Source: Halalkalirubrum salinum (lineage in GTDB: Archaea; Halobacteriota; Halobacteria; Halobacteriales; Haloferacaceae). From it: 64,000 bases of DNA. The notes under the pieces were generated by a model. That model was not told where the DNA came from. It worked only from the letters and a program-made list of their open reading frames with translations, and made no database searches. The translations under genes and the position numbers were made by a program. Positions 1 to 64,000 of the stretch are shown here, piece after piece; position 1 is the first letter of the stretch; each line of letters begins with the position of its first letter. The stretch is from contig NZ_SRSG01000058.1 in NCBI RefSeq assembly GCF_005543295.1, positions 1 to 64,000 on the forward strand, read 5' to 3'.

Positions 1-198
1 GTATTTGCCGTTGTGGTTCAGCGAGGTGTAGAACGCATCTGTAGAGGAGATTTGGGTGATATACCACGCTGGCACCGAGGTGCCAGCGCGGAGTGCCTCT
101 TTCGAAGCGACTTCTCCGTGAGTTCGGAGGAACGCACGAACAGCACTCTTATGAGCTTCAACCGTTTGTTCGGTGATGTCGGATCGGGTATTGGACAT
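1..198 (-). CDS. N-terminal part of an unknown protein, cut by the window edge
   Basis: An open frame starts with ATG at 198 on the minus strand and stays open for 66 codons to the window edge. It reads MSNTRSDITEQ, then a helical stretch around VRAFLRTHGEVASKEA, then VPAWYITQISSTDAFYTSLN. The helical pattern resembles a small helix-turn-helix, but I do not recognise the family. Composition is typical of haloarchaeal coding sequence. The plus-strand frame over the same bases (13-276) is rich in Arg, Cys and Ser and looks like a shadow. The function is unknown and most of the gene lies outside the window. Confidence 0.6.
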   Translation of the reverse strand, partial: MSNTRSDITEQTVEAHKSAVRAFLRTHGEVASKEALRAGTSVPAWYITQISSTDAFYTSLNHNGKY

Positions 199-372
199 AC
201 CATTGATCCGACCTCCAATCTAGAAAAACTGACTAATTCTATCGCTAGTGACCACTGTTCGATAGGTCTGAGTTAATCTCGTAGTCGTGCAACAGGCTAT
301 ACGGAGATAGACTGTAGCTATTCCTCGTTCAGCTTACCAGCATTACTGATCAGATTGGCAGTATAAGCCAGA

Positions 373-987
373 TCATTTCGGTGGAAGGGCGTCATCATAT
401 TCGTCGTCAAGGATTTCGGAACAATCAACGGGAATACTACTCCACGCGTTCTTCACAACCTCGTACCCAGTCCACCCTTCCGTTCGAATCATCTCCACGG
501 TTGCCTCGCAGAATTCAGGCTTTTCGATGAGGTCGTTGTCAAGTAAGATGTAGAGGAGATACGGTGGTCCCACAACGTCGATGTCGTACCCGTTGTCATT
601 GATGAGACGCCGAATTGATCGTCTCGCAGCTGAGTCAAGGATCGTTACAATCTGATACGACGAACCGTGTTCAGAAAGTTCCTGCTTGAGCGATTGCTCG
701 CCTGCATCTGGCCCATGCGGGCGGGGAACGACAGTTACGCACGACCACGGCGACGAATCCTCGTCTAGATGTTCAAGAACACGTTGGCTTCCTCGTTTCA
801 AGTAGTGCTCACGGCTACCCTCAGGCGGGTATTTGTTCGAGTTGACGTGGTTTTGGAGTTCGTGCTTGCAGACGTTTGTCGTTGTAAGATGAATCGCGTC
901 TTTCAGTCGTTCCCACTGAGCGGTGTTCGCAACCGCGATCAAAGAACTCGTATCAGCCAGTATCGGATAGCGAGCCTCACTCGCCAT
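373..987 (-). CDS. PIN-domain-like protein, probable VapC-type toxin
   Basis: A 204-residue protein with features of PIN-fold ribonucleases: an N-terminal ILADTSSLIAVAN strand with the first acidic residue near position 12, a second acidic residue in NVCKHEL, and a third in QIVTILDSAARR. The likely activity is Mg-dependent RNA cleavage, as in VapC toxins. The start overlaps the end of the upstream RHH-like gene by 11 bases, the usual antitoxin-then-toxin order. It is longer than a classical VapC (about 130 residues), so it may be a divergent PIN nuclease instead. The fold assignment is by motif pattern. The toxin role is inferred from gene pairing. Confidence 0.6.
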   Translation of the reverse strand: MASEARYPILADTSSLIAVANTAQWERLKDAIHLTTTNVCKHELQNHVNSNKYPPEGSREHYLKRGSQRVLEHLDEDSSPWSCVTVVPRPHGPDAGEQSLKQELSEHGSSYQIVTILDSAARRSIRRLINDNGYDIDVVGPPYLLYILLDNDLIEKPEFCEATVEMIRTEGWTGYEVVKNAWSSIPVDCSEILDDEYDDALPPK

Positions 988-1303
988 CGCTGTCCGTCAA
1001 GAATTCAGACGTGTCTCGTTCCATAGCCGCCTCGAACGACTCTTTCTCCTCTTCCATCCTATCGAGTTTCTCACCGAGAAGGACACGGGCCACGTCCTCA
1101 CCGATCTCACCACGACTGTATCGTTCGTACACCGCAATCTTGTCTTGTTCATCTAACGACTGTCGGAGCATTTCGACCAGCCCGACGCGGGCGAGTTCGC
1201 TCACGTTGACGCCACCGATGTGGATCTCATCGAGGAGCTCCGCAGCCTCTTTTTCGGCTCCGGCACGGAACTGAATCGTCTTGTCGTAGCTTGATCCGCT
1301 CAT
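977..1303 (-). CDS. RHH/UPF0175-like protein, probable antitoxin
   Basis: A 108-residue acidic protein. Residues 8-50 (KTIQFRAGAEKEAAELLDEI and NVSELARVGLVEML) look like a ribbon-helix-helix DNA-binding domain. The middle part (RYSRGEIGEDVARVLLG) resembles the short helical segment of UPF0175-type antitoxins. The charged C-terminal tail could wrap the partner toxin. It is the first gene of a two-gene unit with the PIN-like gene and would be expected to neutralise the toxin and repress its own promoter. A TATA-like element lies about 25 bases upstream. The role is inferred from fold and pairing. Confidence 0.6.
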   Translation of the reverse strand: MSGSSYDKTIQFRAGAEKEAAELLDEIHIGGVNVSELARVGLVEMLRQSLDEQDKIAVYERYSRGEIGEDVARVLLGEKLDRMEEEKESFEAAMERDTSEFLTDSDGE

Positions 1304-1325
1304 ACTTGATGTTCGACATGGAGAG

Positions 1326-1337
1326 GCATATATGTTA
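1326..1337 (-). promoter_or_regulatory. TATA-like element of the toxin-antitoxin operon
   Basis: On the minus strand the sequence TAACATATATGC lies about 25-35 bases before the ATG at 1303. This spacing fits an archaeal TATA box for a nearly leaderless transcript. It was assigned by position and composition only. Confidence 0.4.
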
Positions 1338-1632
1338 TGACGCGTACTTACTTGTCGTTACAAGTGGCGAAGAACGTAGCACTGCCAGACAGGTCACCCT
1401 CTCTCAAAGGGTGCGATATGAGTTAGGAACCGTGCAGATGGGTTTAATCTCATAAATGTTTCTCAATTGGTGGTTTGTAGAATTCCAAACTGGCAAGTTG
1501 GGGTGGAGGCAGGCGCAGGTATTCTATATCGCGGTATACAATTTATTGTGCTGATCGAGCCACAGCCATCAATACAGAAGAGAACAGGCCACAGCAGCCG
1601 CTACGCCGCTAAAAACAAGAGAATTGAGAGGA
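1338..1632. other. Intergenic stretch with no gene seen
   Basis: About 300 bases between the toxin-antitoxin promoter and the end of the NifU-like gene. The only open frames are short and cysteine/arginine-rich with no recognisable domain. No tRNA, repeat array or clear hairpin was seen. Confidence 0.4.
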
Positions 1633-2001
1633 TCAGAACGGAGCCTGTGGGCCTTCGTCGCTGTCGGAGTCGCTAGTCTCTCCAGGGAACGACGGACTCA
1701 TTCCACTCGTGCCGCCGAGATCGCCGTCTGCGCCGTGACCCATGCCGGTATCGGCGTGGACTTCGTTGATCTCAGGGATTTCTTTGACCATCCGGGTCTT
1801 GATCGCCTGGATCGTCATCGGCGAGATCCCACAGCCCGAACACGCGCCGCCGAGTTGGACGTGTACCTCTCCCGTTTCGCGATCGAGGTGGCTGATTGCA
1901 GCGCTGCCGCCGTGCATCTGGATCTGCGGGAAGTTCCGACGCAGGAAGTTCGTGATCCGCTCTCGGAGCTCGTTGTCCGAATCCGCGCTTTCCGTGCTCA
2001 T
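1633..2001 (-). CDS. NifU C-terminal-domain Fe-S scaffold protein
   Basis: 122 residues. The core (about residues 10-80) matches the NifU C-terminal domain: LRERITNFLRRNFPQIQMHGG, then a beta region, then the cluster-binding CSGCGISPMT motif (CxxC) and a final helix. Proteins of this family assemble and transfer 4Fe-4S clusters to apo-proteins in the cytoplasm. The last 40 residues are a low-complexity Gly/Asp/Ser tail typical of haloarchaea. It is monocistronic or first in a short leftward unit. The start chosen is the ATG giving MSTESADSDNE. Confidence 0.9.
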   Translation of the reverse strand: MSTESADSDNELRERITNFLRRNFPQIQMHGGSAAISHLDRETGEVHVQLGGACSGCGISPMTIQAIKTRMVKEIPEINEVHADTGMGHGADGDLGGTSGMSPSFPGETSDSDSDEGPQAPF

Positions 2002-2048
2002 GCTCTGCGGTTGGCCGCCAACGGTCTTAGGCCTTTGGTTGGGGCCGA

Positions 2049-2366
2049 TCAGAGCCTGAATGTCCGCCGAAGTTGGGATCGAAGCCGCTCACGATACTCC
2101 GCTAACACAGCCTCGAATTTCTCTTCGGTGACGACAACGCCAGTGAGCCGATCGTAAGGGTCCTCGGGCAGTTCGATGTAGAAATCCTCCGCGTCAGGAT
2201 CGTAGATCGGTTCGGACTCGTTGAGCACCTGCTGGTCGATCGCGTGGATGAGCGTCGAGTCGTACTGCTCGTTCATCGCGTTGAACGCGTTCTTGTACGA
2301 TCGCTGCAGCTGCGGAAAGTAGTGGGCGTACTTGTCTTCGAACTTTTCGGGATCGAACTCGACCAT
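2049..2366 (-). CDS. Small conserved haloarchaeal protein (DUF5783-like)
   Basis: About 105 acidic residues beginning MVEFDPEKFEDKYAHYF. The frame is open further upstream (to 2474), but the upstream part reads as non-coding and the ATG at 2366 gives the N-terminus I associate with the DUF5783 family of halophilic archaea. No enzyme motif is visible. The protein is rich in aromatic and acidic residues and probably a small helical cytoplasmic protein. The function is unknown. The family name is from memory and should be checked by profile search. Confidence 0.7.
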   Translation of the reverse strand: MVEFDPEKFEDKYAHYFPQLQRSYKNAFNAMNEQYDSTLIHAIDQQVLNESEPIYDPDAEDFYIELPEDPYDRLTGVVVTEEKFEAVLAEYRERLRSQLRRTFRL

Positions 2367-2619
2367 AGAGGCGATATGACCGGCGAGAGTAAAAGCCGGG
2401 CGATCGCCCGCGATAAAGCGTATATCGCGATATGAAATCGGATATATGAGTCTCCCCAGAGATTGGTGCGTCACGAGATCGACAGGTCATAGACCACAGA
2501 ATTCGCTAATCACAGAATTCTTCGATCGCAGTCCTCGCTGATCTCAAGATCGACAGGCTCGACACGCGACCTTGTGAAAGCGCATCGCTGGTCGCAGGGC
2601 AGATCGCCAGCAAAAACCA

Positions 2620-3243
2620 CTAGAACGATCGCCACTCGCTTGGTGAGGAGGTGCGGTTGCGGACACGGAATTCACGGGCGGTTTCAGAGACTCGAGTATC
2701 GACGACCGTATCGAAGGGGTCTACCAGCGTGTGAACGACCTGTTCGTCGTGCATTGTCGGGTTGATGACGGCGATCACCGGCCAGCCCTGACTCCGTGCT
2801 TGGCCCAACAGGACGCGAGTAAACTGGTAGATTCGATCGGCCTCCCAGTACATCAAAAGCTGTGAGAGTGAGTGGACGCCCACTGCAACGTCTTGGCCGT
2901 CCATCACCTCAGTCAGTTCTGTAAACTTGACGCCGATCTCAGTAAGGTTCTTCGGCGAGGACGCGTACTTTCTGAGTTCGGTGTCGGTCACCGACTGGCG
3001 TTGCTCGCGAGTAACGCAGTCGATTACCCCGATAGATCGATCGTCGTGCCCGGTGAGCGACTGGTACTCTTCGCTGATTGTCTCGGCGTCGTGTCCAGTC
3101 GAGACGACAATCGCCCGGTCAGCGATAGCCCCCAGCAGCCGCAACAGGAGCTGATACTTGCCGCTCATCGGTGGCCCAGAAATGACAATCGCATCGGACG
3201 CTATGTCGGGGACCTGGATTGGCGGCGATTCGTTTCCGGACAT
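2620..3243 (-). CDS. RecA/KaiC-superfamily ATPase, taxis-associated
   Basis: 207 residues with a Walker A-like loop GPPMSGKYQ at about residues 23-31. The overall layout is the reduced RecA fold that haloarchaeal annotations call 'HTR-like'. The P-loop has Tyr in place of the usual Ser/Thr after Lys, so ATP hydrolysis may be weak. A Walker B-like stretch is DVAVGVHSLSQLLMYW. It is third in a leftward operon: KaiC-like ATPase (3681-4376), a 130-residue protein (3289-3681), then this gene after about 45 bases. The neighbourhood of cheW and cheBAR suggests signalling or taxis. The function is not established. Confidence 0.7.
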   Translation of the reverse strand: MSGNESPPIQVPDIASDAIVISGPPMSGKYQLLLRLLGAIADRAIVVSTGHDAETISEEYQSLTGHDDRSIGVIDCVTREQRQSVTDTELRKYASSPKNLTEIGVKFTELTEVMDGQDVAVGVHSLSQLLMYWEADRIYQFTRVLLGQARSQGWPVIAVINPTMHDEQVVHTLVDPFDTVVDTRVSETAREFRVRNRTSSPSEWRSF

Positions 3244-3288
3244 TGATTTGAGGTTGTCGTACGGTAATTAAAACCTTACCACGGCTTG

Positions 3289-3681
3289 TTAGTTCTGCTG
3301 ATTTCGCTGCAGGAACGAGGGCAGCTCAAGCATATCTGGCTGTCTCTCTGGCGGAAGCATCGCGCTGACTCGGCTCAACGCACCAGGAAAGAACTCGCGC
3401 TCGGATGGCGAGGTTGGTTTCGTCTCGCCGACAAGCTCGGCCCAGACAGCCTCTTCATCGGAGCGTTCCCGTTTTCGGTTGTACGCGTGGGTTTTGCCTT
3501 CCTGGTAGGCGAGTTCGATCATGCTGCGATCGTACGCGGTTTCCCCGACCGCGATGAGCCGGTCGCGTTCGTGGTCGTCCGGCGCGCCACAGGCGGCCGC
3601 AACGCCAAGTGCGTACGCCCGCTCAACGGCCGCTTCGCGATCAAGCGTGGTCCAGTCAGTGCCGTAGCGATCGTCGTACAT
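3289..3681 (-). CDS. Conserved haloarchaeal protein between two KaiC-like ATPases
   Basis: 130 residues, mostly helical and charged, with an Ala-rich N-terminal helix (AAVERAYALGVAAACG) and a helix around YDRSMIELAYQEGKTHAYNR. No catalytic motif is recognisable. The start codon overlaps the stop of the upstream KaiC-like gene by one base (TAATG), which implies translational coupling and functional linkage with that ATPase. It may be an adaptor or regulator of the two RecA-fold proteins. That is inference from gene order only. Confidence 0.65.
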   Translation of the reverse strand: MYDDRYGTDWTTLDREAAVERAYALGVAAACGAPDDHERDRLIAVGETAYDRSMIELAYQEGKTHAYNRKRERSDEEAVWAELVGETKPTSPSEREFFPGALSRVSAMLPPERQPDMLELPSFLQRNQQN

Positions 3682-4376
3682 TACCGATACACCGCCGATC
3701 CCGGATGCACGTGGAGGCCGTCAGCGTCAAACGAGAGTGGATGAATCTCGGTGTCGATATCGGTCCCACGCATTTTGATTACCTGAATGCCCCGCGTCAT
3801 GCTTTCGTTTTCCATGTAGTTGTGAAAGAACACGACGCCGTGAGCGAGGAAGTGCTCGTCGCTGTAGGCGGTCGGATCGGTCATCTCCGAGATCAAAAGC
3901 GTCGTGGCGTCGGTGCGTTTGAGCGCCGTCAAAAACGGGATCATACTGTCGTCGCCGTCTTTGAGCAGATAATCTAAGAGCATTGTCGAGTCGACGACAA
4001 CCCGATCGATTCCCCGCGAGGAAATAAAGCCGCTCAGGCGGGTTGTCAACTTGCTTCGGTTACCCGACTCGCCGGGCGAGCCCAAAAATCGCTTCCCCTC
4101 GCTAGAAAAGGCATCCAAAAAGTGCATGCCGTCTCGATCGATTGCCTGATCGAAGCCGAAGTCATAGCCGTTCATATCCGCACGGAGATCGGCCTTGCTT
4201 TCGTGCATACTGACGTAGAGACACCCCTCGTCGTGGCGGATTCCCTCGGTCACGAACTGTGCAGAAAACGTCGTTTTGCCACTTCCGGGCGGGCCGCTCA
4301 GGACGTATAACCGACCCGCGGGTAACCCACCGTCAACGAGGTCGTCAAATCCACTGACACCGCTCGGAATACGCAT
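3681..4376 (-). CDS. KaiC-like (RAD55-family) ATPase, taxis-associated
   Basis: 231 residues of single-domain KaiC/RadA type. The N-terminus MRIPSGVSGFDDLVDGGLP is the classical KaiC entry, followed by Walker A GPPGSGKT (residues 28-35) and a Walker B strand IDRVVVDSTMLLDYLL. The C-terminal half has the expected alternating beta strands (ATTLLISEMTDP). Such proteins act as ATP-driven signalling switches rather than recombinases. It is first in a three-gene leftward operon next to cheW. Related genes beside haloarchaeal che loci are called HTR-like proteins, with unproven function. Confidence 0.8.
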   Translation of the reverse strand: MRIPSGVSGFDDLVDGGLPAGRLYVLSGPPGSGKTTFSAQFVTEGIRHDEGCLYVSMHESKADLRADMNGYDFGFDQAIDRDGMHFLDAFSSEGKRFLGSPGESGNRSKLTTRLSGFISSRGIDRVVVDSTMLLDYLLKDGDDSMIPFLTALKRTDATTLLISEMTDPTAYSDEHFLAHGVVFFHNYMENESMTRGIQVIKMRGTDIDTEIHPLSFDADGLHVHPGSAVYR

Positions 4377-4483
4377 AGTAGCCCTCTGTCAAAGCGCATG
4401 ATAAACCTACGCCTTTTATTATCAGCAGCGATAACTCAATGGTAGCTAGTCGCAGGTAGATACACTCTCACTGGCAGCCACCG

Positions 4484-4948
4484 TTACTCAGTGGCGGCGA
4501 TATTTGGATCAACCCAGACAATGAATCGATCGTCGCCTTTGACGATTCCGTGAACGTGATCGTCGTTGGCGGTGGTCGTCTCGTCGACGTCCGTTGGTCG
4601 AATATTGCTAACCTGGTACACCTCATCGACAACCCAGCCGATCGTTCCCTGTTCAGAGACGGTATCTGAATCAAAGACGATAATTCGGTTGCGTTCGCCC
4701 TCATCGACGATGTCGAAGACGATCTTCGGGTCGATAATAGATGTTGTCCGGCCGCGAAGGTCCATGACACCCTTGACGTGGGGCGGAGAATTCGGGATTC
4801 GGGTCAGTTCACCGGCGTCGACAATCTCGTCAATGACGCCAATGTCGAGACAGTACGTTTCTGAGCCGAGGCCGAACTCAAGAACCTGCGTGGTCTCTCC
4901 AAGATCACCCTCAGCCGTGTCCGACTGTGGCGCTTCGGTTTCAGCCAT
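4484..4948 (-). CDS. cheW: Chemotaxis adaptor protein CheW
   Basis: 154 residues with a full CheW domain after an acidic N-terminal tail of about 18 residues. The domain begins TQVLEFGLGSETYCLDI, then VIDEIVDAGELTRIPNSP, VKGVMDLRGRTTSIID and a C-terminal beta strand region ending DPNIAATE. CheW couples membrane or soluble transducers to the histidine kinase CheA. It is divergent from cheB, so the 175-base gap at 4949-5123 holds both promoters. It is the expected partner of cheA in this window. Confidence 0.95.
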   Translation of the reverse strand: MAETEAPQSDTAEGDLGETTQVLEFGLGSETYCLDIGVIDEIVDAGELTRIPNSPPHVKGVMDLRGRTTSIIDPKIVFDIVDEGERNRIIVFDSDTVSEQGTIGWVVDEVYQVSNIRPTDVDETTTANDDHVHGIVKGDDRFIVWVDPNIAATE

Positions 4949-5123
4949 ACTCGATGGTGGCGGTGGTCAATAGTTAATTCTATCCGCTGAATTATCAGTG
5001 GTGATTATCAGGACGGAGGCTTTATTCAGACTGTTGGAGAAACTACCGATAGAATGTGGGGCGATGGATTCGCGATACAAAAGGCCTCGGCGGCGCAGTA
5101 TTGTGCCGTAGAGGCCGCCAACA

Positions 5124-6194
5124 GTGTCAGGGGTGACTGCCGTGCGTGAACCGCGGACCGTTGTCGTCGATGATTCGCGGTTCATGCGCGGATTAATAAC
5201 GGATCTGCTCAGCGATGGAGGAATACCAGTCGTTGGCGAGGCAGCCAACGGCAAAGAAGCAATCGAGGTCGTCAAAGACGTCGAACCGGATGTCGTGACG
5301 ATGGACCTCGAGATGCCGGAGCTAAACGGCATCGAGGCTGTCGAGCGGCTCATGGCTGAACGCCCGACACCCGTCCTCATGTTGAGCGCGTACACAGACG
5401 ACGACGCTGAAGTAACTTTTGAAGCGTTGGACAAGGGCGCAGTCGATTTCTTCGCAAAGCCAGGCGGCGAAGTGTCGATGGGCGTTTCACGAATGGGCGA
5501 ACAGCTCGTGTCGACCGTCCAGACCGTTGCAGACGCAGACATCGATCGATCGATTCTCGACCGTGAGGATCGACGAGCGAGACGGTCACGACCACCGGAG
5601 TCGTCAAAGCAGACAGCGTTTGAACACCCCCACACCGTCGTCATCGGCTCATCGACTGGCGGGCCAAACGCCGTCGAGCGGGTATTAGAATCGCTGCCCT
5701 CGGGTGACTGTCGGGTGCTCGTGGTCCAACATATGCCGGAAGCGTTCACCGCACGATTTGCTGACCGACTCGATGCCGCCAGCGAGTACGACATTACCGA
5801 GGCGACAGACGGTGCGCGGATCGGGCCGGGAGAGGGGCTTGTCGCGCAGGGAGGACGCCACCTCACAGTCTCGAACTACCGACGCGGGCGGTTGCGGGTC
5901 AAATTGATCGAAGACGATCGCGGATACACCGTCCAGCCGGCTGTCGACGTGACCATGGCCTCGGCCGCGGAGACGATCGACGATCCACTCATTGGAGTCA
6001 TCTTGACCGGGATGGGTGCCGACGGTGCCGACGGGATTCGGGCGATACACACCGCAGGCGGCCGGACGATCGCCCAAAGCGAAGACACCTGCGTCATCTA
6101 TGGAATGCCTAAGCGGGCGGTCGAAACCGGACACGTCGACGACATCCGTGATCTCGATGAGGTGTCCGCGGCGATCGCGGAGGGGAACGCATGA
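5124..6194 (+). CDS. cheB: Chemotaxis response regulator and methylesterase CheB
   Basis: 356 residues. The N-terminal receiver domain runs to about residue 125 with the acidic pocket VVDDSRFMRG and phospho-acceptor Asp61 in VVTMDLEMPELNG. The C-terminal methylesterase domain carries the catalytic triad motifs IGSSTGGPNA (Ser), VVQHMPEAFT (His) and GMGADGADG (Asp). It removes methyl groups from transducer glutamates (or deamidates glutamines) during adaptation. Translation can begin at GTG 5124 or at in-frame GTG codons 5133 or 5142, and I used the longest. The stop overlaps cheA by four bases (ATGA), so the two are translationally coupled. Confidence 0.95.
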   Translation: MSGVTAVREPRTVVVDDSRFMRGLITDLLSDGGIPVVGEAANGKEAIEVVKDVEPDVVTMDLEMPELNGIEAVERLMAERPTPVLMLSAYTDDDAEVTFEALDKGAVDFFAKPGGEVSMGVSRMGEQLVSTVQTVADADIDRSILDREDRRARRSRPPESSKQTAFEHPHTVVIGSSTGGPNAVERVLESLPSGDCRVLVVQHMPEAFTARFADRLDAASEYDITEATDGARIGPGEGLVAQGGRHLTVSNYRRGRLRVKLIEDDRGYTVQPAVDVTMASAAETIDDPLIGVILTGMGADGADGIRAIHTAGGRTIAQSEDTCVIYGMPKRAVETGHVDDIRDLDEVSAAIAEGNA

Positions 6195-8425
6195 GCGGCG
6201 CACACATCAACGCGTTCGTCCACGAGAGCCAGGAGGGACTCACCGAGTTGAACAACGCGCTTCTCGATCTCGAGAGCGATCCCGACGACGCGGCGGCGAT
6301 GGACTCGATCTTCCGGATCGCACACACGCTGAAAGGCAACGCCGCGGCGATGGGCTTCGACGAAGTGAGCGGGCTCGCACACGCACTGGAGGACCTGCTG
6401 GACGAGGTCCGGGACGGTTCGATCCCGGTCACGACTGAACTGATGGACCTACTCTTTGACGGCGTCGATTATCTGGATGCGATGGTCGGCGAGATCGCCG
6501 ACGAGGGAGACACGACGATCGACATCGCGGGGCTCGAAGCCGAGTTACGGTCGATCGTTGACGGCGAGACGCCGCCACCGGGCACCGCAGACGAGGCTGC
6601 AGCCAACAGTTCAGCCGGTGCCGAGCCCAGCGAGACGGACGCCGACACCGCAAGCGGTGGTGAACCCGAGGACGACGGGCCCTCCTCGTCTGAACAGTCC
6701 GAGGAACCACCATCGGGTGGTCCCGAAAGCACCGAGGACGAAACCGACGGTGCCACTGCGGTCGTTCCGACTGCGTTAGAGATACCTGAGGAGGCGTCGG
6801 CATTCCGTGCCCGTGTCGATCTCGGGGAAACGTCGATGCCGGGCGTCGATGCGATGTTCGTGTTGAACGCGATCGAAGACGGCTTCGCTGATTTCGTGAC
6901 AGTGCCCGATCGCGAGGCGGTCGAAGATGGTGACTTCGAGGAGACCTTTACTGTCTTTGTCGCCGCAGCAGATACCGAGACGGTCAGCGCGGGTATTGGG
7001 GCACTGAGCCAGGTCGCAAACGTCGAGGTCGAACCGGCTGAACAGACCAGCGGAGGAGCCGGTGAACAATTCGAAGGGGCTACTGAGCAGTCAGCAGAAC
7101 CAGCTGACGACCACGCTTCGGATGCGGTGTCTGACACCCGAAAACAGGACGACATGACACCGGAATCCGACACCACAGAGACCAATTCGACGACGACAAA
7201 ATCAACAGACCGCGCTGATTCGACGACGACAAAGCCAACAGACAGCACAGATTCCCCGACAGACGCAAAACGGGGAAGTCCGGAAAAAGACACCAACGCC
7301 GATATCGCCTCTGTCCGGGTTGACGTGAGCCAACTCGACGAGCTGTACAACCTCGTCGAACAGCTCGTAACGAGCCGGATCAAGCTCCGCCGTGAGATGG
7401 AAGACGCCGGCGTGGATTCGGACAATCTCGATGAGCTCGACAAGATCACGGCGAACCTCCAAAACACCGCCATGGACATGCGACTGATCCCGCTGTCGAA
7501 AGTCGTCGACAACTTCCCACGGGTGGTCCGCGATGTCGCGCGCGAAACTGGCAAGGACGTTGAGTTTACTGTCACCGGTGCAGACATCGAGCTCGATCGC
7601 ACCATCCTCACCGAGATCCGCGATCCGCTTATCCATATCCTGCGCAATGCGGTCGATCACGGCGTTGAACCACCCGAGGTCCGCGAGGATGCTGGCAAGG
7701 ACCCAACGGGATCGGTCTCGCTCACAGCGACACGCGAACGCGACCACGTGACGATCGAGGTCGCAGACGACGGGGCAGGATTGGATGCCGACGAACTCCG
7801 CGAGAAGGCGATCGAGAAGGATGTGAAAACCCGCAGCGAGCTGGAGCTGATGGACGATAGCGAGGTGTACGATCTGATCTTCCATCCGGGCTTTTCGACA
7901 GCCGAGGAGGTCACGGATGTTTCGGGTCGGGGTGTCGGGATGGACGTGGTCCACACCACTGTTAAACAGCTCGATGGGACCGTCAGCGTCGACAGCGAGC
8001 CTGGCGAGGGGACCGTGGTCACGCTTCGACTGCCGGTAACAGTCGCGATCGTGAAGGTGATGTTCGTCGAAGTCGCCGGGACCGAGTACGGGATCCCCGT
8101 GAAAAACATCGCCGAGGTGACCCGCGCAAAACAGGTTACCGAGGTCAACGGCGATGAGATCATCAAACACGATGACGACATCTACCCGGTGTTGCGGCTC
8201 GGAGAGGTGCTCGAAGAGCCCTCGGCGGTCAACGGCGACGGCATGTTGTTGCGGATCCACGAGGACAAACGGCAGGTTGCGCTACACTGTGATGCGGTGC
8301 TCGATCAAGAGGAAGTCGTCGTCAAGCCACTCGAAGGCGTGTTGAGCGGCATTCCGGGATTGAGTGGTACAGCCGTCCTCGGCGACGGAGACGTCGTTGC
8401 AGTGTTGGACGTGGTGACGCTATAA
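6191..8425 (+). CDS. cheA: Chemotaxis histidine kinase CheA
   Basis: 744 residues. The order is: a P1/Hpt domain with phospho-acceptor His45 in IFRIAHTLKGNAA; a long acidic Ser/Thr/Glu-rich linker (about 120-200) with a P2-like region after it; a second low-complexity Thr/Asp linker with short repeats (TTKSTDRADS/TTKPTDSTDS, about 335-360); the dimerisation domain; the HATPase domain with NAVDHGVEPPE, DDGAGLD and GRGVGMDVV; and a C-terminal CheW-like regulatory domain. It autophosphorylates and passes phosphate to CheY and CheB. No cheY gene lies in this window. It starts within the cheB stop and is followed by cheR after 34 bases. Confidence 0.97.
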   Translation: MSGAHINAFVHESQEGLTELNNALLDLESDPDDAAAMDSIFRIAHTLKGNAAAMGFDEVSGLAHALEDLLDEVRDGSIPVTTELMDLLFDGVDYLDAMVGEIADEGDTTIDIAGLEAELRSIVDGETPPPGTADEAAANSSAGAEPSETDADTASGGEPEDDGPSSSEQSEEPPSGGPESTEDETDGATAVVPTALEIPEEASAFRARVDLGETSMPGVDAMFVLNAIEDGFADFVTVPDREAVEDGDFEETFTVFVAAADTETVSAGIGALSQVANVEVEPAEQTSGGAGEQFEGATEQSAEPADDHASDAVSDTRKQDDMTPESDTTETNSTTTKSTDRADSTTTKPTDSTDSPTDAKRGSPEKDTNADIASVRVDVSQLDELYNLVEQLVTSRIKLRREMEDAGVDSDNLDELDKITANLQNTAMDMRLIPLSKVVDNFPRVVRDVARETGKDVEFTVTGADIELDRTILTEIRDPLIHILRNAVDHGVEPPEVREDAGKDPTGSVSLTATRERDHVTIEVADDGAGLDADELREKAIEKDVKTRSELELMDDSEVYDLIFHPGFSTAEEVTDVSGRGVGMDVVHTTVKQLDGTVSVDSEPGEGTVVTLRLPVTVAIVKVMFVEVAGTEYGIPVKNIAEVTRAKQVTEVNGDEIIKHDDDIYPVLRLGEVLEEPSAVNGDGMLLRIHEDKRQVALHCDAVLDQEEVVVKPLEGVLSGIPGLSGTAVLGDGDVVAVLDVVTL

Positions 8426-8459
8426 TGACAGCGAATAGAACAAAACGGGAGGGCCAACC

Positions 8460-9269
8460 GTGAACGAACTCGGTCAGGATTTCCAACGGGTCCTCGAGGA
8501 GATCGACGGATCGGTCGACTTCGAGCCAGAATACTACAACGAGGCATACCTCAGTCGTCGAATTAGCGCCCGGATGCGTCGTCAAAACGTGGACACGCAC
8601 GCAGACTACCTTGCAGTACTCACAAATAATTCCAAAGAACGGGACGCGCTCTTGGATTCACTGACAATCAACGTTACAAACTTCTTTCGGAACCGAAAGA
8701 TGTGGCGGGCACTGCAGCCAGTGCTACGGGAGCTGTCGACGTCGAAGCGCCGAGTCCGTATTTGGAGCGCGCCGTGTGCAGACGGTCGCGAGCCGTACTC
8801 ACTGGCAATGTTGGCGCTCGACGATCCACAGATTGATGCCAGCCGGATCGAAATTCTCGGTACAGACATCAGCGAAGAAGCACTTGCGAACGCCCGCAAC
8901 GGCGTCTATGAGACAACCCGGACCACAGATATCGAAGCGGAGCTTGATCTACTGGATGATCCCCTAACGTACGTCGAGAAGGCCGAAACCCGTTTTAGTG
9001 TCAAACCGGCAGTACAGTCGCTCGTCACGTTCGAAAAGCATGATCTCATCGCCGATCCACAAAAATCAGGGTTCGATCTCGCGTTGTGTCGGAATCTCTT
9101 GATATACATCGATTCGGAGTTCAAGCTCTCAGTATTCGAGGCAGTTGCCGACTCGCTCGTCAGCGACGGATATCTCGTTGTTGGGATGACAGAAACAGTC
9201 CCCTCGGCATGTCGGGATACGTTTGAACCGGTAAACAAGCGATGTCGGATCTACAAACGGGTGAAGTAG
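8460..9269 (+). CDS. cheR: Chemotaxis methyltransferase CheR
   Basis: 269 residues with an N-terminal helical CheR domain and a C-terminal SAM-dependent methyltransferase domain. The SAM motif is IWSAPCADGREPYSLAM, with later motifs ILGTDISEEAL and LALCRNLLIYI. It methylates transducer glutamates for adaptation. The start is GTG at 8460, preceded by a GGGAGG ribosome-binding sequence. The nearby ATG at 8425 runs straight into a TGA and is not used. The stop TAG abuts the ATG of the HEAT-repeat gene, which indicates coupled translation. Confidence 0.95.
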   Translation: MNELGQDFQRVLEEIDGSVDFEPEYYNEAYLSRRISARMRRQNVDTHADYLAVLTNNSKERDALLDSLTINVTNFFRNRKMWRALQPVLRELSTSKRRVRIWSAPCADGREPYSLAMLALDDPQIDASRIEILGTDISEEALANARNGVYETTRTTDIEAELDLLDDPLTYVEKAETRFSVKPAVQSLVTFEKHDLIADPQKSGFDLALCRNLLIYIDSEFKLSVFEAVADSLVSDGYLVVGMTETVPSACRDTFEPVNKRCRIYKRVK

Positions 9270-10493
9270 ATGTCGTTGTATCAACTCGCGCGATCAGGCG
9301 ATACCGATTCGCTAACCGAGCGGCTGCTCGGAAGCGACAGTCCGGCTGTCAGAAAACGTGCCGCAGAGCTGCTCGGCGAGTTAGTTGATGAAAGCGACAC
9401 CGAGATTGTCGGCTCGCTCGTCGCAGTCGCGATGAGCGACGACGACGAAGGGGTACGTGCGGCCGCGATCGATGCTCTCGATGAGATCGGGGCAGGCGCG
9501 GTCGAACAGCTCCTCGTGAAAGTCACCGGGACCAAGATCCAACAGGGTGCGACGTGGGCGACTGCAAAGCGGTTTGCCGCCGCACTGTCCTCGGATATTC
9601 CAGAGCTACGGATGGCCGCGGCAAACGCGCTCGGCAATCTCGGAGAGGCAAGCGCAATTCCGGCACTACTGTCCGCACTTGATGACGAGTACTCAGCGGT
9701 ACGGATCCGCGTGTGCAAAGCACTCGGCACACTCGAACACCCACGGGCTGTCGAGCCGCTTATCAGGCAGTTAGATGACAGCCGAGGACAGGTTCGGCTC
9801 GCGGCGGCGAACGCACTCGCGACAATCGGCAACGATCGAGCGCTCAGTGCGCTGTTGGACATGCTCTCAGACGAGAATCCGGAGATCCGTCGAATTTCCA
9901 CGGTCGCATTAGGCAATGCTCGGTCGGTCCGGGTCGTAGAGCCACTTGCAGACACGCTTTCGGACAACAATGCGCGAGTCCGCAGTGCGGCAGTATTTTC
10001 CATTATCGACCTGTTGTCGAACGCACCAGCCCAACAGAGCCACCAGATTCGCGAAGCCGTTGTCACAGAGCTTCAAGCGGCCACAACCGAGACAGTCTTT
10101 GATCCACTGTTGGACATCATCGAGACGAGCAATCAGCGACGACAGCGGCGCAACGCCGTCTGGTTCATCAGCCGGCTTGTCGACGGTGAGGTACCGGGGC
10201 ACATTCTTGACGCGCTCGTCGATCGACTCGACGACGACGATACGCCGACCGCACAGTTCGCCGCAACAGGTCTCGCCGACATTGGCGGAAGCCGGGTGGA
10301 AGCAAGACTATTATCATTTCTCAATACCGATGCCTCCGACGAAGCTCGCGCGAAGGCAGTGTTCGTTCTCGGACAGGTGGGCGGTGAAAAGTCGCTGGAA
10401 ACACTCCGGCGCCTCTCGGAAGACGAGAGCCAGCTCGTCCGTAAGCGGACATTTGCGTCGATCTCAAAACTCAGGGGGCGGACTGCACAATGA
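9270..10493 (+). CDS. HEAT-repeat protein of the taxis locus (OE2401F-type)
   Basis: 407 residues made almost wholly of HEAT-like helical repeats. The recurring pattern is RLAAANALATIGNDRAL, RISTVALGNARSVRVV and similar, with a period of about 31-37 residues, and there are about ten units. These resemble PBS-lyase HEAT repeats but serve as protein-binding scaffolds. The gene order cheR, HEAT protein, CheF, convergent CheF matches the Halobacterium salinarum set OE2401F-OE2402F-OE2404R. In that species the HEAT protein and the CheF proteins link the Che system to the archaellum motor. It starts directly after the cheR stop. The role here is by synteny. Confidence 0.85.
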   Translation: MSLYQLARSGDTDSLTERLLGSDSPAVRKRAAELLGELVDESDTEIVGSLVAVAMSDDDEGVRAAAIDALDEIGAGAVEQLLVKVTGTKIQQGATWATAKRFAAALSSDIPELRMAAANALGNLGEASAIPALLSALDDEYSAVRIRVCKALGTLEHPRAVEPLIRQLDDSRGQVRLAAANALATIGNDRALSALLDMLSDENPEIRRISTVALGNARSVRVVEPLADTLSDNNARVRSAAVFSIIDLLSNAPAQQSHQIREAVVTELQAATTETVFDPLLDIIETSNQRRQRRNAVWFISRLVDGEVPGHILDALVDRLDDDDTPTAQFAATGLADIGGSRVEARLLSFLNTDASDEARAKAVFVLGQVGGEKSLETLRRLSEDESQLVRKRTFASISKLRGRTAQ

Positions 10494-10530
10494 TCAGGCT
10501 CAGCGGCCGTACCGGAGGTGACAGCAGCGA

Positions 10531-11394
10531 ATGAGCGACAGCGAATACAAGATTACGGATACGAAAGGGAAGTTCGCACAGGCGGTCAAAAACGGGCGAG
10601 CCGTTAACGACGTCTCATGGACACAGGGGCGCATCATCCTATCAAACCGTCGAATAATCCTGGTCGGCAACAGCGGTAAGCGGACTCTCTCATTGAAAAA
10701 GATCCACGGGATGTCTGGACGGCACGATCCGAATCAGACGATCGCAAAGGTATCCAGCTACGTCAGTCTTAGACTCGGCGAAGATGTGCTCCTCATTTCG
10801 GCGGCCGATCACGAGGCCTTTGAACGTGACATTTACAGCGCGATGCTTGATCAGACGGTCGTGACCGCAAAACACCCCGCAGTCGCCGGCGGCGTCGTCC
10901 AGGATACCGAATGGGAAAAAGCCCGACTGAAGGTCGAAGACGACGCAATTGCAACCGCGCTTGAAAGTGGGAAGTTCGTCCGGTTCGATCTTGACGATAT
11001 CAGCAGTATCGATACTGAAGAGCGAACAGTCACAGACAGCAAACAGACCGTACTCGAAGTGACACACACCGAAGGGCAAACCAACGTTCAAACGCACATC
11101 ACCGGTGAGAGCCGGACCCTAATGTTTTTGAAATCGTTCCTCAGAGAGGGTGAGCGTCGGAGCCAAGCGAACGTTGATCTCTCAGAGAGTGACAAAGAGG
11201 TGTTGATGGCGTTGTACTCGGGCGTGTCGCCGTTCGAGATCCCCGCGTTCATCGGCATGGATGTCGATCGCGTCGAAGAGATATTTGAACGGTTGATCGA
11301 CCTCGACGTCCTCGAAGAGGTACGGATCCGTCGAGAAGTCGCGCTCAACTCTCGTGGGCGGAACATCGCAAGCCAAGCGATGAACGAACAATAA
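10531..11394 (+). CDS. cheF: Archaeal chemotaxis protein CheF (DUF439), first copy
   Basis: 287 residues of the CheF/DUF439 family. In Halobacterium, CheF connects phospho-CheY to the archaellum switch. The N-terminal part has a PH-like beta domain (RIILSNRRIILVGN, KTLSLKKIHGMSG) and the C-terminal 70 residues form a winged helix (SDKEVLMALYSGVSPFEIPAF and following). A GGAGGT ribosome-binding site precedes the ATG. It is last in the rightward unit cheB-cheA-cheR-HEAT-cheF and faces the second CheF gene tail to tail. The archaellum genes it should act on are outside the window. Confidence 0.9.
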   Translation: MSDSEYKITDTKGKFAQAVKNGRAVNDVSWTQGRIILSNRRIILVGNSGKRTLSLKKIHGMSGRHDPNQTIAKVSSYVSLRLGEDVLLISAADHEAFERDIYSAMLDQTVVTAKHPAVAGGVVQDTEWEKARLKVEDDAIATALESGKFVRFDLDDISSIDTEERTVTDSKQTVLEVTHTEGQTNVQTHITGESRTLMFLKSFLREGERRSQANVDLSESDKEVLMALYSGVSPFEIPAFIGMDVDRVEEIFERLIDLDVLEEVRIRREVALNSRGRNIASQAMNEQ

Positions 11395-11439
11395 TTGATC
11401 GCTCAATTGGCCACTGAGAAGTCGATCGATCCGCGTCGT

Positions 11440-11508
11440 TCGCGTTTTCGCGTTTTCGCGTTTTCCACCTCGTTCACGCTTTCCGCCTTGTTCACGCTTT
11501 CCACGTTG
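11440..11508. repeat. Short irregular repeats between the two cheF genes
   Basis: The segment begins with three units of the heptamer CGCGTTT/TCGCGTT type and continues with related blocks TCGTTCACGCTTTCCGCC and TTGTTCACGCTTTCCACG. It lies in the convergent gap between the two cheF genes. It codes for nothing recognisable and probably arose by slippage. Confidence 0.6.
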
Positions 11509-11545
11509 TTCAGCCGCAACAAACCCAACAATTCCACCGACGATG

Positions 11546-11606
11546 TCAAATTTTAACAGAACCACCGCCTCAGGTCTCAAATTTTAACAGAACCACCGCC
11601 TCAGGT
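11546..11606 (-). repeat. 31-bp tandem duplication spanning the stop of the second cheF gene
   Basis: Two near-identical 30-base copies occupy 11546-11575 and 11577-11606, at a period of 31. Each contains TCAAATTTTAACAG and ACCACCGCCTCAGGT. The right copy contains the TGA of the minus-strand cheF gene (11601-11603). The left copy is its downstream duplicate. It is one of several duplications in this window that carry a gene's stop codon. Confidence 0.9.
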
Positions 11607-12470
11607 ATTGACCGATTCGACCCGTTCTGTAACCACGACCTGTCCTTTTGGTGTCAAGACGAGTCCAGATCCCTGATCGGCGATGAGACCTTTTTCTCGG
11701 AGCGCATCAAGCACAACTTGCATACTCGCGACATCGCCGGTTACGAGATCGTTGAGTGCAACGTTTCCGCCTGCGCTGTAGATCGAAACGAGGATTTCGG
11801 TCTCCTCTGGAGCCACAGAGAGCTCGGCAGCGTCTTTCATGACCGATTCATATTCGAGCCGGAGGTACCGCGCAAGCAGGTTGAGTTTACGGGCGTTCGG
11901 GAGGGTCACGAGGGTCGTTTTGGCGGTTCTACCGTCCATGTGCGTCACTGCAATGGTCGGACGATCGGTTCCGGCGAGTTCGCGGGTTTCCCGAGCAAAA
12001 TCCGTAACGTTCGAAAGGTCGATTGAGAAGCCGCCCGCCCGTCCTCGGAACCGTAACACACCTGAGGCAAGTGCGAGCCTCGCGTTATGAACGTCGGCAT
12101 TGGTGACGCGTCCGCCAACCTTTGCAGGGTGTTTGATTTTGACCGTCTGTCCTTCGAGGAGCGTTTTGAACAACACCGTTTTGAACCGTTCGACGTTCGT
12201 TCCGCCGGATTCGATTACCGCGATCTCCCGATCGTCATCGATCGAATACGCCAACGAGATCGTGTCGCTGAAGAACTCCCGCATGCTCGGGGGGACCGTT
12301 CCGACGTTGATATCGGAGATCGCTGACAGCGGAATCGTCGTCTTACCGCCATCGTGAGCGAGGACTAACCGTTGTTTGCTGAGCAGAATTCGGCCGGTAA
12401 CCGGCTCTGGGCCCGCAATCGAAGCGGTGTGAAACTGTCCGACAAAATCTGCGACGATACCCTCGCTCAT
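11601..12470 (-). CDS. cheF2: Archaeal chemotaxis protein CheF (DUF439), second copy
   Basis: 289 residues, paralogous to the protein at 10531-11394. It has the same N-terminal beta domain (TGRILLSKQRLVLAHDGGKT, IPLSAISDINVG) and a C-terminal winged helix (PEETEILVSIYSAGG...VLDALREKGLIADQGSGLVL). A convergent second CheF next to the first is also the arrangement in Halobacterium (OE2402F and OE2404R). The family role is linking the Che system to the archaellum. The 3' end including the stop lies in a 31-bp tandem duplication. It is probably transcribed alone from a promoter between 12471 and 12540. Confidence 0.88.
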   Translation of the reverse strand: MSEGIVADFVGQFHTASIAGPEPVTGRILLSKQRLVLAHDGGKTTIPLSAISDINVGTVPPSMREFFSDTISLAYSIDDDREIAVIESGGTNVERFKTVLFKTLLEGQTVKIKHPAKVGGRVTNADVHNARLALASGVLRFRGRAGGFSIDLSNVTDFARETRELAGTDRPTIAVTHMDGRTAKTTLVTLPNARKLNLLARYLRLEYESVMKDAAELSVAPEETEILVSIYSAGGNVALNDLVTGDVASMQVVLDALREKGLIADQGSGLVLTPKGQVVVTERVESVNT

Positions 12471-12642
12471 ACCACGTCATAGAGGTGGGATCCAATCCTA
12501 ATGACTGTTTCGCGAGCTGGTCACACACAGGAGTGTGCCCGTAGCTGTAGGCCTAAGTGAGGGGACAAAAAACCGTGTGACGGTGAGCAAACGGCAGACT
12601 GAACAGCAAAGTCTAATGTGGTGGGTGCACAACTCGGATGTG

Positions 12643-13032
12643 ATGCCAACCGTAGAATACCTTAATTACGAAGTGCTCGACGACCACGACTGGTCGATCG
12701 ACGACGATGACTTGTTCGAAAACGCCGCAGACGCCGGTCTCGATGGAGAAGATTACGGCACCCTCGACGTAAACGAAGGCGAGTACATCCTCGAATCCGC
12801 CGAGGCACAGGGGTACGACTGGCCGTTCTCGTGCCGTGCCGGCGCGTGTGCAAACTGCGCGGCGATCGTCAAAGAGGGTGACATCGACATGGACATGCAG
12901 CAGATCCTCTCTGATGAAGAAGTCAACGAAAAGAACGTCCGGCTGACCTGTATAGGGTCGCCCGCCGCCGACGAGGTCAAGATCGTCTACAACGCGAAAC
13001 ACCTCGACTACCTGCAGAACCGCGTCATCTAA
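12643..13032 (+). CDS. fer: Halophilic-type 2Fe-2S ferredoxin
   Basis: 129 residues starting [17 protein letters not shown], the hallmark N-terminus of haloarchaeal ferredoxins, with their hyperacidic insertion (residues 10-45). Cluster ligands are in [11 protein letters not shown] (three Cys) and the distant Cys of LTCIGSP. It carries electrons for 2-oxoacid:ferredoxin oxidoreductases and other redox enzymes in the cytoplasm. The open frame extends upstream to 12535 but that part reads as non-coding, and the ATG at 12643 matches the mature family start. It is probably monocistronic. Confidence 0.96.
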
Positions 13033-13223
13033 CGAACGCGATAGAAAGCGTTTGCCGTGGTGGCTGTTCTCGGCCTCGTGCCGAGAGCCAACCTACTATT
13101 ATTCGTATCGTTCAGGATCGGTACTGTGCCAGCGGAAGTGACACGCTGGCGGAGACCGGTGGACTCGATCGGTCACGGATCAATAACGGCATGATTATGC
13201 CGATCCAGAGACTAAAAGAGACA

Positions 13224-13424
13224 ATGGTTCCCTCCAGTACTCACACTGAGCGACAGCTGCCGCACAAGGCAACGCTCTACTGTCAAGATTGTACCCACGA
13301 AAGCCCCGTCACAGGGGATTGGATCATCCACGACCACACAACGTCTCTCGACTACGTTTGCCCCGAGTGTGGAAATACGATCCAGTCCCGGGCAGCTGAA
13401 CGGGAGCTGCTGACGATCGCGTAG
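13224..13424 (+). CDS. Small zinc-ribbon protein
   Basis: 66 residues with two CxxC knuckles, YCQDC and VCPECG, about 40 residues apart. This is the typical layout of a one-domain zinc ribbon. The sequence between them (SPVTGDWIIHDHTT) fits two beta hairpins. Such small haloarchaeal zinc-finger proteins often act in transcription or as adaptors, but the role of this one is unknown. In-frame ATG codons at 13191 and 13197 exist, and I prefer 13224 because the family-like part starts there. No operon partner is evident. Confidence 0.7.
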   Translation: MVPSSTHTERQLPHKATLYCQDCTHESPVTGDWIIHDHTTSLDYVCPECGNTIQSRAAERELLTIA

Positions 13425-13650
13425 ACCACAGTCCAAGAACAGTGACGATCGATGGCCGAATGGCAGTCGTATTGAGCCGTTGTAGTCCGAGAGCCTACAG
13501 ATAACGAAGGCGCTCGCAGAGAGTAAACTGTCGCGGGTCAACTCCATCGAGGATCGAAGAGCCGCGGAACACAAAACCCGAAGCAATCCGGACGAGGCCG
13601 AGACACGTGCGCTTTGTCGCAGACACCACGGTTTGACTCGGGTGTAGGCT

Positions 13651-14673
13651 TTAGTTTTGATCGTTTTCCGTTTGGCTGAGGACAAATGGCCCGATCGAGA
13701 GCGTGTGCTTGGCTATTGTGGCGATCCGCAGCATGTACACGAGAAACACCACAAACGGGGCAAGACCCACCGTGTACACGGCGCTCGTAAGCAAAACAAG
13801 ATTATCGACGCCGAACATCGTGCCGGGGACGGCATTCGGTCCGAGATTCATGAGCGCGATCCCCACGAGAACGAGCGCCGGAATCGAGATGTACGACAAC
13901 GCTCGTGAGAGATTGATGAGTTCCCACTGGAAGTACAGCGTCTTGAAGTGTTCACGACCAGTTCCAAACAGTTTCAGGACGTCGATCAGATTGTCGAACA
14001 CGTCTTCAGCGTCGTCGCTGAGCGCCGGCGCATGCTGGGTTTTGATCTCGCGGGCACGGAAAATCTTCGACGAGTAATTGAACTTAAAGAGAGCCCAAAG
14101 CAGCGCAAACGTCCCGAACTGCGCGTCATCAAGCATGCGATCGACTGAGACGGCGTTCTCGACGAGGGTTGCAGCGTACTCGTCGACCTGCGTTGTGAGT
14201 TCCTCGTTGCGGCCCACCGCGACCGCGTTCGGAAGTTGCTCCGCTTGCGTCTGTGCGTAGTTGAGAAGCTGTTGCATGAATGCAGCTGGGTCGGACGAAC
14301 TCACGTCCACGTCGATCGTCTCCTCGACCTCGTGGCGAAACTCCATCACGCCCTCCATTCGCTCACGTTGGTCACCGGCGGAGCCAAGCTCCTGGGAGAG
14401 CACCAGCTGATTCAGCGTGACAACTAGTGTGACGCCAGTAATGATCGCTCCGAGGAACGCAGCGAAGATCCACCAGACGACGTTGTGGTTCGCAACGAGC
14501 ATCCGAAACTGATCGGGCCCCAGCGTTGCGCCGACAAGGAGTGCCACGAAGACGCCCCAGAGGATGACAGCCGAGAGTACCCAGCGGTTCAACCGCATGA
14601 GCACCCACAGACGACCGTCAGCTAACGGATTCTCTCCGAGGAATCGATCGGCTGGTGAACTCGGCGTAGTCAT
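13651..14673 (-). CDS. Conserved haloarchaeal integral membrane protein
   Basis: 340 residues with four predicted membrane segments: about 32-52 (VLSAVILWGVFVALLVG), 66-88 (VVWWIFAAFLGAIITGVTLVV), 255-278 and 285-312. The pairs are separated by a soluble middle domain of about 165 residues that is acidic and helical. No transporter or enzyme motif is visible. It is separated by about 75 bases from the LysE-type gene on the same strand. The function is unknown. The topology suggests a sensor or scaffold with a large cytoplasmic loop, which is inference. Confidence 0.7.
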   Translation of the reverse strand: MTTPSSPADRFLGENPLADGRLWVLMRLNRWVLSAVILWGVFVALLVGATLGPDQFRMLVANHNVVWWIFAAFLGAIITGVTLVVTLNQLVLSQELGSAGDQRERMEGVMEFRHEVEETIDVDVSSSDPAAFMQQLLNYAQTQAEQLPNAVAVGRNEELTTQVDEYAATLVENAVSVDRMLDDAQFGTFALLWALFKFNYSSKIFRAREIKTQHAPALSDDAEDVFDNLIDVLKLFGTGREHFKTLYFQWELINLSRALSYISIPALVLVGIALMNLGPNAVPGTMFGVDNLVLLTSAVYTVGLAPFVVFLVYMLRIATIAKHTLSIGPFVLSQTENDQN

Positions 14674-14749
14674 GCTAAAACATTGGGAGCCAGCACCAAA
14701 ACGCTCGGGACTACGGTGGCAGACGATTGCGCTGGGCTACGATCGCGGT

Positions 14750-15379
14750 TCAAAACAGCGTCATTCCGAGCAATTGCCACACCATCCAGCCGGCAAACAG
14801 CCACATAATGATCGCCGAAGCCGGATTGACGTAGCCAACCAGTCGACTGCCTGTTTTTGCGGTCCCGAACAACCGGCCAGCAATCGCAAGCGTCGAAAAC
14901 GCCAGCCAAGAGACGAGCACACAGCCGATCGCAAAGCTCCAGCGATCGGGACCGTCGTACGCGAGCGCGTTCGTACCGATGACGCCGATGGTGTCCAACA
15001 GCGCGTGTGGATTCAGGAGTGACACCGACGCGGTGAATCCGATCTGTTGGCGCGTGCCAAGAAATGATTCGGTGTCGGGATCGACGGCAAGCGCCGGCTG
15101 TCGCAGCAGTGCCCATCCATAGTATGCGAGAAAGATCGCACCAGCAGCGAACATCGCAGTACGGAGCCACGCAAACCGAAGCACCGCAACAGAAAGCCCG
15201 ACAACGGCCACCCCGATCAAGAACGTGTCCGCGATCGCCGCGGTTAGGACAGTTGGAATCGTCCGAACGAGTCGCGGTTGGGCAATCCCCTGCTGGAAGA
15301 TGAAGACGTTCTGCGGGCCGATCGCGACGATCAACGCTGCTGCGAGGACGAATCCGTGGGTGAAGGCTGAGACAGACAT
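14750..15379 (-). CDS. LysE/ArgO-family amino acid exporter
   Basis: 209 residues, six predicted membrane helices. The N-terminus FTHGFVLAAALIVAIGPQNVFIFQQG contains the family signature AxGPQNxF. A second family feature is SLLNPHALLDTIGVIG in the middle. LysE and ArgO export basic amino acids and analogues driven by ion gradients, and the substrate here cannot be told from sequence. It reads leftward, downstream of the OLD-like ATPase gene but separated by about 140 bases, so it may be independently transcribed. Confidence 0.88.
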   Translation of the reverse strand: MSVSAFTHGFVLAAALIVAIGPQNVFIFQQGIAQPRLVRTIPTVLTAAIADTFLIGVAVVGLSVAVLRFAWLRTAMFAAGAIFLAYYGWALLRQPALAVDPDTESFLGTRQQIGFTASVSLLNPHALLDTIGVIGTNALAYDGPDRWSFAIGCVLVSWLAFSTLAIAGRLFGTAKTGSRLVGYVNPASAIIMWLFAGWMVWQLLGMTLF

Positions 15380-15520
15380 GGGAGTGAGACACCGCCCGTC
15401 AGCGGATCAGTAGTTCCGAGCGACGATACTCGCAGTTCAACAGGTCACAAAATCACGGTTCGGATACGTTTGTCGATACGGTGACGAGCGATCACCGATC
15501 GCAGAGCGAACCACCCACGG

Positions 15521-17359
15521 CTAGCCGAGGTTGAGCAGTTCGCGGATCGTCTTCCGTCGTTTCGAAACTCCCTCGAAGGACTCCAATCGGCTGTTGAACG
15601 CGCGGAACACACCCGAGAACGTTCGGCTGGAGTCGCCATCGAGCTCCGGCAGATCGCTTCGCTGTCGCTGGAAGTACCGGGCAACGCGATCGCGATCAAA
15701 GCCGTCAGCGACCCCGTGTTCCTCGAAAACGGCGGTGAGCCGATCGACGATCGGAGCAGAGTGGGTCGGCAAATCCGCCTCAGCGAGTTTGCCATCGAGA
15801 GTCCCCGTCGCCTCGAGTTCGGACCGGTAGGCTTCGTTGACTACGGTGAGGAAATACGGCGTCGAAAACAGGTCCTCGACGGTTGCTGGGCCGTTGACGT
15901 CAACGAACTCGCCGACCGTCTGGACGTTCGAGCCGTCGATTGGACTCTCTTCGGCACTGAGTTCGTCCTCGATCTGTGATCGATCCGACAACAGGGCAGC
16001 AACGTCGAGGTCGACGGAGTCCATGAGCGAGACGAACCACGGGACGTTCGCCTCCCCGCCCACGGGGACGATCGTCCACCGTGGGTCAAGCCCGTCCCGG
16101 CCCGTTTCGACAAACGACTGTGAGATTGCGTGAAGATACGTGTGGTCAGCGTCTTCGGGAACTAAAAGCGTCTGTGGGCGCGCCAAGAGGGCGTCGATCA
16201 TGCCAAGCTCGACAACGTTTTTCAGGAGGAATCGGGTATCCGGGTCCGCGTTGGCGATGTCGGTGACGACGTTCGGCCCCGATGGCGGATCAGCACGGAT
16301 GGGCTTGACTCGGTGGAGTCGATCGGGGTCGATCATGTGCGGCGAGTGAGTCGTGTACACGACCGCGCGGTTTGTCGCAACCTCGCGTTCGAGGAACGTG
16401 AGGAAGTCACTCTTGGCCTTCGCGTGGAGGTTCAATCCCGGTTCGTCTAACAGGAGCACTGGGCCGTCCTCGCGGGTCGCGAGGTCGTACAGCGTACAGA
16501 ACGTCGAGACGAACCACCGAAAGCCGTGGGATCGGCTGTCGAATTCGACGGTGATGTCGGTGTCGACGTCTTCGACGCGAATTTCGAGTTCATTGCCGTC
16601 CTCGCCGGCCAGCCGGAGCCGGAGCCGAACGCCCTCGTTCTGACTCCAGTACCGCATCGCTTGCTGGCTCATCGTTCGGGAGGCGCTTTCGAGTTCGGCG
16701 ACTCGTTCGCGGCGATCGTCCGCATCTGTGAGATCAGCGGGGTCGAGTCCAGCGATCGATAACAGCGACAAGAATGCAGCGTCGCTTTGGGTCTCATCGC
16801 CAGTGTCTTGGCGCTCACGAAGCCCCGCAAGGTTGATTCGGCCCGAAAGCAGTGTGTACTCGTCGACGTACAGAAACGTCGGAATGGCGTCCGCAAGAAC
16901 GGAGGTCCCGATCAAATTGGCAAAGCCCATCTCCTCCGCGTCGGTCGCGTCCACCTCATCCGGCGGCTCGAAGGCTGTTTCGTCCAGGTCGAGCTCCCAG
17001 CGGAGCTCGTTGGCATAGTTTTTCGAGACGACCCCAACCGGATCAGCAACGACGCCGTCACCGAATGCTGACTCGATTTGCTCCACTTCGTCGTCATCTA
17101 ATCGGAACCGTACACTCACGACCGGATCAGGCTCCTCGTCGTGGCGTTCGCGGTACTGAGTCCACCGATCGCGGGGATACTCAGTGTACACGTCGTAGCT
17201 GCCGTCACTGTATGCCGGATTGAGCTGCTCGATCGCCCGCAAGAACGCTGTCTTTCCGGACTCGTTTCGACCGACAAGACAGGTGAGATCGTCGAGATCG
17301 ACCCAGCCGGAGTCGTCAATTGTTTTGTAGTTTCGAACGCGGAGCTGTAACAGTTGCAT
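15521..17359 (-). CDS. OLD-family ATPase with degenerate TOPRIM-like domain
   Basis: 612 residues. The N-terminal ABC-type ATPase has Walker A GRNESGKT (residues 30-37), a long insertion, Walker B with signature LLLDEPGLNLHAKAK and an H-loop region VYTTHSPHMID. The C-terminal part resembles the TOPRIM nuclease of OLD proteins: TLLVPEDADHTYL, the VGGEANVPWFVSLMD strand and AALLSDRSQ. The last is where active nucleases normally have a DxD motif, so the site is altered and catalysis is uncertain. OLD-type proteins act in phage defence (GajA, retron Eco8) and DNA repair. It follows a 137-residue gene by 10 bases, and the two form one unit. Confidence 0.8.
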   Translation of the reverse strand: MQLLQLRVRNYKTIDDSGWVDLDDLTCLVGRNESGKTAFLRAIEQLNPAYSDGSYDVYTEYPRDRWTQYRERHDEEPDPVVSVRFRLDDDEVEQIESAFGDGVVADPVGVVSKNYANELRWELDLDETAFEPPDEVDATDAEEMGFANLIGTSVLADAIPTFLYVDEYTLLSGRINLAGLRERQDTGDETQSDAAFLSLLSIAGLDPADLTDADDRRERVAELESASRTMSQQAMRYWSQNEGVRLRLRLAGEDGNELEIRVEDVDTDITVEFDSRSHGFRWFVSTFCTLYDLATREDGPVLLLDEPGLNLHAKAKSDFLTFLEREVATNRAVVYTTHSPHMIDPDRLHRVKPIRADPPSGPNVVTDIANADPDTRFLLKNVVELGMIDALLARPQTLLVPEDADHTYLHAISQSFVETGRDGLDPRWTIVPVGGEANVPWFVSLMDSVDLDVAALLSDRSQIEDELSAEESPIDGSNVQTVGEFVDVNGPATVEDLFSTPYFLTVVNEAYRSELEATGTLDGKLAEADLPTHSAPIVDRLTAVFEEHGVADGFDRDRVARYFQRQRSDLPELDGDSSRTFSGVFRAFNSRLESFEGVSKRRKTIRELLNLG

Positions 17360-17369
17360 CCCTGTGGTA

Positions 17370-17783
17370 TTATCGCTGTCTGCCGGCTATCTCGAACGTG
17401 CCGAGCTTGGTTGGGTCATACTCGACGTTCGATTCTTCAAGATCTGGGGCGATGTTGTCGTAGATGTGGGTCTCGTCGACGCGGTGGAATCGCGACCCAA
17501 AGTAGCCATCGTCAACGAGCCTCGGTAACACGCCCTCTAGGGGCTGGACCATGACGCTATCGTCAAGCTTCTGAATAATGAGCTCTGCGGTCACAATTTT
17601 TTTGTCTTGGACCAGCACGATCACGTCGCCAGGGTACAGCGTCGGCTTGTCGCTGTGTTTTGGTGTGAATCCCTCCGTGGTCGAGACCGGGGGGAGATAC
17701 GGGTCACCAGTGATCGGGAGGTCTTCAATCTCAGCGTCGTCGTACACGAATATCCGTCGATCTGGGGTTTCTAACGGTCGCAT
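17370..17783 (-). CDS. Unknown small protein paired with the OLD-like ATPase
   Basis: 137 residues, acidic, mostly beta by composition (KPTLYPGDVIVLVQDKKIV, DSVMVQPLEGVLPRLVDDG). I do not recognise a family and see no catalytic motif. It is immediately upstream of, and 10 bases from, the OLD-like gene, so they are very likely cotranscribed and may form a complex. The N-terminus MRPLETPDRRIFVYDDAEI follows a promoter region in the 149-base divergent gap before the prepilin peptidase gene. A sensor, specificity subunit or regulator of the ATPase is possible, by inference. Confidence 0.6.
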   Translation of the reverse strand: MRPLETPDRRIFVYDDAEIEDLPITGDPYLPPVSTTEGFTPKHSDKPTLYPGDVIVLVQDKKIVTAELIIQKLDDSVMVQPLEGVLPRLVDDGYFGSRFHRVDETHIYDNIAPDLEESNVEYDPTKLGTFEIAGRQR

Positions 17784-17932
17784 TTCTGTATGTTATCTAC
17801 GGACGAAATTCGAATATACCTTCCACCTGACTAGTCATGTGGTAGCAGCCCACGCCTAACCGACGCGACAATTCTCGTCAGTGAAAATCGGAGGAAAACA
17901 CCTAACCCACCGTAGGGCGTGAGGCTCCACCA

Positions 17933-18919
17933 GTGCAGTCGATATACTCGATCGCGACCCTTCCAGACCTGCTTCGGCTCGTCGTAGTCCCCGTGTTCGC
18001 GTGGGCCGCGATCAGGGACATCAAGACTCGTCGGCTCCCGAGTTCGATCTGGCCGCCGCTCGTTGCTGTCGGCGTCGTTGCGCTGCTCTTGGATGCGGTT
18101 CGATACGCGCCATTCGAGACGCTGGGTGGCCGGCTATTCGTCTTTCAGGTCGCAGTGAGCCTGCTGTTTGTCGCACCGCTCGCGTATGCGTTCTGGTGGT
18201 TCGGCGGGTTCGGTGGCGCTGACGCGAAGGCGTTGATGACGCTCGCGATCGCGGTCCCGACGGTACCACACTACACAATCGACTCGACCGTGTATCCAAT
18301 CGTCGAAGGCGCGATCGGGGTGTTTTCGTTTACCATCCTCACGAACACAGTGTTGCTCGCGGCGGTCATTCCGCTGGCGATCGCCGCCGGTAACGTCGCG
18401 AAGGGGCGGCTATCGGCGCAGAGCCTCTTTGCGCGGCCGGTCGCCGTTGAATCAGTCGTGGACCGTCACGGCCAGCTGTTTGAAACTCGCAGAGGATACA
18501 CCCGGACAGGATTGGATCTCGATGCGTTGCGGATGTATCTCCGATGGCGTGGAACAACGCTCGAAGCGATCCGATCGGATCCAGACGCCTTCCGAGATCC
18601 AGCCAGCATCGAGGAGACGTTCGACCCGACAGACGGTGCAACGACTGTCGGCCCGCGAACTGACGGCGGGATCGACACAGATCAACCCGTGTTCGATGAT
18701 CCATGGGGCGCAGAACAGTTTCTCGACTCGATCGAGACGAGCGCGTACGGGACTGACCCAGAAACACTTCGAGAGGGACTTGAGACCCTCGTCGAAACAG
18801 AGACGGTGTGGGTCTCGCCGGGATTTCCGTTTATTCTTCCAATGTTTTTTGGACTTCTCGTCGCATTCACGTACGGCGATCTGCTGTTTGGGATACTCAC
18901 AGTAGTGGGGCTGGCATGA
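17933..18919 (+). CDS. pibD: Prepilin/prearchaellin peptidase (PibD-like, A24 family)
   Basis: 328 residues, membrane-bound aspartic protease. The first catalytic Asp is in WAAIRDIKTRRLPS after the first membrane helix, and the second is in FGGADAKALMTL, the GxGD-type motif. It cleaves class III signal peptides of archaellins and adhesion pilins. A hydrophilic, acidic loop of about 130 residues (170-300) separates the last two helices and is longer than in bacterial enzymes. The start is GTG 17933, giving MQSIYSIATLP. It stands alone, next to hisI, but is functionally tied to motility like the che genes of this window. Confidence 0.88.
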   Translation: MQSIYSIATLPDLLRLVVVPVFAWAAIRDIKTRRLPSSIWPPLVAVGVVALLLDAVRYAPFETLGGRLFVFQVAVSLLFVAPLAYAFWWFGGFGGADAKALMTLAIAVPTVPHYTIDSTVYPIVEGAIGVFSFTILTNTVLLAAVIPLAIAAGNVAKGRLSAQSLFARPVAVESVVDRHGQLFETRRGYTRTGLDLDALRMYLRWRGTTLEAIRSDPDAFRDPASIEETFDPTDGATTVGPRTDGGIDTDQPVFDDPWGAEQFLDSIETSAYGTDPETLREGLETLVETETVWVSPGFPFILPMFFGLLVAFTYGDLLFGILTVVGLA

Positions 18920-19003
18920 GTGCCGTGACGGAATGAGCGGGTGGCGGTCGAAGCCAGAAACCACACACAAGGCCTATTCGATCGCCGCCCGTCAGTCCGG
19001 ACA

Positions 19004-19378
19004 ATGAGTGTCGAGGTAGACATCGATTTCGGTGAAAACGGACTCGTGCCGGCGATCGCACAAGACGCAGATAGCGGGCAGGTGTTGATGCTCGCGTACG
19101 TAACCGAGGAGGCGCTGGAAGCGACCGTCGAAACGGGCTATGCACACTACTACTCCCGAAGCCGCGAGGAACTGTGGAAAAAAGGCGGGACCAGCGGCCA
19201 CACCCAGACGATCGAGTCGGTTCGGGTCGACTGCGACGCAGATACGTTGTTATACCTCGTCGAGCAAAGCGGCGGCGCATGTCACACCGGCGCAGAGTCG
19301 TGTTTCTATCGGACGATCGACGGTGAGCGCGTCGAGAGCGTCGAGACCGTCTTCGATCCTGATGAAGTCTACGGGTGA
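19004..19378 (+). CDS. hisI: Phosphoribosyl-AMP cyclohydrolase
   Basis: 124 residues, the usual size of archaeal HisI. It carries the family block [19 protein letters not shown] and metal-binding cysteines in [13 protein letters not shown] and [13 protein letters not shown]. It opens the purine ring of phosphoribosyl-AMP in step three of histidine biosynthesis, using Zn and Mg. The ATG at 19004 is chosen because the upstream in-frame extension (to 18941) is not family-like. The next gene starts three bases after the stop, so the two may be cotranscribed. Confidence 0.95.
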
Positions 19379-19380
19379 AC

Positions 19381-20550
19381 ATGTCCGACAGTGTTGTCTC
19401 CGCTACCGATTCGATCCCAACTGATCTGCCGACCGCCGAGGGCGCGATCGAGCAGCTCCGATCGGCCGCAGCGAAACGTGAGGCGATCGAAGACGAGATT
19501 GAGAGCCACGGCGAAGACGTAGTCGAGACAGCTGCGGACGCCTACCGGAGCGCAACACGGCTGCTCGATTCGTACGAGGATACGGCAACGGGAACTGGCG
19601 ATTTCGCCTCGTATCTTGAGTTTCAAAATCAGTTCCTGGCGCTCGTTTCTTCATTGCCAGAAACAGTCCCGGCGCGGGATGGCTTCGAAGAGGCGAGCGA
19701 TCGGATGGACAAACGTCGGCTGTCGGCGGCCGACTTCGCGTTCGCCCGCGGGGCGATCGAGCCGGCCGGAGAGTTCGTCGAGCTGCTCAGAGCCCGCGAC
19801 GAGGCGCGATCGGCGTACAATGAAGCGCGCCGAGACGCTAGAGAGCGGCTTTCGGTGCTCCGAGAGGCCAAGGAGGCGTACGCCGAGCTCGTGGAACTAA
19901 CAGCGCTCGATCTGACGGTCCCCGTCGAGGCGCTTCGGGAGCCGATTGACGCGTACAACGAGGCGGTAACAGACGCGTTCGAGTCGTTCAAAACAAACCG
20001 AGGCGCACGCGAGCTTTTCACCTTTGTCGAGTCAACCAAGCCGTTTCCGTTCGTTGCGTTTCAACAGCCGCCGCCGGAGCTCCTCGAATACATTCGGTCG
20101 GCCGACGCCGGCGACCGGCCGCTGACTGAGTTGCTCGACCTCGTTGATTACTCCGCCTCGAAGCTCGATCACTACGTCGACGACCCCGGCGCGTTGCGGA
20201 CGAACGTCGCCGTCCACCGGACATATCTCGATCGGCTGTCGGCCGATCCGCTTCGGATATCGTGGCCGCCCGAGGAGGCCGGGATCCTCCAATTCCGGTT
20301 GAATGAACTCACGCCCGTGACGCGAAAGCTCGATGCAGAAGCGATCGAACCGCACCTCCGGACGCTACGCCGGGTGGTCCGCGAAGACGACTACGAGACA
20401 CTGAAGAACGCGGCGACAGCGCGCGCAGAACTCGACGAAGAGACGTTCGATCGGATCGTCTCCGGCGCAATTGAGGCCGACTACGAGGCAGTGGTGGACT
20501 CGATCGAGCGACTTGAGACGGCGCTTGAGGAAACGGCACTCGAAGACTGA
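19381..20550 (+). CDS. Conserved haloarchaeal coiled-coil protein
   Basis: 389 residues, very rich in Glu, Ala, Arg and Leu. Long helices with heptad character cover about 25-60 and 120-200 (ELLRARDEARSAYNEARRDA, LSVLREAKEAYAEL). No enzymatic motif is seen. A short region FTFVESTKPFPFVAFQQPPPELL interrupts the helices near 218-245. The ATG at 19381 is three bases downstream of hisI. An earlier in-frame ATG at 19375 overlaps the hisI end. The protein is conserved in halophiles as far as I can judge, of unknown function, perhaps structural. Confidence 0.7.
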   Translation: MSDSVVSATDSIPTDLPTAEGAIEQLRSAAAKREAIEDEIESHGEDVVETAADAYRSATRLLDSYEDTATGTGDFASYLEFQNQFLALVSSLPETVPARDGFEEASDRMDKRRLSAADFAFARGAIEPAGEFVELLRARDEARSAYNEARRDARERLSVLREAKEAYAELVELTALDLTVPVEALREPIDAYNEAVTDAFESFKTNRGARELFTFVESTKPFPFVAFQQPPPELLEYIRSADAGDRPLTELLDLVDYSASKLDHYVDDPGALRTNVAVHRTYLDRLSADPLRISWPPEEAGILQFRLNELTPVTRKLDAEAIEPHLRTLRRVVREDDYETLKNAATARAELDEETFDRIVSGAIEADYEAVVDSIERLETALEETALED

Positions 20551-20573
20551 TATAACCGAGTGCGATCGCGATC

Positions 20574-20638
20574 AGTAGACGTCAGTAATAACCGCACAGA
20601 CATTTAGTAGACGTCAGTAATAACCGCACAGACATTCA
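20574..20638 (-). repeat. 32-bp tandem repeats derived from the glmM 3' end
   Basis: Two 32-base copies, 20574-20605 and 20606-20637, each begin AGTAGACGTCAGTAATAACC and end ACAGACATTT or ACAGACATTC. A diverged third copy begins at 20638 and is the glmM coding end itself. Read on the minus strand, each downstream copy reads like VITDVY and a stop, parallel to the real C-terminus VISDAY. The unit therefore copies the gene's tail and stop codon. Confidence 0.85.
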
Positions 20639-21991
20639 GTAGGCGTCTGAAATGACGTTGTAGACATCGGTTGCGAGTTCGTCAGCTCGTTTTGGATCAC
20701 TGGCTTCCGCGTAGATACGGATCTTTGGTTCAGTTCCACTCGGACGGACGAGCACCCACGCATCGCCGTGATCCATCCGGAATCCATCGGTCGAGTTGAT
20801 GTCGGCGTCGATTGTCCGGACGTACGCCGCCGCCGCGCTGACCATAGCCTTCTTTTCGCGATCGCCCTCGTATTCGAGATTCCGCCGAACGTTGTAGTAG
20901 TCCTGATAGGGCGCGACGACCTCGCTGGCGGGGCGATCGACGAGCAACTCGAGGAACTTCGCGCCGATGTAGGCGCCGTCGCGGACCAATCGATAGTTCG
21001 GAAAGAAGATGCCGCCGTTGCCTTCTCCAGCGATTGGGACCGACTTACCAGCGTCCCACAGCTCCGTGATTCGGGTGATAATGTTCGTCGCGCCGATCGG
21101 CGTGAGCTCGAGTGTTGCCCCGACGTCGTTGCAGACGTCGACGAGCCGCTGAGAGACGTTGACCGCCGCAACGGTAGAGTCACCAGCCGAGAGCGATTCA
21201 GCGGCGAGCGCGGCGAACGACTCCTCGCCGCTGATAAATGTCCCATCCTCATCGACGAAGATCGCTCGATCGGCGTCGCCGTCGTGGGCAATCCCGACGT
21301 CAGCGTCGGTCGAGGCGACGAGCCTGCAGAGATCACCGAGGTGATCCTCGACGGGTTCGGGCAGCCGGCCGGGGAAGTGGCCATCGGGCTGACCATTGAC
21401 AGTGAGCACGGTACAGCCCAGCCGCCGGTAGAACTCGGGGCTCGTGAGCGCGCCTGCGCCGTGACCAGGGTCGATTGCGACGGTGAGATCCGCCGCAGCG
21501 ATCGCCTCGCGATCGACAGACGCCACGAGCTCGTCAATGTAGTCGTCGTTGACCGATTCGACACGACGGGTGTCGGTGATTTCGTTCCACGGTGCGACGG
21601 CAAAGTTCTCCTCAAGAATGTGCGTCTCGATGCGTTCGAGCGTCGGGATCGAAAGCTCGATGCCGTCGGTGCCGACGAGTTTGATCCCATTGTACTCAGG
21701 GGGGTTGTGTGAGGCGGTAATCAACACCGCAGGAATAGACTCGTGTTCGCAGTATCGTGTGACGGCAGGCGTTGGCGCGACGCCGAGCCGATCGACCGCG
21801 GCACCGGTGCTCGCGATCCCGCCAGCGGCGATGTTCGCGAACAATTGGCCGGTGGTTCGGGTGTCGCGAGCGACGGCAACACGGTCTGTGTCCCACTCAG
21901 TTGCCGCTGCCCGCGCGACCCGCAACACGAAATCCGGCGAGAGCCCCTTCCCGGCGACCCCGCGGACCCCGCTGGAGCCGAAAATGTCCAT
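20636..21991 (-). CDS. glmM: Phosphoglucosamine/phosphohexomutase (GlmM-like)
   Basis: 451 residues of the alpha-D-phosphohexomutase superfamily. The active serine loop is LITASHNPPEYNG, the Mg-binding loop is AHDGDADRAIF, the sugar-binding loop is IAGEGNGG and the phosphate-binding loop is RPSGTEPKIRIY. It interconverts hexose 6- and 1-phosphates for glycan or UDP-sugar synthesis. GlmM (glucosamine) versus phosphomannomutase cannot be settled from sequence, though the N-terminus MDIFGSSGVRGVAG favours the GlmM-type group. The gene is transcribed leftward. Its 3' end is tandemly reduplicated downstream. Confidence 0.88.
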   Translation of the reverse strand: MDIFGSSGVRGVAGKGLSPDFVLRVARAAATEWDTDRVAVARDTRTTGQLFANIAAGGIASTGAAVDRLGVAPTPAVTRYCEHESIPAVLITASHNPPEYNGIKLVGTDGIELSIPTLERIETHILEENFAVAPWNEITDTRRVESVNDDYIDELVASVDREAIAAADLTVAIDPGHGAGALTSPEFYRRLGCTVLTVNGQPDGHFPGRLPEPVEDHLGDLCRLVASTDADVGIAHDGDADRAIFVDEDGTFISGEESFAALAAESLSAGDSTVAAVNVSQRLVDVCNDVGATLELTPIGATNIITRITELWDAGKSVPIAGEGNGGIFFPNYRLVRDGAYIGAKFLELLVDRPASEVVAPYQDYYNVRRNLEYEGDREKKAMVSAAAAYVRTIDADINSTDGFRMDHGDAWVLVRPSGTEPKIRIYAEASDPKRADELATDVYNVISDAY

Positions 21992-22079
21992 ACCCTATCC
22001 ACACCGGGGTGACTCAAATCGTTTCCGAAGGCCGGGGCGGCGTGTCGTGTGCGATCACGGCGCGTCTGTCGGCACCAGG

Positions 22080-22814
22080 CTACGGCTCACCGATCGCCCC
22101 GTGGCGTTTGTACAGGTAGTACAGCGCGACGAACAGGCTCAGCGTGAACGCCGAAAACAACGCCGATAGCGCCGCGAGTCCGCCGTAGAGGATCGGATCA
22201 GGGTCCCACTCGACAGGGAGGTCGCCGATTGCTTTCGCGTCGAGATAGATCCCGATCGGAAACAAAAACAACAGCGCGAGCCCTGCCAGTCCGTAGATCC
22301 CGCCAGCGATGAGAAGGAGAATGCTCGCAAGCCCAGTGAACGCGCCGCCGCCACCGAGGATGTCAAGGCCAATCGTGCCGACAAGGAGGATGGCAACGAG
22401 GACCGACCCGATCACGCCAATGAGTACATAGATCGGCACCGCCGCGACCCAGTACCACCACCGGGAGTCGACACGCAGTTGCGGATCGCCGCCAACAGGC
22501 TGTGCAGGCGTCGATTGGTTCTCTAATCCCGCAGGCGATCGGTCACGATCGGCCTGTGGATCCGCACCGAGGCCGGGCTGGTCGGGTCGATCGTCTGCTG
22601 TCGACACGTCAGATTGATCATCCGCTGTCGGCGCGTCAGATTGATCATCCGCTGTCGACACGTCAGGTTGATCCTCCGCTGTCGGCGCGTCAGATCGATC
22701 GTCTGCTGTCGAAACGTCAGTATCAGTCGATCGGGTTGGGGGCTCGATCGTGTCTGCGGGGGGGTCATCCCCGTCTTTCTGTTCCTCGTCGTGGGGGTCG
22801 GTTGGAGGACTCAT
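22080..22814 (-). CDS. Membrane protein with acidic repeat N-terminus
   Basis: 244 residues from the ATG at 22814. An in-frame ATG at 22877 exists but its extension lacks haloarchaeal character. Residues 1-110 are low complexity with 10-residue repeats of the type STADDQSDAP (DNA units of 30 bases, about 22595-22720). The C-terminal half has four membrane segments, including VAAVPIYVLIGVIGSVLVAIL and LASILLLIAGGIYGLAGLALLFLFPIG, and a motif IYLDAKAIGDLPVEWDPDP. This recalls haloarchaeal SHOCT-less membrane proteins of unknown function. The repeats are likely to vary in number between strains. Confidence 0.65.
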   Translation of the reverse strand: MSPPTDPHDEEQKDGDDPPADTIEPPTRSTDTDVSTADDRSDAPTAEDQPDVSTADDQSDAPTADDQSDVSTADDRPDQPGLGADPQADRDRSPAGLENQSTPAQPVGGDPQLRVDSRWWYWVAAVPIYVLIGVIGSVLVAILLVGTIGLDILGGGGAFTGLASILLLIAGGIYGLAGLALLFLFPIGIYLDAKAIGDLPVEWDPDPILYGGLAALSALFSAFTLSLFVALYYLYKRHGAIGEP

Positions 22815-22881
22815 GACGAAGAGGAACACGTGGAGGACACCTAAGCGTTTGGCATGCGCCGGCGAGAGGGCTCGCAATCGG

Positions 22882-22950
22882 CTCAGCGGGTACCGCCGCC
22901 GGATCGATCTCAGCGGGTACCGCCGCCGGATCGATCTCAGCGGTTCAGCG
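22882..22950 (-). repeat. 27-bp tandem repeat spanning the lpdA stop codon
   Basis: CTCAGCGGG blocks start at 22882, 22909 and 22936 with exact 27-base spacing. The first two units are the same (CTCAGCGGGTACCGCCGCCG and then GATCGAT). The third is the real 3' end of lpdA (minus strand CTGAACCGCTGAG). So the bases around the stop codon have been copied twice downstream. A 27-base unit equals nine codons. Confidence 0.9.
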
Positions 22951-24361
22951 TATGAATCGCCTGTCCCTCGGCGTTTTCGGCGGCTTCCATCACGGCTTCG
23001 GCGAGCGTCGGGTGCGTATGGACCGTTGAGCCGATGTCCGACAGCGTCGCGCCGAGTTCGATCGCGAGGGTGACCTCCGCGATCAGTTCGGATGCTTCCG
23101 GGCCGACGATCTGTGCGCCGAGAACGAAGCCCGAATCTTCATCAGCGATGATTCGAACGAAGCCGTTGGTGTGCCCGGTCGTCAGCGCCCGGCCCGACGC
23201 ACGGAACGGCATCTCGCCGACGACAGGCTCAAAGCCCTCCTCGGCCGCCGCAGCCTCGGTGAGTCCGACTGTCCCGATCTCGGGGTCGGTAAAGACAGCC
23301 GCCGGGATTGCCTGGACATCCATCGCAGCCGGTTCGCCGGCGATGACCTCCGCCGCAACGATTCCCTCCTTCGAAGCAGCGTGTGCGAGCATGGGCTCAC
23401 CGGCCACGTCGCCGACCGCGTGGATATGCTCGACGTTCGTCCGGGTTCGGTCATCAGTTGGGATGAAGCCGCGATCGTCTGTCTCAACGCCGGCGTTGTC
23501 CAGTTCGAGGGTGTCTGAAACCGGCGATCGGCCGACTGCGACGAGGACTCGATCGGCCTCGTAGGCGGATTCCTCGCCGTCTTCGGTCTCGGCAGTTACG
23601 ACGATCCCGTCGTCTGTTGCTTCCCAGCCGGCTGCGCCCTCGCCGAAATTGAACTCGATTCCCAGGTCTTCGGCGCGCTTGCGAACGATTCGGGCTACGT
23701 CGTCCTCGTAGCCCGGCAACACGTCGTCGAGCATCTCGATCACGGTGACGTCAGAGCCAAGTTTCGTAAAGGCCGTCGAGAGTTCCATCCCGATGTAGCC
23801 CGCGCCGACGACGACCAGTCGATCGGGGACTTCTGTCGCCGCAAGCGCGTCCGTGGAGTCCCAGACGAGATCGTCGTCGTACGAGAAGTTCGGGATCTCG
23901 ATCGGCCGCGAGCCGGTCGCGACAACGGCGTGTTCGAACTCGATCGACTCGCTACCCTGGCCGTCGCCGCCGTGCGCGACGCGAACCTTGTGCTCGTCTG
24001 CGAACGTTGCGGTTCCCTCGACGAGATTCACGCCGTTTGCCTTACATAACTTTTCGACGCCGCTCGTGAGTTGGTCGACGATGCCGTCTTTCCACTCGGT
24101 CATCGCCGCCATGTCCACCTCCGGATCAGCGGAGATGCCCATGTGTTCGGCCGTCGCAACCTCATCAGCCAGATCGGCGGCCGTGATGTACGCCTTCGAC
24201 GGGATACACCCCACGTTCAGACAGGTCCCGCCATAGGCATCGCGCTCAACGAGCGTCACGTCGAGGTCTCGTTGTGCGGCGCGGATCGCGGCCACGTAGC
24301 CGCCCGGTCCCGCGCCGATTACCAGTACGTCCGTTCCAGTCGAAATATCTCCTACAACCAT
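22937..24361 (-). CDS. lpdA: Dihydrolipoamide dehydrogenase (E3)
   Basis: 474 residues of the class I flavin disulfide reductase family. It has an N-terminal FAD site VLVIGAGPGGYVAAIRAAQ, the redox-active disulfide GGTCLNVGCIPSK, an NAD-binding site VVVGAGYIGMELSTAF, and a C-terminal interface with catalytic HTHPTLAEAV. It reoxidises dihydrolipoyl groups on E2 using NAD. It is last in the leftward operon E1alpha-E1beta-E2-E3, five bases after E2. The stop codon sits in a tandem repeat. The complex is active with branched-chain or other 2-oxoacids in halophiles. The actual substrate is not decidable here. Confidence 0.97.
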   Translation of the reverse strand: MVVGDISTGTDVLVIGAGPGGYVAAIRAAQRDLDVTLVERDAYGGTCLNVGCIPSKAYITAADLADEVATAEHMGISADPEVDMAAMTEWKDGIVDQLTSGVEKLCKANGVNLVEGTATFADEHKVRVAHGGDGQGSESIEFEHAVVATGSRPIEIPNFSYDDDLVWDSTDALAATEVPDRLVVVGAGYIGMELSTAFTKLGSDVTVIEMLDDVLPGYEDDVARIVRKRAEDLGIEFNFGEGAAGWEATDDGIVVTAETEDGEESAYEADRVLVAVGRSPVSDTLELDNAGVETDDRGFIPTDDRTRTNVEHIHAVGDVAGEPMLAHAASKEGIVAAEVIAGEPAAMDVQAIPAAVFTDPEIGTVGLTEAAAAEEGFEPVVGEMPFRASGRALTTGHTNGFVRIIADEDSGFVLGAQIVGPEASELIAEVTLAIELGATLSDIGSTVHTHPTLAEAVMEAAENAEGQAIHTLNR

Positions 24362-24365
24362 TGTG

Positions 24366-25937
24366 TTAGGCCTCCAAAAGCAGCAGCGACGGGTTCTGTA
24401 GGTACCGCATCAGTTCGTTCGTGAACGCACCAGCCTCCGCGCCGTCGATCACGCGGTGATCGATCGACAGCGACAACGGAAGCGTGTGCGCGGGAACGAC
24501 CTCGTCCTCGCTGACGACGGGCCGTTTTTCGATCGCGCCGAGTCCGAGGATCGCCGTCTCGGGGTAGTTGATGATCGGCGTCGCGTACTCGCCGCCGATC
24601 GCCCCGAAGTTCGTCACGGTGAATGTTCCCCCACGCATCTCCTCGACGCTCACCTTTCGGTCGCGGGCGCGGGTAGCGAGGTCGGCGATCTCTGCCCCGA
24701 GTTCGAGGATCGACTTCCGATCGACGTCCTTGACAACCGGAACCATGAGTCCCGCGTCGGTCGCAACCGCGATGCCGATGTTGTACTCGTCTTTGAGGAC
24801 GATCTCTTCGGCCTCCTCGTCGAGCGTCGAATTGAGGATCGGGAACTCCTTCATCGCGGCGACGATCGCCTTCAGCACAAACGGCATGTAGGTGAGCCGA
24901 ACGTCGCGGTCCTCGGCGGCTGGTTTGAGTTCCGCGCGCGTCTCGACGAGGTTGTCGACGACGACTGTGTCGTGGTGGGTGACGTGCGGCGCGGTATACT
25001 TCGAGCGCTCCATCTGTTCGCCGATCGTTCGGCGGACTCCGCGGTAGGGGATGCGATCGCGAACGCCCTCGGCAGCAGCACCGGCCGTGGGCTCGGCGGC
25101 TGCGTCCGCCTGTGTTGCCGCTACGTCAGCCTGTTTCGCCGCTGTGACCGCGTCAGCGTACGCCTCGACGGCTTTCGGCGTGACGAACGGCTCGCCGTCA
25201 CGTGTCTCGTCCGTCGGGACGTCGTCCAAATCGACATCCAGCTCCTCGGCCAGTCGCCGCGTCGCCGGAGCCGCAAGGGTCCGGTCTCTCCCTGCCGCTT
25301 CGACATCGGCCGGTTCACCAACCGAGGTGTCCGATCCCGATCTCGAAGCGAGTCCAGCACCCGAGACCGACTCGCCGTCCTTCGAGACGGCCGATTGGCC
25401 GCTCGGTTCGAAGGATTTCGGTTTGGGTGCGTCCTCGTCCGCCTCGGCTTCCTCTGCGGCGGCACGAACGTCACCCTCAGTGATCCGACCGCTGGGGCCT
25501 GAGCCTGAGACCGACGCCAGATCGACGCCCAGCTCCCGCGCAAGCCGCCGGACGCTCGGCGGCGCGAACACCCGTCCGCTGGGTGTTTCAGTCTCTGCTG
25601 TGCCCACGTCAGCATCGGCTGTCTCCTCAGCAGCGACGGCGTCGCTTTCGTCGCCCGCTTCAGTCTCGGCAGCCTCGGTGCTCTCATCGCCCTCCTCACC
25701 AACTGAGAAGGTAATGATCACGTCGCCGACCGGGACCATTTCGCCTTCCTCGGCGAGCAGTTCTTTCACCGTTCCGTTGTACGGCGAGGGTACCTCGACG
25801 AGTGCTTTGTCGGTTTCGACCTCTGCAACGGGCTGGTCTTCGGTGACGGTATCGCCGGGAGAGACGAACCAGCTAACGAGCTCGCCTTCGGCGACACCTT
25901 CGCCGACATCGGGGAGTTTGAATTCCTTCGTCGCCAT
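24366..25937 (-). CDS. pdhC: 2-oxoacid dehydrogenase E2 (dihydrolipoamide acyltransferase)
   Basis: 523 residues. It has an N-terminal lipoyl domain (1-77) with lipoylated Lys44 in VETDKALVEVP and two peripheral-subunit-binding-like modules at about 121-158 (VFAPPSVRRLARELGVDL) and 218-260 (LAAPATRRLAEELDVDLDDV). An acyltransferase domain follows, with catalytic His494 in SIDHRVIDGA. The second binding module lacks the usual GPxGRI part and has DGEPFVTP in its place. It transfers acyl groups from E1 to CoA. It is located between E1beta (3 bases upstream) and E3. Confidence 0.95.
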   Translation of the reverse strand: MATKEFKLPDVGEGVAEGELVSWFVSPGDTVTEDQPVAEVETDKALVEVPSPYNGTVKELLAEEGEMVPVGDVIITFSVGEEGDESTEAAETEAGDESDAVAAEETADADVGTAETETPSGRVFAPPSVRRLARELGVDLASVSGSGPSGRITEGDVRAAAEEAEADEDAPKPKSFEPSGQSAVSKDGESVSGAGLASRSGSDTSVGEPADVEAAGRDRTLAAPATRRLAEELDVDLDDVPTDETRDGEPFVTPKAVEAYADAVTAAKQADVAATQADAAAEPTAGAAAEGVRDRIPYRGVRRTIGEQMERSKYTAPHVTHHDTVVVDNLVETRAELKPAAEDRDVRLTYMPFVLKAIVAAMKEFPILNSTLDEEAEEIVLKDEYNIGIAVATDAGLMVPVVKDVDRKSILELGAEIADLATRARDRKVSVEEMRGGTFTVTNFGAIGGEYATPIINYPETAILGLGAIEKRPVVSEDEVVPAHTLPLSLSIDHRVIDGAEAGAFTNELMRYLQNPSLLLLEA

Positions 25938-25940
25938 CGG

Positions 25941-26945
25941 TTAGAATTCCACCGTCTCGGTTATGGCTTTGGTGATACGGGCAGCGTTCGGGAGGTAGTA
26001 ATCCTCCAGGGCGTAGAGCGGATACGGGACATCGAAGCCGCTGACGCGGTTAACTGGCGCTTCCTGATAGAGCAGCGCCTCTTCCTGGATGATCGCCGTG
26101 ATTTCACCGGCGAGGCTGCCGGTTTTCGGCGCCTCATTGACGACGACCGCCCGCCCGGTCTTTTTGAACGATTCGACGATCGCCTCGCGATCGAGCGGCG
26201 AGACGGTCCGCAGGTCGATCATCTCCGCGTCAATGCCCTCCTCGGCGAGTTCTTCGACGGCCTCCATCGTGGGACGAGTCATCGCGCCGTAGGTGAACAC
26301 CGACACGTCCGACCCCTCCCGACGGGTCGTGGCCTCGCCGATCGGGACAGTGTACTCGTCCTCGGGCACATCTCCCCGGAACGCCCGATAGATGAGTTTC
26401 GGTTCGAGGAAGATGACCGGGTCGGGATCGCGAATCGCCGAGATGAGAAGCCCCTTTGTGTCATACGGCGTCGATGGCATGACGACTTTCAGCCCCGCCT
26501 CGTGGGCATAAAAGGCCTCCTTCGACTCGGAGTGGTGTTCGGGTGCCCGGATGCCGCCGCCGTAGGGCGCACGGATGACCATCGGACAGGTAAACCGGCC
26601 ACGGCTTCGGTTTCTGAGCCGGGCGACGTGGCTCACAATCTGATCGAAAGCCGGATACATGAAGCCCGAAAACTGGATCTCTGGAACGGGTTTGAGCCCG
26701 TAGGCGGCCATGCCGACCGCGGTGCCGACGATCCCAGACTCCGCGAGCGGTGTGTCAATCACCCGATCGTCGCCAAACTGTTCCCAGAGTCCCTCCGTGG
26801 CTCGGAAAACGCCGCCGTTTTTGCCGACGTCTTCGCCCATCACAATCACATCTTCGTCCGCGGACATCTCGGTGTAGAGTCCGTCTCGGACGGCCTGTAC
26901 TAGCGTCAAACTCTGGGTCTGTCCTGTTGTCTCTTGTGTGCTCAT
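25941..26945 (-). CDS. pdhB: 2-oxoacid dehydrogenase E1 beta subunit
   Basis: 334 residues with the transketolase pyrimidine-binding domain (VIVMGEDVGKNGGVFRATEG, TPLAESGIVGTAVGMA) and the C-terminal transketolase domain (DVSVFTYGAM, IDAEMIDLRTVSPLD). With E1alpha it forms the thiamine-diphosphate decarboxylase of the complex. The start overlaps the end of E1alpha by four bases (ATGA), so translation is coupled to give a 1:1 ratio. Haloarchaea normally oxidise pyruvate with a ferredoxin oxidoreductase, so this complex may serve other 2-oxoacids. Confidence 0.95.
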   Translation of the reverse strand: MSTQETTGQTQSLTLVQAVRDGLYTEMSADEDVIVMGEDVGKNGGVFRATEGLWEQFGDDRVIDTPLAESGIVGTAVGMAAYGLKPVPEIQFSGFMYPAFDQIVSHVARLRNRSRGRFTCPMVIRAPYGGGIRAPEHHSESKEAFYAHEAGLKVVMPSTPYDTKGLLISAIRDPDPVIFLEPKLIYRAFRGDVPEDEYTVPIGEATTRREGSDVSVFTYGAMTRPTMEAVEELAEEGIDAEMIDLRTVSPLDREAIVESFKKTGRAVVVNEAPKTGSLAGEITAIIQEEALLYQEAPVNRVSGFDVPYPLYALEDYYLPNAARITKAITETVEF

Positions 26946-28051
26946 TCAAAAAACACCTCATCGCCGTGTTCCGCACGGAGGGCTTCGATCTCCGCAAGTT
27001 GGTCGTGGTGACGATCGGGCATCGTCTCGTACACCGACTCGAACAGCGCTTCGGGGAGCGGTCGGGCGACTGATTCGGCAGATTCGATCGCCTCCGCAAC
27101 CCGATCTGTGACGTCAGTGTCGATCGCCTCGATCGACTCGTCATCGAGGAGGCCACGATCGCGACAGAACGATTCGAGCCGCGGAATAGGGTCTTTCGCC
27201 TGCCAGCGCTCGACCTCCTCGGCGTCACGGTAGACCGAGGGATCGTCAGCGGTCGTGTGTGCGCCAAAGCGATACTGGACCGCCTCGATCAGCGTCGGGC
27301 GCCGGCCTGAGTCGGGCGGCGCTGCAGCGGTGGCCTTCTCGAGGGCTTCGCGGGTTACCTTGTACACCGCGAGCGGGTCCATCCCGTCGACCTGCACGCC
27401 CTCGAAGCCGTAGGCGGTTGCCTTCTGGGCGATCGTTTCCGAGGCCGTCTGGTGCTCTCTGGGGACCGAGATCGCCCACTGATTGTTGTTACAGAAGAAC
27501 ACGCTCGGCGTATCGAAGACGCCCGCAAAGTTCAACGCCTCGTGGAAGTCGCCTTCGCTCGTTGCGCCGTCGCCGAAGTAACACAACATGGCCGTGTCAG
27601 TATCGCCCTTCAGCGATGCGGCCCACGCTGCGCCTGTTGCGTGGAGTGTTTGGGTGGCGATCGGAACCGCGACGGGGAACACGTTCACATCGTCGGGTAC
27701 CTTGTTGCCGGCCTCGTGGCCCATCCAATACAGCAGCGTCTGATCCAGCGGAATCCCCCGAACAAAGCTTGCGCCGTGCTCGCGATAGCTCGGAAACAGC
27801 CAGTCGTCGTCGCCGAGGGCATGGGCGCTGCCGATCTGGGCGGCCTCTTGGCCTGATAAGGGTGGGTACGTGCCCATCCGCCCCTGTCGCTGGAGGCTCA
27901 CCGCTCGCTTGTCGAAGTGCCGAGCCAACACCATGTCGCGATACATCTGGACGATCGTCTCGTCGCCAATATCGGGGAGCTCACCGACGACGGCTCCGTC
28001 CTCGTCCAGTACCTGTACGAGGTCGCCCGGATCGCGTTCGAGTACGCTCAT
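26942..28051 (-). CDS. pdhA: 2-oxoacid dehydrogenase E1 alpha subunit
   Basis: 369 residues from the ATG at 28051. The frame stays open to 28159, but the upstream residues are cysteine- and arginine-rich and unlike the family. The thiamine-diphosphate motif is FGDGATSEGDFHEALNFAG followed by FFCNNNQWAISV. It is the first gene of the four-gene leftward operon. The AT-rich upstream region (28090-28260) should hold the promoter. In-frame neighbours and order agree with haloarchaeal 2-oxoacid dehydrogenase operons. Confidence 0.95.
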   Translation of the reverse strand: MSVLERDPGDLVQVLDEDGAVVGELPDIGDETIVQMYRDMVLARHFDKRAVSLQRQGRMGTYPPLSGQEAAQIGSAHALGDDDWLFPSYREHGASFVRGIPLDQTLLYWMGHEAGNKVPDDVNVFPVAVPIATQTLHATGAAWAASLKGDTDTAMLCYFGDGATSEGDFHEALNFAGVFDTPSVFFCNNNQWAISVPREHQTASETIAQKATAYGFEGVQVDGMDPLAVYKVTREALEKATAAAPPDSGRRPTLIEAVQYRFGAHTTADDPSVYRDAEEVERWQAKDPIPRLESFCRDRGLLDDESIEAIDTDVTDRVAEAIESAESVARPLPEALFESVYETMPDRHHDQLAEIEALRAEHGDEVFFE

Positions 28052-28322
28052 ACGTTGATCCACCTGTGCATGCTTGAGCAATCTCTGCCGCGATGTATAG
28101 GGTTTTCGTAAAATCGTTACTATACAGCGAAATTCTGCCAGACAGACACACGGAAACAAGCATTTTTCTACATATGCGAAATAATATGTCGTAAGATAGA
28201 GTAATAACCTGAAAATATAGGGCTTTCGGACAGAAATATATAATAATTAATTGTATACCCGGAGTCGAACACGGCCAAGTCACCAAGTGATGGTTTGCAG
28301 ACGAAGTAGAGTACCGAGTGAA
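28052..28322. other. AT-rich divergent intergenic region
   Basis: This gap separates the 2-oxoacid dehydrogenase operon from the metal ABC transporter. It is strongly AT-rich at 28130-28250, with several TATA-like strings such as AATATATAATAATTAATTG, against a GC-richer surround. No gene is visible. Promoters for both directions are expected here. Confidence 0.5.
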
Positions 28323-28362
28323 TTAGATTAGTCTAAAAATTAGATTAGATGAGAATATACTT
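28323..28362 (+). promoter_or_regulatory. Palindromic metal-repressor-like operator and TATA box
   Basis: The palindrome TTAGATTAGTCTAA (28323-28336) is followed by a second half-like copy ATTAGATTAGAT (28339-28350) and a TATA-like GAATATACTT (28353-28362). The ATG of the binding protein is at 28388. This spacing puts transcription start only a few bases before the ATG. TTAGnnnnnCTAA is the shape of DtxR/SirR/MntR-family operators. Its position overlapping the promoter predicts metal-dependent repression of the import operon. Confidence 0.6.
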
Positions 28363-28387
28363 ATGTCGTTGCGTCGTGTAACGTACC

Positions 28388-29440
28388 ATGAGAAACACGA
28401 GTGGATCGATACCGCGCCGAAAGGCGCTTCAGGCCTGCGGCGGGGCCGTCACAGCGGCGATGTTCCCGTCGATCGCCGGCTGTACTGGGGCCGGCGGGCA
28501 GCCGAGAAGCGACGCCGACGAGGGCGCGAGTGAATACACCGTGGTTGCGTCGTTTTTTACCTTCTATGACTTCGGCCGAAAGATCGCAAACGGGACACCA
28601 CTGCGCGTCGAGAACCTGGTTCCGACGGGGATGCACGGCCACGGGTGGGAACCGGATCCGTCGATCACGCGCGACATCATCGACGCCGACGGATTCATCC
28701 ATGTCGGCGAGGACTTCCAGCCGTGGGCCGATCGGGCGATCGAGACCCTTGAGGAGGACGACGACGCTGAGACCGCATTAATAAACGCACGCAAAGAGGT
28801 CGAGTTGATCGATCTCGCCGATTCCTTGGAAGCCGACGAACAGGTCGGCAGCGGCAAAGATCCACACTTCTGGCTCGATCCGATCCGGGCGACCGCAGCC
28901 GTCGAAAACATCCGCGAGGGACTCACAACGATCGCCCCCGATCACGAGGAGACGTTCGCCGAAAATGCCGAAGCGGTTGTCAATTCGCTCAAAAAAGTCG
29001 ACGAGGAGTGGGCGAACATGATCGAGTCGGGCGATCGCGACGTCGTCTTTCTGGCGGCGCACAACGCATTCGAGTACATCGGGCAACGCTACGACGTGAC
29101 GATCCAACCGCTCGTGACGAACCTCGCAGCGAGCAACGACGTCCGGCCCGCAGACATGCGCCGTGCCCAAGAGACGATCGCCGAGAACGGAATCGAACAC
29201 ATCGGCGCGGCGGTTTTTGAGCCACGCCGGCCCGCCGAACAACTACTCGAACAGACCGATGTGGAGGCATACTACCCGGTAACTCCCTACGCCGGGACGA
29301 CAAAACGGTGGGTTGACAACGGATGGGGATACCTCGAGATCGCCCGAGAGATCAACATGAAGACGTTCGAGATCATCCTCGGTGCGAGTGAGCCCGACAC
29401 ATCGTTCGACGACGAGTGGCGAAACTTCGGACCGTTGTAA
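28388..29440 (+). CDS. Metal ABC transporter substrate-binding lipoprotein (ZnuA/TroA family)
   Basis: 350 residues with a twin-arginine signal (PRRKALQACGG) and lipobox SIAGCTGAG, so it is exported by Tat and lipid-anchored. Metal ligands of the cluster A-I family are in PTGMHGHGWEPDP, FIHVGEDF and KDPHFWLDP. The His-rich loop of zinc-specific ZnuA is absent, so manganese is as likely as zinc. It is first in an operon with an ATPase (one base after) and a permease. In Halobacterium a similar Mn importer (ZurA/ZurM/YcdH) is repressed by SirR, which agrees with the upstream palindrome. Confidence 0.9.
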   Translation: MRNTSGSIPRRKALQACGGAVTAAMFPSIAGCTGAGGQPRSDADEGASEYTVVASFFTFYDFGRKIANGTPLRVENLVPTGMHGHGWEPDPSITRDIIDADGFIHVGEDFQPWADRAIETLEEDDDAETALINARKEVELIDLADSLEADEQVGSGKDPHFWLDPIRATAAVENIREGLTTIAPDHEETFAENAEAVVNSLKKVDEEWANMIESGDRDVVFLAAHNAFEYIGQRYDVTIQPLVTNLAASNDVRPADMRRAQETIAENGIEHIGAAVFEPRRPAEQLLEQTDVEAYYPVTPYAGTTKRWVDNGWGYLEIAREINMKTFEIILGASEPDTSFDDEWRNFGPL

Positions 29441-29441
29441 T

Positions 29442-30182
29442 ATGTCGGACCCACAGATAGCCGTCGAAGACGTCTCGTTCGGCTACACAGCGACGCCGGT
29501 CGTCGAGGGGATCTCTTTCGAGGTCGATGCCGGCGAATACGTTGGGATCGTCGGACCAAACGGATCCGGCAAGAGCACACTGCTCGCGTTGATTCTCGGC
29601 CTGCACGAGCCCGATCACGGATCGATACAGCTGTTCGGCCATCCGGCACGGTCATTTCGGGAGCGCGATCGGGTCGGCTACGTTGCCCAAGACGTGACAG
29701 CGAACGCCTCACGGATGCCGATTACCGTCCGAGAAGTCGTCCGGATGGGGCGGTTTCCGAACGCAGGGTTTGGCCGGATCGACAGGACAGACAAACAGCG
29801 CGTGACCGAGGCGATAGAAACCGTCGGCATGGCCGACGTAGCCGATCGGCAGATCATGGACCTCTCGGGTGGGCAGCGACAGCGGGCGTACATCGCCCGC
29901 GCGCTCGCGAGTGAGGCGGATTTGTTGGTGTTGGATGAGCCGACCGTCGGGGTCGATACCGAGTCTGTTGCCGGCTTCTTCGATCTGCTCGATTCGTTGA
30001 ACGACGACAGAATGACAGTGCTCTTGGTCGAACACGACGTCGATGCGGTGATACGACGGGCCGATCGGGTGTTGTGTCTGAATCGGAGTCTGTACTTCGA
30101 TGGGCCGACGGCGGCGTTCACAGACAGCAACGCCCTCTCGCGAGCGTACGGGATGGCAATCGGGGAGGTGACAGGCGAGTGA
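29442..30182 (+). CDS. Metal ABC transporter ATP-binding protein
   Basis: 246 residues with Walker A GPNGSGKST, Q-loop YVAQDV, signature LSGGQRQRAYIARAL, Walker B LLVLDEPTVGVD and H-loop VLLVEHDVD. It powers import of Mn or Zn with the permease encoded next. The ATG at 29442 is chosen since it directly follows the stop of the binding protein. The stop overlaps the GTG start of the permease by four bases (GTGA). Confidence 0.95.
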   Translation: MSDPQIAVEDVSFGYTATPVVEGISFEVDAGEYVGIVGPNGSGKSTLLALILGLHEPDHGSIQLFGHPARSFRERDRVGYVAQDVTANASRMPITVREVVRMGRFPNAGFGRIDRTDKQRVTEAIETVGMADVADRQIMDLSGGQRQRAYIARALASEADLLVLDEPTVGVDTESVAGFFDLLDSLNDDRMTVLLVEHDVDAVIRRADRVLCLNRSLYFDGPTAAFTDSNALSRAYGMAIGEVTGE

Positions 30183-31207
30183 TCGCCGCTGTCGCGGCAG
30201 CACTCACGATCGCGTTAGACGTGGTCGGAGCAGCACTCGCCGTCGCGTTAGACGTGGTCGGAGCAGCACTCGCCGTCGCGTTGGACGTGGTCGGGACGAT
30301 TCCGGGACAGTCAAACCCGATTTCGGGTGTGCTGTTCGGTATTGTCGAGGCGTGGAACGACGCGATCGAGCGCGTCGCGATCGAACTCGGGATCGAGATG
30401 TTGACCTACGGGTTCATGCAGCAGGCGTTCCTCGTCGGGATCCTCATCGCAATTATGGCCCCGCTTATCGGAACCTTTCTTGTCCACCGCCAGCTCGCGC
30501 TCATCGGCGACGCGCTGGCACACACGGCCTTCGCAGGCGTCGCGATCGGGCTGCTCGTGAACACGATGGTGTCGGTGTCGATCTCGCCGTACCTGACCGC
30601 GGTTGTCGTCGCGATGATCGCAGCGCTCGCGATCGAACTCATAAGCGAGACGACCGGGGCGTACAACGACGTCTCGATGGCGATCGTGCTCTCGACGGGC
30701 TTTGCACTGGGGGCGGTGTTGATCAGCCTCAACACCGGCGGACTGACTGTCAGTGTCGATCAGTATCTCTTCGGGAATCTTTCGACGGTCTCAAAATCGA
30801 ACGCGAGCGTGCTGATCGGTCTGTTCGTCGTGATCGTCGCCGTCGTGACGCTCACCTACAAACAGCTGTTGTACGTGACGTTCGACGAGACGGCCGCCCG
30901 GGTCGCCGGGATCAATGTGCCGTGGTATAACCGCATCATGACGATGTTGACCGCGATGGTTGTCGTCGGCGCGATGCAGATCATGGGCGTTATCCTCGTT
31001 GCGGCGATGCTCGTCGTCCCGGTCGCAGCCGCCACCCAACTGGCCCGCGGCTTTCGGGAGGCGCTGGTTGGCTCGATCATCCTCGCGGAAATCGCGGTGC
31101 TTGTCGGGATCAGCCTCTCGTACACCTACGAGACGACCGCCGGTGGGACGATTGTTCTCGTTGCAGTCGGCCTGTACGTTCTCGCCGTCGCCGCCGGCAA
31201 GCGATAG
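30179..31207 (+). CDS. Metal ABC transporter permease (ZnuB family)
   Basis: 342 residues from GTG 30179, overlapping the ATPase stop. About eight membrane helices follow, with the family segment APLIGTFLVHRQLALIGDALAHTAFAGVA and later VLSTGFALGAVLISL. The N-terminus is unusual: an 11-residue unit ALDVVGAALAV is repeated nearly three times (DNA units of 33 bases starting 30212, 30245 and 30278), adding a hydrophobic stretch not typical of the family. An alternative start downstream of these repeats would be a GTG or ATG near 30329-30400. The repeats may be a slippage expansion of a former signal anchor. Confidence 0.88.
   Translation: MIAAVAAALTIALDVVGAALAVALDVVGAALAVALDVVGTIPGQSNPISGVLFGIVEAWNDAIERVAIELGIEMLTYGFMQQAFLVGILIAIMAPLIGTFLVHRQLALIGDALAHTAFAGVAIGLLVNTMVSVSISPYLTAVVVAMIAALAIELISETTGAYNDVSMAIVLSTGFALGAVLISLNTGGLTVSVDQYLFGNLSTVSKSNASVLIGLFVVIVAVVTLTYKQLLYVTFDETAARVAGINVPWYNRIMTMLTAMVVVGAMQIMGVILVAAMLVVPVAAATQLARGFREALVGSIILAEIAVLVGISLSYTYETTAGGTIVLVAVGLYVLAVAAGKR
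30197..30300 (+). repeat. 33-bp tandem repeats in the permease N-terminus
   Basis: Units of 33 bases begin GCGTTAGACGTGGTCGGAGC at 30212 and 30245 and GCGTTGGACGTGGTCGGGAC at 30278. A partial unit lies at 30197-30211. The unit is 11 codons, so the reading frame is kept. Confidence 0.9.
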
Positions 31208-31309
31208 GCGGTGTGATTACTCGACTTATCGGACATCCCGTGTGAGACGATCTGAACTATCAGTTTGTGACCGCATTCCGGAAATAATTGCTGGTGGGTT
31301 GTACAACGA

Positions 31310-31317
31310 CATATATT
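31310..31317 (+). promoter_or_regulatory. TATA-like element upstream of the sulfhydrylase gene
   Basis: CATATATTC at about 31310 lies 48 bases before the ATG at 31365, the right distance for an archaeal TATA box with a leader of about 20 bases. It was assigned by sequence and spacing only. Confidence 0.4.
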
Positions 31318-31364
31318 CGCCGAGAGAATGCAGTTTTATCAGGCCGATCGGAGTACAGACGAGT

Positions 31365-32648
31365 ATGGCAGATGATCACCGTTTTGCGACAAGAAGCATC
31401 CATTCGGGCGTCGAGCCCGACGCCGAGACCGGATCGCGAGCGCCGCCGATCTACCAGACGACGTCCTATGTCTTCGAAGACGCCGAGGACGCTGCAGCAC
31501 AGTTCGCCCTAGAGAAGCCCGGGCACGTCTATTCGCGGCTGATGAATCCAACAGTTGGGATGTTACAAGAGCGCCTTGCCTCGCTTGAGGGCGGCGTCGG
31601 CGCGGCCGCGACCGCTTCCGGGATGGCTGCGTTCGATCTGGCGACATTCTTGCTTGCCTCCGCCGGCGACAACATCGTCTCATCGTCCTCGCTGTACGGC
31701 GGGACCTACACCTACCTGACACACACCGTCGAGCGCCGGGGGATCACAACACGGTTTGTCGACACACTCGATTACGACGCCTACGCCGAGGAGATCGACG
31801 AGAACACCGCCTACGTCCACCTCGAGACGATCGGCAATCCCGCGCTCGTGACGCCTGACATCGAGCGGATCGCGGAGATTGCCCACGACCACGGGGCGCC
31901 GCTTTTCATCGACAACACGTTCGCGACGCCGTACCTCTGTCGTCCGCTCGAACACGGCGCAGATCTCGTCTGGGAGTCGACGACGAAGTGGATTCACGGT
32001 GCAGGCTCGACGGTCGGCGGCGCGCTCGTCGACGGCGGGTCGTTCCCGTGGGGCGAGTACCCAGAAAAGTACCCAGAGATCGCCGCAGACAACCCCGCCT
32101 ACCACGGCGTAAACTTCGTCGAACGGTTCGGTGAGGCCGCGTTCGCGACGGCGTCGATCGCCCGTGGGCTACGGGATCTTGGCAACCAACAGTCGCCGTT
32201 CGACGCGTGGGTTGTCCTCCAGAAGTCAGAAAGCCTCCCGCTTCGGATGGAGAAACACTGCGAGAACGCGATGGCCGTCGCGGAGTTCCTCGAGGATCAC
32301 CCTGGCGTCTCGTGGGTGAACTACCCGGGTCTTGAGAGCCACGAAACCCACGCAGAGGCCACAAAATACCTCGACGGCGGCTACGGCGGGATGATCACGT
32401 TTGGGCTCGCCGGCGGCTACGACGCCGCGAAGGGGGCCGTCGAGAACGTCGAACTCGCGTCGCTGTTGGCAAACGTCGGCGACGCAAAGACCCTCGTCAT
32501 CCATCCCGCCTCGACGACGCATCAGCAGCTCTCCAAAGAAGAGAAACTCGCCGCAGGCGTGAGCGACGATATGATCCGCCTGTCTGTCGGGATCGAAACT
32601 GTCGACGACATCATCGCCGATCTCGACCAGGCGATCGAAGAAGCATAA
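31365..32648 (+). CDS. metY: O-acetylhomoserine aminocarboxypropyltransferase (sulfhydrylase)
   Basis: 427 residues of the Cys/Met metabolism PLP family. It begins MADDHRFATRSIHSGVEPD and has SRLMNPTVGMLQERLASLEGG, the PLP-binding lysine in ESTTKWIHGAGSTVGG, and the C-terminal HPASTTHQQLSKEEKLAAGV. The length and the last motif favour O-acetylhomoserine sulfhydrylase over cystathionine enzymes (about 390 residues). It makes homocysteine from O-acetylhomoserine and sulfide for methionine synthesis. The open frame runs further upstream, but the ATG at 31365 is the family start and has a fitting TATA box. Confidence 0.93.
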   Translation: MADDHRFATRSIHSGVEPDAETGSRAPPIYQTTSYVFEDAEDAAAQFALEKPGHVYSRLMNPTVGMLQERLASLEGGVGAAATASGMAAFDLATFLLASAGDNIVSSSSLYGGTYTYLTHTVERRGITTRFVDTLDYDAYAEEIDENTAYVHLETIGNPALVTPDIERIAEIAHDHGAPLFIDNTFATPYLCRPLEHGADLVWESTTKWIHGAGSTVGGALVDGGSFPWGEYPEKYPEIAADNPAYHGVNFVERFGEAAFATASIARGLRDLGNQQSPFDAWVVLQKSESLPLRMEKHCENAMAVAEFLEDHPGVSWVNYPGLESHETHAEATKYLDGGYGGMITFGLAGGYDAAKGAVENVELASLLANVGDAKTLVIHPASTTHQQLSKEEKLAAGVSDDMIRLSVGIETVDDIIADLDQAIEEA

Positions 32649-33009
32649 TCAGTTTGGAGGCAATTCCAGCGTCCTGAGAATCTGAGCGGAATTTAAATTG
32701 AGCGCGTCCTGAGCCTCGTGTGCGGATCGACGAGAGTCGGTTCGCAGTTCGTCGTGCGTTCGCGACGACGGCCGTCCTGACGTATCGAATACCGATATAA
32801 CGGCGCCGTCTTTCACCGAGCCGATCGACGTTGTCTCCACACAGCCCCGCGAGCCTCATTCGCGAGGCTCGTCTTTGCTCGTGGGACGATCTGTAGAACT
32901 CTACAGCAGTTGGTACGTGCTGATTATAACCGCGCAAGTTGCTCACCGATTTGTGGCACCAATTATATTATTCGTTTAAATGCAGCATATATAAACAGTC
33001 ATATTAATT
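32649..33009. other. Intergenic region with hairpin, no secure gene
   Basis: The 361 bases after metY hold a strong hairpin CGAGCCTC-ATTCGC-GAGGCTCG at 32850-32871. A short minus-strand open frame (32649-32840) begins METTSIGSVKDGAVISVFDT, but I cannot place it in a family. It could be a decayed gene or insertion-sequence tail. AT-rich DNA at 32960-33005 likely carries the promoter of the HalOD1 gene. Confidence 0.4.
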
Positions 33010-33345
33010 ATGGATAAACGCGTACAATTACTACATCGTCCCCCCAATCAAACAGTGTATCGGGAGTGTCCATCGGTTGTCAATTCGCGCTCGGAGGAAG
33101 GGCCCAATCAATTGCCGGCAGAGGCGATCGTTGACGCAGTGACAGCGGCTGCTGACGAGAATCCATTAGCGTCTACGCCGCTGTATGAGTACGTCGATCC
33201 AGATGCGGTGGACATGCTGTTCGATCATCCTGGGAGTGAAAAAGCGGAGATACTACTTCGCCTCACCATTGAAACGTGGATGGTATTTGTCCACGCCGAT
33301 GGAAGAATACGCGTCTGCGACGGGGCCGAGACGACAGAGCCGTAG
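33010..33345 (+). CDS. HalOD1 output-domain protein
   Basis: 111 residues. The C-terminal 70 residues match the HalOD1 haloarchaeal output domain: IVDAVTAAADENPLASTPLYEYVDPDAVDMLFDH, then a beta hairpin WMVFVHADGRIRVCD. The domain is common in halophilic signalling proteins, alone or after receiver and PAS domains. Its molecular function is unknown. It is transcribed rightward from an AT-rich promoter and faces the small ferredoxin gene. Confidence 0.8.
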   Translation: MDKRVQLLHRPPNQTVYRECPSVVNSRSEEGPNQLPAEAIVDAVTAAADENPLASTPLYEYVDPDAVDMLFDHPGSEKAEILLRLTIETWMVFVHADGRIRVCDGAETTEP

Positions 33346-33397
33346 GCAGTTTTGAATGAGCCAGCGCGATTCGAACGTTTCCTGAGACGAAACCTGA

Positions 33398-33640
33398 TCA
33401 GACGATCTGTTCGCCGTCATCGTCGTAGACCGAGATCGCATCGACCGGGCAAACCCGGGCGGCGAACTTCGCGTCCAGCTCCTCGCCGTCTGGAACCTCA
33501 AGCACGAACGTGTCTGAATCGTGTTCCTCCGCGCCGACCAGGTCGGCTTTTCCTTCGTCCATGTTTTTGACGAACGCTTCCCACTCGTCGACACACTGGA
33601 ACATCCCGATACAGGTCTCGCGATCGAACTCCACGCGCAT
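33398..33640 (-). CDS. Small ferredoxin-like Fe-S protein
   Basis: 80 residues, starting at ATG 33640 (an in-frame GTG lies six bases upstream). The first ligand group is CIGMFQC (Cys10, Cys16) and the last is RVCPVDAI (Cys65). Only three cluster cysteines are present, with Met-Phe where a 4Fe-4S ferredoxin would have its second Cys. This fits a 3Fe-4S or non-Cys-ligated 4Fe-4S cluster, as in ferredoxins of P450 systems and related haloarchaeal proteins. Partners are unknown. It is divergent from hel308. Confidence 0.85.
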
Positions 33641-33724
33641 ACGCACTCGTTTGGGGGCGGGCTACAAAGCGGTGCCGGCGTGAGGTCCGACAATTTAAAC
33701 CCGACCACGAGCCAACCTCGGGTA

Positions 33725-36184
33725 ATGAAGCCCTCGGAGATCCCCGGATTGCCCGCGGGGGTCCCAACGCACCTCCGGGAGGAGGGGATCGAATCGCTGT
33801 ATCCGCCACAGGCGGAAGCCGTCGAGAAGGGACTGACCGACGGCCAGAGCCTGGTTGCCTCGGTCCCGACCGCTTCTGGGAAGACGCTCATTGCCGAGTT
33901 AGCGATGCTGTCGGCGATTGAACGCGGCGGGAAGGCCCTCTATATTGTCCCGCTGCGGGCGCTCGCGAGCGAAAAAAAGGCAGAGTTCGAACGGTGGGAG
34001 GAGTACGGTATCTCTGTGGGTGTCTCAACGGGCAACTACGAGGCCAGCGGCGAGTGGCTCGCGAGTCGGGACATCATCGTCGCGACATCTGAGAAGGTCG
34101 ACTCACTGGTGCGAAACAACGCGCCGTGGATCGATGATCTGGCCTGTGTGGTCGCCGACGAGGTCCACCTCGTGGACGATCGCCACCGCGGACCGACGCT
34201 CGAGGTGACCCTCGCAAAGCTCCGAACGGTAAACCCAGGGGTGCAGATGGTCGCGCTGTCGGCAACAGTGGGCAACGCCGCAGAGATCGCAAACTGGCTC
34301 GACGCCGCGTTGGTTCAATCGGAGTGGCGGCCGATCGACCTCCGGATGGGCGTCCACTTCGGCAACGCGATCAACTTCGACGACGGAAGCCAGACCGAGG
34401 TAGCAGTTGAGTCCGGTGGGAGACAAGCACCGGCGATCGTGGGAGATACCCTCGATGACGGCGGCTCAACGCTCGTGTTCGTCAACTCCCGGCGGAACGC
34501 CGAATCCGCGGCCAGGCGGATGACTGAGGTGACCGATCGCTATCTGGACGACGATGAGCGAGATGCACTGGCTGCGTTGGCCGACGACATCAGAGACGTC
34601 TCGGATACCGAAACCAGCGACGACCTGGCGGCGACCGTCGAGCGCGGCGCGGCGTTTCATCACGCGGGATTGGCCGCCGAACACCGCTCGATCGTCGAAG
34701 ACGCCTTCCGCGATCGGTTGCTGAAGACGATCTGTGCCACCCCGACGCTGGCCGCCGGCGTCAACACGCCGAGCCGGCGGGTCATCGTCCGCGACTGGCG
34801 GCGCTATGACGGCGAGTTCGGCGGGATGAAGCCGCTTGACGTCCTTGAGATCCACCAGATGTGTGGGCGGGCCGGGCGACCCGGTCTCGATCCCTACGGA
34901 GAAGCCGTCTTGCTGGCCAAAAACGCCGACGAGATGGACGAGCTGTTCGATCGCTACATCTGGGCAGAGCCCGAACCCGTCCGCTCGAAACTCGCCGCCG
35001 AACCCGCGCTGCGAACGCACGTACTCGCGACGATCGCCTCCGGGTTCGCAACGACCCGTGAAGGGTTGTTGGAGTTTCTCGACGGAACGCTATACGCGGC
35101 GCAAGCGGAAGCGAGCGGGGCCACCGATCGACTTGCGCAGGTCACAGACGCCGTATTGGCGTATCTCGATGCGAACGAATTCATCGAGCGTGACGGCGAT
35201 ACCCTGAGTGCAACGTCGATTGGCCACACCGTCTCGCGGCTCTATCTCGATCCGATGAGCGCTGCGGAGATCATCGACGGACTCCGTGCGGCCGAGTCGG
35301 GAGATGGAGCCACTGGGCGGTATGGTCGATCGAAGGGAGCTGGAACCGGACAAGAAAGCGAACCGACGGGATTCGTTTCGGCTGGAGAACTACGGTCTGC
35401 TAACGGGCCAGGCGGTCGATCGGAGACCGATGGGCCAAGTGCTGAAGATGAGACCGACACCGAGCCAGCGAAGCCGACACCGCTGGGCCTGTATCACCTC
35501 GTGAGTCGAACCCCCGACATGTACGAGCTGTACCTCAAGTCCGGGGACAAAGAGACGTACACCGAACTGTGCTACGAGCGCGAATCGGAGCTGTTGGGCT
35601 TGACCCCCTCCGAGTTCGAAGAGGTCCGGTTCGAGGAGTGGCTTTCGGCGCTGAAAACCGCAAAGCTACTGGAAGATTGGGCGCTCGAAGTGGACGAAGA
35701 TCGAATCACCGAACGGTACGGCGTCGGCCCCGGGGACATCCGCGGCAAGGTCGAAACCGCCGAGTGGCTTCTCGGGGCGGCCGAAGAGCTTGCGGGAACG
35801 CTCGGGTTGGGGTCGAACGTGGCGATCCGCGAGGCAAAAAAACGGATCGAGTACGGCGTTCGCGAGGAGTTACTCGACCTCGCTGGCGTCCGAGGAGTGG
35901 GTCGAAAGCGCGCCCGACGGCTGTACGAGGCGGGAATTACGAGCCGATCGAACCTGCGCGAAGCCAACAAACGGCGCGTGTTGGCTGCGCTTCGGGGTCG
36001 ACGGAAAACCGCCGAAAAGATCCTGGCAAACGTCGGCCGGCAGGACCCATCGATGGACGGCATACGTGAAGCTGAGCTACCCGAGACGTCGGCGGACACA
36101 GCAACATCTACTGAGTCCGCAGCTTCGAGCGACGCCGCAACCGGTGACTCTCCCGATCAGTCGAGCCTTGGTGATTTTGAATGA
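33725..36184 (+). CDS. hel308: ATP-dependent DNA helicase Hel308
   Basis: 819 residues from ATG 33725. Superfamily 2 helicase motifs are the Q-motif YPPQAEAVE, Walker A PTASGKT, Ib TSEKV, motif [10 protein letters not shown], motif III LSATVGN, motif [11 protein letters not shown], motif [17 protein letters not shown] and motif [11 protein letters not shown]. The C-terminal part has the winged helix, ratchet and a helix-hairpin-helix ([20 protein letters not shown]). It unwinds lagging strands at stalled forks. A disordered insertion at about 525-585 is larger than usual. The very C-terminus SSLGDFE resembles a PCNA-binding tail. The KEOPS gene follows after 28 bases. Confidence 0.96.
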
Positions 36185-36212
36185 TCTCACGAGCGATCAG
36201 TGGTGAATTCAG

Positions 36213-36767
36213 ATGATCGCACGGGAGCCAAAACTGCTCGCTGGAGCGGCAACGATCGACGATCTAGATGCGTTTTTAGAATCGATCGAGCAGATCGCAA
36301 CGAGAACTGAAACCGTTATTCAGGCTGTCAACGCTCAGTACGTGACCTCCGAGGAACACCTGCGGCGAGCAGTTGAGCTGGCCGAACGAGCGATCGATCG
36401 AAACGAGGCGATTGCCCGCGATCCGGCCGTCGAAATCTTACTGTACGCAGCTGGGAGGCGCCAGATTACCGATGCACTTGAAATGGGGGTTGGTGAGGCA
36501 GTGAATCCACAGTCGGTCGTGTTTATTGTTGTCGAAAAGCGTAAGCGCAAATCGTCGTCAGGCTCGGAAACCACCGATGAAGGTGGTGTGAATACTGCGA
36601 TCGATGCGCTCAAGTTGCTGTGTGATTCCGGCGAGATGATCGGATCGTACGATCCGCAATTAGTAGACCGGTTCTTTTCGATCGGGGATTCTGAACTGCG
36701 CCTCGTCGATGGTGATCGCGATGCGATCGTCCGTGAGCGGGTTGCACTGCTCGATGTCTCAAAATGA
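36213..36767 (+). CDS. cgi121: KEOPS complex subunit Cgi121
   Basis: 184 residues. The family core includes VIQAVNAQYVTSEEHLRRAV and ARDPAVEILLYAAGRRQIT, followed by ALEMGVGEAV. Cgi121 binds the tRNA CCA tail and activates Bud32 in the KEOPS complex that makes t6A37 in ANN-decoding tRNAs. A low-complexity insertion (KRKRKSSSGSETTDEGG) lies before the last helices. Downstream of hel308 by 28 bases, which is also the common haloarchaeal order, so the two are probably cotranscribed. Confidence 0.9.
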   Translation: MIAREPKLLAGAATIDDLDAFLESIEQIATRTETVIQAVNAQYVTSEEHLRRAVELAERAIDRNEAIARDPAVEILLYAAGRRQITDALEMGVGEAVNPQSVVFIVVEKRKRKSSSGSETTDEGGVNTAIDALKLLCDSGEMIGSYDPQLVDRFFSIGDSELRLVDGDRDAIVRERVALLDVSK

Positions 36768-36784
36768 ATCGAGTCGTATGGAAT

Positions 36785-36808
36785 CCCCTTTATTTCAACT
36801 GGAACTCT
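36785..36808 (-). promoter_or_regulatory. ORB-like element between cgi121 and tRNA-Gln
   Basis: On the minus strand the bases read GTTCCAGTTGAAATAAAGGG and one more G. This matches the origin ORB core at 42022-42051 (GTTCCAGTTGAAACAAAGGG) except for one C-to-T change. It is the same orientation as the left origin ORB. The function is unknown: it may be an Orc1-binding site away from the origin. Confidence 0.6.
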
Positions 36809-36843
36809 CTGTAGCCGTTGATTACAGAACAAAGTTGAAAACT

Positions 36844-36915
36844 AGTCCCACCAGGATTCGAACCTGGGTCGTTGCCCCCAGAAGGCAACAGGATTGGCCA
36901 CTACCCCATGGGACT
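36844..36915 (-). tRNA. tRNA-Gln (anticodon CUG)
   Basis: On the minus strand a 72-base cloverleaf begins AGTCCCA and ends TGGGACT (seven-pair acceptor). The anticodon arm is TTGCC-TTCTGGG-GGCAA, with U33 then CTG in the loop, so it reads CAG glutamine codons. The T arm is CCAGG-TTCGAAT-CCTGG. CCA is not encoded. No intron is needed to fold it. Confidence 0.95.
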
Positions 36916-37029
36916 GCAGTCGAAAGAACGGAGGTGAATAACAAAACCTTGTCGTTCTCTCGCTGCGGTGATTGAACCGCTTTGTCGGGGATCGGTAGAT
37001 ACAACACCGTATAGGTGGGATCAAAACGC

Positions 37030-37617
37030 ATGTACATCGGACGATTTGTTGTCGTCGCCCCCGGCATCGGTGCATATCGCGTCTCCTCTCGATCGTTCCC
37101 GAACAGACAAATTCTCGATCGGGATGAAACGCTAACCGTAGGTCCGACTCCCGATGCGCCAGAAACCGACAATCCCTACGTCTCGTATAACTGCGTGCGA
37201 ACTGCGACCCCTCCCGGTGGCGGAGACTCTATGGCGATCGTTGGGAATGGCTCACACGTCGATCCGATCGCCGAAAAAGTCGATATGGGCTATCCCGCTC
37301 GAGACGCGCTGGCGTTGAGCCTGCTGGCGTTGGATTTCGAAAAAGACGACTACAATACCCCACGGATCGCCGGCGTGGTAACCGAAGCCGACGCGACGAT
37401 CGCCATCGTCCGCCACGACGCGCTGATTGTCGAAACGGTGACCGAGCCCACGCTTGTAGCGACGTACGAACACGATAGCCCACAAGCGTACGATTTCGAA
37501 GCCACAGATGCGACCGAAGCCGCAAGCGAAGTCTACGAGGCGGCGTTCGAACACGCAGTCTGTGCTGCGGGCGTGACTGTCGATCCTGATGGCGTTGAGA
37601 TGGCGATCGAGAACTGA
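37030..37617 (+). CDS. purO: Archaeal IMP cyclohydrolase PurO
   Basis: 195 residues, from ATG 37030 ([20 protein letters not shown]). An in-frame ATG at 37015 is less family-like. The signature [16 protein letters not shown], then [13 protein letters not shown], identifies the archaeal PurO family. It closes the ring of FAICAR to IMP, the last step of purine biosynthesis, in place of the bacterial PurH domain. The last 28 bases including the stop are the first unit of a four-copy tandem array. It is separated from the phosphoesterase by that array and about 110 bases. Confidence 0.95.
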
Positions 37618-37703
37618 CCGCGTGGAGATACCGATCGAGAACTGACCGCGTGGAGATACCGATCGAAAATTGACCGCGTGGAGATACCGATCGAAAACGG
37701 ACC
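37592..37703 (+). repeat. 28-bp tandem array, four copies, starting inside purO
   Basis: Units are 37592-37619 (the coding end of purO with its TGA), 37620-37647, 37648-37675 and 37676-37703. The consensus is GCGTGGAGATACCGATCGA followed by GAACTGACC or AAAATTGACC. Copies differ from each other by few bases, and the fourth has lost the TGA. The unit length is 28, so it is not a codon multiple, as expected when copies lie after the stop. Confidence 0.95.
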
Positions 37704-37812
37704 CAGCCAGTGACTACCGCGTAGGGTTTTTGCGAAGAGACTTCTGACAAGGTTGGTGAGCGTCGTTTTCCTCGAGGCTGGATATATACGTCTTCGCCGT
37801 TGATCACCGCGT

Positions 37813-38478
37813 ATGCACATCGGGATCCTATCTGACGTGCACGGAAACAAGCCAGCATTAGATGCCGTTTTGACTGATATGCCACCGGTCGACCAGCTCG
37901 TCTGTGCGGGCGATCTCGTCGGGTACAATCCGTGGCCGAACGAGTGCACACAGTGGGCCAGAGAGCAGGATATCCCAACGGTCTCTGGGAATCACGATCG
38001 TGCGGCGGTTACAGAGACGGGATTCCGGTTCAACGGTGCGGCACGAGCGGGGATCGAATACACGCGCGAAGTATTGGATCACCAGTCAATCGCGTGGCTT
38101 CGATCGCTCCCGGCGAGAGAACGCGTCGACGTCGGCACAGTTGTGATCGTCCACGGCCACCCAGATGACCCCGATCGGTACACGTTCCCACACGAGTTCA
38201 GCGAGCGATTACTCGAAACGGTCGATGGATCGGTACTCGTGATGGGTCACACGCACAAACAAGCCGCTGAGCAATTTTCATCCGGGATTGTCATGAATCC
38301 CGGCAGCGTTGGCCAGCCGCGCGATGGAGATCCGCGAGCGGCGTACGCAGTCGTCGATACCGAAGCGCTGTCTGTTGAACTCTGTCGAGTCGAGTACGAT
38401 ATCGATCGCGTCGCAGCGGCAATACGAGACGTTGGGCTTCCCGAATCGCTGGCCGATCGGCTCTACGAGGGGCGGTAG
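37813..38478 (+). CDS. YfcE/MJ0936-type metallophosphoesterase
   Basis: 221 residues with all calcineurin-like motifs: MHIGILSDVHGN, CAGDLVGYNP, VSGNHDRA, VIVHGHPDD and VMGHTHKQA, then the NPGSVGQPRDGDPRAAYAVVD ending of this family. It is a di-metal phosphodiesterase of broad activity on nucleotides or phosphoesters in vitro. The natural substrate is unknown. It is convergent with the aspartokinase gene with only 22 bases between stops. Confidence 0.92.
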   Translation: MHIGILSDVHGNKPALDAVLTDMPPVDQLVCAGDLVGYNPWPNECTQWAREQDIPTVSGNHDRAAVTETGFRFNGAARAGIEYTREVLDHQSIAWLRSLPARERVDVGTVVIVHGHPDDPDRYTFPHEFSERLLETVDGSVLVMGHTHKQAAEQFSSGIVMNPGSVGQPRDGDPRAAYAVVDTEALSVELCRVEYDIDRVAAAIRDVGLPESLADRLYEGR

Positions 38479-38500
38479 GTACAGGGTAGTATCTGCGATT

Positions 38501-39679
38501 TCAGAACTCTGACTGAACGATTTCGAGTGTCTCTTCACGATCGGACCAGTCGACGAACAGCGCAACGGAGGTAGCGCTCGTGATCACGTCGTGGAGGTTG
38601 ATTCCCGCTTCGGCGATCGGCGAGAGGATCGCCTGAACGACACCAGGACGGTTTGGGAGCTCACCGCCGGTCACACGAATAACTGCAACACCGCCGTCGA
38701 CGGTGATGCTCGAGAGCGTCGTATCGGATACAACCTGCTCATGTAACAGCGCTTCAGCCTCTTCGGCGAGGTCTTCTTCGATATAGAACGTGATCGAATC
38801 CATCCCACTTGCGACGCAGTCAATGTTGATATCGGCCTCCCGAAGTGTCTGTGAGAGCTCCGCAAGGATCCCCGGCCGGTTTCTAATCGCTCGGCCCGCG
38901 ACAGTGATACACGCAAGCGGCGTCTCTTGCATGTCGATGAGGTTCTCGAACTGCCCTTCGATCCGTGTCCCACCGGTGAGCAGATCACCGTGTTGGTAGT
39001 GGACCACGCGAACGCCCATCTGGCCGGATTTGTACGACAGCGCGCTCGGTGCGACGACTTCAGCGCCCCGGAACGAAAGATTTCTGAGTTCGTCGACGGT
39101 GATTTGACCGACGTTTCTCGCACCCTCAACCACGCGAGGGTCTCCGGTCATGACACCTTCGACATCAGTGACGATCACGACCTCGTCGGCATGCATATAC
39201 TTGCCGAGCATGACTGCCGTCGTGTCGGATCCACCCCGTCCGAGAGTCGTGATCTCTCCAGCGTGGTTCTGTGCGAGGAATCCGGTAATAACGGGAACGA
39301 CATGGTCGAGGTTCGATTCGAGCGCCGCAGCGCGCTTTGTGGTCTCTTCGACATCAACTTCACCGAGGTCGTTCGTGATGATCGGCCACTCGTCGCGGCC
39401 AGGTTCGAGGAAGACTGCGTTGACCCCTCTCGACTCGAGCGCCGCTTTGAGCATCCGAACGCTCGTGCGCTCGCCCATCGAAACGATCTCCGCGCGATCG
39501 GCGTCAGATGCCTCGAACTGGATTTCGTCAAGCAGATCATCGGTCGTCGACCCCATCGCGCTCGCGACGACAGCAATCTCATGCCCGGAGTTGACTGCGT
39601 TCGCAATAGAATCCGCAGCACGGTTGATCCGATCGCCGCTTCCAAGGCTCGTTCCGCCGAATTTGGCAACTACGCGCAT
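38501..39679 (-). CDS. lysC: Aspartate kinase
   Basis: 392 residues starting MRVVAKFGGTSLGSGDRI (ATG 39679; an open extension to 39748 is not family-like). The kinase domain has the N-terminal KFGGTS, the SMGERTSVRML and TLGRGGSDTTAV motifs. Two C-terminal ACT domains (ITVAGRAIRNRPGILAEL and VIRVTGGELPNRPGVVQAI) would bind a feedback amino acid. It phosphorylates aspartate for threonine, methionine and lysine biosynthesis. It is transcribed leftward and alone. The 337-base region upstream includes an ORB-like site. Confidence 0.95.
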   Translation of the reverse strand: MRVVAKFGGTSLGSGDRINRAADSIANAVNSGHEIAVVASAMGSTTDDLLDEIQFEASDADRAEIVSMGERTSVRMLKAALESRGVNAVFLEPGRDEWPIITNDLGEVDVEETTKRAAALESNLDHVVPVITGFLAQNHAGEITTLGRGGSDTTAVMLGKYMHADEVVIVTDVEGVMTGDPRVVEGARNVGQITVDELRNLSFRGAEVVAPSALSYKSGQMGVRVVHYQHGDLLTGGTRIEGQFENLIDMQETPLACITVAGRAIRNRPGILAELSQTLREADINIDCVASGMDSITFYIEEDLAEEAEALLHEQVVSDTTLSSITVDGGVAVIRVTGGELPNRPGVVQAILSPIAEAGINLHDVITSATSVALFVDWSDREETLEIVQSEF

Positions 39680-40016
39680 TGACACCCTCCCGATGGTCGA
39701 TCGAGTGGACGCATGTCCAAAAGTGCGATGTACTCGGTCATGCGCCACCGTAGCGCGGGCAATCAGATAACGTTGTCCACTTGTCCAACGGTTGCCGATT
39801 CCACAGGTTCCGGCCTTGCGGTTACAAAAGTGGAGACAACTGATTTCGATTGGTTACATTCCTACCGATCAACAGTCGTATTTGATACACTCAATCTATA
39901 ATTGGCAGTTTCCAACTTTGAGCCCCTTTATTTCGACTGCAAACCACCATCCTTCGAGATACTACCTCTCGAGTAGGTGCACAAGAAACAAAGGAATAAA
40001 TAGAGAAACGAGCGCG
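39680..40016. other. Intergenic region with an ORB-like site, no gene seen
   Basis: The region lies upstream of lysC and downstream of oapC. Short frames in it do not look coding. The base composition turns AT-rich from 39830. The only clear element is the ORB-like sequence at 39923-39944, listed separately. Confidence 0.4.
39923..39944 (-). promoter_or_regulatory. ORB-like element upstream of lysC
   Basis: The minus strand reads GTTTGCAGTCGAAATAAAGG and GG, similar to the origin ORB core TTCCAnnnGAAACAAAGGGG. It shares the AAATAAAGGGG variant with the site at 36785-36808. No GC-rich G-string follows. A possible Orc1/Cdc6 binding site. Confidence 0.5.
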
Positions 40017-40688
40017 TCACTCCCGATCGGTAACGCCCCACGCATCCGGTACTTCGATGACATATCTCCCGTCTTCACGCAGGGAGATAATGTACTCATC
40101 ACGATCGTACAACTCCATGAGATTAATCTCGTACTGGCCAGGATTGAGAATTTTGATGCTCTCAAACTGTTCGTTTAGTTCGTTTCTGAGTTCTTCAATG
40201 TCCGGACGATCACCACCAGCGTCATCGGCGACGGGGGCGTCAGTATCTGTTTCGTGAGGTTTTGCAGCCTCGATTTCGGCAGGGGAGACGACATCAGATC
40301 GAGCGCTTGCCTGAGCGGTATCTTCTTTGGAAGTGCCAGATTGTGATTGTTTCTCCGAACTGCCGGGTTCGGTTGAGCGATCCGATCGACTAGAACTAGA
40401 ATCATTGTCACTCCGGGAGGAAACAGGAGTGTCGACGGTATTCATTCCGGCTGGTGGTGGATCCTGTGGGGGGGCAGGTGTCTGAGCTGATGAAGTGGTT
40501 GCACTGGAAGATTGGGTTTGCGGCGAGCCAGAAGATTCAGACTGCGGCGAGCCGGAAGATTCAGTGAGATCGTCGATCGATCCAGGATGAAATTGAAACT
40601 TATTTCCACCACAGTCTGGGCAGCCAGATAACATCTCTTTTGAGCCGTCGGGAAACGTGCGGGAGCAGTTGGTACACTGATGAGGCAT
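40017..40688 (-). CDS. oapC: Origin-associated zinc-ribbon protein OapC
   Basis: 223 residues. An N-terminal zinc ribbon (HQCTNCSRTFPDGS, LSGCPDCGGNKFQF) is followed by a long Ser/Gln/Asp low-complexity linker (about 40-150) and a conserved C-terminal domain (FESIKILNPGQYEINLMEL, YIISLREDGRYVIEV). It belongs to the oapABC set found beside orc1 at haloarchaeal origins. Its role in replication is not defined. It starts four bases after oapB, last in a three-gene leftward operon. Confidence 0.85.
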   Translation of the reverse strand: MPHQCTNCSRTFPDGSKEMLSGCPDCGGNKFQFHPGSIDDLTESSGSPQSESSGSPQTQSSSATTSSAQTPAPPQDPPPAGMNTVDTPVSSRSDNDSSSSRSDRSTEPGSSEKQSQSGTSKEDTAQASARSDVVSPAEIEAAKPHETDTDAPVADDAGGDRPDIEELRNELNEQFESIKILNPGQYEINLMELYDRDEYIISLREDGRYVIEVPDAWGVTDRE

Positions 40689-40692
40689 CGTT

Positions 40693-41097
40693 CTATTTGC
40701 GTGAAACGAGTGCGCTGATCAGCGTCTCGTCTTTATGCAATGTCTTGATCTGGTTCGCCGGGCCAATAACGGTGAGTTTTTTTGTCGACTCCCGACCCAT
40801 AATTCGATCGAGAAGGCCCTTGGTGGCTGCCTGTGTGCTTGGATACGTCTCGATTTCGAGTCCGGTGAACCCGTCAGGGTTGATTTCCGACATTGTCACC
40901 TCGATAAGCCGAGATTCCTCTTCGGGTGACAATCCTTCTTCAAGAATGACAATTTTTCCGTCTCGGACGCTGTCGAGGATGAGCCGAATTTTTTCCATAC
41001 TTGCGAGTCCATCCATCCGAGCACCGCTTATTAGGTCGATCTGAACACCTTCATCGGCCGATGCACTGTCGTTGTTTGTGGGTTTCGCTTCAGGCAT
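40693..41097 (-). CDS. oapB: Origin-associated DUF2073 protein OapB
   Basis: 134 residues of the DUF2073 family. Motifs are VQIDLISGARMDGLASMEKI, IRLILDSVRDGKIVILEEGL and LTVIGPANQIKTLHKD. In euryarchaea DUF2073 genes are linked to GTPases of the Era type. Here it overlaps oapA by one base (TAATG) and precedes oapC. It probably interacts with OapA. The biochemical activity is unknown. The conserved position next to the origin suggests a role in DNA metabolism. Confidence 0.88.
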   Translation of the reverse strand: MPEAKPTNNDSASADEGVQIDLISGARMDGLASMEKIRLILDSVRDGKIVILEEGLSPEEESRLIEVTMSEINPDGFTGLEIETYPSTQAATKGLLDRIMGRESTKKLTVIGPANQIKTLHKDETLISALVSRK

Positions 41098-41738
41098 TAT
41101 CCGAAGTACTCCGCGATCTTGTCGTATACTTCATCCATGTTATTCCCCTCAAGGGCCGACAGCGGAACCGTTTCGTGCTGTGGGAATGCGTTTGCGACCT
41201 GCTGGACGTTTGCGTCTTCGAGATCGGTTTTGTTCGCGAAAATGAGAACCGGGAGGTCACGACTTTCGATGATTCCGATTAACATCGTATTAACCTGCGT
41301 GAACGGGTCCTGTGTCGAATCAAGCACATAGATCACGCCGTCGACGTCTTCGCGGAGCCAATGCATCGCTTCGGCAACACCTTCTGTCGCCTCGCGCGAT
41401 CGGCGAACTGCGTCCTCTTTTTCCATATCGTGATCAAGAAACTCCTTATAATCGACTTTCGTCGTGACTCCAGGAGTGTCAACGACGTCGATTGTCACCG
41501 TCTGGTTATTGCGCTCAATCGTGACGTTCTCTTTGCGACGTGCACGACGAGTTTCGTGTGGAATATGACTTTCAGGACCGACGGTATCTCCTGCCCAATC
41601 GATCGCGATCCGGTTTGCGAGTGTCGTCTTGCCTGCATTTGGCGGCCCATAGATTCCAATGCGTTTTGGTTCACTGTCGGCAAACAGCCGATCGGTTACT
41701 TTTGAAATGCTGTCTTTGAGATTTGTAAGTAGACCCAT
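41097..41738 (-). CDS. oapA: Origin-associated Era-like GTPase OapA
   Basis: 213 residues from ATG 41738 (MGLLTNLKDSISKVTDRLF). The frame stays open to 41819, but those residues precede the conserved start. GTPase motifs are G1 YGPPNAGKTTL, G3 VDTPGV and G4 FANKTDLED. It lies directly beside the replication origin, divergent from orc1. Its upstream region runs into the origin, so its promoter may respond to origin firing. The function is unproven. It is the first gene of the oapA-oapB-oapC operon. Confidence 0.92.
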   Translation of the reverse strand: MGLLTNLKDSISKVTDRLFADSEPKRIGIYGPPNAGKTTLANRIAIDWAGDTVGPESHIPHETRRARRKENVTIERNNQTVTIDVVDTPGVTTKVDYKEFLDHDMEKEDAVRRSREATEGVAEAMHWLREDVDGVIYVLDSTQDPFTQVNTMLIGIIESRDLPVLIFANKTDLEDANVQQVANAFPQHETVPLSALEGNNMDEVYDKIAEYFG

Positions 41739-41913
41739 CCTGACCTCCCGCGCCTCCCTGGCGTCCGGTCGATCGGACGGCTGGAGGGCGTATACGCCTA
41801 TCTTCCACTCTGTGCACACTTAAGTACTACGTCAGACGTGGGAAATCAGTCCCTAATTACTGGTTTTGACTCTTGTAGTCCCAAATATATCTGGATCAGA
41901 AACAGCTGTCCGC

Positions 41914-41938
41914 CGAGGGCAGCTTATCACGGCCCTCG
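41914..41938. other. Hairpin in the origin region
   Basis: Inverted repeat CGAGGGC (41914-41920) and GCCCTCG (41932-41938) with an 11-base loop. It lies between the oapA promoter and the ORB elements. Confidence 0.6.
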
Positions 41939-41982
41939 CTTCGTTCGATCTCCGTGTTGCTGTCTCCCACGGTGTGTTCGTA

Positions 41983-42006
41983 ATATAGTCCCGAGCGGGA
42001 CTATAT
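41983..42006. other. Near-perfect 24-bp palindrome beside the origin
   Basis: ATATAGTCCCG (41983-41993) and CGGGACTATAT (41996-42006) are exact inverted repeats around a two-base centre. It lies 16 bases left of the first ORB. It could be a cruciform or protein-binding site. Confidence 0.75.
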
Positions 42007-42021
42007 CGAGAGTACTGTCGC

Positions 42022-42051
42022 CCCCCACCCCTTTGTTTCAACTGGAACACG
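42022..42051 (-). promoter_or_regulatory. Origin recognition box, left copy
   Basis: The minus strand reads GTGTTCCAGTTGAAACAAAG then GGGTGGGGGG. It has the dyad TTCCAnnnGAA and the trailing G-string of haloarchaeal ORB elements. It is inverted relative to the right copy, so the two G-strings point away from the AT-rich part. Confidence 0.9.
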
Positions 42052-42086
42052 AACAAATAGACAACCCGGATAGTCTCGAGAAGTAT

Positions 42087-42213
42087 TTATCGCTATTTTT
42101 CTAATAAAAATAAGAATATATTATTACGTAATATACTATCTTCCTGTGACGCGGTTACTGTTATACAGTATATTATATAAAATTTTCTCAATTAAATACA
42201 AACAGCGATATAA
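42087..42213. other. AT-rich DNA-unwinding element
   Basis: About 125 bases of strongly AT-rich DNA (for example TTTTTCTAATAAAAATAAG and TTATATAAAATTTTCTC) lie between the inverted ORBs, in contrast to flanking GC-richer sequence. Position and composition fit the unwinding element of oriC. Confidence 0.8.
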
Positions 42214-42232
42214 TTCGACCCTCTCTTGGAGA

Positions 42233-42264
42233 GTGTTCCACCCGAAACAAAGGGGTGGGGGGTG
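42233..42264 (+). promoter_or_regulatory. Origin recognition box, right copy
   Basis: It reads GTGTTCCACCCGAAACAAAG followed by GGGTGGGGGGTG. It matches the left copy over the dyad, the AAACAAAGGGG block and the G-string. It is oriented toward orc1. Confidence 0.9.
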
Positions 42265-42453
42265 AGATATGTCTGTGAGTGTACCAAATCAATTCGTCTG
42301 TACTATCCACATACCAACAGATAGATAAGTAACACTTTTGTTGGTCGTGTTCGTCTGGTTCGACTGCATCACGTGGAGTCACCGTCTACTAACGAATTCG
42401 GAAAACGCTGTATTAATCGGTAAAATCGACGAGTATCGGTTCGCTGCCGAAAA

Positions 42454-42477
42454 GCTCCACTTGAAACAAGGGGGTTG
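42454..42477 (+). promoter_or_regulatory. ORB-like element upstream of orc1
   Basis: GCTCCACTTGAAACAAGGGG and GTTG lies 18 bases before the orc1 ATG. It is slightly shorter in its A/G block than the main ORBs. Binding of Orc1 here could give autoregulation of the gene. Confidence 0.65.
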
Positions 42478-42494
42478 TCCGCTCCTGGGGGAAT

Positions 42495-44321
42495 ATGACC
42501 GACAACGATACAAAAGACGACGATACGCCGCCTCCGAGCTCTGAACAAGAGTCTTCACAATCGCGCAATACCACCGTAGATACAGTCATGCAAGATATCG
42601 ATGAATCAGGCGATCCAGATAAATCCGACCGAATCAAACCTGATGAAGATATCGAGACGTGGATGGGTCAACAGAGCGATACTGGGGGAGAAGACACTGA
42701 GACTGGTGATACTGGCGACTCAAACACGACGGAGACCGATATCATAGACAGCTTAGAGACTGCGAAGACCGATGTCATAGATACCTCAGAGACTGATGTC
42801 ATAGATACCTCAGAGACTGGCGTGAATAATTCTCCTAAAACAGATACCAGCCGCAGTCGGGATCGATCCTCGACCAGATTCGATTTTAACAAAATGTTAG
42901 AGACCGACGAGGAGTCTGAAAACAAAGGATTGTTCGACGATCTCCTTGCGGGTGAACCGATCTTCGAAAATAAAGAAGTCCTTCGTCCCTCCTACACCCC
43001 TCACGAGTTACCGCATCGGAACGACCAAATCAACCAGATGGCGACAATTCTCGTCTCTGCGCTCCGCGGAGAAACGCCATCCAACATTCTCATCTACGGC
43101 AAAACGGGAACCGGCAAAACTGCGAGTGCAAAGTTCGTCAGCCAAGAGCTCGAATCGACGTCACAAAAATACGACGTTCCATGTGAGGTCCAGTACATCA
43201 ACTGCGAGGTGACTGACACCCAATACCGCGTCCTCGCACAACTCGCGAATAAGATTATCGAGCAGAACCGGGCGGCGATCGAATCACGGCTCGAGTATCT
43301 CACCGACCGTCTTGCTGCAACGACTGAGGGTACAGATTTCGATACCGTCGAGTTCGATCGGATCGATCGATCGTTTGACTCTCGACAGGCTCTCGAGGAG
43401 CGGATCGACGAACTTGAATCCGATCGTGCTGACATGGAACCTGTGCCGATGACCGGCTGGCCAACCGACCGGGTGTATTCAACGTTCTTTGACGCCGTCG
43501 ATTATCGTGAACGTGTTGTCGTTATTATGCTTGATGAGATCGACAAACTCGTCGAAAAGTCTGGCGACGACACACTGTATAATCTCTCGCGGATGAACTC
43601 TGAACTGATAAACTCTCGGATCTCGATTATGGGGATCTCAAACGATCTCAAGTTCACGGACTTTCTGGATCCACGGGTCAAATCATCACTCGGCGAAGAG
43701 GAGATCGTGTTTCCGCCCTACGACGCGACCCAACTCCGAGATATTCTCCAACACCGCGCGGACATTGCATTCAAACCCAACGCGCTCTCAGACGACGTCA
43801 TTCCGCTCTGTGCAGCGTTCGCCGCCCAGGAACACGGTGACGCCCGGCGGGCGCTCGATCTGCTCCGAACCGCAGGTGAACTTGCTGAGCGAGACCAACA
43901 AGACACCATCGTTGAATCCCACGTCCGACAGGCACAGGACAAGATTGAGCTTGATCGCGTCGTCGAAGTTGTCCGTACGCTGCCAACCCAATCGAAGATT
44001 GTCCTGTTTTCGATCATTCTGCTCGAAAAAAATGGAGTCCACAATATCAACACGGGTGAGGTGTTCAACATCTACAAGCGTATCTGTCAGGAACTCGACG
44101 CAGATGTGCTCACGCAGCGCCGCGTAACTGACCTCATCTCTGAGTTAGATATGCTCGGGATCGTCAACGCGGTTGTCGTCTCGAAGGGTCGCTACGGTCG
44201 GACCAAAGAGATCAGTCTCTCGGTGCCGATCGACGAGACGGAGGCTGTCCTCCTGTCTGATTCACGACTTGGCGATCTTGACAACGTTCAGCCGTTTGTT
44301 CAAGCGCGCTTCGATAACTGA
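42495..44321 (+). CDS. orc1: Origin recognition protein Orc1/Cdc6
   Basis: 608 residues. An acidic N-terminal extension of about 150 residues contains 8-residue repeats (DVIDTSET, DNA units of 24 bases at about 42765-42820). The AAA+ ATPase has Walker A YGKTGTGKTAS (about residue 200), Walker B VVIMLDEIDKL and sensor 1 IMGISNDL. A C-terminal winged helix (TGEVFNIYKRICQELDADVL and VTDLISELDMLGIV) binds ORBs. The finger-like insertion at about 255-305 is unusually long. It initiates replication at the adjacent origin and recruits MCM. It is separated from oapA by the origin itself. Confidence 0.97.
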   Translation: MTDNDTKDDDTPPPSSEQESSQSRNTTVDTVMQDIDESGDPDKSDRIKPDEDIETWMGQQSDTGGEDTETGDTGDSNTTETDIIDSLETAKTDVIDTSETDVIDTSETGVNNSPKTDTSRSRDRSSTRFDFNKMLETDEESENKGLFDDLLAGEPIFENKEVLRPSYTPHELPHRNDQINQMATILVSALRGETPSNILIYGKTGTGKTASAKFVSQELESTSQKYDVPCEVQYINCEVTDTQYRVLAQLANKIIEQNRAAIESRLEYLTDRLAATTEGTDFDTVEFDRIDRSFDSRQALEERIDELESDRADMEPVPMTGWPTDRVYSTFFDAVDYRERVVVIMLDEIDKLVEKSGDDTLYNLSRMNSELINSRISIMGISNDLKFTDFLDPRVKSSLGEEEIVFPPYDATQLRDILQHRADIAFKPNALSDDVIPLCAAFAAQEHGDARRALDLLRTAGELAERDQQDTIVESHVRQAQDKIELDRVVEVVRTLPTQSKIVLFSIILLEKNGVHNINTGEVFNIYKRICQELDADVLTQRRVTDLISELDMLGIVNAVVVSKGRYGRTKEISLSVPIDETEAVLLSDSRLGDLDNVQPFVQARFDN

Positions 44322-44346
44322 CTGCCAGTAGTCTGTGTCCTTTATG

Positions 44347-44390
44347 TGGCTGTACTGTTTGCTTTGTCTGGCTGTACTGTTCCCTTTGGG
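44347..44390. repeat. 22-bp direct duplication between orc1 and signal peptidase
   Basis: TGGCTGTACTGTTTGCTTTG and TGGCTGTACTGTTCCCTTTG are two copies, 22 bases apart, located just before the convergent end of the signal peptidase gene. Confidence 0.7.
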
Positions 44391-44396
44391 TTGGGA

Positions 44397-45344
44397 TTAC
44401 CTGCGAGGTTTCTGTGCTTCCGGTCGTCTCCCAATTGCCGGCCAGAGTCCGCCGACGATCGCGATCGTCGACAGCGGCACGGTCGGCCCCAACACGGTTT
44501 GGCCGGTAAATGCGAGGCGGATCCACCCGAGATACGGGATCCGAAGCCGGGCGATTCCGGTGATCCATTCGGCATCGACGACCGGTGCAACGCCGTTGAC
44601 TTGATCGTAGGCGCCGTTGTTATCGCCCTTGGTGATGTAGCCGTCTCGGGGGGCAGGACAGGTTTCGAGGTCCTCACAGTCACGGCCGTTTGTATACCGA
44701 TCATCGGCGGTTTGGACCCAGTTTTCTCCGCGATCGACACTGAAGTGTGGACGGTGGATTACGGGTGGGCCAACTCCGCCTGGCTCGTCAAATACGATAA
44801 CCGACCCGGGATTATTGAACGACGTGTACTCGCTCGCCTCCCCCTCTCGATAGGTTACGATTCCGTGTTTATCCGCGGAATCGGGTGTGAGTCGCCCGGG
44901 CTCGGTGACCAGCACAAGATCGTACGTTTTGATGTTTGGCTCCATGCTCCCGCTTTCGATCGCCACCATTGGAGGCCAGACACCGCTGATTCCAAAGAGC
45001 AATCCACCAATCAGCAGTACAATAATAACGCTCAGTAGGATCTCCCTGAGGAACACTAATGGCCCTTCATCCGCGTGGTAGAGCCTGTAGATTGGATTTT
45101 GCGAGCGAGAATCTGTCTGTTCGCTCTTCACTCGTGGCGTATTGTCGTTTAGCGGGGTTCGCTCGCTGTCACCGATCTGATCCGAAGCTTTGCTAGCGGT
45201 AGATAATCGCTCTTCGTCTACAGACGAGTGCTCCGTATCCACAGTTGATTGATCACTGGGGAGATCGTTTGGAGGTCGACCGGTTCGGTTGTCTGAGCCG
45301 GTCCTCTCGGACGATCGATCGGACTGTTCGTCCCCTCCACTCAT
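44397..45344 (-). CDS. sec11: Signal peptidase I (archaeal S26B type)
   Basis: 315 residues from ATG 45344. The frame also has a TTG at 45407 that would add 21 residues. After an acidic Ser/Asp-rich cytoplasmic part comes a membrane helix (ILLSVIIVLLIGGLLFGISGV). The catalytic Ser is in AIESGSMEPNI, the His in VIHRPHFSV (archaeal His in place of Lys), and the aspartates in YITKGDNNGAYDQV. A second hydrophobic segment follows near the C-terminus. It removes Sec signal peptides. Synteny of orc1, signal peptidase and PolD small subunit is typical of haloarchaea. Confidence 0.93.
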   Translation of the reverse strand: MSGGDEQSDRSSERTGSDNRTGRPPNDLPSDQSTVDTEHSSVDEERLSTASKASDQIGDSERTPLNDNTPRVKSEQTDSRSQNPIYRLYHADEGPLVFLREILLSVIIVLLIGGLLFGISGVWPPMVAIESGSMEPNIKTYDLVLVTEPGRLTPDSADKHGIVTYREGEASEYTSFNNPGSVIVFDEPGGVGPPVIHRPHFSVDRGENWVQTADDRYTNGRDCEDLETCPAPRDGYITKGDNNGAYDQVNGVAPVVDAEWITGIARLRIPYLGWIRLAFTGQTVLGPTVPLSTIAIVGGLWPAIGRRPEAQKPRR

Positions 45345-45410
45345 TGATGACTCTTCTTGATCGCCAGCTTTCAACCTTCTGTCTCCACTCTGTGACTGGT
45401 CGCTCAATCG

Positions 45411-45491
45411 TTTTCACCGAGCCGGGTCCCGCTATCATTTTCACCGAGCCGGGTCCCGCTATCCTTTTCACCGAACCGATACCATACTATC
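45411..45491. repeat. 27-bp tandem repeats in a divergent promoter region
   Basis: Three units of TTTTCACCGAGCCGGGTCCC and GCTATCA lie at 45411-45437, 45438-45464 and 45465-45491 (the third diverged). They lie between the divergent signal peptidase and PolD small subunit genes, abutting the GTG start at 45495. They could duplicate promoter elements of one or both genes. Confidence 0.9.
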
Positions 45492-45494
45492 GAT

Positions 45495-47189
45495 GTGCCT
45501 TCGGAGACGCCTGTGAGCATCGTACAACAGTTAGCCCTCCACGGATACAACGCCGATCGTGACGCCGTAACAGTACTGTCTCGAACCGATGAGCCACAGC
45601 TCGCGGTCGAAGCTGTCGTTGAGGCGATTGACGACGACGTGCTCCGCATTACCGTTGAGGACGTACGATCGATCCTCGAGACCGACCCAGTTTCGGATCC
45701 ACCGCAGCTTTCGCCAGCATCTACCGAAGCGGTGCAGCCGACCGATTCTCCAGTCGAAACAAAGGGGGTTACAGCACGGTCCACATCCGAACGAAGTGAT
45801 CGAGTTACCGAAGCTAATCCCAAGAGCGACCAAGGTTACGTGAACCCCACTGGTGATTCGTCTGATCGGTCTCTCGGTAATTCGTCTGATCACTCTCCCG
45901 GTAATTCGTCTGATCACTCTCCCGGTAATTCGTCTGATCACTCTCCCGGTAATTCGTCTGATCGGTCTCCGAGGGATTCCTCACAGCGATCGCTCTCGAT
46001 TACAAACGACATGACTGGTCGAAGCACCGGCACCGGCGAGTACAAGGAGTTCGTTCGGACCTTTCGCGACCGCTATGAGCGGCTCTCGAAGCTTCTGAAG
46101 ACCCGAGTCAACCATCGACCAGCGACGGCGATCGAGACGATGCCTGGCGGAAGTGAAGCCGAGATGATTGGACTCGTCAACGACATTCGATCAACAAAAA
46201 GTGGTCATTGGCTTATCGAACTTGAAGACACTACGGGGACGTTTCCGTGTCTCATAACGAAAGACAAGCCGATCGCCGAGTTGGTTGCGGAGTTACTACT
46301 CGACGAATGTGTCGCGGTACAGGGTCGGCTCTCCGACGACGCAGGCATTCTCTTTGTCGATTCGCTCCACGTCCCTGACGTGCCGCGGACCTACCGTCCG
46401 AGCACGGCCGATCGCCACGTCCAGGCCGCGCTCATTTCGGATGTCCACGTCGGCAGCCAGGAGTTCATGGCCGAGGCGTGGCACCGCTTTACCGACTGGC
46501 TTCACACCGACGAAGCCCAACATGTCGAATACCTCCTCATCTGCGGCGATATGGTTGAGGGCGTTGGCGTCTATCCAAACCAAGACGAAGAGCTCGATAT
46601 CATCGACATTTACGAGCAGTACGAACAGTTTGCAGAATATCTCAAAGAGGTTCCCGGAGACCTCGATATCGTCATGATTCCCGGTAACCACGATGCGGTC
46701 CGACTCGCGGAGCCACAGCCGGGATTCGACGAGGAACTCCGATCGATTATGGATGTCCACGATCCGAAAATCGTCAGCAACCCTGCGACCGTGACGATCG
46801 AAAACGTCTCGATTCTCATGTACCACGGCATCTCTTTGGACGAGGTCATTGCCGAACTCCCCGAGGACAAAGCGAGCTACGACGAGCCACACAAAGCAAT
46901 GTATCAGCTACTGAAAAAGCGCCATGTTGCGCCCCAGTACGGCGGCCGAAACCGGCTCGCACCCGAAACGAAAGATTACTTAGTTATTGATTCGATCCCG
47001 GATATCTTTCATACCGGTCATGTTCACAAACTCGGGTGGGGCAAATACCACAATGTGCTCGCCGTAAACAGCGGCTGCTGGCAGGCCCAAACTGATTTCC
47101 AGCGGAGTGTCAACATTGACCCTGATTCTGGCTACGCACCGATTGTCGATCTCGATACCCTGGATATGACCGTTCGAAAGTTCGTTTGA
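45495..47189 (+). CDS. polB: DNA polymerase D small subunit (DP1, exonuclease)
   Basis: 564 residues. An N-terminal helical domain is followed by a long Ser/Asp/Gly linker (about 60-170) with 8-residue repeats, an OB-fold (GTFPCLITKDKPIAEL to LFVDSLHVPDV), and the Mre11-like phosphoesterase. Its motifs are ISDVHVGSQEF, ICGDMVEGVGVYPNQ, IPGNHDAVRLAEP and FHTGHVHKLG. It supplies proofreading exonuclease to PolD, with the large subunit encoded elsewhere. The start is GTG at 45495. GTG 45513 is an alternative. An ORB-like sequence occurs inside the linker-coding part (45746-45770). Confidence 0.95.
   Translation: MPSETPVSIVQQLALHGYNADRDAVTVLSRTDEPQLAVEAVVEAIDDDVLRITVEDVRSILETDPVSDPPQLSPASTEAVQPTDSPVETKGVTARSTSERSDRVTEANPKSDQGYVNPTGDSSDRSLGNSSDHSPGNSSDHSPGNSSDHSPGNSSDRSPRDSSQRSLSITNDMTGRSTGTGEYKEFVRTFRDRYERLSKLLKTRVNHRPATAIETMPGGSEAEMIGLVNDIRSTKSGHWLIELEDTTGTFPCLITKDKPIAELVAELLLDECVAVQGRLSDDAGILFVDSLHVPDVPRTYRPSTADRHVQAALISDVHVGSQEFMAEAWHRFTDWLHTDEAQHVEYLLICGDMVEGVGVYPNQDEELDIIDIYEQYEQFAEYLKEVPGDLDIVMIPGNHDAVRLAEPQPGFDEELRSIMDVHDPKIVSNPATVTIENVSILMYHGISLDEVIAELPEDKASYDEPHKAMYQLLKKRHVAPQYGGRNRLAPETKDYLVIDSIPDIFHTGHVHKLGWGKYHNVLAVNSGCWQAQTDFQRSVNIDPDSGYAPIVDLDTLDMTVRKFV
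45746..45770 (+). promoter_or_regulatory. ORB-like element inside the PolD small subunit gene
   Basis: TTCTCCAGTCGAAACAAAGG and GGGTT agrees with the origin ORB core (TTCCAnnnGAAACAAAGGGG) at nearly all conserved positions. It lies in the codons of the low-complexity linker, where protein constraint is weak. It is about 3.5 kb from the main origin. Confidence 0.6.
45852..45971 (+). repeat. 24-bp coding tandem repeats in the DP1 linker
   Basis: Five units of about 24 bases (GGTAATTCGTCTGATCACTC and TCCC) encode NSSDHSPG repeats. The three central copies are the same. The frame is kept since the unit is eight codons. Confidence 0.9.
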
Positions 47190-47209
47190 TCGCTGCTTTT
47201 CGACGCTTA

Positions 47210-47638
47210 CTACGGGTCGAGGCGATACCTGATCGTTTGCGTCGTCTCGAACATCGGGCCAGGACCGGCGTTTTTGAATCCTGCTTGCTCTGCGGCCCCT
47301 TGTAGCGTGTCCCGTTCGGTTTCAACGAGTAGCTCAACGGACATTCCTTCGCGTTCGGCAAATCGGATCGGTTCACGAAGCAGCTGTACACACGCCGATC
47401 GCTGTCCACCAAACTGCGTGATGTGGACCGTTTGATCTCGTGCATCAAAACTCACAAACCCGAGAAGTGATGCCCCCGTATCGCCTGCGTCCGTGTTGGG
47501 ATCACTTGCGCGTGTGTCGTCGTCAGCGGCGACCCGGACTGTTCTGTCGTGGACGAGGTTCCGCATCACGTCGACTGGCGAATCAGCGATCGCAGCTAGC
47601 GCCTCGGCGTCGGCTTCCACTGCGTCACGAATATCCAT
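47210..47638 (-). CDS. GNAT-like acetyltransferase-fold protein
   Basis: 142 residues from ATG 47638, giving MDIRDAVEADAEALAAIADS. This is the usual opening of a GNAT domain. The central beta strands (GFVSFDARDQTVHITQFGG) and the C-terminal AERE...VETERDTLQGAAEQAGFKN fit the fold. The canonical acetyl-CoA loop Q/RxxGxG/A is not clear, so activity is uncertain. An in-frame ATG at 47656 would add six residues. It is convergent with the DP1 gene with about 20 bases between. Confidence 0.7.
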   Translation of the reverse strand: MDIRDAVEADAEALAAIADSPVDVMRNLVHDRTVRVAADDDTRASDPNTDAGDTGASLLGFVSFDARDQTVHITQFGGQRSACVQLLREPIRFAEREGMSVELLVETERDTLQGAAEQAGFKNAGPGPMFETTQTIRYRLDP

Positions 47639-47723
47639 ACTATATGTTACCGACACACATAAATAAACATCCTCATCGTCGCTTACAACGATTCAAATCC
47701 CATCACGCGGCCACCCATCCCGT

Positions 47724-47951
47724 ATGCGGCAGTACCGATCACTATCTGCCACCTGTCCAGTCTGTACCGCACCGCTCAGGTATGGCGTCTCGATCCGCGG
47801 TCATCATTGGATCGCGACGATCGACTGCAGCGATCAGCGCTGTGACCGATCGTTTGGGAGGATTCGACTTCAGGCGGAATCTGAGACCGAAGCTCGCTCG
47901 ATAGCTGAACGGCACTGTCACCGATTGGTTCACCCATCTGCTAGCTTATGA
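47724..47951 (+). CDS. Small putative zinc-finger protein
   Basis: 75 residues with four cysteines in two pairs, ATCPVCTAPLRYG and IDCSDQRCDRSFG, and a C-terminal helix (ESETEARSIAERHCHRL). The pattern fits a small zinc ribbon. The overlapping longer frame at 47440-47904 is Arg/His-rich and looks like a shadow. The gene is plausible but unsupported by family recognition. It sits in the gap between the GNAT-like gene and the DUF373 gene. Confidence 0.45.
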   Translation: MRQYRSLSATCPVCTAPLRYGVSIRGHHWIATIDCSDQRCDRSFGRIRLQAESETEARSIAERHCHRLVHPSASL

Positions 47952-47991
47952 TATGAGGTTTCAGCCCGTGACACAGAGCCAGTGGCCCACG

Positions 47992-49110
47992 CTACACAGC
48001 GGCATCCCTTCGCGAGGGGTATTTCGACTCTGCGATCGCGAACGTGAGCGTACTGATGACGCCCAACAGCGTTCCCACGGTCAACGCGACCGCAAGATCC
48101 GACAGTCCGAACGGGGCAAACACGTCCGTATCTGGCAAGAAAAACCCCGAGAGGCCGTACAGGACAATCGCGATCGCGATCACGTAAAACGGCGCGTTAA
48201 GATATCGCCAGCGGAATCGATCGGCCAAATACTCGTCGGTGATCTGTCCCAGACTGCTCGTTACGCCTGCAGCGGCGAACCACTGTACGGATGCGTGAAT
48301 AAACCCTGCGCTCGCGGTGAGAAGCGCTAATCCCTCGGTGGTATTTGCATTGAGCGTATCGACGGTGTTCATCCCTTGGACACCTCCGACGATGATGAGC
48401 GCAAATGCGACCACGTAAGTGATGAGCGTGACACGTCCGGCGTAGAGTCCGTTTCTGATCCGATCGGCAGTCCGATCGACTGTTTCCTCCAGGCCCAATC
48501 CTCTAAACAGTGTGTAGAGCCCAAGTAGCGCCGAAATCAACCCGAGGACAACTGCTCCAGCGACATCGAAAATCCCTGCGATCACGACGAACGGGTAGAT
48601 CAACAGCAAAATCCCAAGTGGTACGAGGATCGTTCCCCGCGTTTCAGGATCGGCGAGCACCTGTTTCATTGTGTAGTACATGGATTCGAGGTTTTGCGCC
48701 TGCCGGACGACGACTCGTCGGACGCCGTCGATCGGCATTCGCGACCGAATTACTGGCAACACCGATTCGTCTTGTGCGCCGTCAGTGATGACGATTGCGC
48801 GGACCTCTTCTCCCGTTTTGAGGCTCGCAAGCACGGTGTCGATCTCCTCGCCGATCGCACGATTTGCTTTGATATCGCTTCCCTCAACGCCGGTCACTGC
48901 TGCGACTTCTACCTCCTCGTCCTCCTCCGCGGTAAGCGTCTCGTGGACGTGGAGACCCTGAAATAACACGTTCACATCTGAGTCCTCTGGATCGGCCGTC
49001 GCGAGCGCGACGGCTGCGGCTTCGACGTTCTCGTATCCAATCACCGGGGTATCGAAGCCGGTTTTTCGACCGAGATCGTTATCTAGGTCCACACAGAGGA
49101 CAAGCTGCAT
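47992..49110 (-). CDS. DUF373-family membrane protein
   Basis: 372 residues from ATG 49110 (MQLVLCVDLDNDLGRKTGFD). The upstream in-frame extension to 49185 is not family-like. The N-terminal soluble domain (1-170) has VLCVDLDND, VIGYENVEAAAVALATADPEDSDVN and VRAIVITDGAQDE, typical of DUF373. The C-terminal half has about six membrane helices (GTILVPLGILLLIYPFVVIA and following). DUF373 is common in archaea with no known function. The Asp-rich start hints at a metal or nucleotide site. It is 78 bases downstream of the lipoprotein gene on the same strand. Confidence 0.9.
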   Translation of the reverse strand: MQLVLCVDLDNDLGRKTGFDTPVIGYENVEAAAVALATADPEDSDVNVLFQGLHVHETLTAEEDEEVEVAAVTGVEGSDIKANRAIGEEIDTVLASLKTGEEVRAIVITDGAQDESVLPVIRSRMPIDGVRRVVVRQAQNLESMYYTMKQVLADPETRGTILVPLGILLLIYPFVVIAGIFDVAGAVVLGLISALLGLYTLFRGLGLEETVDRTADRIRNGLYAGRVTLITYVVAFALIIVGGVQGMNTVDTLNANTTEGLALLTASAGFIHASVQWFAAAGVTSSLGQITDEYLADRFRWRYLNAPFYVIAIAIVLYGLSGFFLPDTDVFAPFGLSDLAVALTVGTLLGVISTLTFAIAESKYPSRRDAAV

Positions 49111-49188
49111 TCGTTTGCGTCTATGCGAGCTACCCACATATGTGTTTTCGGGGGCTCGGACCGTTCTTGTGATTCCATTTCTCACACT

Positions 49189-49923
49189 CTAGGCGTCGTG
49201 TTCGACACCTGCAAGCAGTCGATTGACGCTGTCTGTCTCGTCGATCACCCGCGGATGTGCTGCCAGACAGATCACGAAATCTTCGCCGGCCTCGATCGGT
49301 TCTGTCACGTGGAGTGTGATGTCGATTGTCAGGTCTGCGTTCGCTGGACTGGCCTCCGCGCGGTACCGAACTACTGTCACGTCTGATCCAAGTACTGTCT
49401 CAGTCCGTTCGCTGTCGCGATCGACGGAATCGATTGACTCGTACCGCGCCTGGGCCTCCAAGATGAGTTCGTCAGTGCTCATCTCTCCCACCGGATTAAA
49501 CGTCTGGCCGAATAGCTCGACCTGCGGTGTGCTAAACACGGTGAATGTCGCTCCCTGGAGGCGTACGCCGAGCACCTCGATCGCGCGATCGTACTCGGCA
49601 ACCTGATTCGTCACGACCACGTCTCTGGACTGCCCGGCCGCCTCGAGGGTACGTGTCACCTCCGGATCTCGAAGCCGGTACTCGCTGTAGCCAGTCGCAG
49701 AAAGCGCGTCTTCGTTGGCTCTTGCCTGTGCGGCGTTGAACTCGACTTGCTCGCCAGTCACAAAATCGGTTACGACGCATCCAGACAGCGAGGCAGCGCC
49801 GATCGCGCCGGCTGTGGCCAAGAGCCGCCGCCGCGATCGGTTGAGCTGTATCGACTGCGCATCGGCTTTCGACCTGGTTTTGGCGGATTTGTTAGCATCC
49901 TGGGCGATCGGTGTGCGATCCAT
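49189..49923 (-). CDS. DUF6517-type twin-arginine lipoprotein
   Basis: 244 residues. After a hydrophilic N-terminus there is a Tat motif NRSRRRLLATAG and lipobox AASLSGCVV, so the protein is exported folded and lipid-anchored. The mature part has the family pattern FNAAQARANEDALSATGYSE, VTNQVAEYDRA and ELFGQTFNPVGEMSTDELIL. The function is unknown. The N-terminal stretch before the Arg pair (28 residues) is longer than usual, and a TATA-like TTATAAATA lies only six bases before the ATG. The annotated start may therefore be wrong, though no other ATG precedes the signal. Confidence 0.82.
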   Translation of the reverse strand: MDRTPIAQDANKSAKTRSKADAQSIQLNRSRRRLLATAGAIGAASLSGCVVTDFVTGEQVEFNAAQARANEDALSATGYSEYRLRDPEVTRTLEAAGQSRDVVVTNQVAEYDRAIEVLGVRLQGATFTVFSTPQVELFGQTFNPVGEMSTDELILEAQARYESIDSVDRDSERTETVLGSDVTVVRYRAEASPANADLTIDITLHVTEPIEAGEDFVICLAAHPRVIDETDSVNRLLAGVEHDA

Positions 49924-50088
49924 GTTTATTTATAAGCGGCCACCTCAGAAGACACTGCGGGTACGGGGGAGAAAATAGTGGTTTGCTGATGTCTCATTGG
50001 GTGTGAACAACCGTCGATCGGACGGGAGTCTTCACGTGGGCGCGTTTCGCACGCTTTTTAGACTCCGAGACGGTATTGATAGCAACGA

Positions 50089-51084
50089 ATGATCTCGAAG
50101 GGCTGTGAGCAGTGCGCGAAAGGCGGTAAGATGGTGCTTTTCGTCTACGGCTACTGCGATCAGCGCGACTGTTTTTACTGTCCACTCGGCGAGAACAGGA
50201 AGAACGTGACCGACGTGTACGCCAACGAACGACTCGTCGAGTCCGATGCGGACGTGCTTGAAGAGGCACACCGGATGAACGCCCTCGGAACGTCGATTAC
50301 CGGTGGAGAACCCCAGGAGGCGATGGAAAAGACCTGTCGGTACCTCCGGCTTCTGAAAGACGAGTTTGGTGAGGATCACCACACCCACCTGTACACGGGA
50401 ATCACCGGCGGTCGAGAGAACATGCGCCGACTCGCGGAAGCCGGACTCGACGAGATCAGGTTCCATCCGCCCTACGAGCTGTGGGGTGAGCTTCACGGCA
50501 CCGAATGGGAAGAGATCCTCTACATCGCGCGTGAGGAGGGGCTCACGCCTGCGTTCGAAATCCCTGGAATCCGTGCAGAACCGGAGTTTCTGGAGTTCCT
50601 CGACGAGGGGGCCGCCGACTTTTGCAACGTCAACGAGTTCGAGATGTCCCACGGCAATTACCGGCGGATGCAGGAAGCCGGCTACGAGCTTCAGGAAGGA
50701 CACATGTCTGCGGTCGAGGGATCGAAGGCGGCGATTCTCGAGGAGATGGGCGATCACCCGAAGGTGTACTTTTGTACGAGTGTGTTCAAAGATGCCGCCC
50801 AGCACCGAAACCGCCTGAAGCGGATGGCTCGAGTCATCCGCCGGGAGTTCGACGAGATCACCGACGACGGAACGATCGTCTACGGGAAGGCGTGGGAATC
50901 AAAAGAACGTCTCGACGAACTCGGTGTCCCTGAAGCGTTCTACACGGTCAAATCCGACCACGTCGAACTCGCGTGGTGGCTGCTCGAAGAGATGATCGAG
51001 GAGGGCGATCTCGATCGCGGCGAAATCGTCGAACAGTATCCGACAGTCGACGGTACTGTCGTCGAGCGGACCCCGCTCGCCTGA
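50089..51084 (+). CDS. Radical SAM protein (COG2108-like)
   Basis: 331 residues. An N-terminal CEQCAKGGK pair is followed by the cluster motif GYCDQRDCFYC, spaced CX4CX2C instead of the standard CX3CX2C. SAM-binding features follow: ALGTSITGGEPQEA (the GGEP motif) and later VNEFEMSHGNY. It resembles the archaeal COG2108 group related to pyruvate formate-lyase activating enzyme. The substrate is unknown. It stands alone with the start 165 bases from the divergent DUF6517 lipoprotein gene. Confidence 0.88.
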   Translation: MISKGCEQCAKGGKMVLFVYGYCDQRDCFYCPLGENRKNVTDVYANERLVESDADVLEEAHRMNALGTSITGGEPQEAMEKTCRYLRLLKDEFGEDHHTHLYTGITGGRENMRRLAEAGLDEIRFHPPYELWGELHGTEWEEILYIAREEGLTPAFEIPGIRAEPEFLEFLDEGAADFCNVNEFEMSHGNYRRMQEAGYELQEGHMSAVEGSKAAILEEMGDHPKVYFCTSVFKDAAQHRNRLKRMARVIRREFDEITDDGTIVYGKAWESKERLDELGVPEAFYTVKSDHVELAWWLLEEMIEEGDLDRGEIVEQYPTVDGTVVERTPLA

Positions 51085-51193
51085 CCAGTCTTCAGCCGGG
51101 CGATTATTTTCTCCGATCGGTCACGTTTTGATTGTATCCAACAGTGTCCGCTGGCGCACATCCAAATACGAACACCTGTCCACGCTGGGTGTG

Positions 51194-52393
51194 ATGACAG
51201 AGACGCAGACACCCGACACGATCGCCCACCTGCTCGTGACGAACGTTGACGAGCTGGTTCGCATCCATCTTGAAGATGGACAGCTTACGATCCCGACCGA
51301 GCCGTGTCGCGGTGGGACTCCAGCTACGACAACCGTCTCGGTCGACTACTTTGACGCTATCGTTGAACGCGCTGCGATCGAAGACGGCGGTCTCACACTG
51401 TGCTGTATGGATGGGCTGCATCTCCCCGCTTCTGAATGGGTTCGAACCGGGCTCGATCGTCACTGGCACGCGGACGACGCCGATCTCAGAAGTCCGTTTT
51501 TTCCGCCACGCCGAATGCTTGAGGTCTGGGCGAGTCGCGAAGACAGTCTCCACGCGTCCGACGCGCCGTACATATTCTCGCATCTAGATGAGATCCCCTC
51601 TGATTCGCCAGTCATCACCGAATGGGCGTCCAACGCTCCCGATAGATATCCCGATCGACCACCGGTCCCGTTCGATCGCCCGACGCTCTCTGTCCGTGCG
51701 ATCCGTGCGGAAGGAGTCACGGATGTCAGAGGATTTGACCGAATCGAGGTTGGTCAGATCAGTCGGGTCGAACCGCTCGAGTCGATCGCTGAGCAGCCCA
51801 CAGCGCCAGATATTGAGCTACGTGAAGTGGATCTCTCACCACCCGCTCGCCATCCCGAGATTACCTACAAGGATCTTGATCCACTTCCGCACTCTGACGA
51901 GCTACTAGGGGCTGTGTTCACGATCAACCGGCACGCCAAGCGTCTCGGAGCGGAGGCCGATACAGCGTACCGCCGTGGTGATGGTGCGCACGCACGAGCG
52001 CATGCGGTTCGAAAGCGCGCACTGTATCGGACAAAAACTGTCGCAGTTCATCGATTCGGCAGGTTCGATCCGGATTCGATTCGGGTCGCCCGGCATACAC
52101 TCGGTGACGGCCATGAACTGCTTTGCTTCTACATCGAGAACTACTCGTATCATCAACCGCCAGCGGCAGTCGAGCCGGATTTTCTTGAAGCGATCGCAGG
52201 CGTCGACGATCGATCGGAACTCCCAGCCAAAGAGATCAATCTTGAGTCATCCACGGAGACTGCCACGCTCGATCGATCACTCTCGGCAGCTATTTCGATC
52301 CTGCGAGATCACGGCATTGAGCCAAACGAGTACCTCGACCAGCGGAGCGTCGAAGATTTCACCGACGGGTTTGAGATAGCAACGACGTTCTGA
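51194..52393 (+). CDS. Conserved hypothetical haloarchaeal protein
   Basis: 399 residues from ATG 51194 (MTETQTPDTIAHLLVTNVDE). The frame is open to 51128 but the ATG gives the better start. Acidic, no membrane segment, no recognised motif. Visible blocks are LCCMDGLHLPASEWVRTGLD, FSHLDEIPSDSPVITEW and YKDLDPLPHSDELLGAVFTI. The C-terminal half contains a helix rich in Ala/Arg (AEADTAYRRGDGAHARAHAV). Codon use matches neighbours. The function is unknown. It is followed by a tandem repeat region and the SIMPL locus. Confidence 0.65.
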   Translation: MTETQTPDTIAHLLVTNVDELVRIHLEDGQLTIPTEPCRGGTPATTTVSVDYFDAIVERAAIEDGGLTLCCMDGLHLPASEWVRTGLDRHWHADDADLRSPFFPPRRMLEVWASREDSLHASDAPYIFSHLDEIPSDSPVITEWASNAPDRYPDRPPVPFDRPTLSVRAIRAEGVTDVRGFDRIEVGQISRVEPLESIAEQPTAPDIELREVDLSPPARHPEITYKDLDPLPHSDELLGAVFTINRHAKRLGAEADTAYRRGDGAHARAHAVRKRALYRTKTVAVHRFGRFDPDSIRVARHTLGDGHELLCFYIENYSYHQPPAAVEPDFLEAIAGVDDRSELPAKEINLESSTETATLDRSLSAAISILRDHGIEPNEYLDQRSVEDFTDGFEIATTF

Positions 52394-52442
52394 AAATAGG
52401 GACGACCATGTCGGATCTCAAGTAGCGGAGGGTCAATGGTCA

Positions 52443-52609
52443 GTGGAGGGTCGATCGTCAGCGTGGTGGAGGGTCGATCGTCAGCGTGGAGTGGAGGGCC
52501 GATCGTCAGCGTGGTGGAGGGTCGATCGTCAGCGTGGAGTGGAGGGCCGATCGTCAGCGTGGTGGAGGGTCGATCATCAGCGTGGAGTGGAGGGCCGATC
52601 GTCAGCGGG
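52443..52609. repeat. 48-bp tandem repeat array between convergent genes
   Basis: A 23-base unit GTGGAGGGTCGATCGTCAGC (plus GTG) alternates with a 25-base variant GAGTGGAGGGCCGATCGTCA (plus GCGTG). The composite period is 48, with copies at 52466, 52514 and 52562 and a half-copy at 52443. It lies between the hypothetical gene and the SIMPL locus. There are no spacers, so it is not a CRISPR. Confidence 0.95.
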
Positions 52610-52630
52610 GACACGTTCTTTGTTTGGTTC

Positions 52631-53411
52631 TCACTGCTCGAATCGGTACGTCACCTCTATTTGTGCCGAGACGGTCACCGGTCCGCGGTCAATCTGGGTC
52701 GGTGCTCCGCCGTCGTCCCCAGCAGCCATCTCGAGATGCCCGACTGAGGCACGGTACGGACGCACGCGGCCTGGATCAGTCGAGACCGTCTGGACGCCCG
52801 TGATTGTGAGGCCTTTTGCCTCAGCCACAACTTCGGCCTCCTGTCGGGCGTTTTCCGCGGCGAGTTCGATCGCTTCCTTACGGAGTTCGTCCCGGCGATC
52901 CTCGGAGACGCCGAAGTGAATCCGTCCGACCTCATCGCCCCCCCCCGTCGACGGCCGTATCGATGAGTTCACCAACTGAATCGACATCCTCTACGTTGAT
53001 TCGGAACTCATTTATTCCTCGATAGGTCCCGTCGTTTCTGTGTTCGCGGATGTCGTATCGTCCGGTGGTTATCTGCTCATCATTGAGACCGTATTCGAGC
53101 AATGCGTCCTTGAGCTCCTCGGCGCGGCTTGCGAGTTCCTCGCGAACTGCTTCAGCCTCGCTGCCGCTCGCTTCGATTACCACGGATATCGAGGCAGTGT
53201 CCGGTTCAGTTTCGACCGCACCGGATGCCGCCACGTGGATGAATTGGCCGTTGACGTTGAGCTGGTCTACTTGGGTGTTTGATCCGCTAACTGACGGGCT
53301 GGTTGTTTCGCCTGTATTCCCGATCGGTGTTGCAGCGAGCGAGGTACATCCTGCACTCGCGAGACCGGCACCAACGGCGCCTGCAGCGGTAATGAACTTT
53401 CTGCGTCGCAT
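52631..53411 (-). pseudogene. SIMPL-domain lipoprotein split by a frameshift at a 9-base tract
   Basis: The reading frame begins with ATG 53411 (MRRRKFITAAGAVGAG; Tat-type, lipobox ASAGCTSL). The SIMPL/DUF541 domain runs SGAVETEPDTASISVVIEAS, EELKDALLEYGLNDEQITTG and YRGINEFRINVEDVDSVGEL. It then passes into a tract of nine G (minus strand, 52938-52946) and stops. The other frame continues DEVGRIHFGVSEDRRDEL to the family end at 52631. With eight or eleven G the two parts join seamlessly. This may be phase variation, a fresh mutation or a sequencing error. The domain is otherwise intact. Confidence 0.8.
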
Positions 53412-53432
53412 AGTAGCGACGACGGCGGGATC

Positions 53433-53443
53433 AGTATAAAAAA
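53433..53443 (-). promoter_or_regulatory. TATA-like element of the SIMPL gene
   Basis: TTTTTTATACT on the minus strand lies about 25 bases before the ATG at 53411. It fits an archaeal TATA box with a nearly leaderless transcript. Confidence 0.5.
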
Positions 53444-53451
53444 CGCCGTAG

Positions 53452-53471
53452 ACACAAAGATGTCTTTGTGT
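53452..53471. promoter_or_regulatory. Palindrome upstream of the SIMPL promoter
   Basis: ACACAAAGA and TCTTTGTGT are exact inverted repeats around TG. It sits about 10 bases upstream of the TATA-like element, a natural place for an activator or repressor to bind. Confidence 0.6.
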
Positions 53472-53619
53472 TATCTGTTTTTGTTGAAATCCTCCGGACC
53501 TGATAGACATGCTGTACAAAACACAGAGGATATATTCACCAGGTCCATCTGATTTTGTCAAGATTGTCTTCGCTGTTAGGAACCGAGCCACCGTTTGTAT
53601 CCGGACTCCTCTGATTGCG

Positions 53620-53775
53620 TCAGAAGATGTCTTCCCGCCGGATATAGAGAATAATGAATCCAGCTATAAGCAAGCCAATCCCCCACCAGAGCGAATCACC
53701 AGGCAGCACAAAGAGTAGTAGCGTCACTAGCCCGGATGTGAGAAGTGACCAGCCGAAGGTGGTCTGATACGCCAT
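53620..53775 (-). CDS. 51-residue two-helix membrane protein, left copy
   Basis: A small open frame starts MAYQTTFGWSLLTSGL, has two membrane helices separated by LPGDSLWWG, and ends YIRREDIF. A nearly identical gene lies at 59052-59207 in the opposite orientation (four residue differences seen). The high conservation of both copies, with mainly silent changes, argues that it is expressed. A TATA-like TTTTTATG lies about 18 bases upstream. The function is unknown; a small membrane-inserted regulator or toxin-like peptide is possible. Confidence 0.7.
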   Translation of the reverse strand: MAYQTTFGWSLLTSGLVTLLLFVLPGDSLWWGIGLLIAGFIILYIRREDIF

Positions 53776-53890
53776 ATCAGCGATAGCCGCTCCTCATAAA
53801 AAGGATGGCTGGTTGCTGTTGCAAGGATGGTTAATTGTCGCTCCTAGAACAGAGTACCCCGGGAAACAATCAGAGAATAAACCATACTCG
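53620..53890. repeat. Inverted repeat, left arm (about 270 bp)
   Basis: Bases 53620-53890 are matched in inverted orientation at about 58940-59207, with roughly 90 percent identity by eye. The match covers the small membrane gene and about 110 bases upstream of it (for example GGATGGCTGGTTGCTGTTGC and GAAACAATCAGAGAAT). The arms enclose about 5.1 kb. Confidence 0.85.
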
Positions 53891-53966
53891 CTGTGTCTCT
53901 CGTACGGCTACAAAATCCGATGACATCTTGCGGATCTCAACAGCGCATGGTACCAGGTTTCTTATT

Positions 53967-54461
53967 TCACCGATCGCGCTCAGCCAACAACTCGTCATCG
54001 ACGAGTTCGTCAACGATGTCTAGCTCGCGAGCCTGATACGCTCTCGTCATCGCGTAGACGATCGCGTATCCAACAATGGCCACCGCGATCCCGAACACGA
54101 CAAACCCCGAGACGGTCATCACCGCGACTGAGACTGCGCCCTCCGCGCTCGCTTCGATCGATGTCGCCGATCGACCGAACATGAGGCTTCCAATCCAGAA
54201 GGCTGCGATGTACATTGGCGCTTTGACCAACGGGTTGATTACGAGCACTGAAGAGAAGATTGCGATCGAGTTGATCCGCGCAGACAGCCGCGTTAGGAGC
54301 CAAAACAGGCCCAACCCGAGGCCGCCGGTCGGCAGCGTCGTCACGAACACGCCAATGGCAAAGCTGCCGGCAACCTCATGTGGCGTGTGTTGTTCTGCGA
54401 ATGCCCGTCGCAGTTCCGCGCGGGCTTTTGTCCAGTACGTCCCCACTCGTCCGCGCCGCAT
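53967..54461 (-). CDS. DUF2062-domain membrane protein
   Basis: 164 residues from ATG 54461. The DUF2062 core has PHEVAGSFAIGVFVTTLPTG followed by GLGLGLFWLLTRLSARINSI and PLVKAPMYIAAFWIGSLMF. Three to four membrane helices, with an acidic C-terminus. The domain family has unknown function and is often near lipid or glycosylation genes. It starts one base from the end of the Pit-type permease gene on the same strand, so the two are cotranscribed. Confidence 0.85.
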   Translation of the reverse strand: MRRGRVGTYWTKARAELRRAFAEQHTPHEVAGSFAIGVFVTTLPTGGLGLGLFWLLTRLSARINSIAIFSSVLVINPLVKAPMYIAAFWIGSLMFGRSATSIEASAEGAVSVAVMTVSGFVVFGIAVAIVGYAIVYAMTRAYQARELDIVDELVDDELLAERDR

Positions 54462-54462
54462 G

Positions 54463-55644
54463 TTACCACCCGAAGACCGGTACAAAGCGGAAGACGAGGA
54501 ACGCACCGATCGTCGAAATGAGTGGGACGACGTTCTGCATTATCAACACGCGTGCAGTTGTCGATGGATTGAACAGGTCCGATGCGCTCGGGATGTCGGC
54601 TGGGTTTTCTTCGCCGATCTTTGGGAGTTCTTCGCCTTCCTCGTCAGCAGCGAGGGCTCCGACGGAGACCCGCGGCTTTTCGGCGGTTCCGCGAACACTG
54701 TCTCTGACTGTCGTCGTTCGGGTTGCTCGACCCCATCCAAGTCCGACGATCGACGTGGTCGCAATGACGACGAAACTCGCGGGGATGCCGATGAGCGACA
54801 GCCCAACGACGAGGATCGCACTCACTGTCGAGACGATAATCGCCGCCGTCAACGGCAGCGCGGTGATATCGTTACCGAGTGTATCGAGCGTTCGTCGTGC
54901 AATCGTGAACGCGCCGATCGCGACTGCGACGCAGGCAATGACAATTCCGGGGTTCATTTCGAGTGCGCCGCTGCCGACAAGCGGGGCAATTGCATTCGCG
55001 ACGTTACTCGTCCCCGAACTGAACGCCATTACACAGCCGATCGCCACGACAACGGTCGTTCCGACAAGTTCCCGTGTTGTCGTATTTGGCCCGAGTGCGA
55101 TTGACGGAATTGATCCCGATCGATCAATGGTAAGGAGACTCCCATCTGTTTGAATCAGGGCAATACGACGATTGAGTTCAGCGTAGAAGTACCGCCCGAT
55201 AACACCCGAAACCCAAAAGCCGATCACGGGTGCAACGAGCCACCACGCGACGATTTCGCCCATTACTGCCCAGTTGAGTTCGTTTGTCGCGAGCCCGAGC
55301 CCAGCGATGGCCCCGACAGCGGTCATCGAGGTCGACGCAGGCACGCCAAAGACGTTCCCGACAAACAGCGCGAGCCCGATAAAAAACAACACGGTAATGC
55401 TCGCCTCAATGGTGAATATTGCGGGATCGAACACCAACTCGCGCCCTAGCGTGTCGACGACCCGTCGACCGATTGTCCACGCACCAACAAAGAAGAACAC
55501 CGACATCAGCGCCGCCGCTAGTGTTTTCGAAATAACTCCGGCTCCGACTGCAGGACCGAACGCTGGTCCCGTCGTCGCACCACCGATGTTGTACCCGACG
55601 AACATCGCCACCACGAGCCCAATGCCGAGTAGCAGTTCGATCAT
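54463..55644 (-). CDS. Pit-type inorganic phosphate (or sulfate) permease
   Basis: 393 residues with about ten membrane helices. PHO4/PitA-family features are GLVVAMFVGYNIGGATTGPAFG near the start and a second internal repeat ...CVMAFSSGTSNVANAIAPLVGS, where GTSNVANA matches the family GxNDxAN motif in altered form (Ser in place of Asp). An acidic loop of about 60 residues precedes the last helix. It may be a phosphate/cation symporter. The first motif has GYNIGGA in place of GANDVAN, so the substrate could differ. The start is ATG 55644; further upstream frame is not coding-like. Confidence 0.85.
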   Translation of the reverse strand: MIELLLGIGLVVAMFVGYNIGGATTGPAFGPAVGAGVISKTLAAALMSVFFFVGAWTIGRRVVDTLGRELVFDPAIFTIEASITVLFFIGLALFVGNVFGVPASTSMTAVGAIAGLGLATNELNWAVMGEIVAWWLVAPVIGFWVSGVIGRYFYAELNRRIALIQTDGSLLTIDRSGSIPSIALGPNTTTRELVGTTVVVAIGCVMAFSSGTSNVANAIAPLVGSGALEMNPGIVIACVAVAIGAFTIARRTLDTLGNDITALPLTAAIIVSTVSAILVVGLSLIGIPASFVVIATTSIVGLGWGRATRTTTVRDSVRGTAEKPRVSVGALAADEEGEELPKIGEENPADIPSASDLFNPSTTARVLIMQNVVPLISTIGAFLVFRFVPVFGW

Positions 55645-55792
55645 ATCGCACCTCCAACCAGCAGTTCGATCACACTGGAGACACGAGCGCGGTCGTGGTA
55701 AGTTTCGCGCTTCGGATATGGCTTCTCTGGTGCCGATCGATGCTGCGAGCACTGCCGCATCGCTTTTGCGACCGGCTAGCCAACGCTCACAC

Positions 55793-56611
55793 ATGCAAAC
55801 GCTCACAGAAAAGCGCGTTTTCGGCGATCGGTCTGGGTCTACGGCGGTGTTTCTCGGAACGGAGCTCGGGCTCGTCGCCGTCTCAGTATCGGGTGAGCAG
55901 ATTGGTGAGTTCTCGTTGATTTACCGTGAACCGGTTGCGGACGTTGCTGTGGCCGAGGACGTCGTTGCGATCGCGACTGACTCAGGCGTCTATACCGCGG
56001 CAGTTTACGCCGACGATCGACCATTCACCCGAATCGCGCATGCCGAGGCTGTCGCGATCGCTGCCGATCCGGATGGATTTCTTGTCGCTGGGCCCGATGG
56101 CTCAGTGCGTCGGCTTGGCTTCGATGGGGTGATTGAAACGATCGGGCGCACAGAAGGGGTCCGGGCCATCGATCTGCCACTGATCGCGGCCGCAGACGGC
56201 GTCTATCGCGTCGAAGACGGTTCGTTCACTGGCGTCGGACTTTCGGATGTCCGCGATGTCGTCGGTCGCGGCGTTCCCTTTGCCGCGACAGGTACTGGGT
56301 TGTACACGCTTGGAAACGGCTGGATGAAAGACGTTGATGGTTCATTCGAACTCGTTGCTGGAGATGGACACGAGAGCGGCCACGCGGTCGGGACGGCTGG
56401 ACTCTTCGCGTACTCCGGGCACGCGTGGGAGCCGATCGACTCGCCGGTTGCAGAGCCGATCGTCGCGTTGGCCCACGGTGCTGGGCTGCTTGTTGCTGTG
56501 ACTTCGGCCGGTCGGCTCTGTGTCGATGCTGGTGACGGGTGGCGACACCAGCTGCTCGGTGTCACCGAGGCGCGGTCGATTGCGATCGCGGCGGACCGAA
56601 ACGGCGTTTAG
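55793..56611 (+). CDS. HVO_0234-type beta-propeller protein
   Basis: 272 residues from ATG 55793 (MQTLTEKRVFGDRSGSTAVF). The sequence consists of repeated beta blades of the type VAVAEDVVAIATDSGVYTA, IAADPDGFLVAGPDGSVRRL and IAAADGVYRVEDGSF, about six or seven of them. Similar haloarchaeal proteins are annotated as the HVO_0234 beta-propeller family and sit next to prs, as here (22 bases upstream). The function is unknown. A regulator or sensor linked with PRPP metabolism is inference from position. Confidence 0.8.
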   Translation: MQTLTEKRVFGDRSGSTAVFLGTELGLVAVSVSGEQIGEFSLIYREPVADVAVAEDVVAIATDSGVYTAAVYADDRPFTRIAHAEAVAIAADPDGFLVAGPDGSVRRLGFDGVIETIGRTEGVRAIDLPLIAAADGVYRVEDGSFTGVGLSDVRDVVGRGVPFAATGTGLYTLGNGWMKDVDGSFELVAGDGHESGHAVGTAGLFAYSGHAWEPIDSPVAEPIVALAHGAGLLVAVTSAGRLCVDAGDGWRHQLLGVTEARSIAIAADRNGV

Positions 56612-56633
56612 GCGCGGTCGTGAGTATCCCCGT

Positions 56634-57497
56634 ATGACCACTATCGTTCCCGGCTCCGCGTCGCAGTCGCTGGCTGCCGCGCTCGCCCGCGAACTCGACG
56701 CTACGCTGGCCGTACCGACCTTCGATCGCTTCCCGGACGGTGAAACGCTTGCCGCTGTTCCTCAGTTCGATGACGATTCGGCGATCGTCGTTGCCGCAAC
56801 CGTCAGCAACGATGCCCACATCGAACTGCTCCAACTCGCGGATGCGGTTTGTGAGGCCGGCGCGACGACTGTGACGGTCGTCATTCCGTACATGGGCTAC
56901 GCCAGACAGGATCGAGCGTTCAACGACGGACAGCCTGTCTCTGCGCGCGCGGTCGCTGCGGCGATCGACACCGCGGCCGATCGCGTCGTGCTCGTCAATC
57001 CTCACGAACCGTCGATCGCGTCGTTCTTTTCGACCCCTGTCGAGACAGTCGACGCTGCGGCACATCTCGCGGAACCGTTACCTGACGCGCTCACCGACCC
57101 ACTGTTTCTTTCCCCGGACGCAGGTGCGATCGAGCTTGCCGAAACCGTTCGCGACAGCTACGGACAGGGTGAGACCGACTATTTCGAAAAAGATCGCGAC
57201 TACGACACCGGCGCGGTCGACATCTCACCGAGCGACGCCACCGTCGAGGGACGCGATGTGGTCCTTGTCGACGATATCATCGCGACCGGATCGACAATGA
57301 GCGAGGCGATTGCCGTACTGCGCGATCGCGGTGCAGCGGGCGTCTACGTCACCTGTGTCCATCCGATGCTCGCAAACAACGCGCTCGCAAAGCTCTCGGC
57401 GGCTGGAATTTCTGCGGTGTACGGAACCGATACGATCGAGCGATCGGTCAGCGAAATCTCGGCTGCGCCGGCGATCGCGGCAGTGCTTCGATCCTGA
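56634..57497 (+). CDS. prs: Ribose-phosphate pyrophosphokinase
   Basis: 287 residues, the size of archaeal class III-like PRPP synthases. Motifs are FDRFPDGETLAAVP, TVVIPYMGYARQDRAFNDGQ and the PRPP loop VVLVDDIIATGSTMSEA. It makes PRPP from ribose 5-phosphate and ATP for purine, pyrimidine, histidine and tryptophan synthesis (hisI and purO are also in this window). The last 33 bases with the stop are the first unit of a tandem array. It follows the beta-propeller gene by 22 bases. Confidence 0.95.
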   Translation: MTTIVPGSASQSLAAALARELDATLAVPTFDRFPDGETLAAVPQFDDDSAIVVAATVSNDAHIELLQLADAVCEAGATTVTVVIPYMGYARQDRAFNDGQPVSARAVAAAIDTAADRVVLVNPHEPSIASFFSTPVETVDAAAHLAEPLPDALTDPLFLSPDAGAIELAETVRDSYGQGETDYFEKDRDYDTGAVDISPSDATVEGRDVVLVDDIIATGSTMSEAIAVLRDRGAAGVYVTCVHPMLANNALAKLSAAGISAVYGTDTIERSVSEISAAPAIAAVLRS

Positions 57498-57563
57498 GCA
57501 ACCGCGATCGCGGCCGTGTTTCAAGCCTGAGCAACCGCGATCGTGGCGGTGTTTCGATCTTGG
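57465..57563 (+). repeat. 33-bp tandem array spanning the prs stop codon
   Basis: Units are 57465-57497 (coding end of prs with TGA), 57498-57530 (GCAACCGCGATCGCGGCCGT and GTTTCAAGCCTGA) and 57531-57563 (last unit ends TTGG in place of CTGA). Copies keep the frame because the unit is 11 codons, and each would re-encode a similar C-terminus. Confidence 0.92.
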
Positions 57564-57584
57564 TTTTCGGTAGCGACAGCCCGA

Positions 57585-57827
57585 TTACGCTGATCGAAAC
57601 GCCCGAAGCCGCGGGAGTAGCTCAGTCGCACCGACGGCGTAAACGCCAACGTACAGCGCGATCGCACCAGCCGCGGCAAACCATGCCGCGACTTCGATTT
57701 CACCGGCGAGGTAGGACGCGTACGCAAGTGATTCGACGTAGAGCCCGATTCCAGAAAGCAGTCCTGCACCGATGATGTACGCCACGAGTTCGAAGACCCC
57801 GAGTACGTACTCCGAGAGGAGTTCCAT
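57585..57827 (-). CDS. Small three-helix membrane protein
   Basis: 80 residues with membrane segments at about 8-30 (VLGVFELVAYIIGAGLLSGIGL) and 47-68 (AAWFAAAGAIALYVGVYAVGA). It starts MELLSEYVLG and ends RLRAFRSA. No family is recognised, although small membrane proteins like this are common in halophiles. It faces prs tail to tail, about 20 bases from the prs repeat array. Confidence 0.65.
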   Translation of the reverse strand: MELLSEYVLGVFELVAYIIGAGLLSGIGLYVESLAYASYLAGEIEVAAWFAAAGAIALYVGVYAVGATELLPRLRAFRSA

Positions 57828-58165
57828 ACCCGCCGGTGGATCGTTGACGGTTGTCAGTCTTTCGGGTCGTCGATCAAACGCTCGCTGTGGTGCTGAGCTG
57901 TCGTTTGTCGGACCAGAACTGATTTTTCACGGCAAATCGCAGCGTCGAACCGATCTTCTTGGACGAATCGTCTCGCCGACCCGGTCTCTCTCAACGAGTC
58001 GTAGACGCAAACCACCGGGCAGGGTTCGCGCTTTTGTCGATGAGCGGGTGCAACAGCGATGGACTCCGCTCGAGGATCGACAGCATCGAGGCACCGACGA
58101 TCGCGTCGCTGCTGTGGATCTCTGCTACCCCACGGAGTTTTCTTCATCCAATCGAACCCACAGCT

Positions 58166-58792
58166 ATGTGTCGGTATCCAACGGAAACGCACCCAATCGA
58201 GCCGGACTGTCAGCGCTGTCCCGCTCTCGTCGAGTCCCGGACCCAGATCTCGTGGGGAACCGGTCCGCTCGACGCGAGCGTCCTGGTGGTCGGCGAGGCC
58301 CCTGCGGCTGGTGACCCGACGGCCGATCGCTGGCAAGGCGGCAACCACACCGGCGCGGCCTACACTTCCCGCCACTCCGGCCGACTGATCAGGCAACTCA
58401 TCGCCGAGGCGGGCTACGCCGAAGACGCCTACTACACGAACGCGGTCAAGTGCTTTCCCGCCGACGGAACCGGATCGAACCGCGAGCCGACAGCCGACGA
58501 ACGGGTCACCTGTGCGAGTCATCTCCGTACAGAGATTGACGCTGTCGCCCCGGAGGCGATCGTTCCAACCGGCAAACACGCCACGAAATCGGTGTTCTCG
58601 CTTGCCAGGCGATCGCTGGACGGCTTTCTCGACTCGGTGCTCACACCGGTTCGCGCGGACGTATTCGACGCTCGTATTGTTCCAATTTTGCATCCCTCGT
58701 ATCAGGCCGTCTGGCGCGCACGGCTCGGCTACGATGTCGAGGGATATCGCCAGGCTGTCTCGGAGGCGATCGGCGGCCCTGATATGGCTTGA
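58166..58792 (+). CDS. Uracil-DNA glycosylase, family 4 (Fe-S)
   Basis: 208 residues. Motif A is VVGEAPAAGDPTADRWQGG and motif B is LHPSYQAVWR. Four cysteines in the family 4 pattern (CQRCPALVESR, VKCFPADG, VTCASHLR) would bind a 4Fe-4S cluster. It removes uracil from DNA as the first step of base excision repair. The ATG at 58166 is chosen; the open frame to 57959 upstream has no family character. Confidence 0.9.
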   Translation: MCRYPTETHPIEPDCQRCPALVESRTQISWGTGPLDASVLVVGEAPAAGDPTADRWQGGNHTGAAYTSRHSGRLIRQLIAEAGYAEDAYYTNAVKCFPADGTGSNREPTADERVTCASHLRTEIDAVAPEAIVPTGKHATKSVFSLARRSLDGFLDSVLTPVRADVFDARIVPILHPSYQAVWRARLGYDVEGYRQAVSEAIGGPDMA

Positions 58793-58939
58793 TGGCTCTG
58801 TTGCTGGGTTCGATCGGGATCTCGATGGATCCGATCGCGATCGCACTGCGTGGTCATCACGTGTTGATTGGCAGGTTCGCGCTCTGTTTGATTACTTTCC
58901 ATTTGATATTTCTCAAAGTGGGTGCAAGATAGAGCGCGC

Positions 58940-59207
58940 ATATGGTTCATTCTCTGATTGTTTCTCGGGTTCCCCAGTTCCAAGCGGGACAATTAACCAT
59001 GCTTGCAACAGCAACCAGCCATCCTTTTTGTGAGGGGCGGCTATCACTGATATGGCGTATCAGACCACAGTCGGCTGGTCACTTCTCACATCGGGGCTAG
59101 TGACGCTACTACTCTTTGTGCTGCCTGGTGATTCGCTCTGGTGGGGGATTGGCCTGCTCATAGCCGGACTCATTGTTCTCTATATCCGGCGGGAAGATAT
59201 TTTCTGA
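58940..59207. repeat. Inverted repeat, right arm (about 270 bp)
   Basis: This arm matches 53620-53890 in the opposite orientation (see left arm). It covers the second copy of the small membrane gene and about 110 upstream bases such as GCAACAGCAACCAGCCATCC. Confidence 0.85.
59052..59207 (+). CDS. 51-residue two-helix membrane protein, right copy
   Basis: It reads MAYQTTVGWSLLTSGL, LPGDSLWWG and ends YIRREDIF. It differs from the left copy at Val7/Phe, Leu40/Phe and Val42/Ile, and most base changes are silent. It is too short for a standard gene call. The conservation of both arms and the coding pattern support it. It is located just upstream of the HIT gene on the same strand, separated by 57 bases. 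Confidence 0.7.
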   Translation: MAYQTTVGWSLLTSGLVTLLLFVLPGDSLWWGIGLLIAGLIVLYIRREDIF

Positions 59208-59264
59208 CGCCGATCGCCCCTAAGACGGGTAACGTTCTTACTGCGGGCGATCGATTTCTCGATT

Positions 59265-59696
59265 ATGACCGACGACTGTATCTTCTGTCGCATCATCGAC
59301 GGCGACATCCCCAGCCGAACCGTCTACGAAGACGAGGACGTCTTTGCGTTCCTCGACGTGAATCCGCTCGCTACTGGGCATACGCTCGTCATTCCAAAAG
59401 CTCACCACGAGCGGCTGGACGACCTTCCGGAGGGGCTGTCTTCGAGCCTGTTCGACGCGGTTCACGCGCTCACGCCGGCGATCGAAACTGCTGTCAACGC
59501 CGACGCAACCACGATCGGAATCAACAACGGGCCTGCGGCCGGTCAAGAAGTACCGCACGTCCACGTCCACATTGTTCCGCGCTTCGAGGGCGACGGCGGC
59601 GGCCCCATCCACGCGATCGAACCTGATCGTCCCGATCCGAGTGACGACGAACTTGATGCGACGCTGGTGGCGATTGGTGAGGCGATCGATCGGTGA
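59265..59696 (+). CDS. HIT-family nucleotide hydrolase
   Basis: 143 residues of the HIT superfamily. The N-terminus DCIFCRIIDGDIPSRTVYED is typical (Cys pair for Zn), and the catalytic HIT motif is EVPHVHVHIVPRFEGD. Members hydrolyse AMP-linked nucleotides (AMP-NH2, ApnA). The substrate is not determined. It may be cotranscribed with the small membrane gene upstream. Confidence 0.93.
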   Translation: MTDDCIFCRIIDGDIPSRTVYEDEDVFAFLDVNPLATGHTLVIPKAHHERLDDLPEGLSSSLFDAVHALTPAIETAVNADATTIGINNGPAAGQEVPHVHVHIVPRFEGDGGGPIHAIEPDRPDPSDDELDATLVAIGEAIDR

Positions 59697-60028
59697 ATAC
59701 ACTGAAACAAAAGTATTTGGTGTTATATACGAATATACACGTGTATATTTTTGATACTAATATTCATCTAACTAGAACTGTCTGGATTGGTCAATACTGC
59801 CGGCAAACATTTCAAAATAGTGTGCTGTGAGGATGTCAGTGAAGGCCTCACTTAATACATCTTGTGGCCCTTCTAAGAACTACAGTACTCGAAAGTACAC
59901 AGTATGCGTCCGCTCTCATATGCAGTGGACGTTCTCGTGACGGTAGATTACCGTCCATTCCCGTGGTTTTGTCTCCTCGTGGGCCGCATACATAGTCCAA
60001 ACGCAGACTGCAATATCCAACCCACACA
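59697..60028. other. AT-rich intergenic region with an 18-bp palindrome
   Basis: The region follows the HIT gene and precedes a winged-helix gene. The exact palindrome AATATACACGTGTATATT lies at 59732-59749. There is no convincing gene, and the plus-strand frame from 59904 is a shadow. The palindrome could be an operator or a transcription-ending structure. Confidence 0.5.
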
Positions 60029-60361
60029 ATGCCTCAAAATAACCCATCGCAGTCAAACCACATCGACAAATTACTGCACGTACTTGCAGACCCACACTGT
60101 CGGACTACCCTCTCGTACTTGCAGCACTCCTCGGACAGTGTTGTTTCGGTTCAAGACCTCACAGACGAGATCAGTACCGACGGTCACGGCGACACAACAC
60201 AGCTCAGGATCAAATTACACCACTCGACGCTCCCCCGACTGGCAGATACTGGCGTCCTTGAGTACGATCCAACCGATCATACAGTACGGTATCACGGCCA
60301 CCCCCAACTGGAACCGCTCATGAATAGTATCTCTGAGTCGTCTCCCGAGACGATCGACTAA
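60029..60361 (+). CDS. Winged-helix protein (DUF7344-like)
   Basis: 110 residues. The middle part (IDKLLHVLADPHCRTTLSYL, VSVQDLTDEIS, QLRIKLHHSTLPRLADTGVL, YDPTDHTVRYHGHPQL) has the ArsR/DUF7344-like winged helix with recognition helix around RIKLHHSTLPRL. It is a probable transcription regulator of haloarchaeal type. The target is unknown. It is transcribed alone from the AT-rich region to its left. Confidence 0.75.
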   Translation: MPQNNPSQSNHIDKLLHVLADPHCRTTLSYLQHSSDSVVSVQDLTDEISTDGHGDTTQLRIKLHHSTLPRLADTGVLEYDPTDHTVRYHGHPQLEPLMNSISESSPETID

Positions 60362-60581
60362 CCGCTACTCAGCGATTTTTTCAATCAAGTTGCACGCTGT
60401 CGATCGTCGCACACACAGGTGTTCAGGCAGGGGTGGAAATTGAAGTGTAATCAGCGTCTTGTCTACAAATCTCTCAACTTCACGTGAACGTAGGCCATTA
60501 GAATCTATCTTAATTATTAGTTTTAATTCTATATATCTAATTGCTGTATTACAGTTCGTCCTACTATTATCAGATCCAATA

Positions 60582-60590
60582 ATTTATATA
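60582..60590 (+). promoter_or_regulatory. TATA-like element upstream of TFB
   Basis: ATTTATATA lies about 30 bases before the ATG at 60619. It fits an archaeal TATA box with a leader of a few bases. The gap 60362-60618 shows no gene. Confidence 0.45.
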
Positions 60591-60618
60591 CGATGTACTG
60601 GCACAATAGTACGTACGA

Positions 60619-61524
60619 ATGAAGAGTCACGATCTATCTGTGGCAACTGATTCGGCTTGTCCGGAATGCAGCGGTGCAGTTCGGGCAAGTGATGGTGAGA
60701 TTGTCTGCAACCAATGCGGATTAGTCGTAGATGAAGACCTGATCGATCGTGGGCCGGAGTGGCGCTCATTCACCGACGACAGAGAACAAAAACAACGAAC
60801 CGGTGCACCACTCACACCATCCCGACACGATCGCGGACTGTCGACAGAAATTGGCCGTCCCGGGTCGCATTCACCCCGACGCCGGCGACGGATGGCCAGA
60901 CTCCGCCGCCAACATCGTCGCGCACAAACGGCATCAAAGCGCGATCGTAACCGGCGCAACTCGTTTTTTGAGATTAGACAGCAGGTCTCGACGCTGTCGC
61001 TGCCGGATATGGTTCGCGATACCGCGTGTTCGATTTTCCGATCGGCGCAAAACGCGGATCTGCTCCAGGGCCGATCGCTTGAGGGATTTGCTGCCGCCAG
61101 TGTGTACGCCGCGTGCCGCATCGCTTCGGTCTCGCGAACGAAAGCTGAGATCCTCGTTGCGTCGAAAGCTACTGCGGCCGAACTCGACGCTGCATTTGCT
61201 GCGATCAACCGCGAGCTCGACATTCCGATTGGACCGCCGTTGCCGATCGAATATATCCCTCGATACGCAACTGAACTCGAACTTGACGCACAGGCTGAAT
61301 CGTATGCGAGGAGGCTCGCGATCGCGTGTCAGGAGTCTGGGCTCTCGAACGGTCGCAACCCAGCAGGTATTGCCGCCGCGTGTCTGTACACTGCAGGTCT
61401 CGAATACGGGTATGCGATCACCCAACGGGAAGCCGCGGCGGTTGCCGATGTTTCTTCGGTAACTGTTCGAAAAACATATAAAAAGCTTGATGAATTAGAT
61501 TGCACACCTGATCGATCGCGCTGA
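60619..61524 (+). CDS. tfb: Transcription initiation factor IIB (TFB)
   Basis: 301 residues. An N-terminal zinc ribbon (CPECSGAVRASDGEIVCNQCG) is followed by the B-finger/linker (GLVVDEDLIDRGPEWRSF) and two cyclin folds (LQGRSLEGFAAASVYAACRI and LSNGRNPAGIAAACLYTAGL). The B-reader region is basic (RRRRRMARLRRQHRRA), which is longer in Arg than typical. It recruits RNA polymerase to TATA/BRE promoters. Haloarchaea have several TFBs. This is one paralogue. Confidence 0.95.
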   Translation: MKSHDLSVATDSACPECSGAVRASDGEIVCNQCGLVVDEDLIDRGPEWRSFTDDREQKQRTGAPLTPSRHDRGLSTEIGRPGSHSPRRRRRMARLRRQHRRAQTASKRDRNRRNSFFEIRQQVSTLSLPDMVRDTACSIFRSAQNADLLQGRSLEGFAAASVYAACRIASVSRTKAEILVASKATAAELDAAFAAINRELDIPIGPPLPIEYIPRYATELELDAQAESYARRLAIACQESGLSNGRNPAGIAAACLYTAGLEYGYAITQREAAAVADVSSVTVRKTYKKLDELDCTPDRSR

Positions 61525-61582
61525 TCTGTCGTCCCCTGCAGCCGATCGCTTATGTACTATCGCGGCTTCACATTGGATACTG

Positions 61583-63013
61583 ATGGCTTCTGCTCCAATC
61601 TCTGCACTTGCGGATCGCGCAGCAGCCTGTGCGGATCGTCTCCGCGACGCAGAGTCGGTGCTCTTGCTTTCGCACATCGATGCGGATGGATTGACGAGTG
61701 CGGCGATCGCTGCAAGCGCGCTCGAACGGGCCGAAATCGCCTTCGAGGCGGGATTTGAAAAACAGCTCGACGCTGCGGCGCTTGATCGGGCAGCCGAGAC
61801 GGATCACGAGACCGTTTTATTCACAGATTTCGGGAGCGGACAACTCGACCAGATTGCTCCCCATGAAGCTGCTGGCGATTTTACACCGATTATCGCTGAT
61901 CATCACCAGCCAGCGGACGCTGAGACCGCGTATCACCTCAATCCGCTGTTGGTTGGGATCGACGGCGCGTCGGAACTTTCGGGCGCTGGAACGACGTATG
62001 TACTTGCACGCGCGCTCGAACCTGCCGGCAGTGACGTGGACAACCGCGACTTGGCCGCGCTCGCCGTTGTCGGTGCAGTCGGCGACATGCAGAGTGGCAC
62101 CGATGGATTAACTGGCGCGAATGAGTCGATCGTGACCGAGGGTGTCGAAGCGGGTGTCATCACGGTCAGCACCGACCTGACGCTGTACGGCAAACAGACC
62201 AGACCGCTGCCGAAACTCCTCGAATACGCTAGTGAGGCACGCATTCCCGGTATTTCGAACGACCAGCACGGATCGGTTGAATTCCTCTCAGGGCTCGACA
62301 TTCCGTTAAAAAGCGACGGTGAGTGGCGACGGTGGGTTGATCTCTCGGACGACGAACGCCGGACGGTCGTTAACGCGCTCTTGCGCCGGGCAGTCGCAAG
62401 CGGCGTTCCGGCCGATCGAATCGACGACCTCGTCGGGACAACATATCAACTCACACGTGAGGAACACGGAACCGAGCTCCGCGACGTCAGCGAATTCTCT
62501 ACCTTGCTGAACGCCACTGCCCGCTACGAACGGGCGGATGTTGGACTGGGAGTGTGTCTCGGCGATCGTGAAGACGGACTCATGGAGGCTAGACAGCTGC
62601 TTCGGAACCACCGTCGAAACCTCTCAGAGGGGTTGCAGTGGGTCACAAGCGAGGGTGTTACAATCGAGGATAACGTCCAGTGGTTCGATGCCGGGACGCG
62701 GATACGCGAGACGATCGTTGGCATTGTTGCCGGGATGGCTGTCGGTGCCAATGGCGTTCGCCACGATCTGCCGATCATCGCCTTTGCCGAGAAATCACCG
62801 GATGAAATCAAGGTTTCCGCTCGCGGGAGCGGCTTTCTTGTCGGTCGCGGGCTTGACCTTTCTGTTGTGATGCGTGAGGCTGCTCGTGCAGTCGGTGGAG
62901 ACGGTGGCGGGCATACGATCGCAGCTGGGGCGACGATTCCGTCGGGTACACAGCGGTCATTCGTTGACGAAGCCGGACGAATCGTTAATGAACAACTTTC
63001 AAAACGATCTTGA
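61583..63013 (+). CDS. DHH-family single-strand exonuclease (RecJ-like)
   Basis: 476 residues. The DHH domain has LLSHIDADGLTSAAIAA (motif I), VLFTDFGSGQ and the DHH motif FTPIIADHHQPAD. The DHHA1-like C-terminal domain ends DGGGHTIAAGATIPSG. Related archaeal proteins (GAN, RecJ-like) degrade ssDNA or RNA and associate with GINS or DNA repair. Catalysis depends on Mn. It begins with ATG 61583, soon after the TFB stop (58 bases). Confidence 0.88.
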   Translation: MASAPISALADRAAACADRLRDAESVLLLSHIDADGLTSAAIAASALERAEIAFEAGFEKQLDAAALDRAAETDHETVLFTDFGSGQLDQIAPHEAAGDFTPIIADHHQPADAETAYHLNPLLVGIDGASELSGAGTTYVLARALEPAGSDVDNRDLAALAVVGAVGDMQSGTDGLTGANESIVTEGVEAGVITVSTDLTLYGKQTRPLPKLLEYASEARIPGISNDQHGSVEFLSGLDIPLKSDGEWRRWVDLSDDERRTVVNALLRRAVASGVPADRIDDLVGTTYQLTREEHGTELRDVSEFSTLLNATARYERADVGLGVCLGDREDGLMEARQLLRNHRRNLSEGLQWVTSEGVTIEDNVQWFDAGTRIRETIVGIVAGMAVGANGVRHDLPIIAFAEKSPDEIKVSARGSGFLVGRGLDLSVVMREAARAVGGDGGGHTIAAGATIPSGTQRSFVDEAGRIVNEQLSKRS

Positions 63014-63041
63014 CTCGTCTGGTTTACGAGGTGTGGGCGGC

Positions 63042-63623
63042 TCACTCACCTGCCTTCCCGAGATCACGAAAGACGACTCGGTAGTCCTCGGACGTAAGAT
63101 CTTCGGTCAGCTCAGTGAACTCTTTGTCCAAATCCTCAATCTGCTCGAGTAGATCTGTGTATTCCTCGCTTGCGGTGAGTTCACTTCGGGACTTCTCAGA
63201 CTCGAGTAGAGCACGCTTTGATGCCAGCGCTGTCGCGTCTTGGAGCAACGCATCGTACTCTGATCGGATAAATAATGTCTCGACGGCTTCACGAAGGTCA
63301 TTTCGGTTGACTGGTTTGACAATGTACAGATCAAATCCCATGTTGACGATGTCAAAATCCGGTTCGACGCCAGTGACCATTCCGACCCGGCAGTCCAGTC
63401 CGTTTTTATTTATGGCGTCGAGCACGTCTGAGCCTGGACCATCTGGTAACCGTCGATCGAGTAATACGATATCGATAGCCGAGGCGTCGTCACGTTGGAC
63501 CCGATCGATCGCGTCTGCGGCAGTGTGGACGGTCTCTACGGTGTATGATTTTTCAAGAAACCGCTTGTATAGCCCGGCGATTGATTCATCATCCTCAACG
63601 ACAAGGATATAGCGGTCACCCAT
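63042..63623 (-). CDS. HalX-domain response regulator
   Basis: 193 residues from ATG 63623 (MGDRYILVVEDDESIAGLYK). The receiver domain has phospho-acceptor Asp56 in DIVLLDRRLPDG and the switch Lys in YIVKPV. The C-terminal helix region (YDALLQDATALASKRALLES) is the HalX domain found in haloarchaeal response regulators. It has no DNA-binding domain. No histidine kinase lies nearby. It is convergent with the DHH gene. Confidence 0.9.
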   Translation of the reverse strand: MGDRYILVVEDDESIAGLYKRFLEKSYTVETVHTAADAIDRVQRDDASAIDIVLLDRRLPDGPGSDVLDAINKNGLDCRVGMVTGVEPDFDIVNMGFDLYIVKPVNRNDLREAVETLFIRSEYDALLQDATALASKRALLESEKSRSELTASEEYTDLLEQIEDLDKEFTELTEDLTSEDYRVVFRDLGKAGE

Positions 63624-63951
63624 CAGCTGATCACCCGCAGACGACCCGTCACAATCCAGGTCTTCCCGTTTGCCCGGCACATATATATTAAGGTGCTCAT
63701 TTCCGACGATATAAACCTAACTGAATACTTGGTTATAGTAGTGTTTGCAATTTTATTCCGGCTGTTGTTCGGGGAGCGTGGGCGCAACCGCTCTCGAAGC
63801 AAATACCAAATAAGCTGTTGGGAGGCCTTGTAAACGCTCGTATAATCCAGTTGGTTCACTGGTTTCGTCGGACAACCTATCTCGGTACTTATGTCGACGT
63901 CGATAGCCGGTGGTATCTTTTAGGAGGGGTTCGTAGGACACATAACTACAC
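63624..63951. other. Intergenic region with promoters, no gene seen
   Basis: The gap lies between the HalX response regulator gene and the KaiC-like gene. A TATA-like ACATATATATTA (63684-63694) fits the response regulator's promoter on the minus strand. ATCTTTTAGG near 63914 may serve the rightward gene. Open frames here have no recognisable domain. Confidence 0.4.
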
Positions 63952-64000
63952 ATGTCGGACATTATCAAAACCGGCGTCGAAGGTCTCGATTCGATTCTCG
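63952..64000 (+). CDS. KaiC/RadA-type ATPase, N-terminal fragment
   Basis: The last 16 codons of the window read MSDIIKTGVEGLDSIL, the typical start of a KaiC-family P-loop ATPase (compare MRIPSGVSGFDDLV of 3681-4376). The rest lies beyond the window. Placement next to a HalX response regulator suggests a signalling role. Confidence 0.6.
   Translation, partial: MSDIIKTGVEGLDSIL

Follow-up and report, generated by a model that had tools for sequence, protein, structure and literature searches.

A class-wide ORB element inside the DNA polymerase D small-subunit gene of haloarchaea: a candidate docking site for Orc1 outside the origin

The polB gene of haloarchaea, which encodes the small subunit (DP1) of DNA polymerase D (PolD), carries within its linker region an ORB word of the kind found at the replication origin oriC1. 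That this is a selected DNA element, and one present class-wide, is beyond reasonable doubt. It is best read as a non-origin docking site through which Orc1 may control the expression of polB, its own availability, or both. Orc1 is likely to bind the polB ORB, and we hold this with good confidence; control of polB by Orc1, the predicted output, we put at slightly under an even chance.

The intragenic ORB and its neighbourhood

The window is a stretch of 64,000 nt from Halalkalirubrum salinum (contig NZ_SRSG01000058.1, positions 1 to 64,000). The features relevant here are:

36785..36803, minus strand: ORB-like word TCCAGTTGAAATAAAGGGG, 2 mismatches, 5.2 kb left of the origin
39923..39941, minus strand: weaker ORB-like word TGCAGTCGAAATAAAGGGG, 3 mismatches, intergenic, 2.1 kb left of the origin
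42028..42046, minus strand: oriC1 ORB, left arm, with extended G-string; fits TCCANNNGAAACRAAGGGG with 0 mismatches
42237..42255, plus strand: oriC1 ORB, right arm, with extended G-string; fits TCCANNNGAAACRAAGGGG with 0 mismatches
42456..42474, plus strand: ORB 20 nt before the orc1 ATG; one mismatch to TCCANNNGAAACRAAGGGG
42495..44321, plus strand: orc1, the presumed binder, with AAA+ and Cdc6_C winged helix (Cdc6_C 109.9 bits)
45495..47189, plus strand: polB, PolD small subunit DP1, 564 aa (Pfam DNA_pol_E_B PF04042, 53.6 bits; Metallophos)
45684..45701, minus strand: weak candidate for a worn remnant of the other (minus) arm, GAC CCA GTT TCG GAT CCA
45749..45767, plus strand: intragenic ORB core TCCAGTCGAAACAAAGGGG in the DP1 linker, plus arm of the haloarchaeal pair

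The stretch at 45746-45770 on the plus strand, TTCTCCAGTCGAAACAAAGGGGGTT, comprises the core with three 5' bases and GTT, and lies 254 nt into the ORF 45495-47189, between the N-terminal part of DP1 and its OB/phosphoesterase core. Across the ORB core (45749-45767) the codons T-CCA-GTC-GAA-ACA-AAG-GGG are in frame with polB and encode the peptide PVETKG. The first-pass annotation of this DNA held that the site is as near to the ORB core as the origin copies are, and this is borne out. There are 0 mismatches to TCCANNNGAAACRAAGGGG (TCCA-N3-GAAAC-R-AAGGGG), i.e. the core is that of an oriC1-type ORB, and of its 19 positions TCCAGTCGAAACAAAGGGG shares all but one with the left origin ORB (42028-42046, minus) and all but two with the right (42237-42255, plus). 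After the polB core comes GGTTACAG, so the site has no extended halophile G-string, by which we mean a run of five G right after the core.

A search of the 3,416,214-base genome with the pattern TCCASYYGAAACAARGGGGK (≤3 mismatches) returned nine matches, and the reversed-pattern control one. Four matches genome-wide are exact, namely both origin ORBs, the one preceding orc1 and the polB site; the ambiguity letters of TCCASYYGAAACAARGGGGK were picked to cover these four, and therefore only the tally of other matches is informative. There are just five of these, and the next best two (2 and 3 mismatches) lie in the window, left of the origin. The genome-wide scan proposed with the initial annotation to estimate chance occurrence has therefore come out in favour of the site: its three exact companions all belong to oriC1 or orc1, which is not a random scatter.

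Several other features of this neighbourhood can be recorded. The words at 36785-36803 and 39923-39941 are oriented with the G-rich end facing away from the origin, just as words on its right side are, and exact ORB words occur 1.8-2.3 kb left of their own origins in three other loci (L012, L020, L023). Neighbouring genes at 40017-41097 (minus) match Pfam OapB and OapC, which are named origin-associated proteins. Three 27-nt direct repeats (45398-45478) lie in the gap from which polB and its upstream neighbour, a minus-strand gene, diverge. Just 3' of the ORB site the DP1 linker contains a 24-nt tandem repeat (45852-45982), in which the peptide GNSSDHSP recurs and which makes the linker longer in the window species.

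Conservation and selection at the level of DNA

An ORB word (≤3 mismatches, either strand) is present in the first 600 nt of DP1 in 79 of 80 named haloarchaeal loci, these being the best 80 of 231 confirmed; one locus, L013, has none. Conservation in related polB linkers, another check set out beforehand, thus gave a strongly positive result. Every one of the 23 genera named in these 80 loci has an arm with ≤2 mismatches, and in 21 a plus arm with ≤1 is present, with genus names taken from record titles, one of which (L078) seems mislabelled. L078 is titled Halobellus captivus and falls within Halorubrum on the DP1 tree, which could reflect a mislabelled record, contamination or transfer.

The pattern first used ended in RAAGGGG, and its second R was widened after GGAGGGG had been seen in many DP1 sites, giving TCCANNNGAAACRRAGGGG. 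With this pattern, the best plus-strand word in 81 genes (including the window polB) has 0, 1, 2, 3, 4 and 6 mismatches in 42, 20, 12, 5, 1 and 1 genes respectively; relatedness among the loci means that these counts cannot be taken as independent events, and the near-random spacer between paired arms (see below) serves as an internal control.

Beyond the named loci, 148 genomes of the phylum were covered, 145 of them with a match, and 60 loci were fetched, 20 halobacterial and 40 others. An arm with ≤2 mismatches occurs in 18 of the 20 further halobacterial loci, some of which come from species identical or almost identical to those of named loci, as zero-length tree branches show. The exceptions show that the DP1 site is dispensable somewhere, since one lineage (G112, locus L104) has none and L109 has only a 3-mismatch word. 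None of the 40 DP1 genes called non-haloarchaeal by kinship and identity has a word with ≤3 mismatches (best 4), and many of these loci with orc1 nearby have ORBs there, none of them within DP1. This speaks against an ancient archaeal feature, but the N-terminal region is shorter in these genes (median 262 vs 556 nt) and therefore leaves less room for the word.

Conservation of this kind could arise if the linker peptides P-x-E-T-[KE]-G and P-x-V-S-T-G were kept for protein function, with the DNA word as a by-product, and all hits in the 80 DP1 loci do indeed fall in a single reading frame. The codons, however, point elsewhere. Synonymous codons were shuffled within each gene, preserving protein and codon usage, and the match was destroyed: a plus site with ≤1 mismatch is present in 62/81 genes, compared with at most 2/81 in any of 200 shuffled sets, and only 0.3% of shuffle trials gave 0 or 1 mismatch. 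The unwidened pattern behaves in the same way (49/81 genes vs 0.07% in shuffles).

Sites were also chosen by peptide alone (P.ET[KEGR]G and P.VSTG), and codon use at each was set against that elsewhere in its gene; the peptide patterns, which select 56 and 17 sites, were written after the sites had been seen. At the P.ET[KEGR]G sites, CCA is used in 55/56 (4.2 expected), GAA in 56/56 (14.2) and GGG in 55/56 (12.0), and at the P.VSTG sites of the opposite arm GTT, ACT and GGA are each used in 17/17 (1.0, 1.0 and 1.8 expected). All six are minority codons within their own DP1 genes, CCA, GTT, ACT and GGA most markedly. Rare codons are retained where the peptide has no need of them, and the same ones recur at free synonymous positions in nearly every species. 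A protein motif as the sole cause is refuted by these counts and by the shuffles, and we regard it as extremely improbable.

ORB words were also counted by zone in 61 of the 80 loci, the others having no orc1 match or lying too near a contig end. Words with ≤1 mismatch number 132 at the origin, 50 at the orc1 start and 62 in the first 600 nt of DP1 (in 50 loci), with none in the rest of DP1 and six in 360 kb downstream; the reversed pattern gave none in any zone of the 61 loci. Chance resemblance in a low-constraint linker has nothing in its favour after the comparative test. It is refuted by the genome census, the conservation across named loci, the codon bias, the zone count and the shuffles, and its probability is vanishingly small. 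The interpretation offered in the first-pass annotation holds in part, in that the site has a true ORB core, is not one of many random matches, and is under DNA-level selection in the DP1 linker.

Arm geometry, classes of ORB and distance from oriC1

Many DP1 genes have a second ORB, on the opposite strand and upstream of the first, with both pointing outward. Both arms (each with ≤3 mismatches) occur in 48 of 101 genes, and the distance from arm start to arm start is 57 nt in 40 of the 48 pairs (54 nt in four, 69 nt in two and 72 nt in two). In 36 pairs, the first arm lies 206-497 nt from the start codon and the last arm 82-277 nt from the GTGEY motif. At the 57-nt spacing the spacer is 38 nt long, with a mean GC of 0.62 compared with 0.65 for the gene, and over these 40 pairs its mean pairwise DNA identity is 0.34, as against 0.79 and 0.77 for the arms, with a spacer peptide identity of 0.15. 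A spacer that is constant in length and drifting in sequence would be expected for two protein-bound sites of set geometry.

On the DP1-core tree the two-armed state is found in Natrialbaceae, Haloarculaceae, Haladaptataceae, Natronomonadaceae and Haloferacaceae, and because it spans these five families the inverted layout is probably ancestral. The minus arm is missing from most Halorubrum, from Halonotius and Halohasta, and from the window genome and its nearest relative Natronocalculus. The window polB has one arm only: the best minus-strand match in its first 600 nt has 6 mismatches, and in the candidate remnant at 45684-45701 GTTTC stands 66 nt before the GAAAC of the plus arm.

Inverted arms could pair as reverse complements in the transcript, forming an mRNA hairpin. 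Five variable positions agree between the arms in 140/240 comparisons vs 113.6 in shuffled pairs, but shared descent gives the same excess and the shuffle cannot tell the two apart. At the 14 core positions, departures affect one arm only 94 times and both arms 7 times, about half of DP1 genes retain one arm, and there is no Rfam match in 41000-47500. A hairpin is disfavoured on all three counts and is highly improbable.

The outward inverted arms also resemble oriC1, with which the polB element shares the same 19-nt core TCCANNNGAAACRAAGGGG, and the pair might therefore serve as an origin, whether cryptic or auxiliary, or as a site of helicase loading, and start replication under some conditions. 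However, the polB pair differs from haloarchaeal oriC1 ORBs in being intragenic, in having a 57-nt rather than an about 200-nt spacing, and in having neither an AT-rich spacer nor the extended G-string that is reported to be essential at oriC1 of Haloarcula hispanica in the available text of PMC3936714. Since the spacer is so short and nearly gene-like in GC, it holds no unwinding element, and many lineages, the window genome included, have one arm only. Origin activity of the site is accordingly quite improbable.

The G-string separates the ORBs into classes. It follows 120 of 142 origin ORBs, 3 of 90 plus arms of DP1 and 3 of 45 minus arms. A plus ORB (≤2 mismatches) lies upstream of orc1 or in its early part in 61 loci. 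Its end is 0-19 nt short of a possible start codon in 52 and 20-39 nt short of one in three, the other six having no such codon downstream; only one of the 61 has the extended G-string. This placement suggests that Orc1 may regulate its own gene. The orc1-start ORB and the polB site are alike in being a single core, plus with respect to the gene and lacking the extended G-string, and differ in that the former has a promoter or start-codon position whereas the latter lies 200-550 nt into the gene. The GGAGG part of the orc1-start ORB could overlap a ribosome-binding site.

The reader of these words need not be Orc1. Haloarchaea have many Orc paralogues, with 6-49 matches per genome, and G is commoner two bases after GAAAC in DP1 arms than in origin ORBs, so that a paralogue or another DNA-binding regulator might read a similar word. 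Against this, the 14 fixed core letters of the DP1 words are those of the oriC1 ORBs in the same loci, and a different binder appears unlikely.

The polB site need not be part of oriC1 itself. Sixteen loci have no orc1 match, and 13 of the genomes were searched; three (L033, L070, L086) were set aside, since upstream of DP1 their contigs run for no more than 2.2 kb. DP1 shares a contig with oriC1 in 11 of the 13, its site being 12.4 to 130.4 kb away; as to the remaining genomes, G012 is fragmented and G013 has DP1 words with more than one mismatch. The best DP1 arm has ≤1 mismatch in 12 of the 13 and 2 in one, and the 13 genomes represent at least four branches of the DP1 tree. Retention far from oriC1 in several branches means that adjacency to orc1 or oriC1 is not needed. 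The site had originally been described as lying in a linker 3.5 kb from the origin; the linker location stands, and the closeness to the origin proves not to be required. That first description overlooked the inverted pair with its 57-nt spacing and the absence of the origin-type G-string from this class of site.

Control of polB and titration of Orc1

If Orc1 docks at the polB element, two molecules would bind the two-arm form facing away from each other, and one would bind in the window genome. Orc1 placed on polB 200-550 nt downstream of the start codon may slow or block polB transcription, the orc1-start ORB may act likewise on orc1, and the supplies of initiator and of replicative polymerase would then both answer to the same Orc1 level. 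This regulatory reading depends on the polB and orc1-start ORBs sharing one class, the autoregulation of orc1 being itself presumptive. A point against control of polB is that a site deep within a gene is an unusual position for a repressor. The fuller proposal, that Orc1 docks on its own gene and on the DP1 gene via a class of ORB without the G-string, so coupling initiation to polymerase supply, with the two-armed element kept since the class ancestor, is a little more tentative again.

The DP1 ORBs might instead act as an initiator sink, holding Orc1 away from oriC1 and leaving polB expression unaffected. DP1 sites would replicate early after oriC1 fires, their number would double and free Orc1 would fall. 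Among the exact ORB words that 19 genomes carry outside DP1 and outside the origin (taken with 2 kb on each side), 15 of 20 are within 60 kb of oriC1 vs 0.8 expected, as are 11 of 44 one-mismatch words vs 1.5 expected, with origin and DP1 positions set by hand from the listed hits. Such clustering is as compatible with a general Orc1 sink as with control of polB; it points to a wider supply of potential Orc1 sites close to the origin, and keeps the sink reading alive. A one-mismatch word away from oriC1, TCCAGACGAAACAGACGGG, is identical in four genomes (G001, G003, G004, G006) and perhaps lies in a conserved gene.

There is a precedent for such a sink in oriC2D of H. hispanica, an ORB-rich region downstream of cdc6E without origin activity of its own, which, in the available text of PMC3936714, lowers the activity of oriC2, with titration of Cdc6E proposed and two ORBs sufficing for a moderate effect. 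The polB element is like oriC2D in having ORBs outside the origin and presumed initiator binding without origin activity. The two differ in that oriC2D has 11 ORBs clustered in intergenic DNA at a different origin, beside its cdc6, whereas the polB element has one or two ORBs within a gene and does not need to be close to orc1; initiator sites outside the origin are thus present, as judged by their sequence, and a dense cluster is not. Nor does a sink alone explain the fixed 57-nt spacing, and one genome keeps its pair 130 kb from oriC1. We therefore regard a sink that leaves polB untouched as doubtful. A broader parallel is offered by DnaA boxes outside oriC, with datA of Escherichia coli and dnaA autoregulation cited in the same source (PMC3936714); these too are initiator sites away from the origin that serve titration or gene control, but they are bacterial and their initiator is unrelated, so the likeness is one of logic only.

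No report of an ORB inside polB was found by title or by the start of the abstract, in a search that took in few subscription papers, and the accessible portions of PMC3119063 and PMC4441112 make no mention of a site in polB. Motif searches confined to the intergenic regions flanking orc/cdc6 genes, the search space described in the available text of PMC3528665, would miss conserved initiator sites of this kind.

The element bears on how archaea control initiation and match it with the supply of polymerase, being class-wide and lying in a gene of the replicative polymerase. The bases of the polB arms can be recoded with no change to the protein, so that control of PolD by Orc1, or titration, is directly testable in Haloferax or Haloarcula. 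If the docking and control proposed here are true, Orc1 would be a regulator that links the initiation of replication with polymerase supply in haloarchaea.
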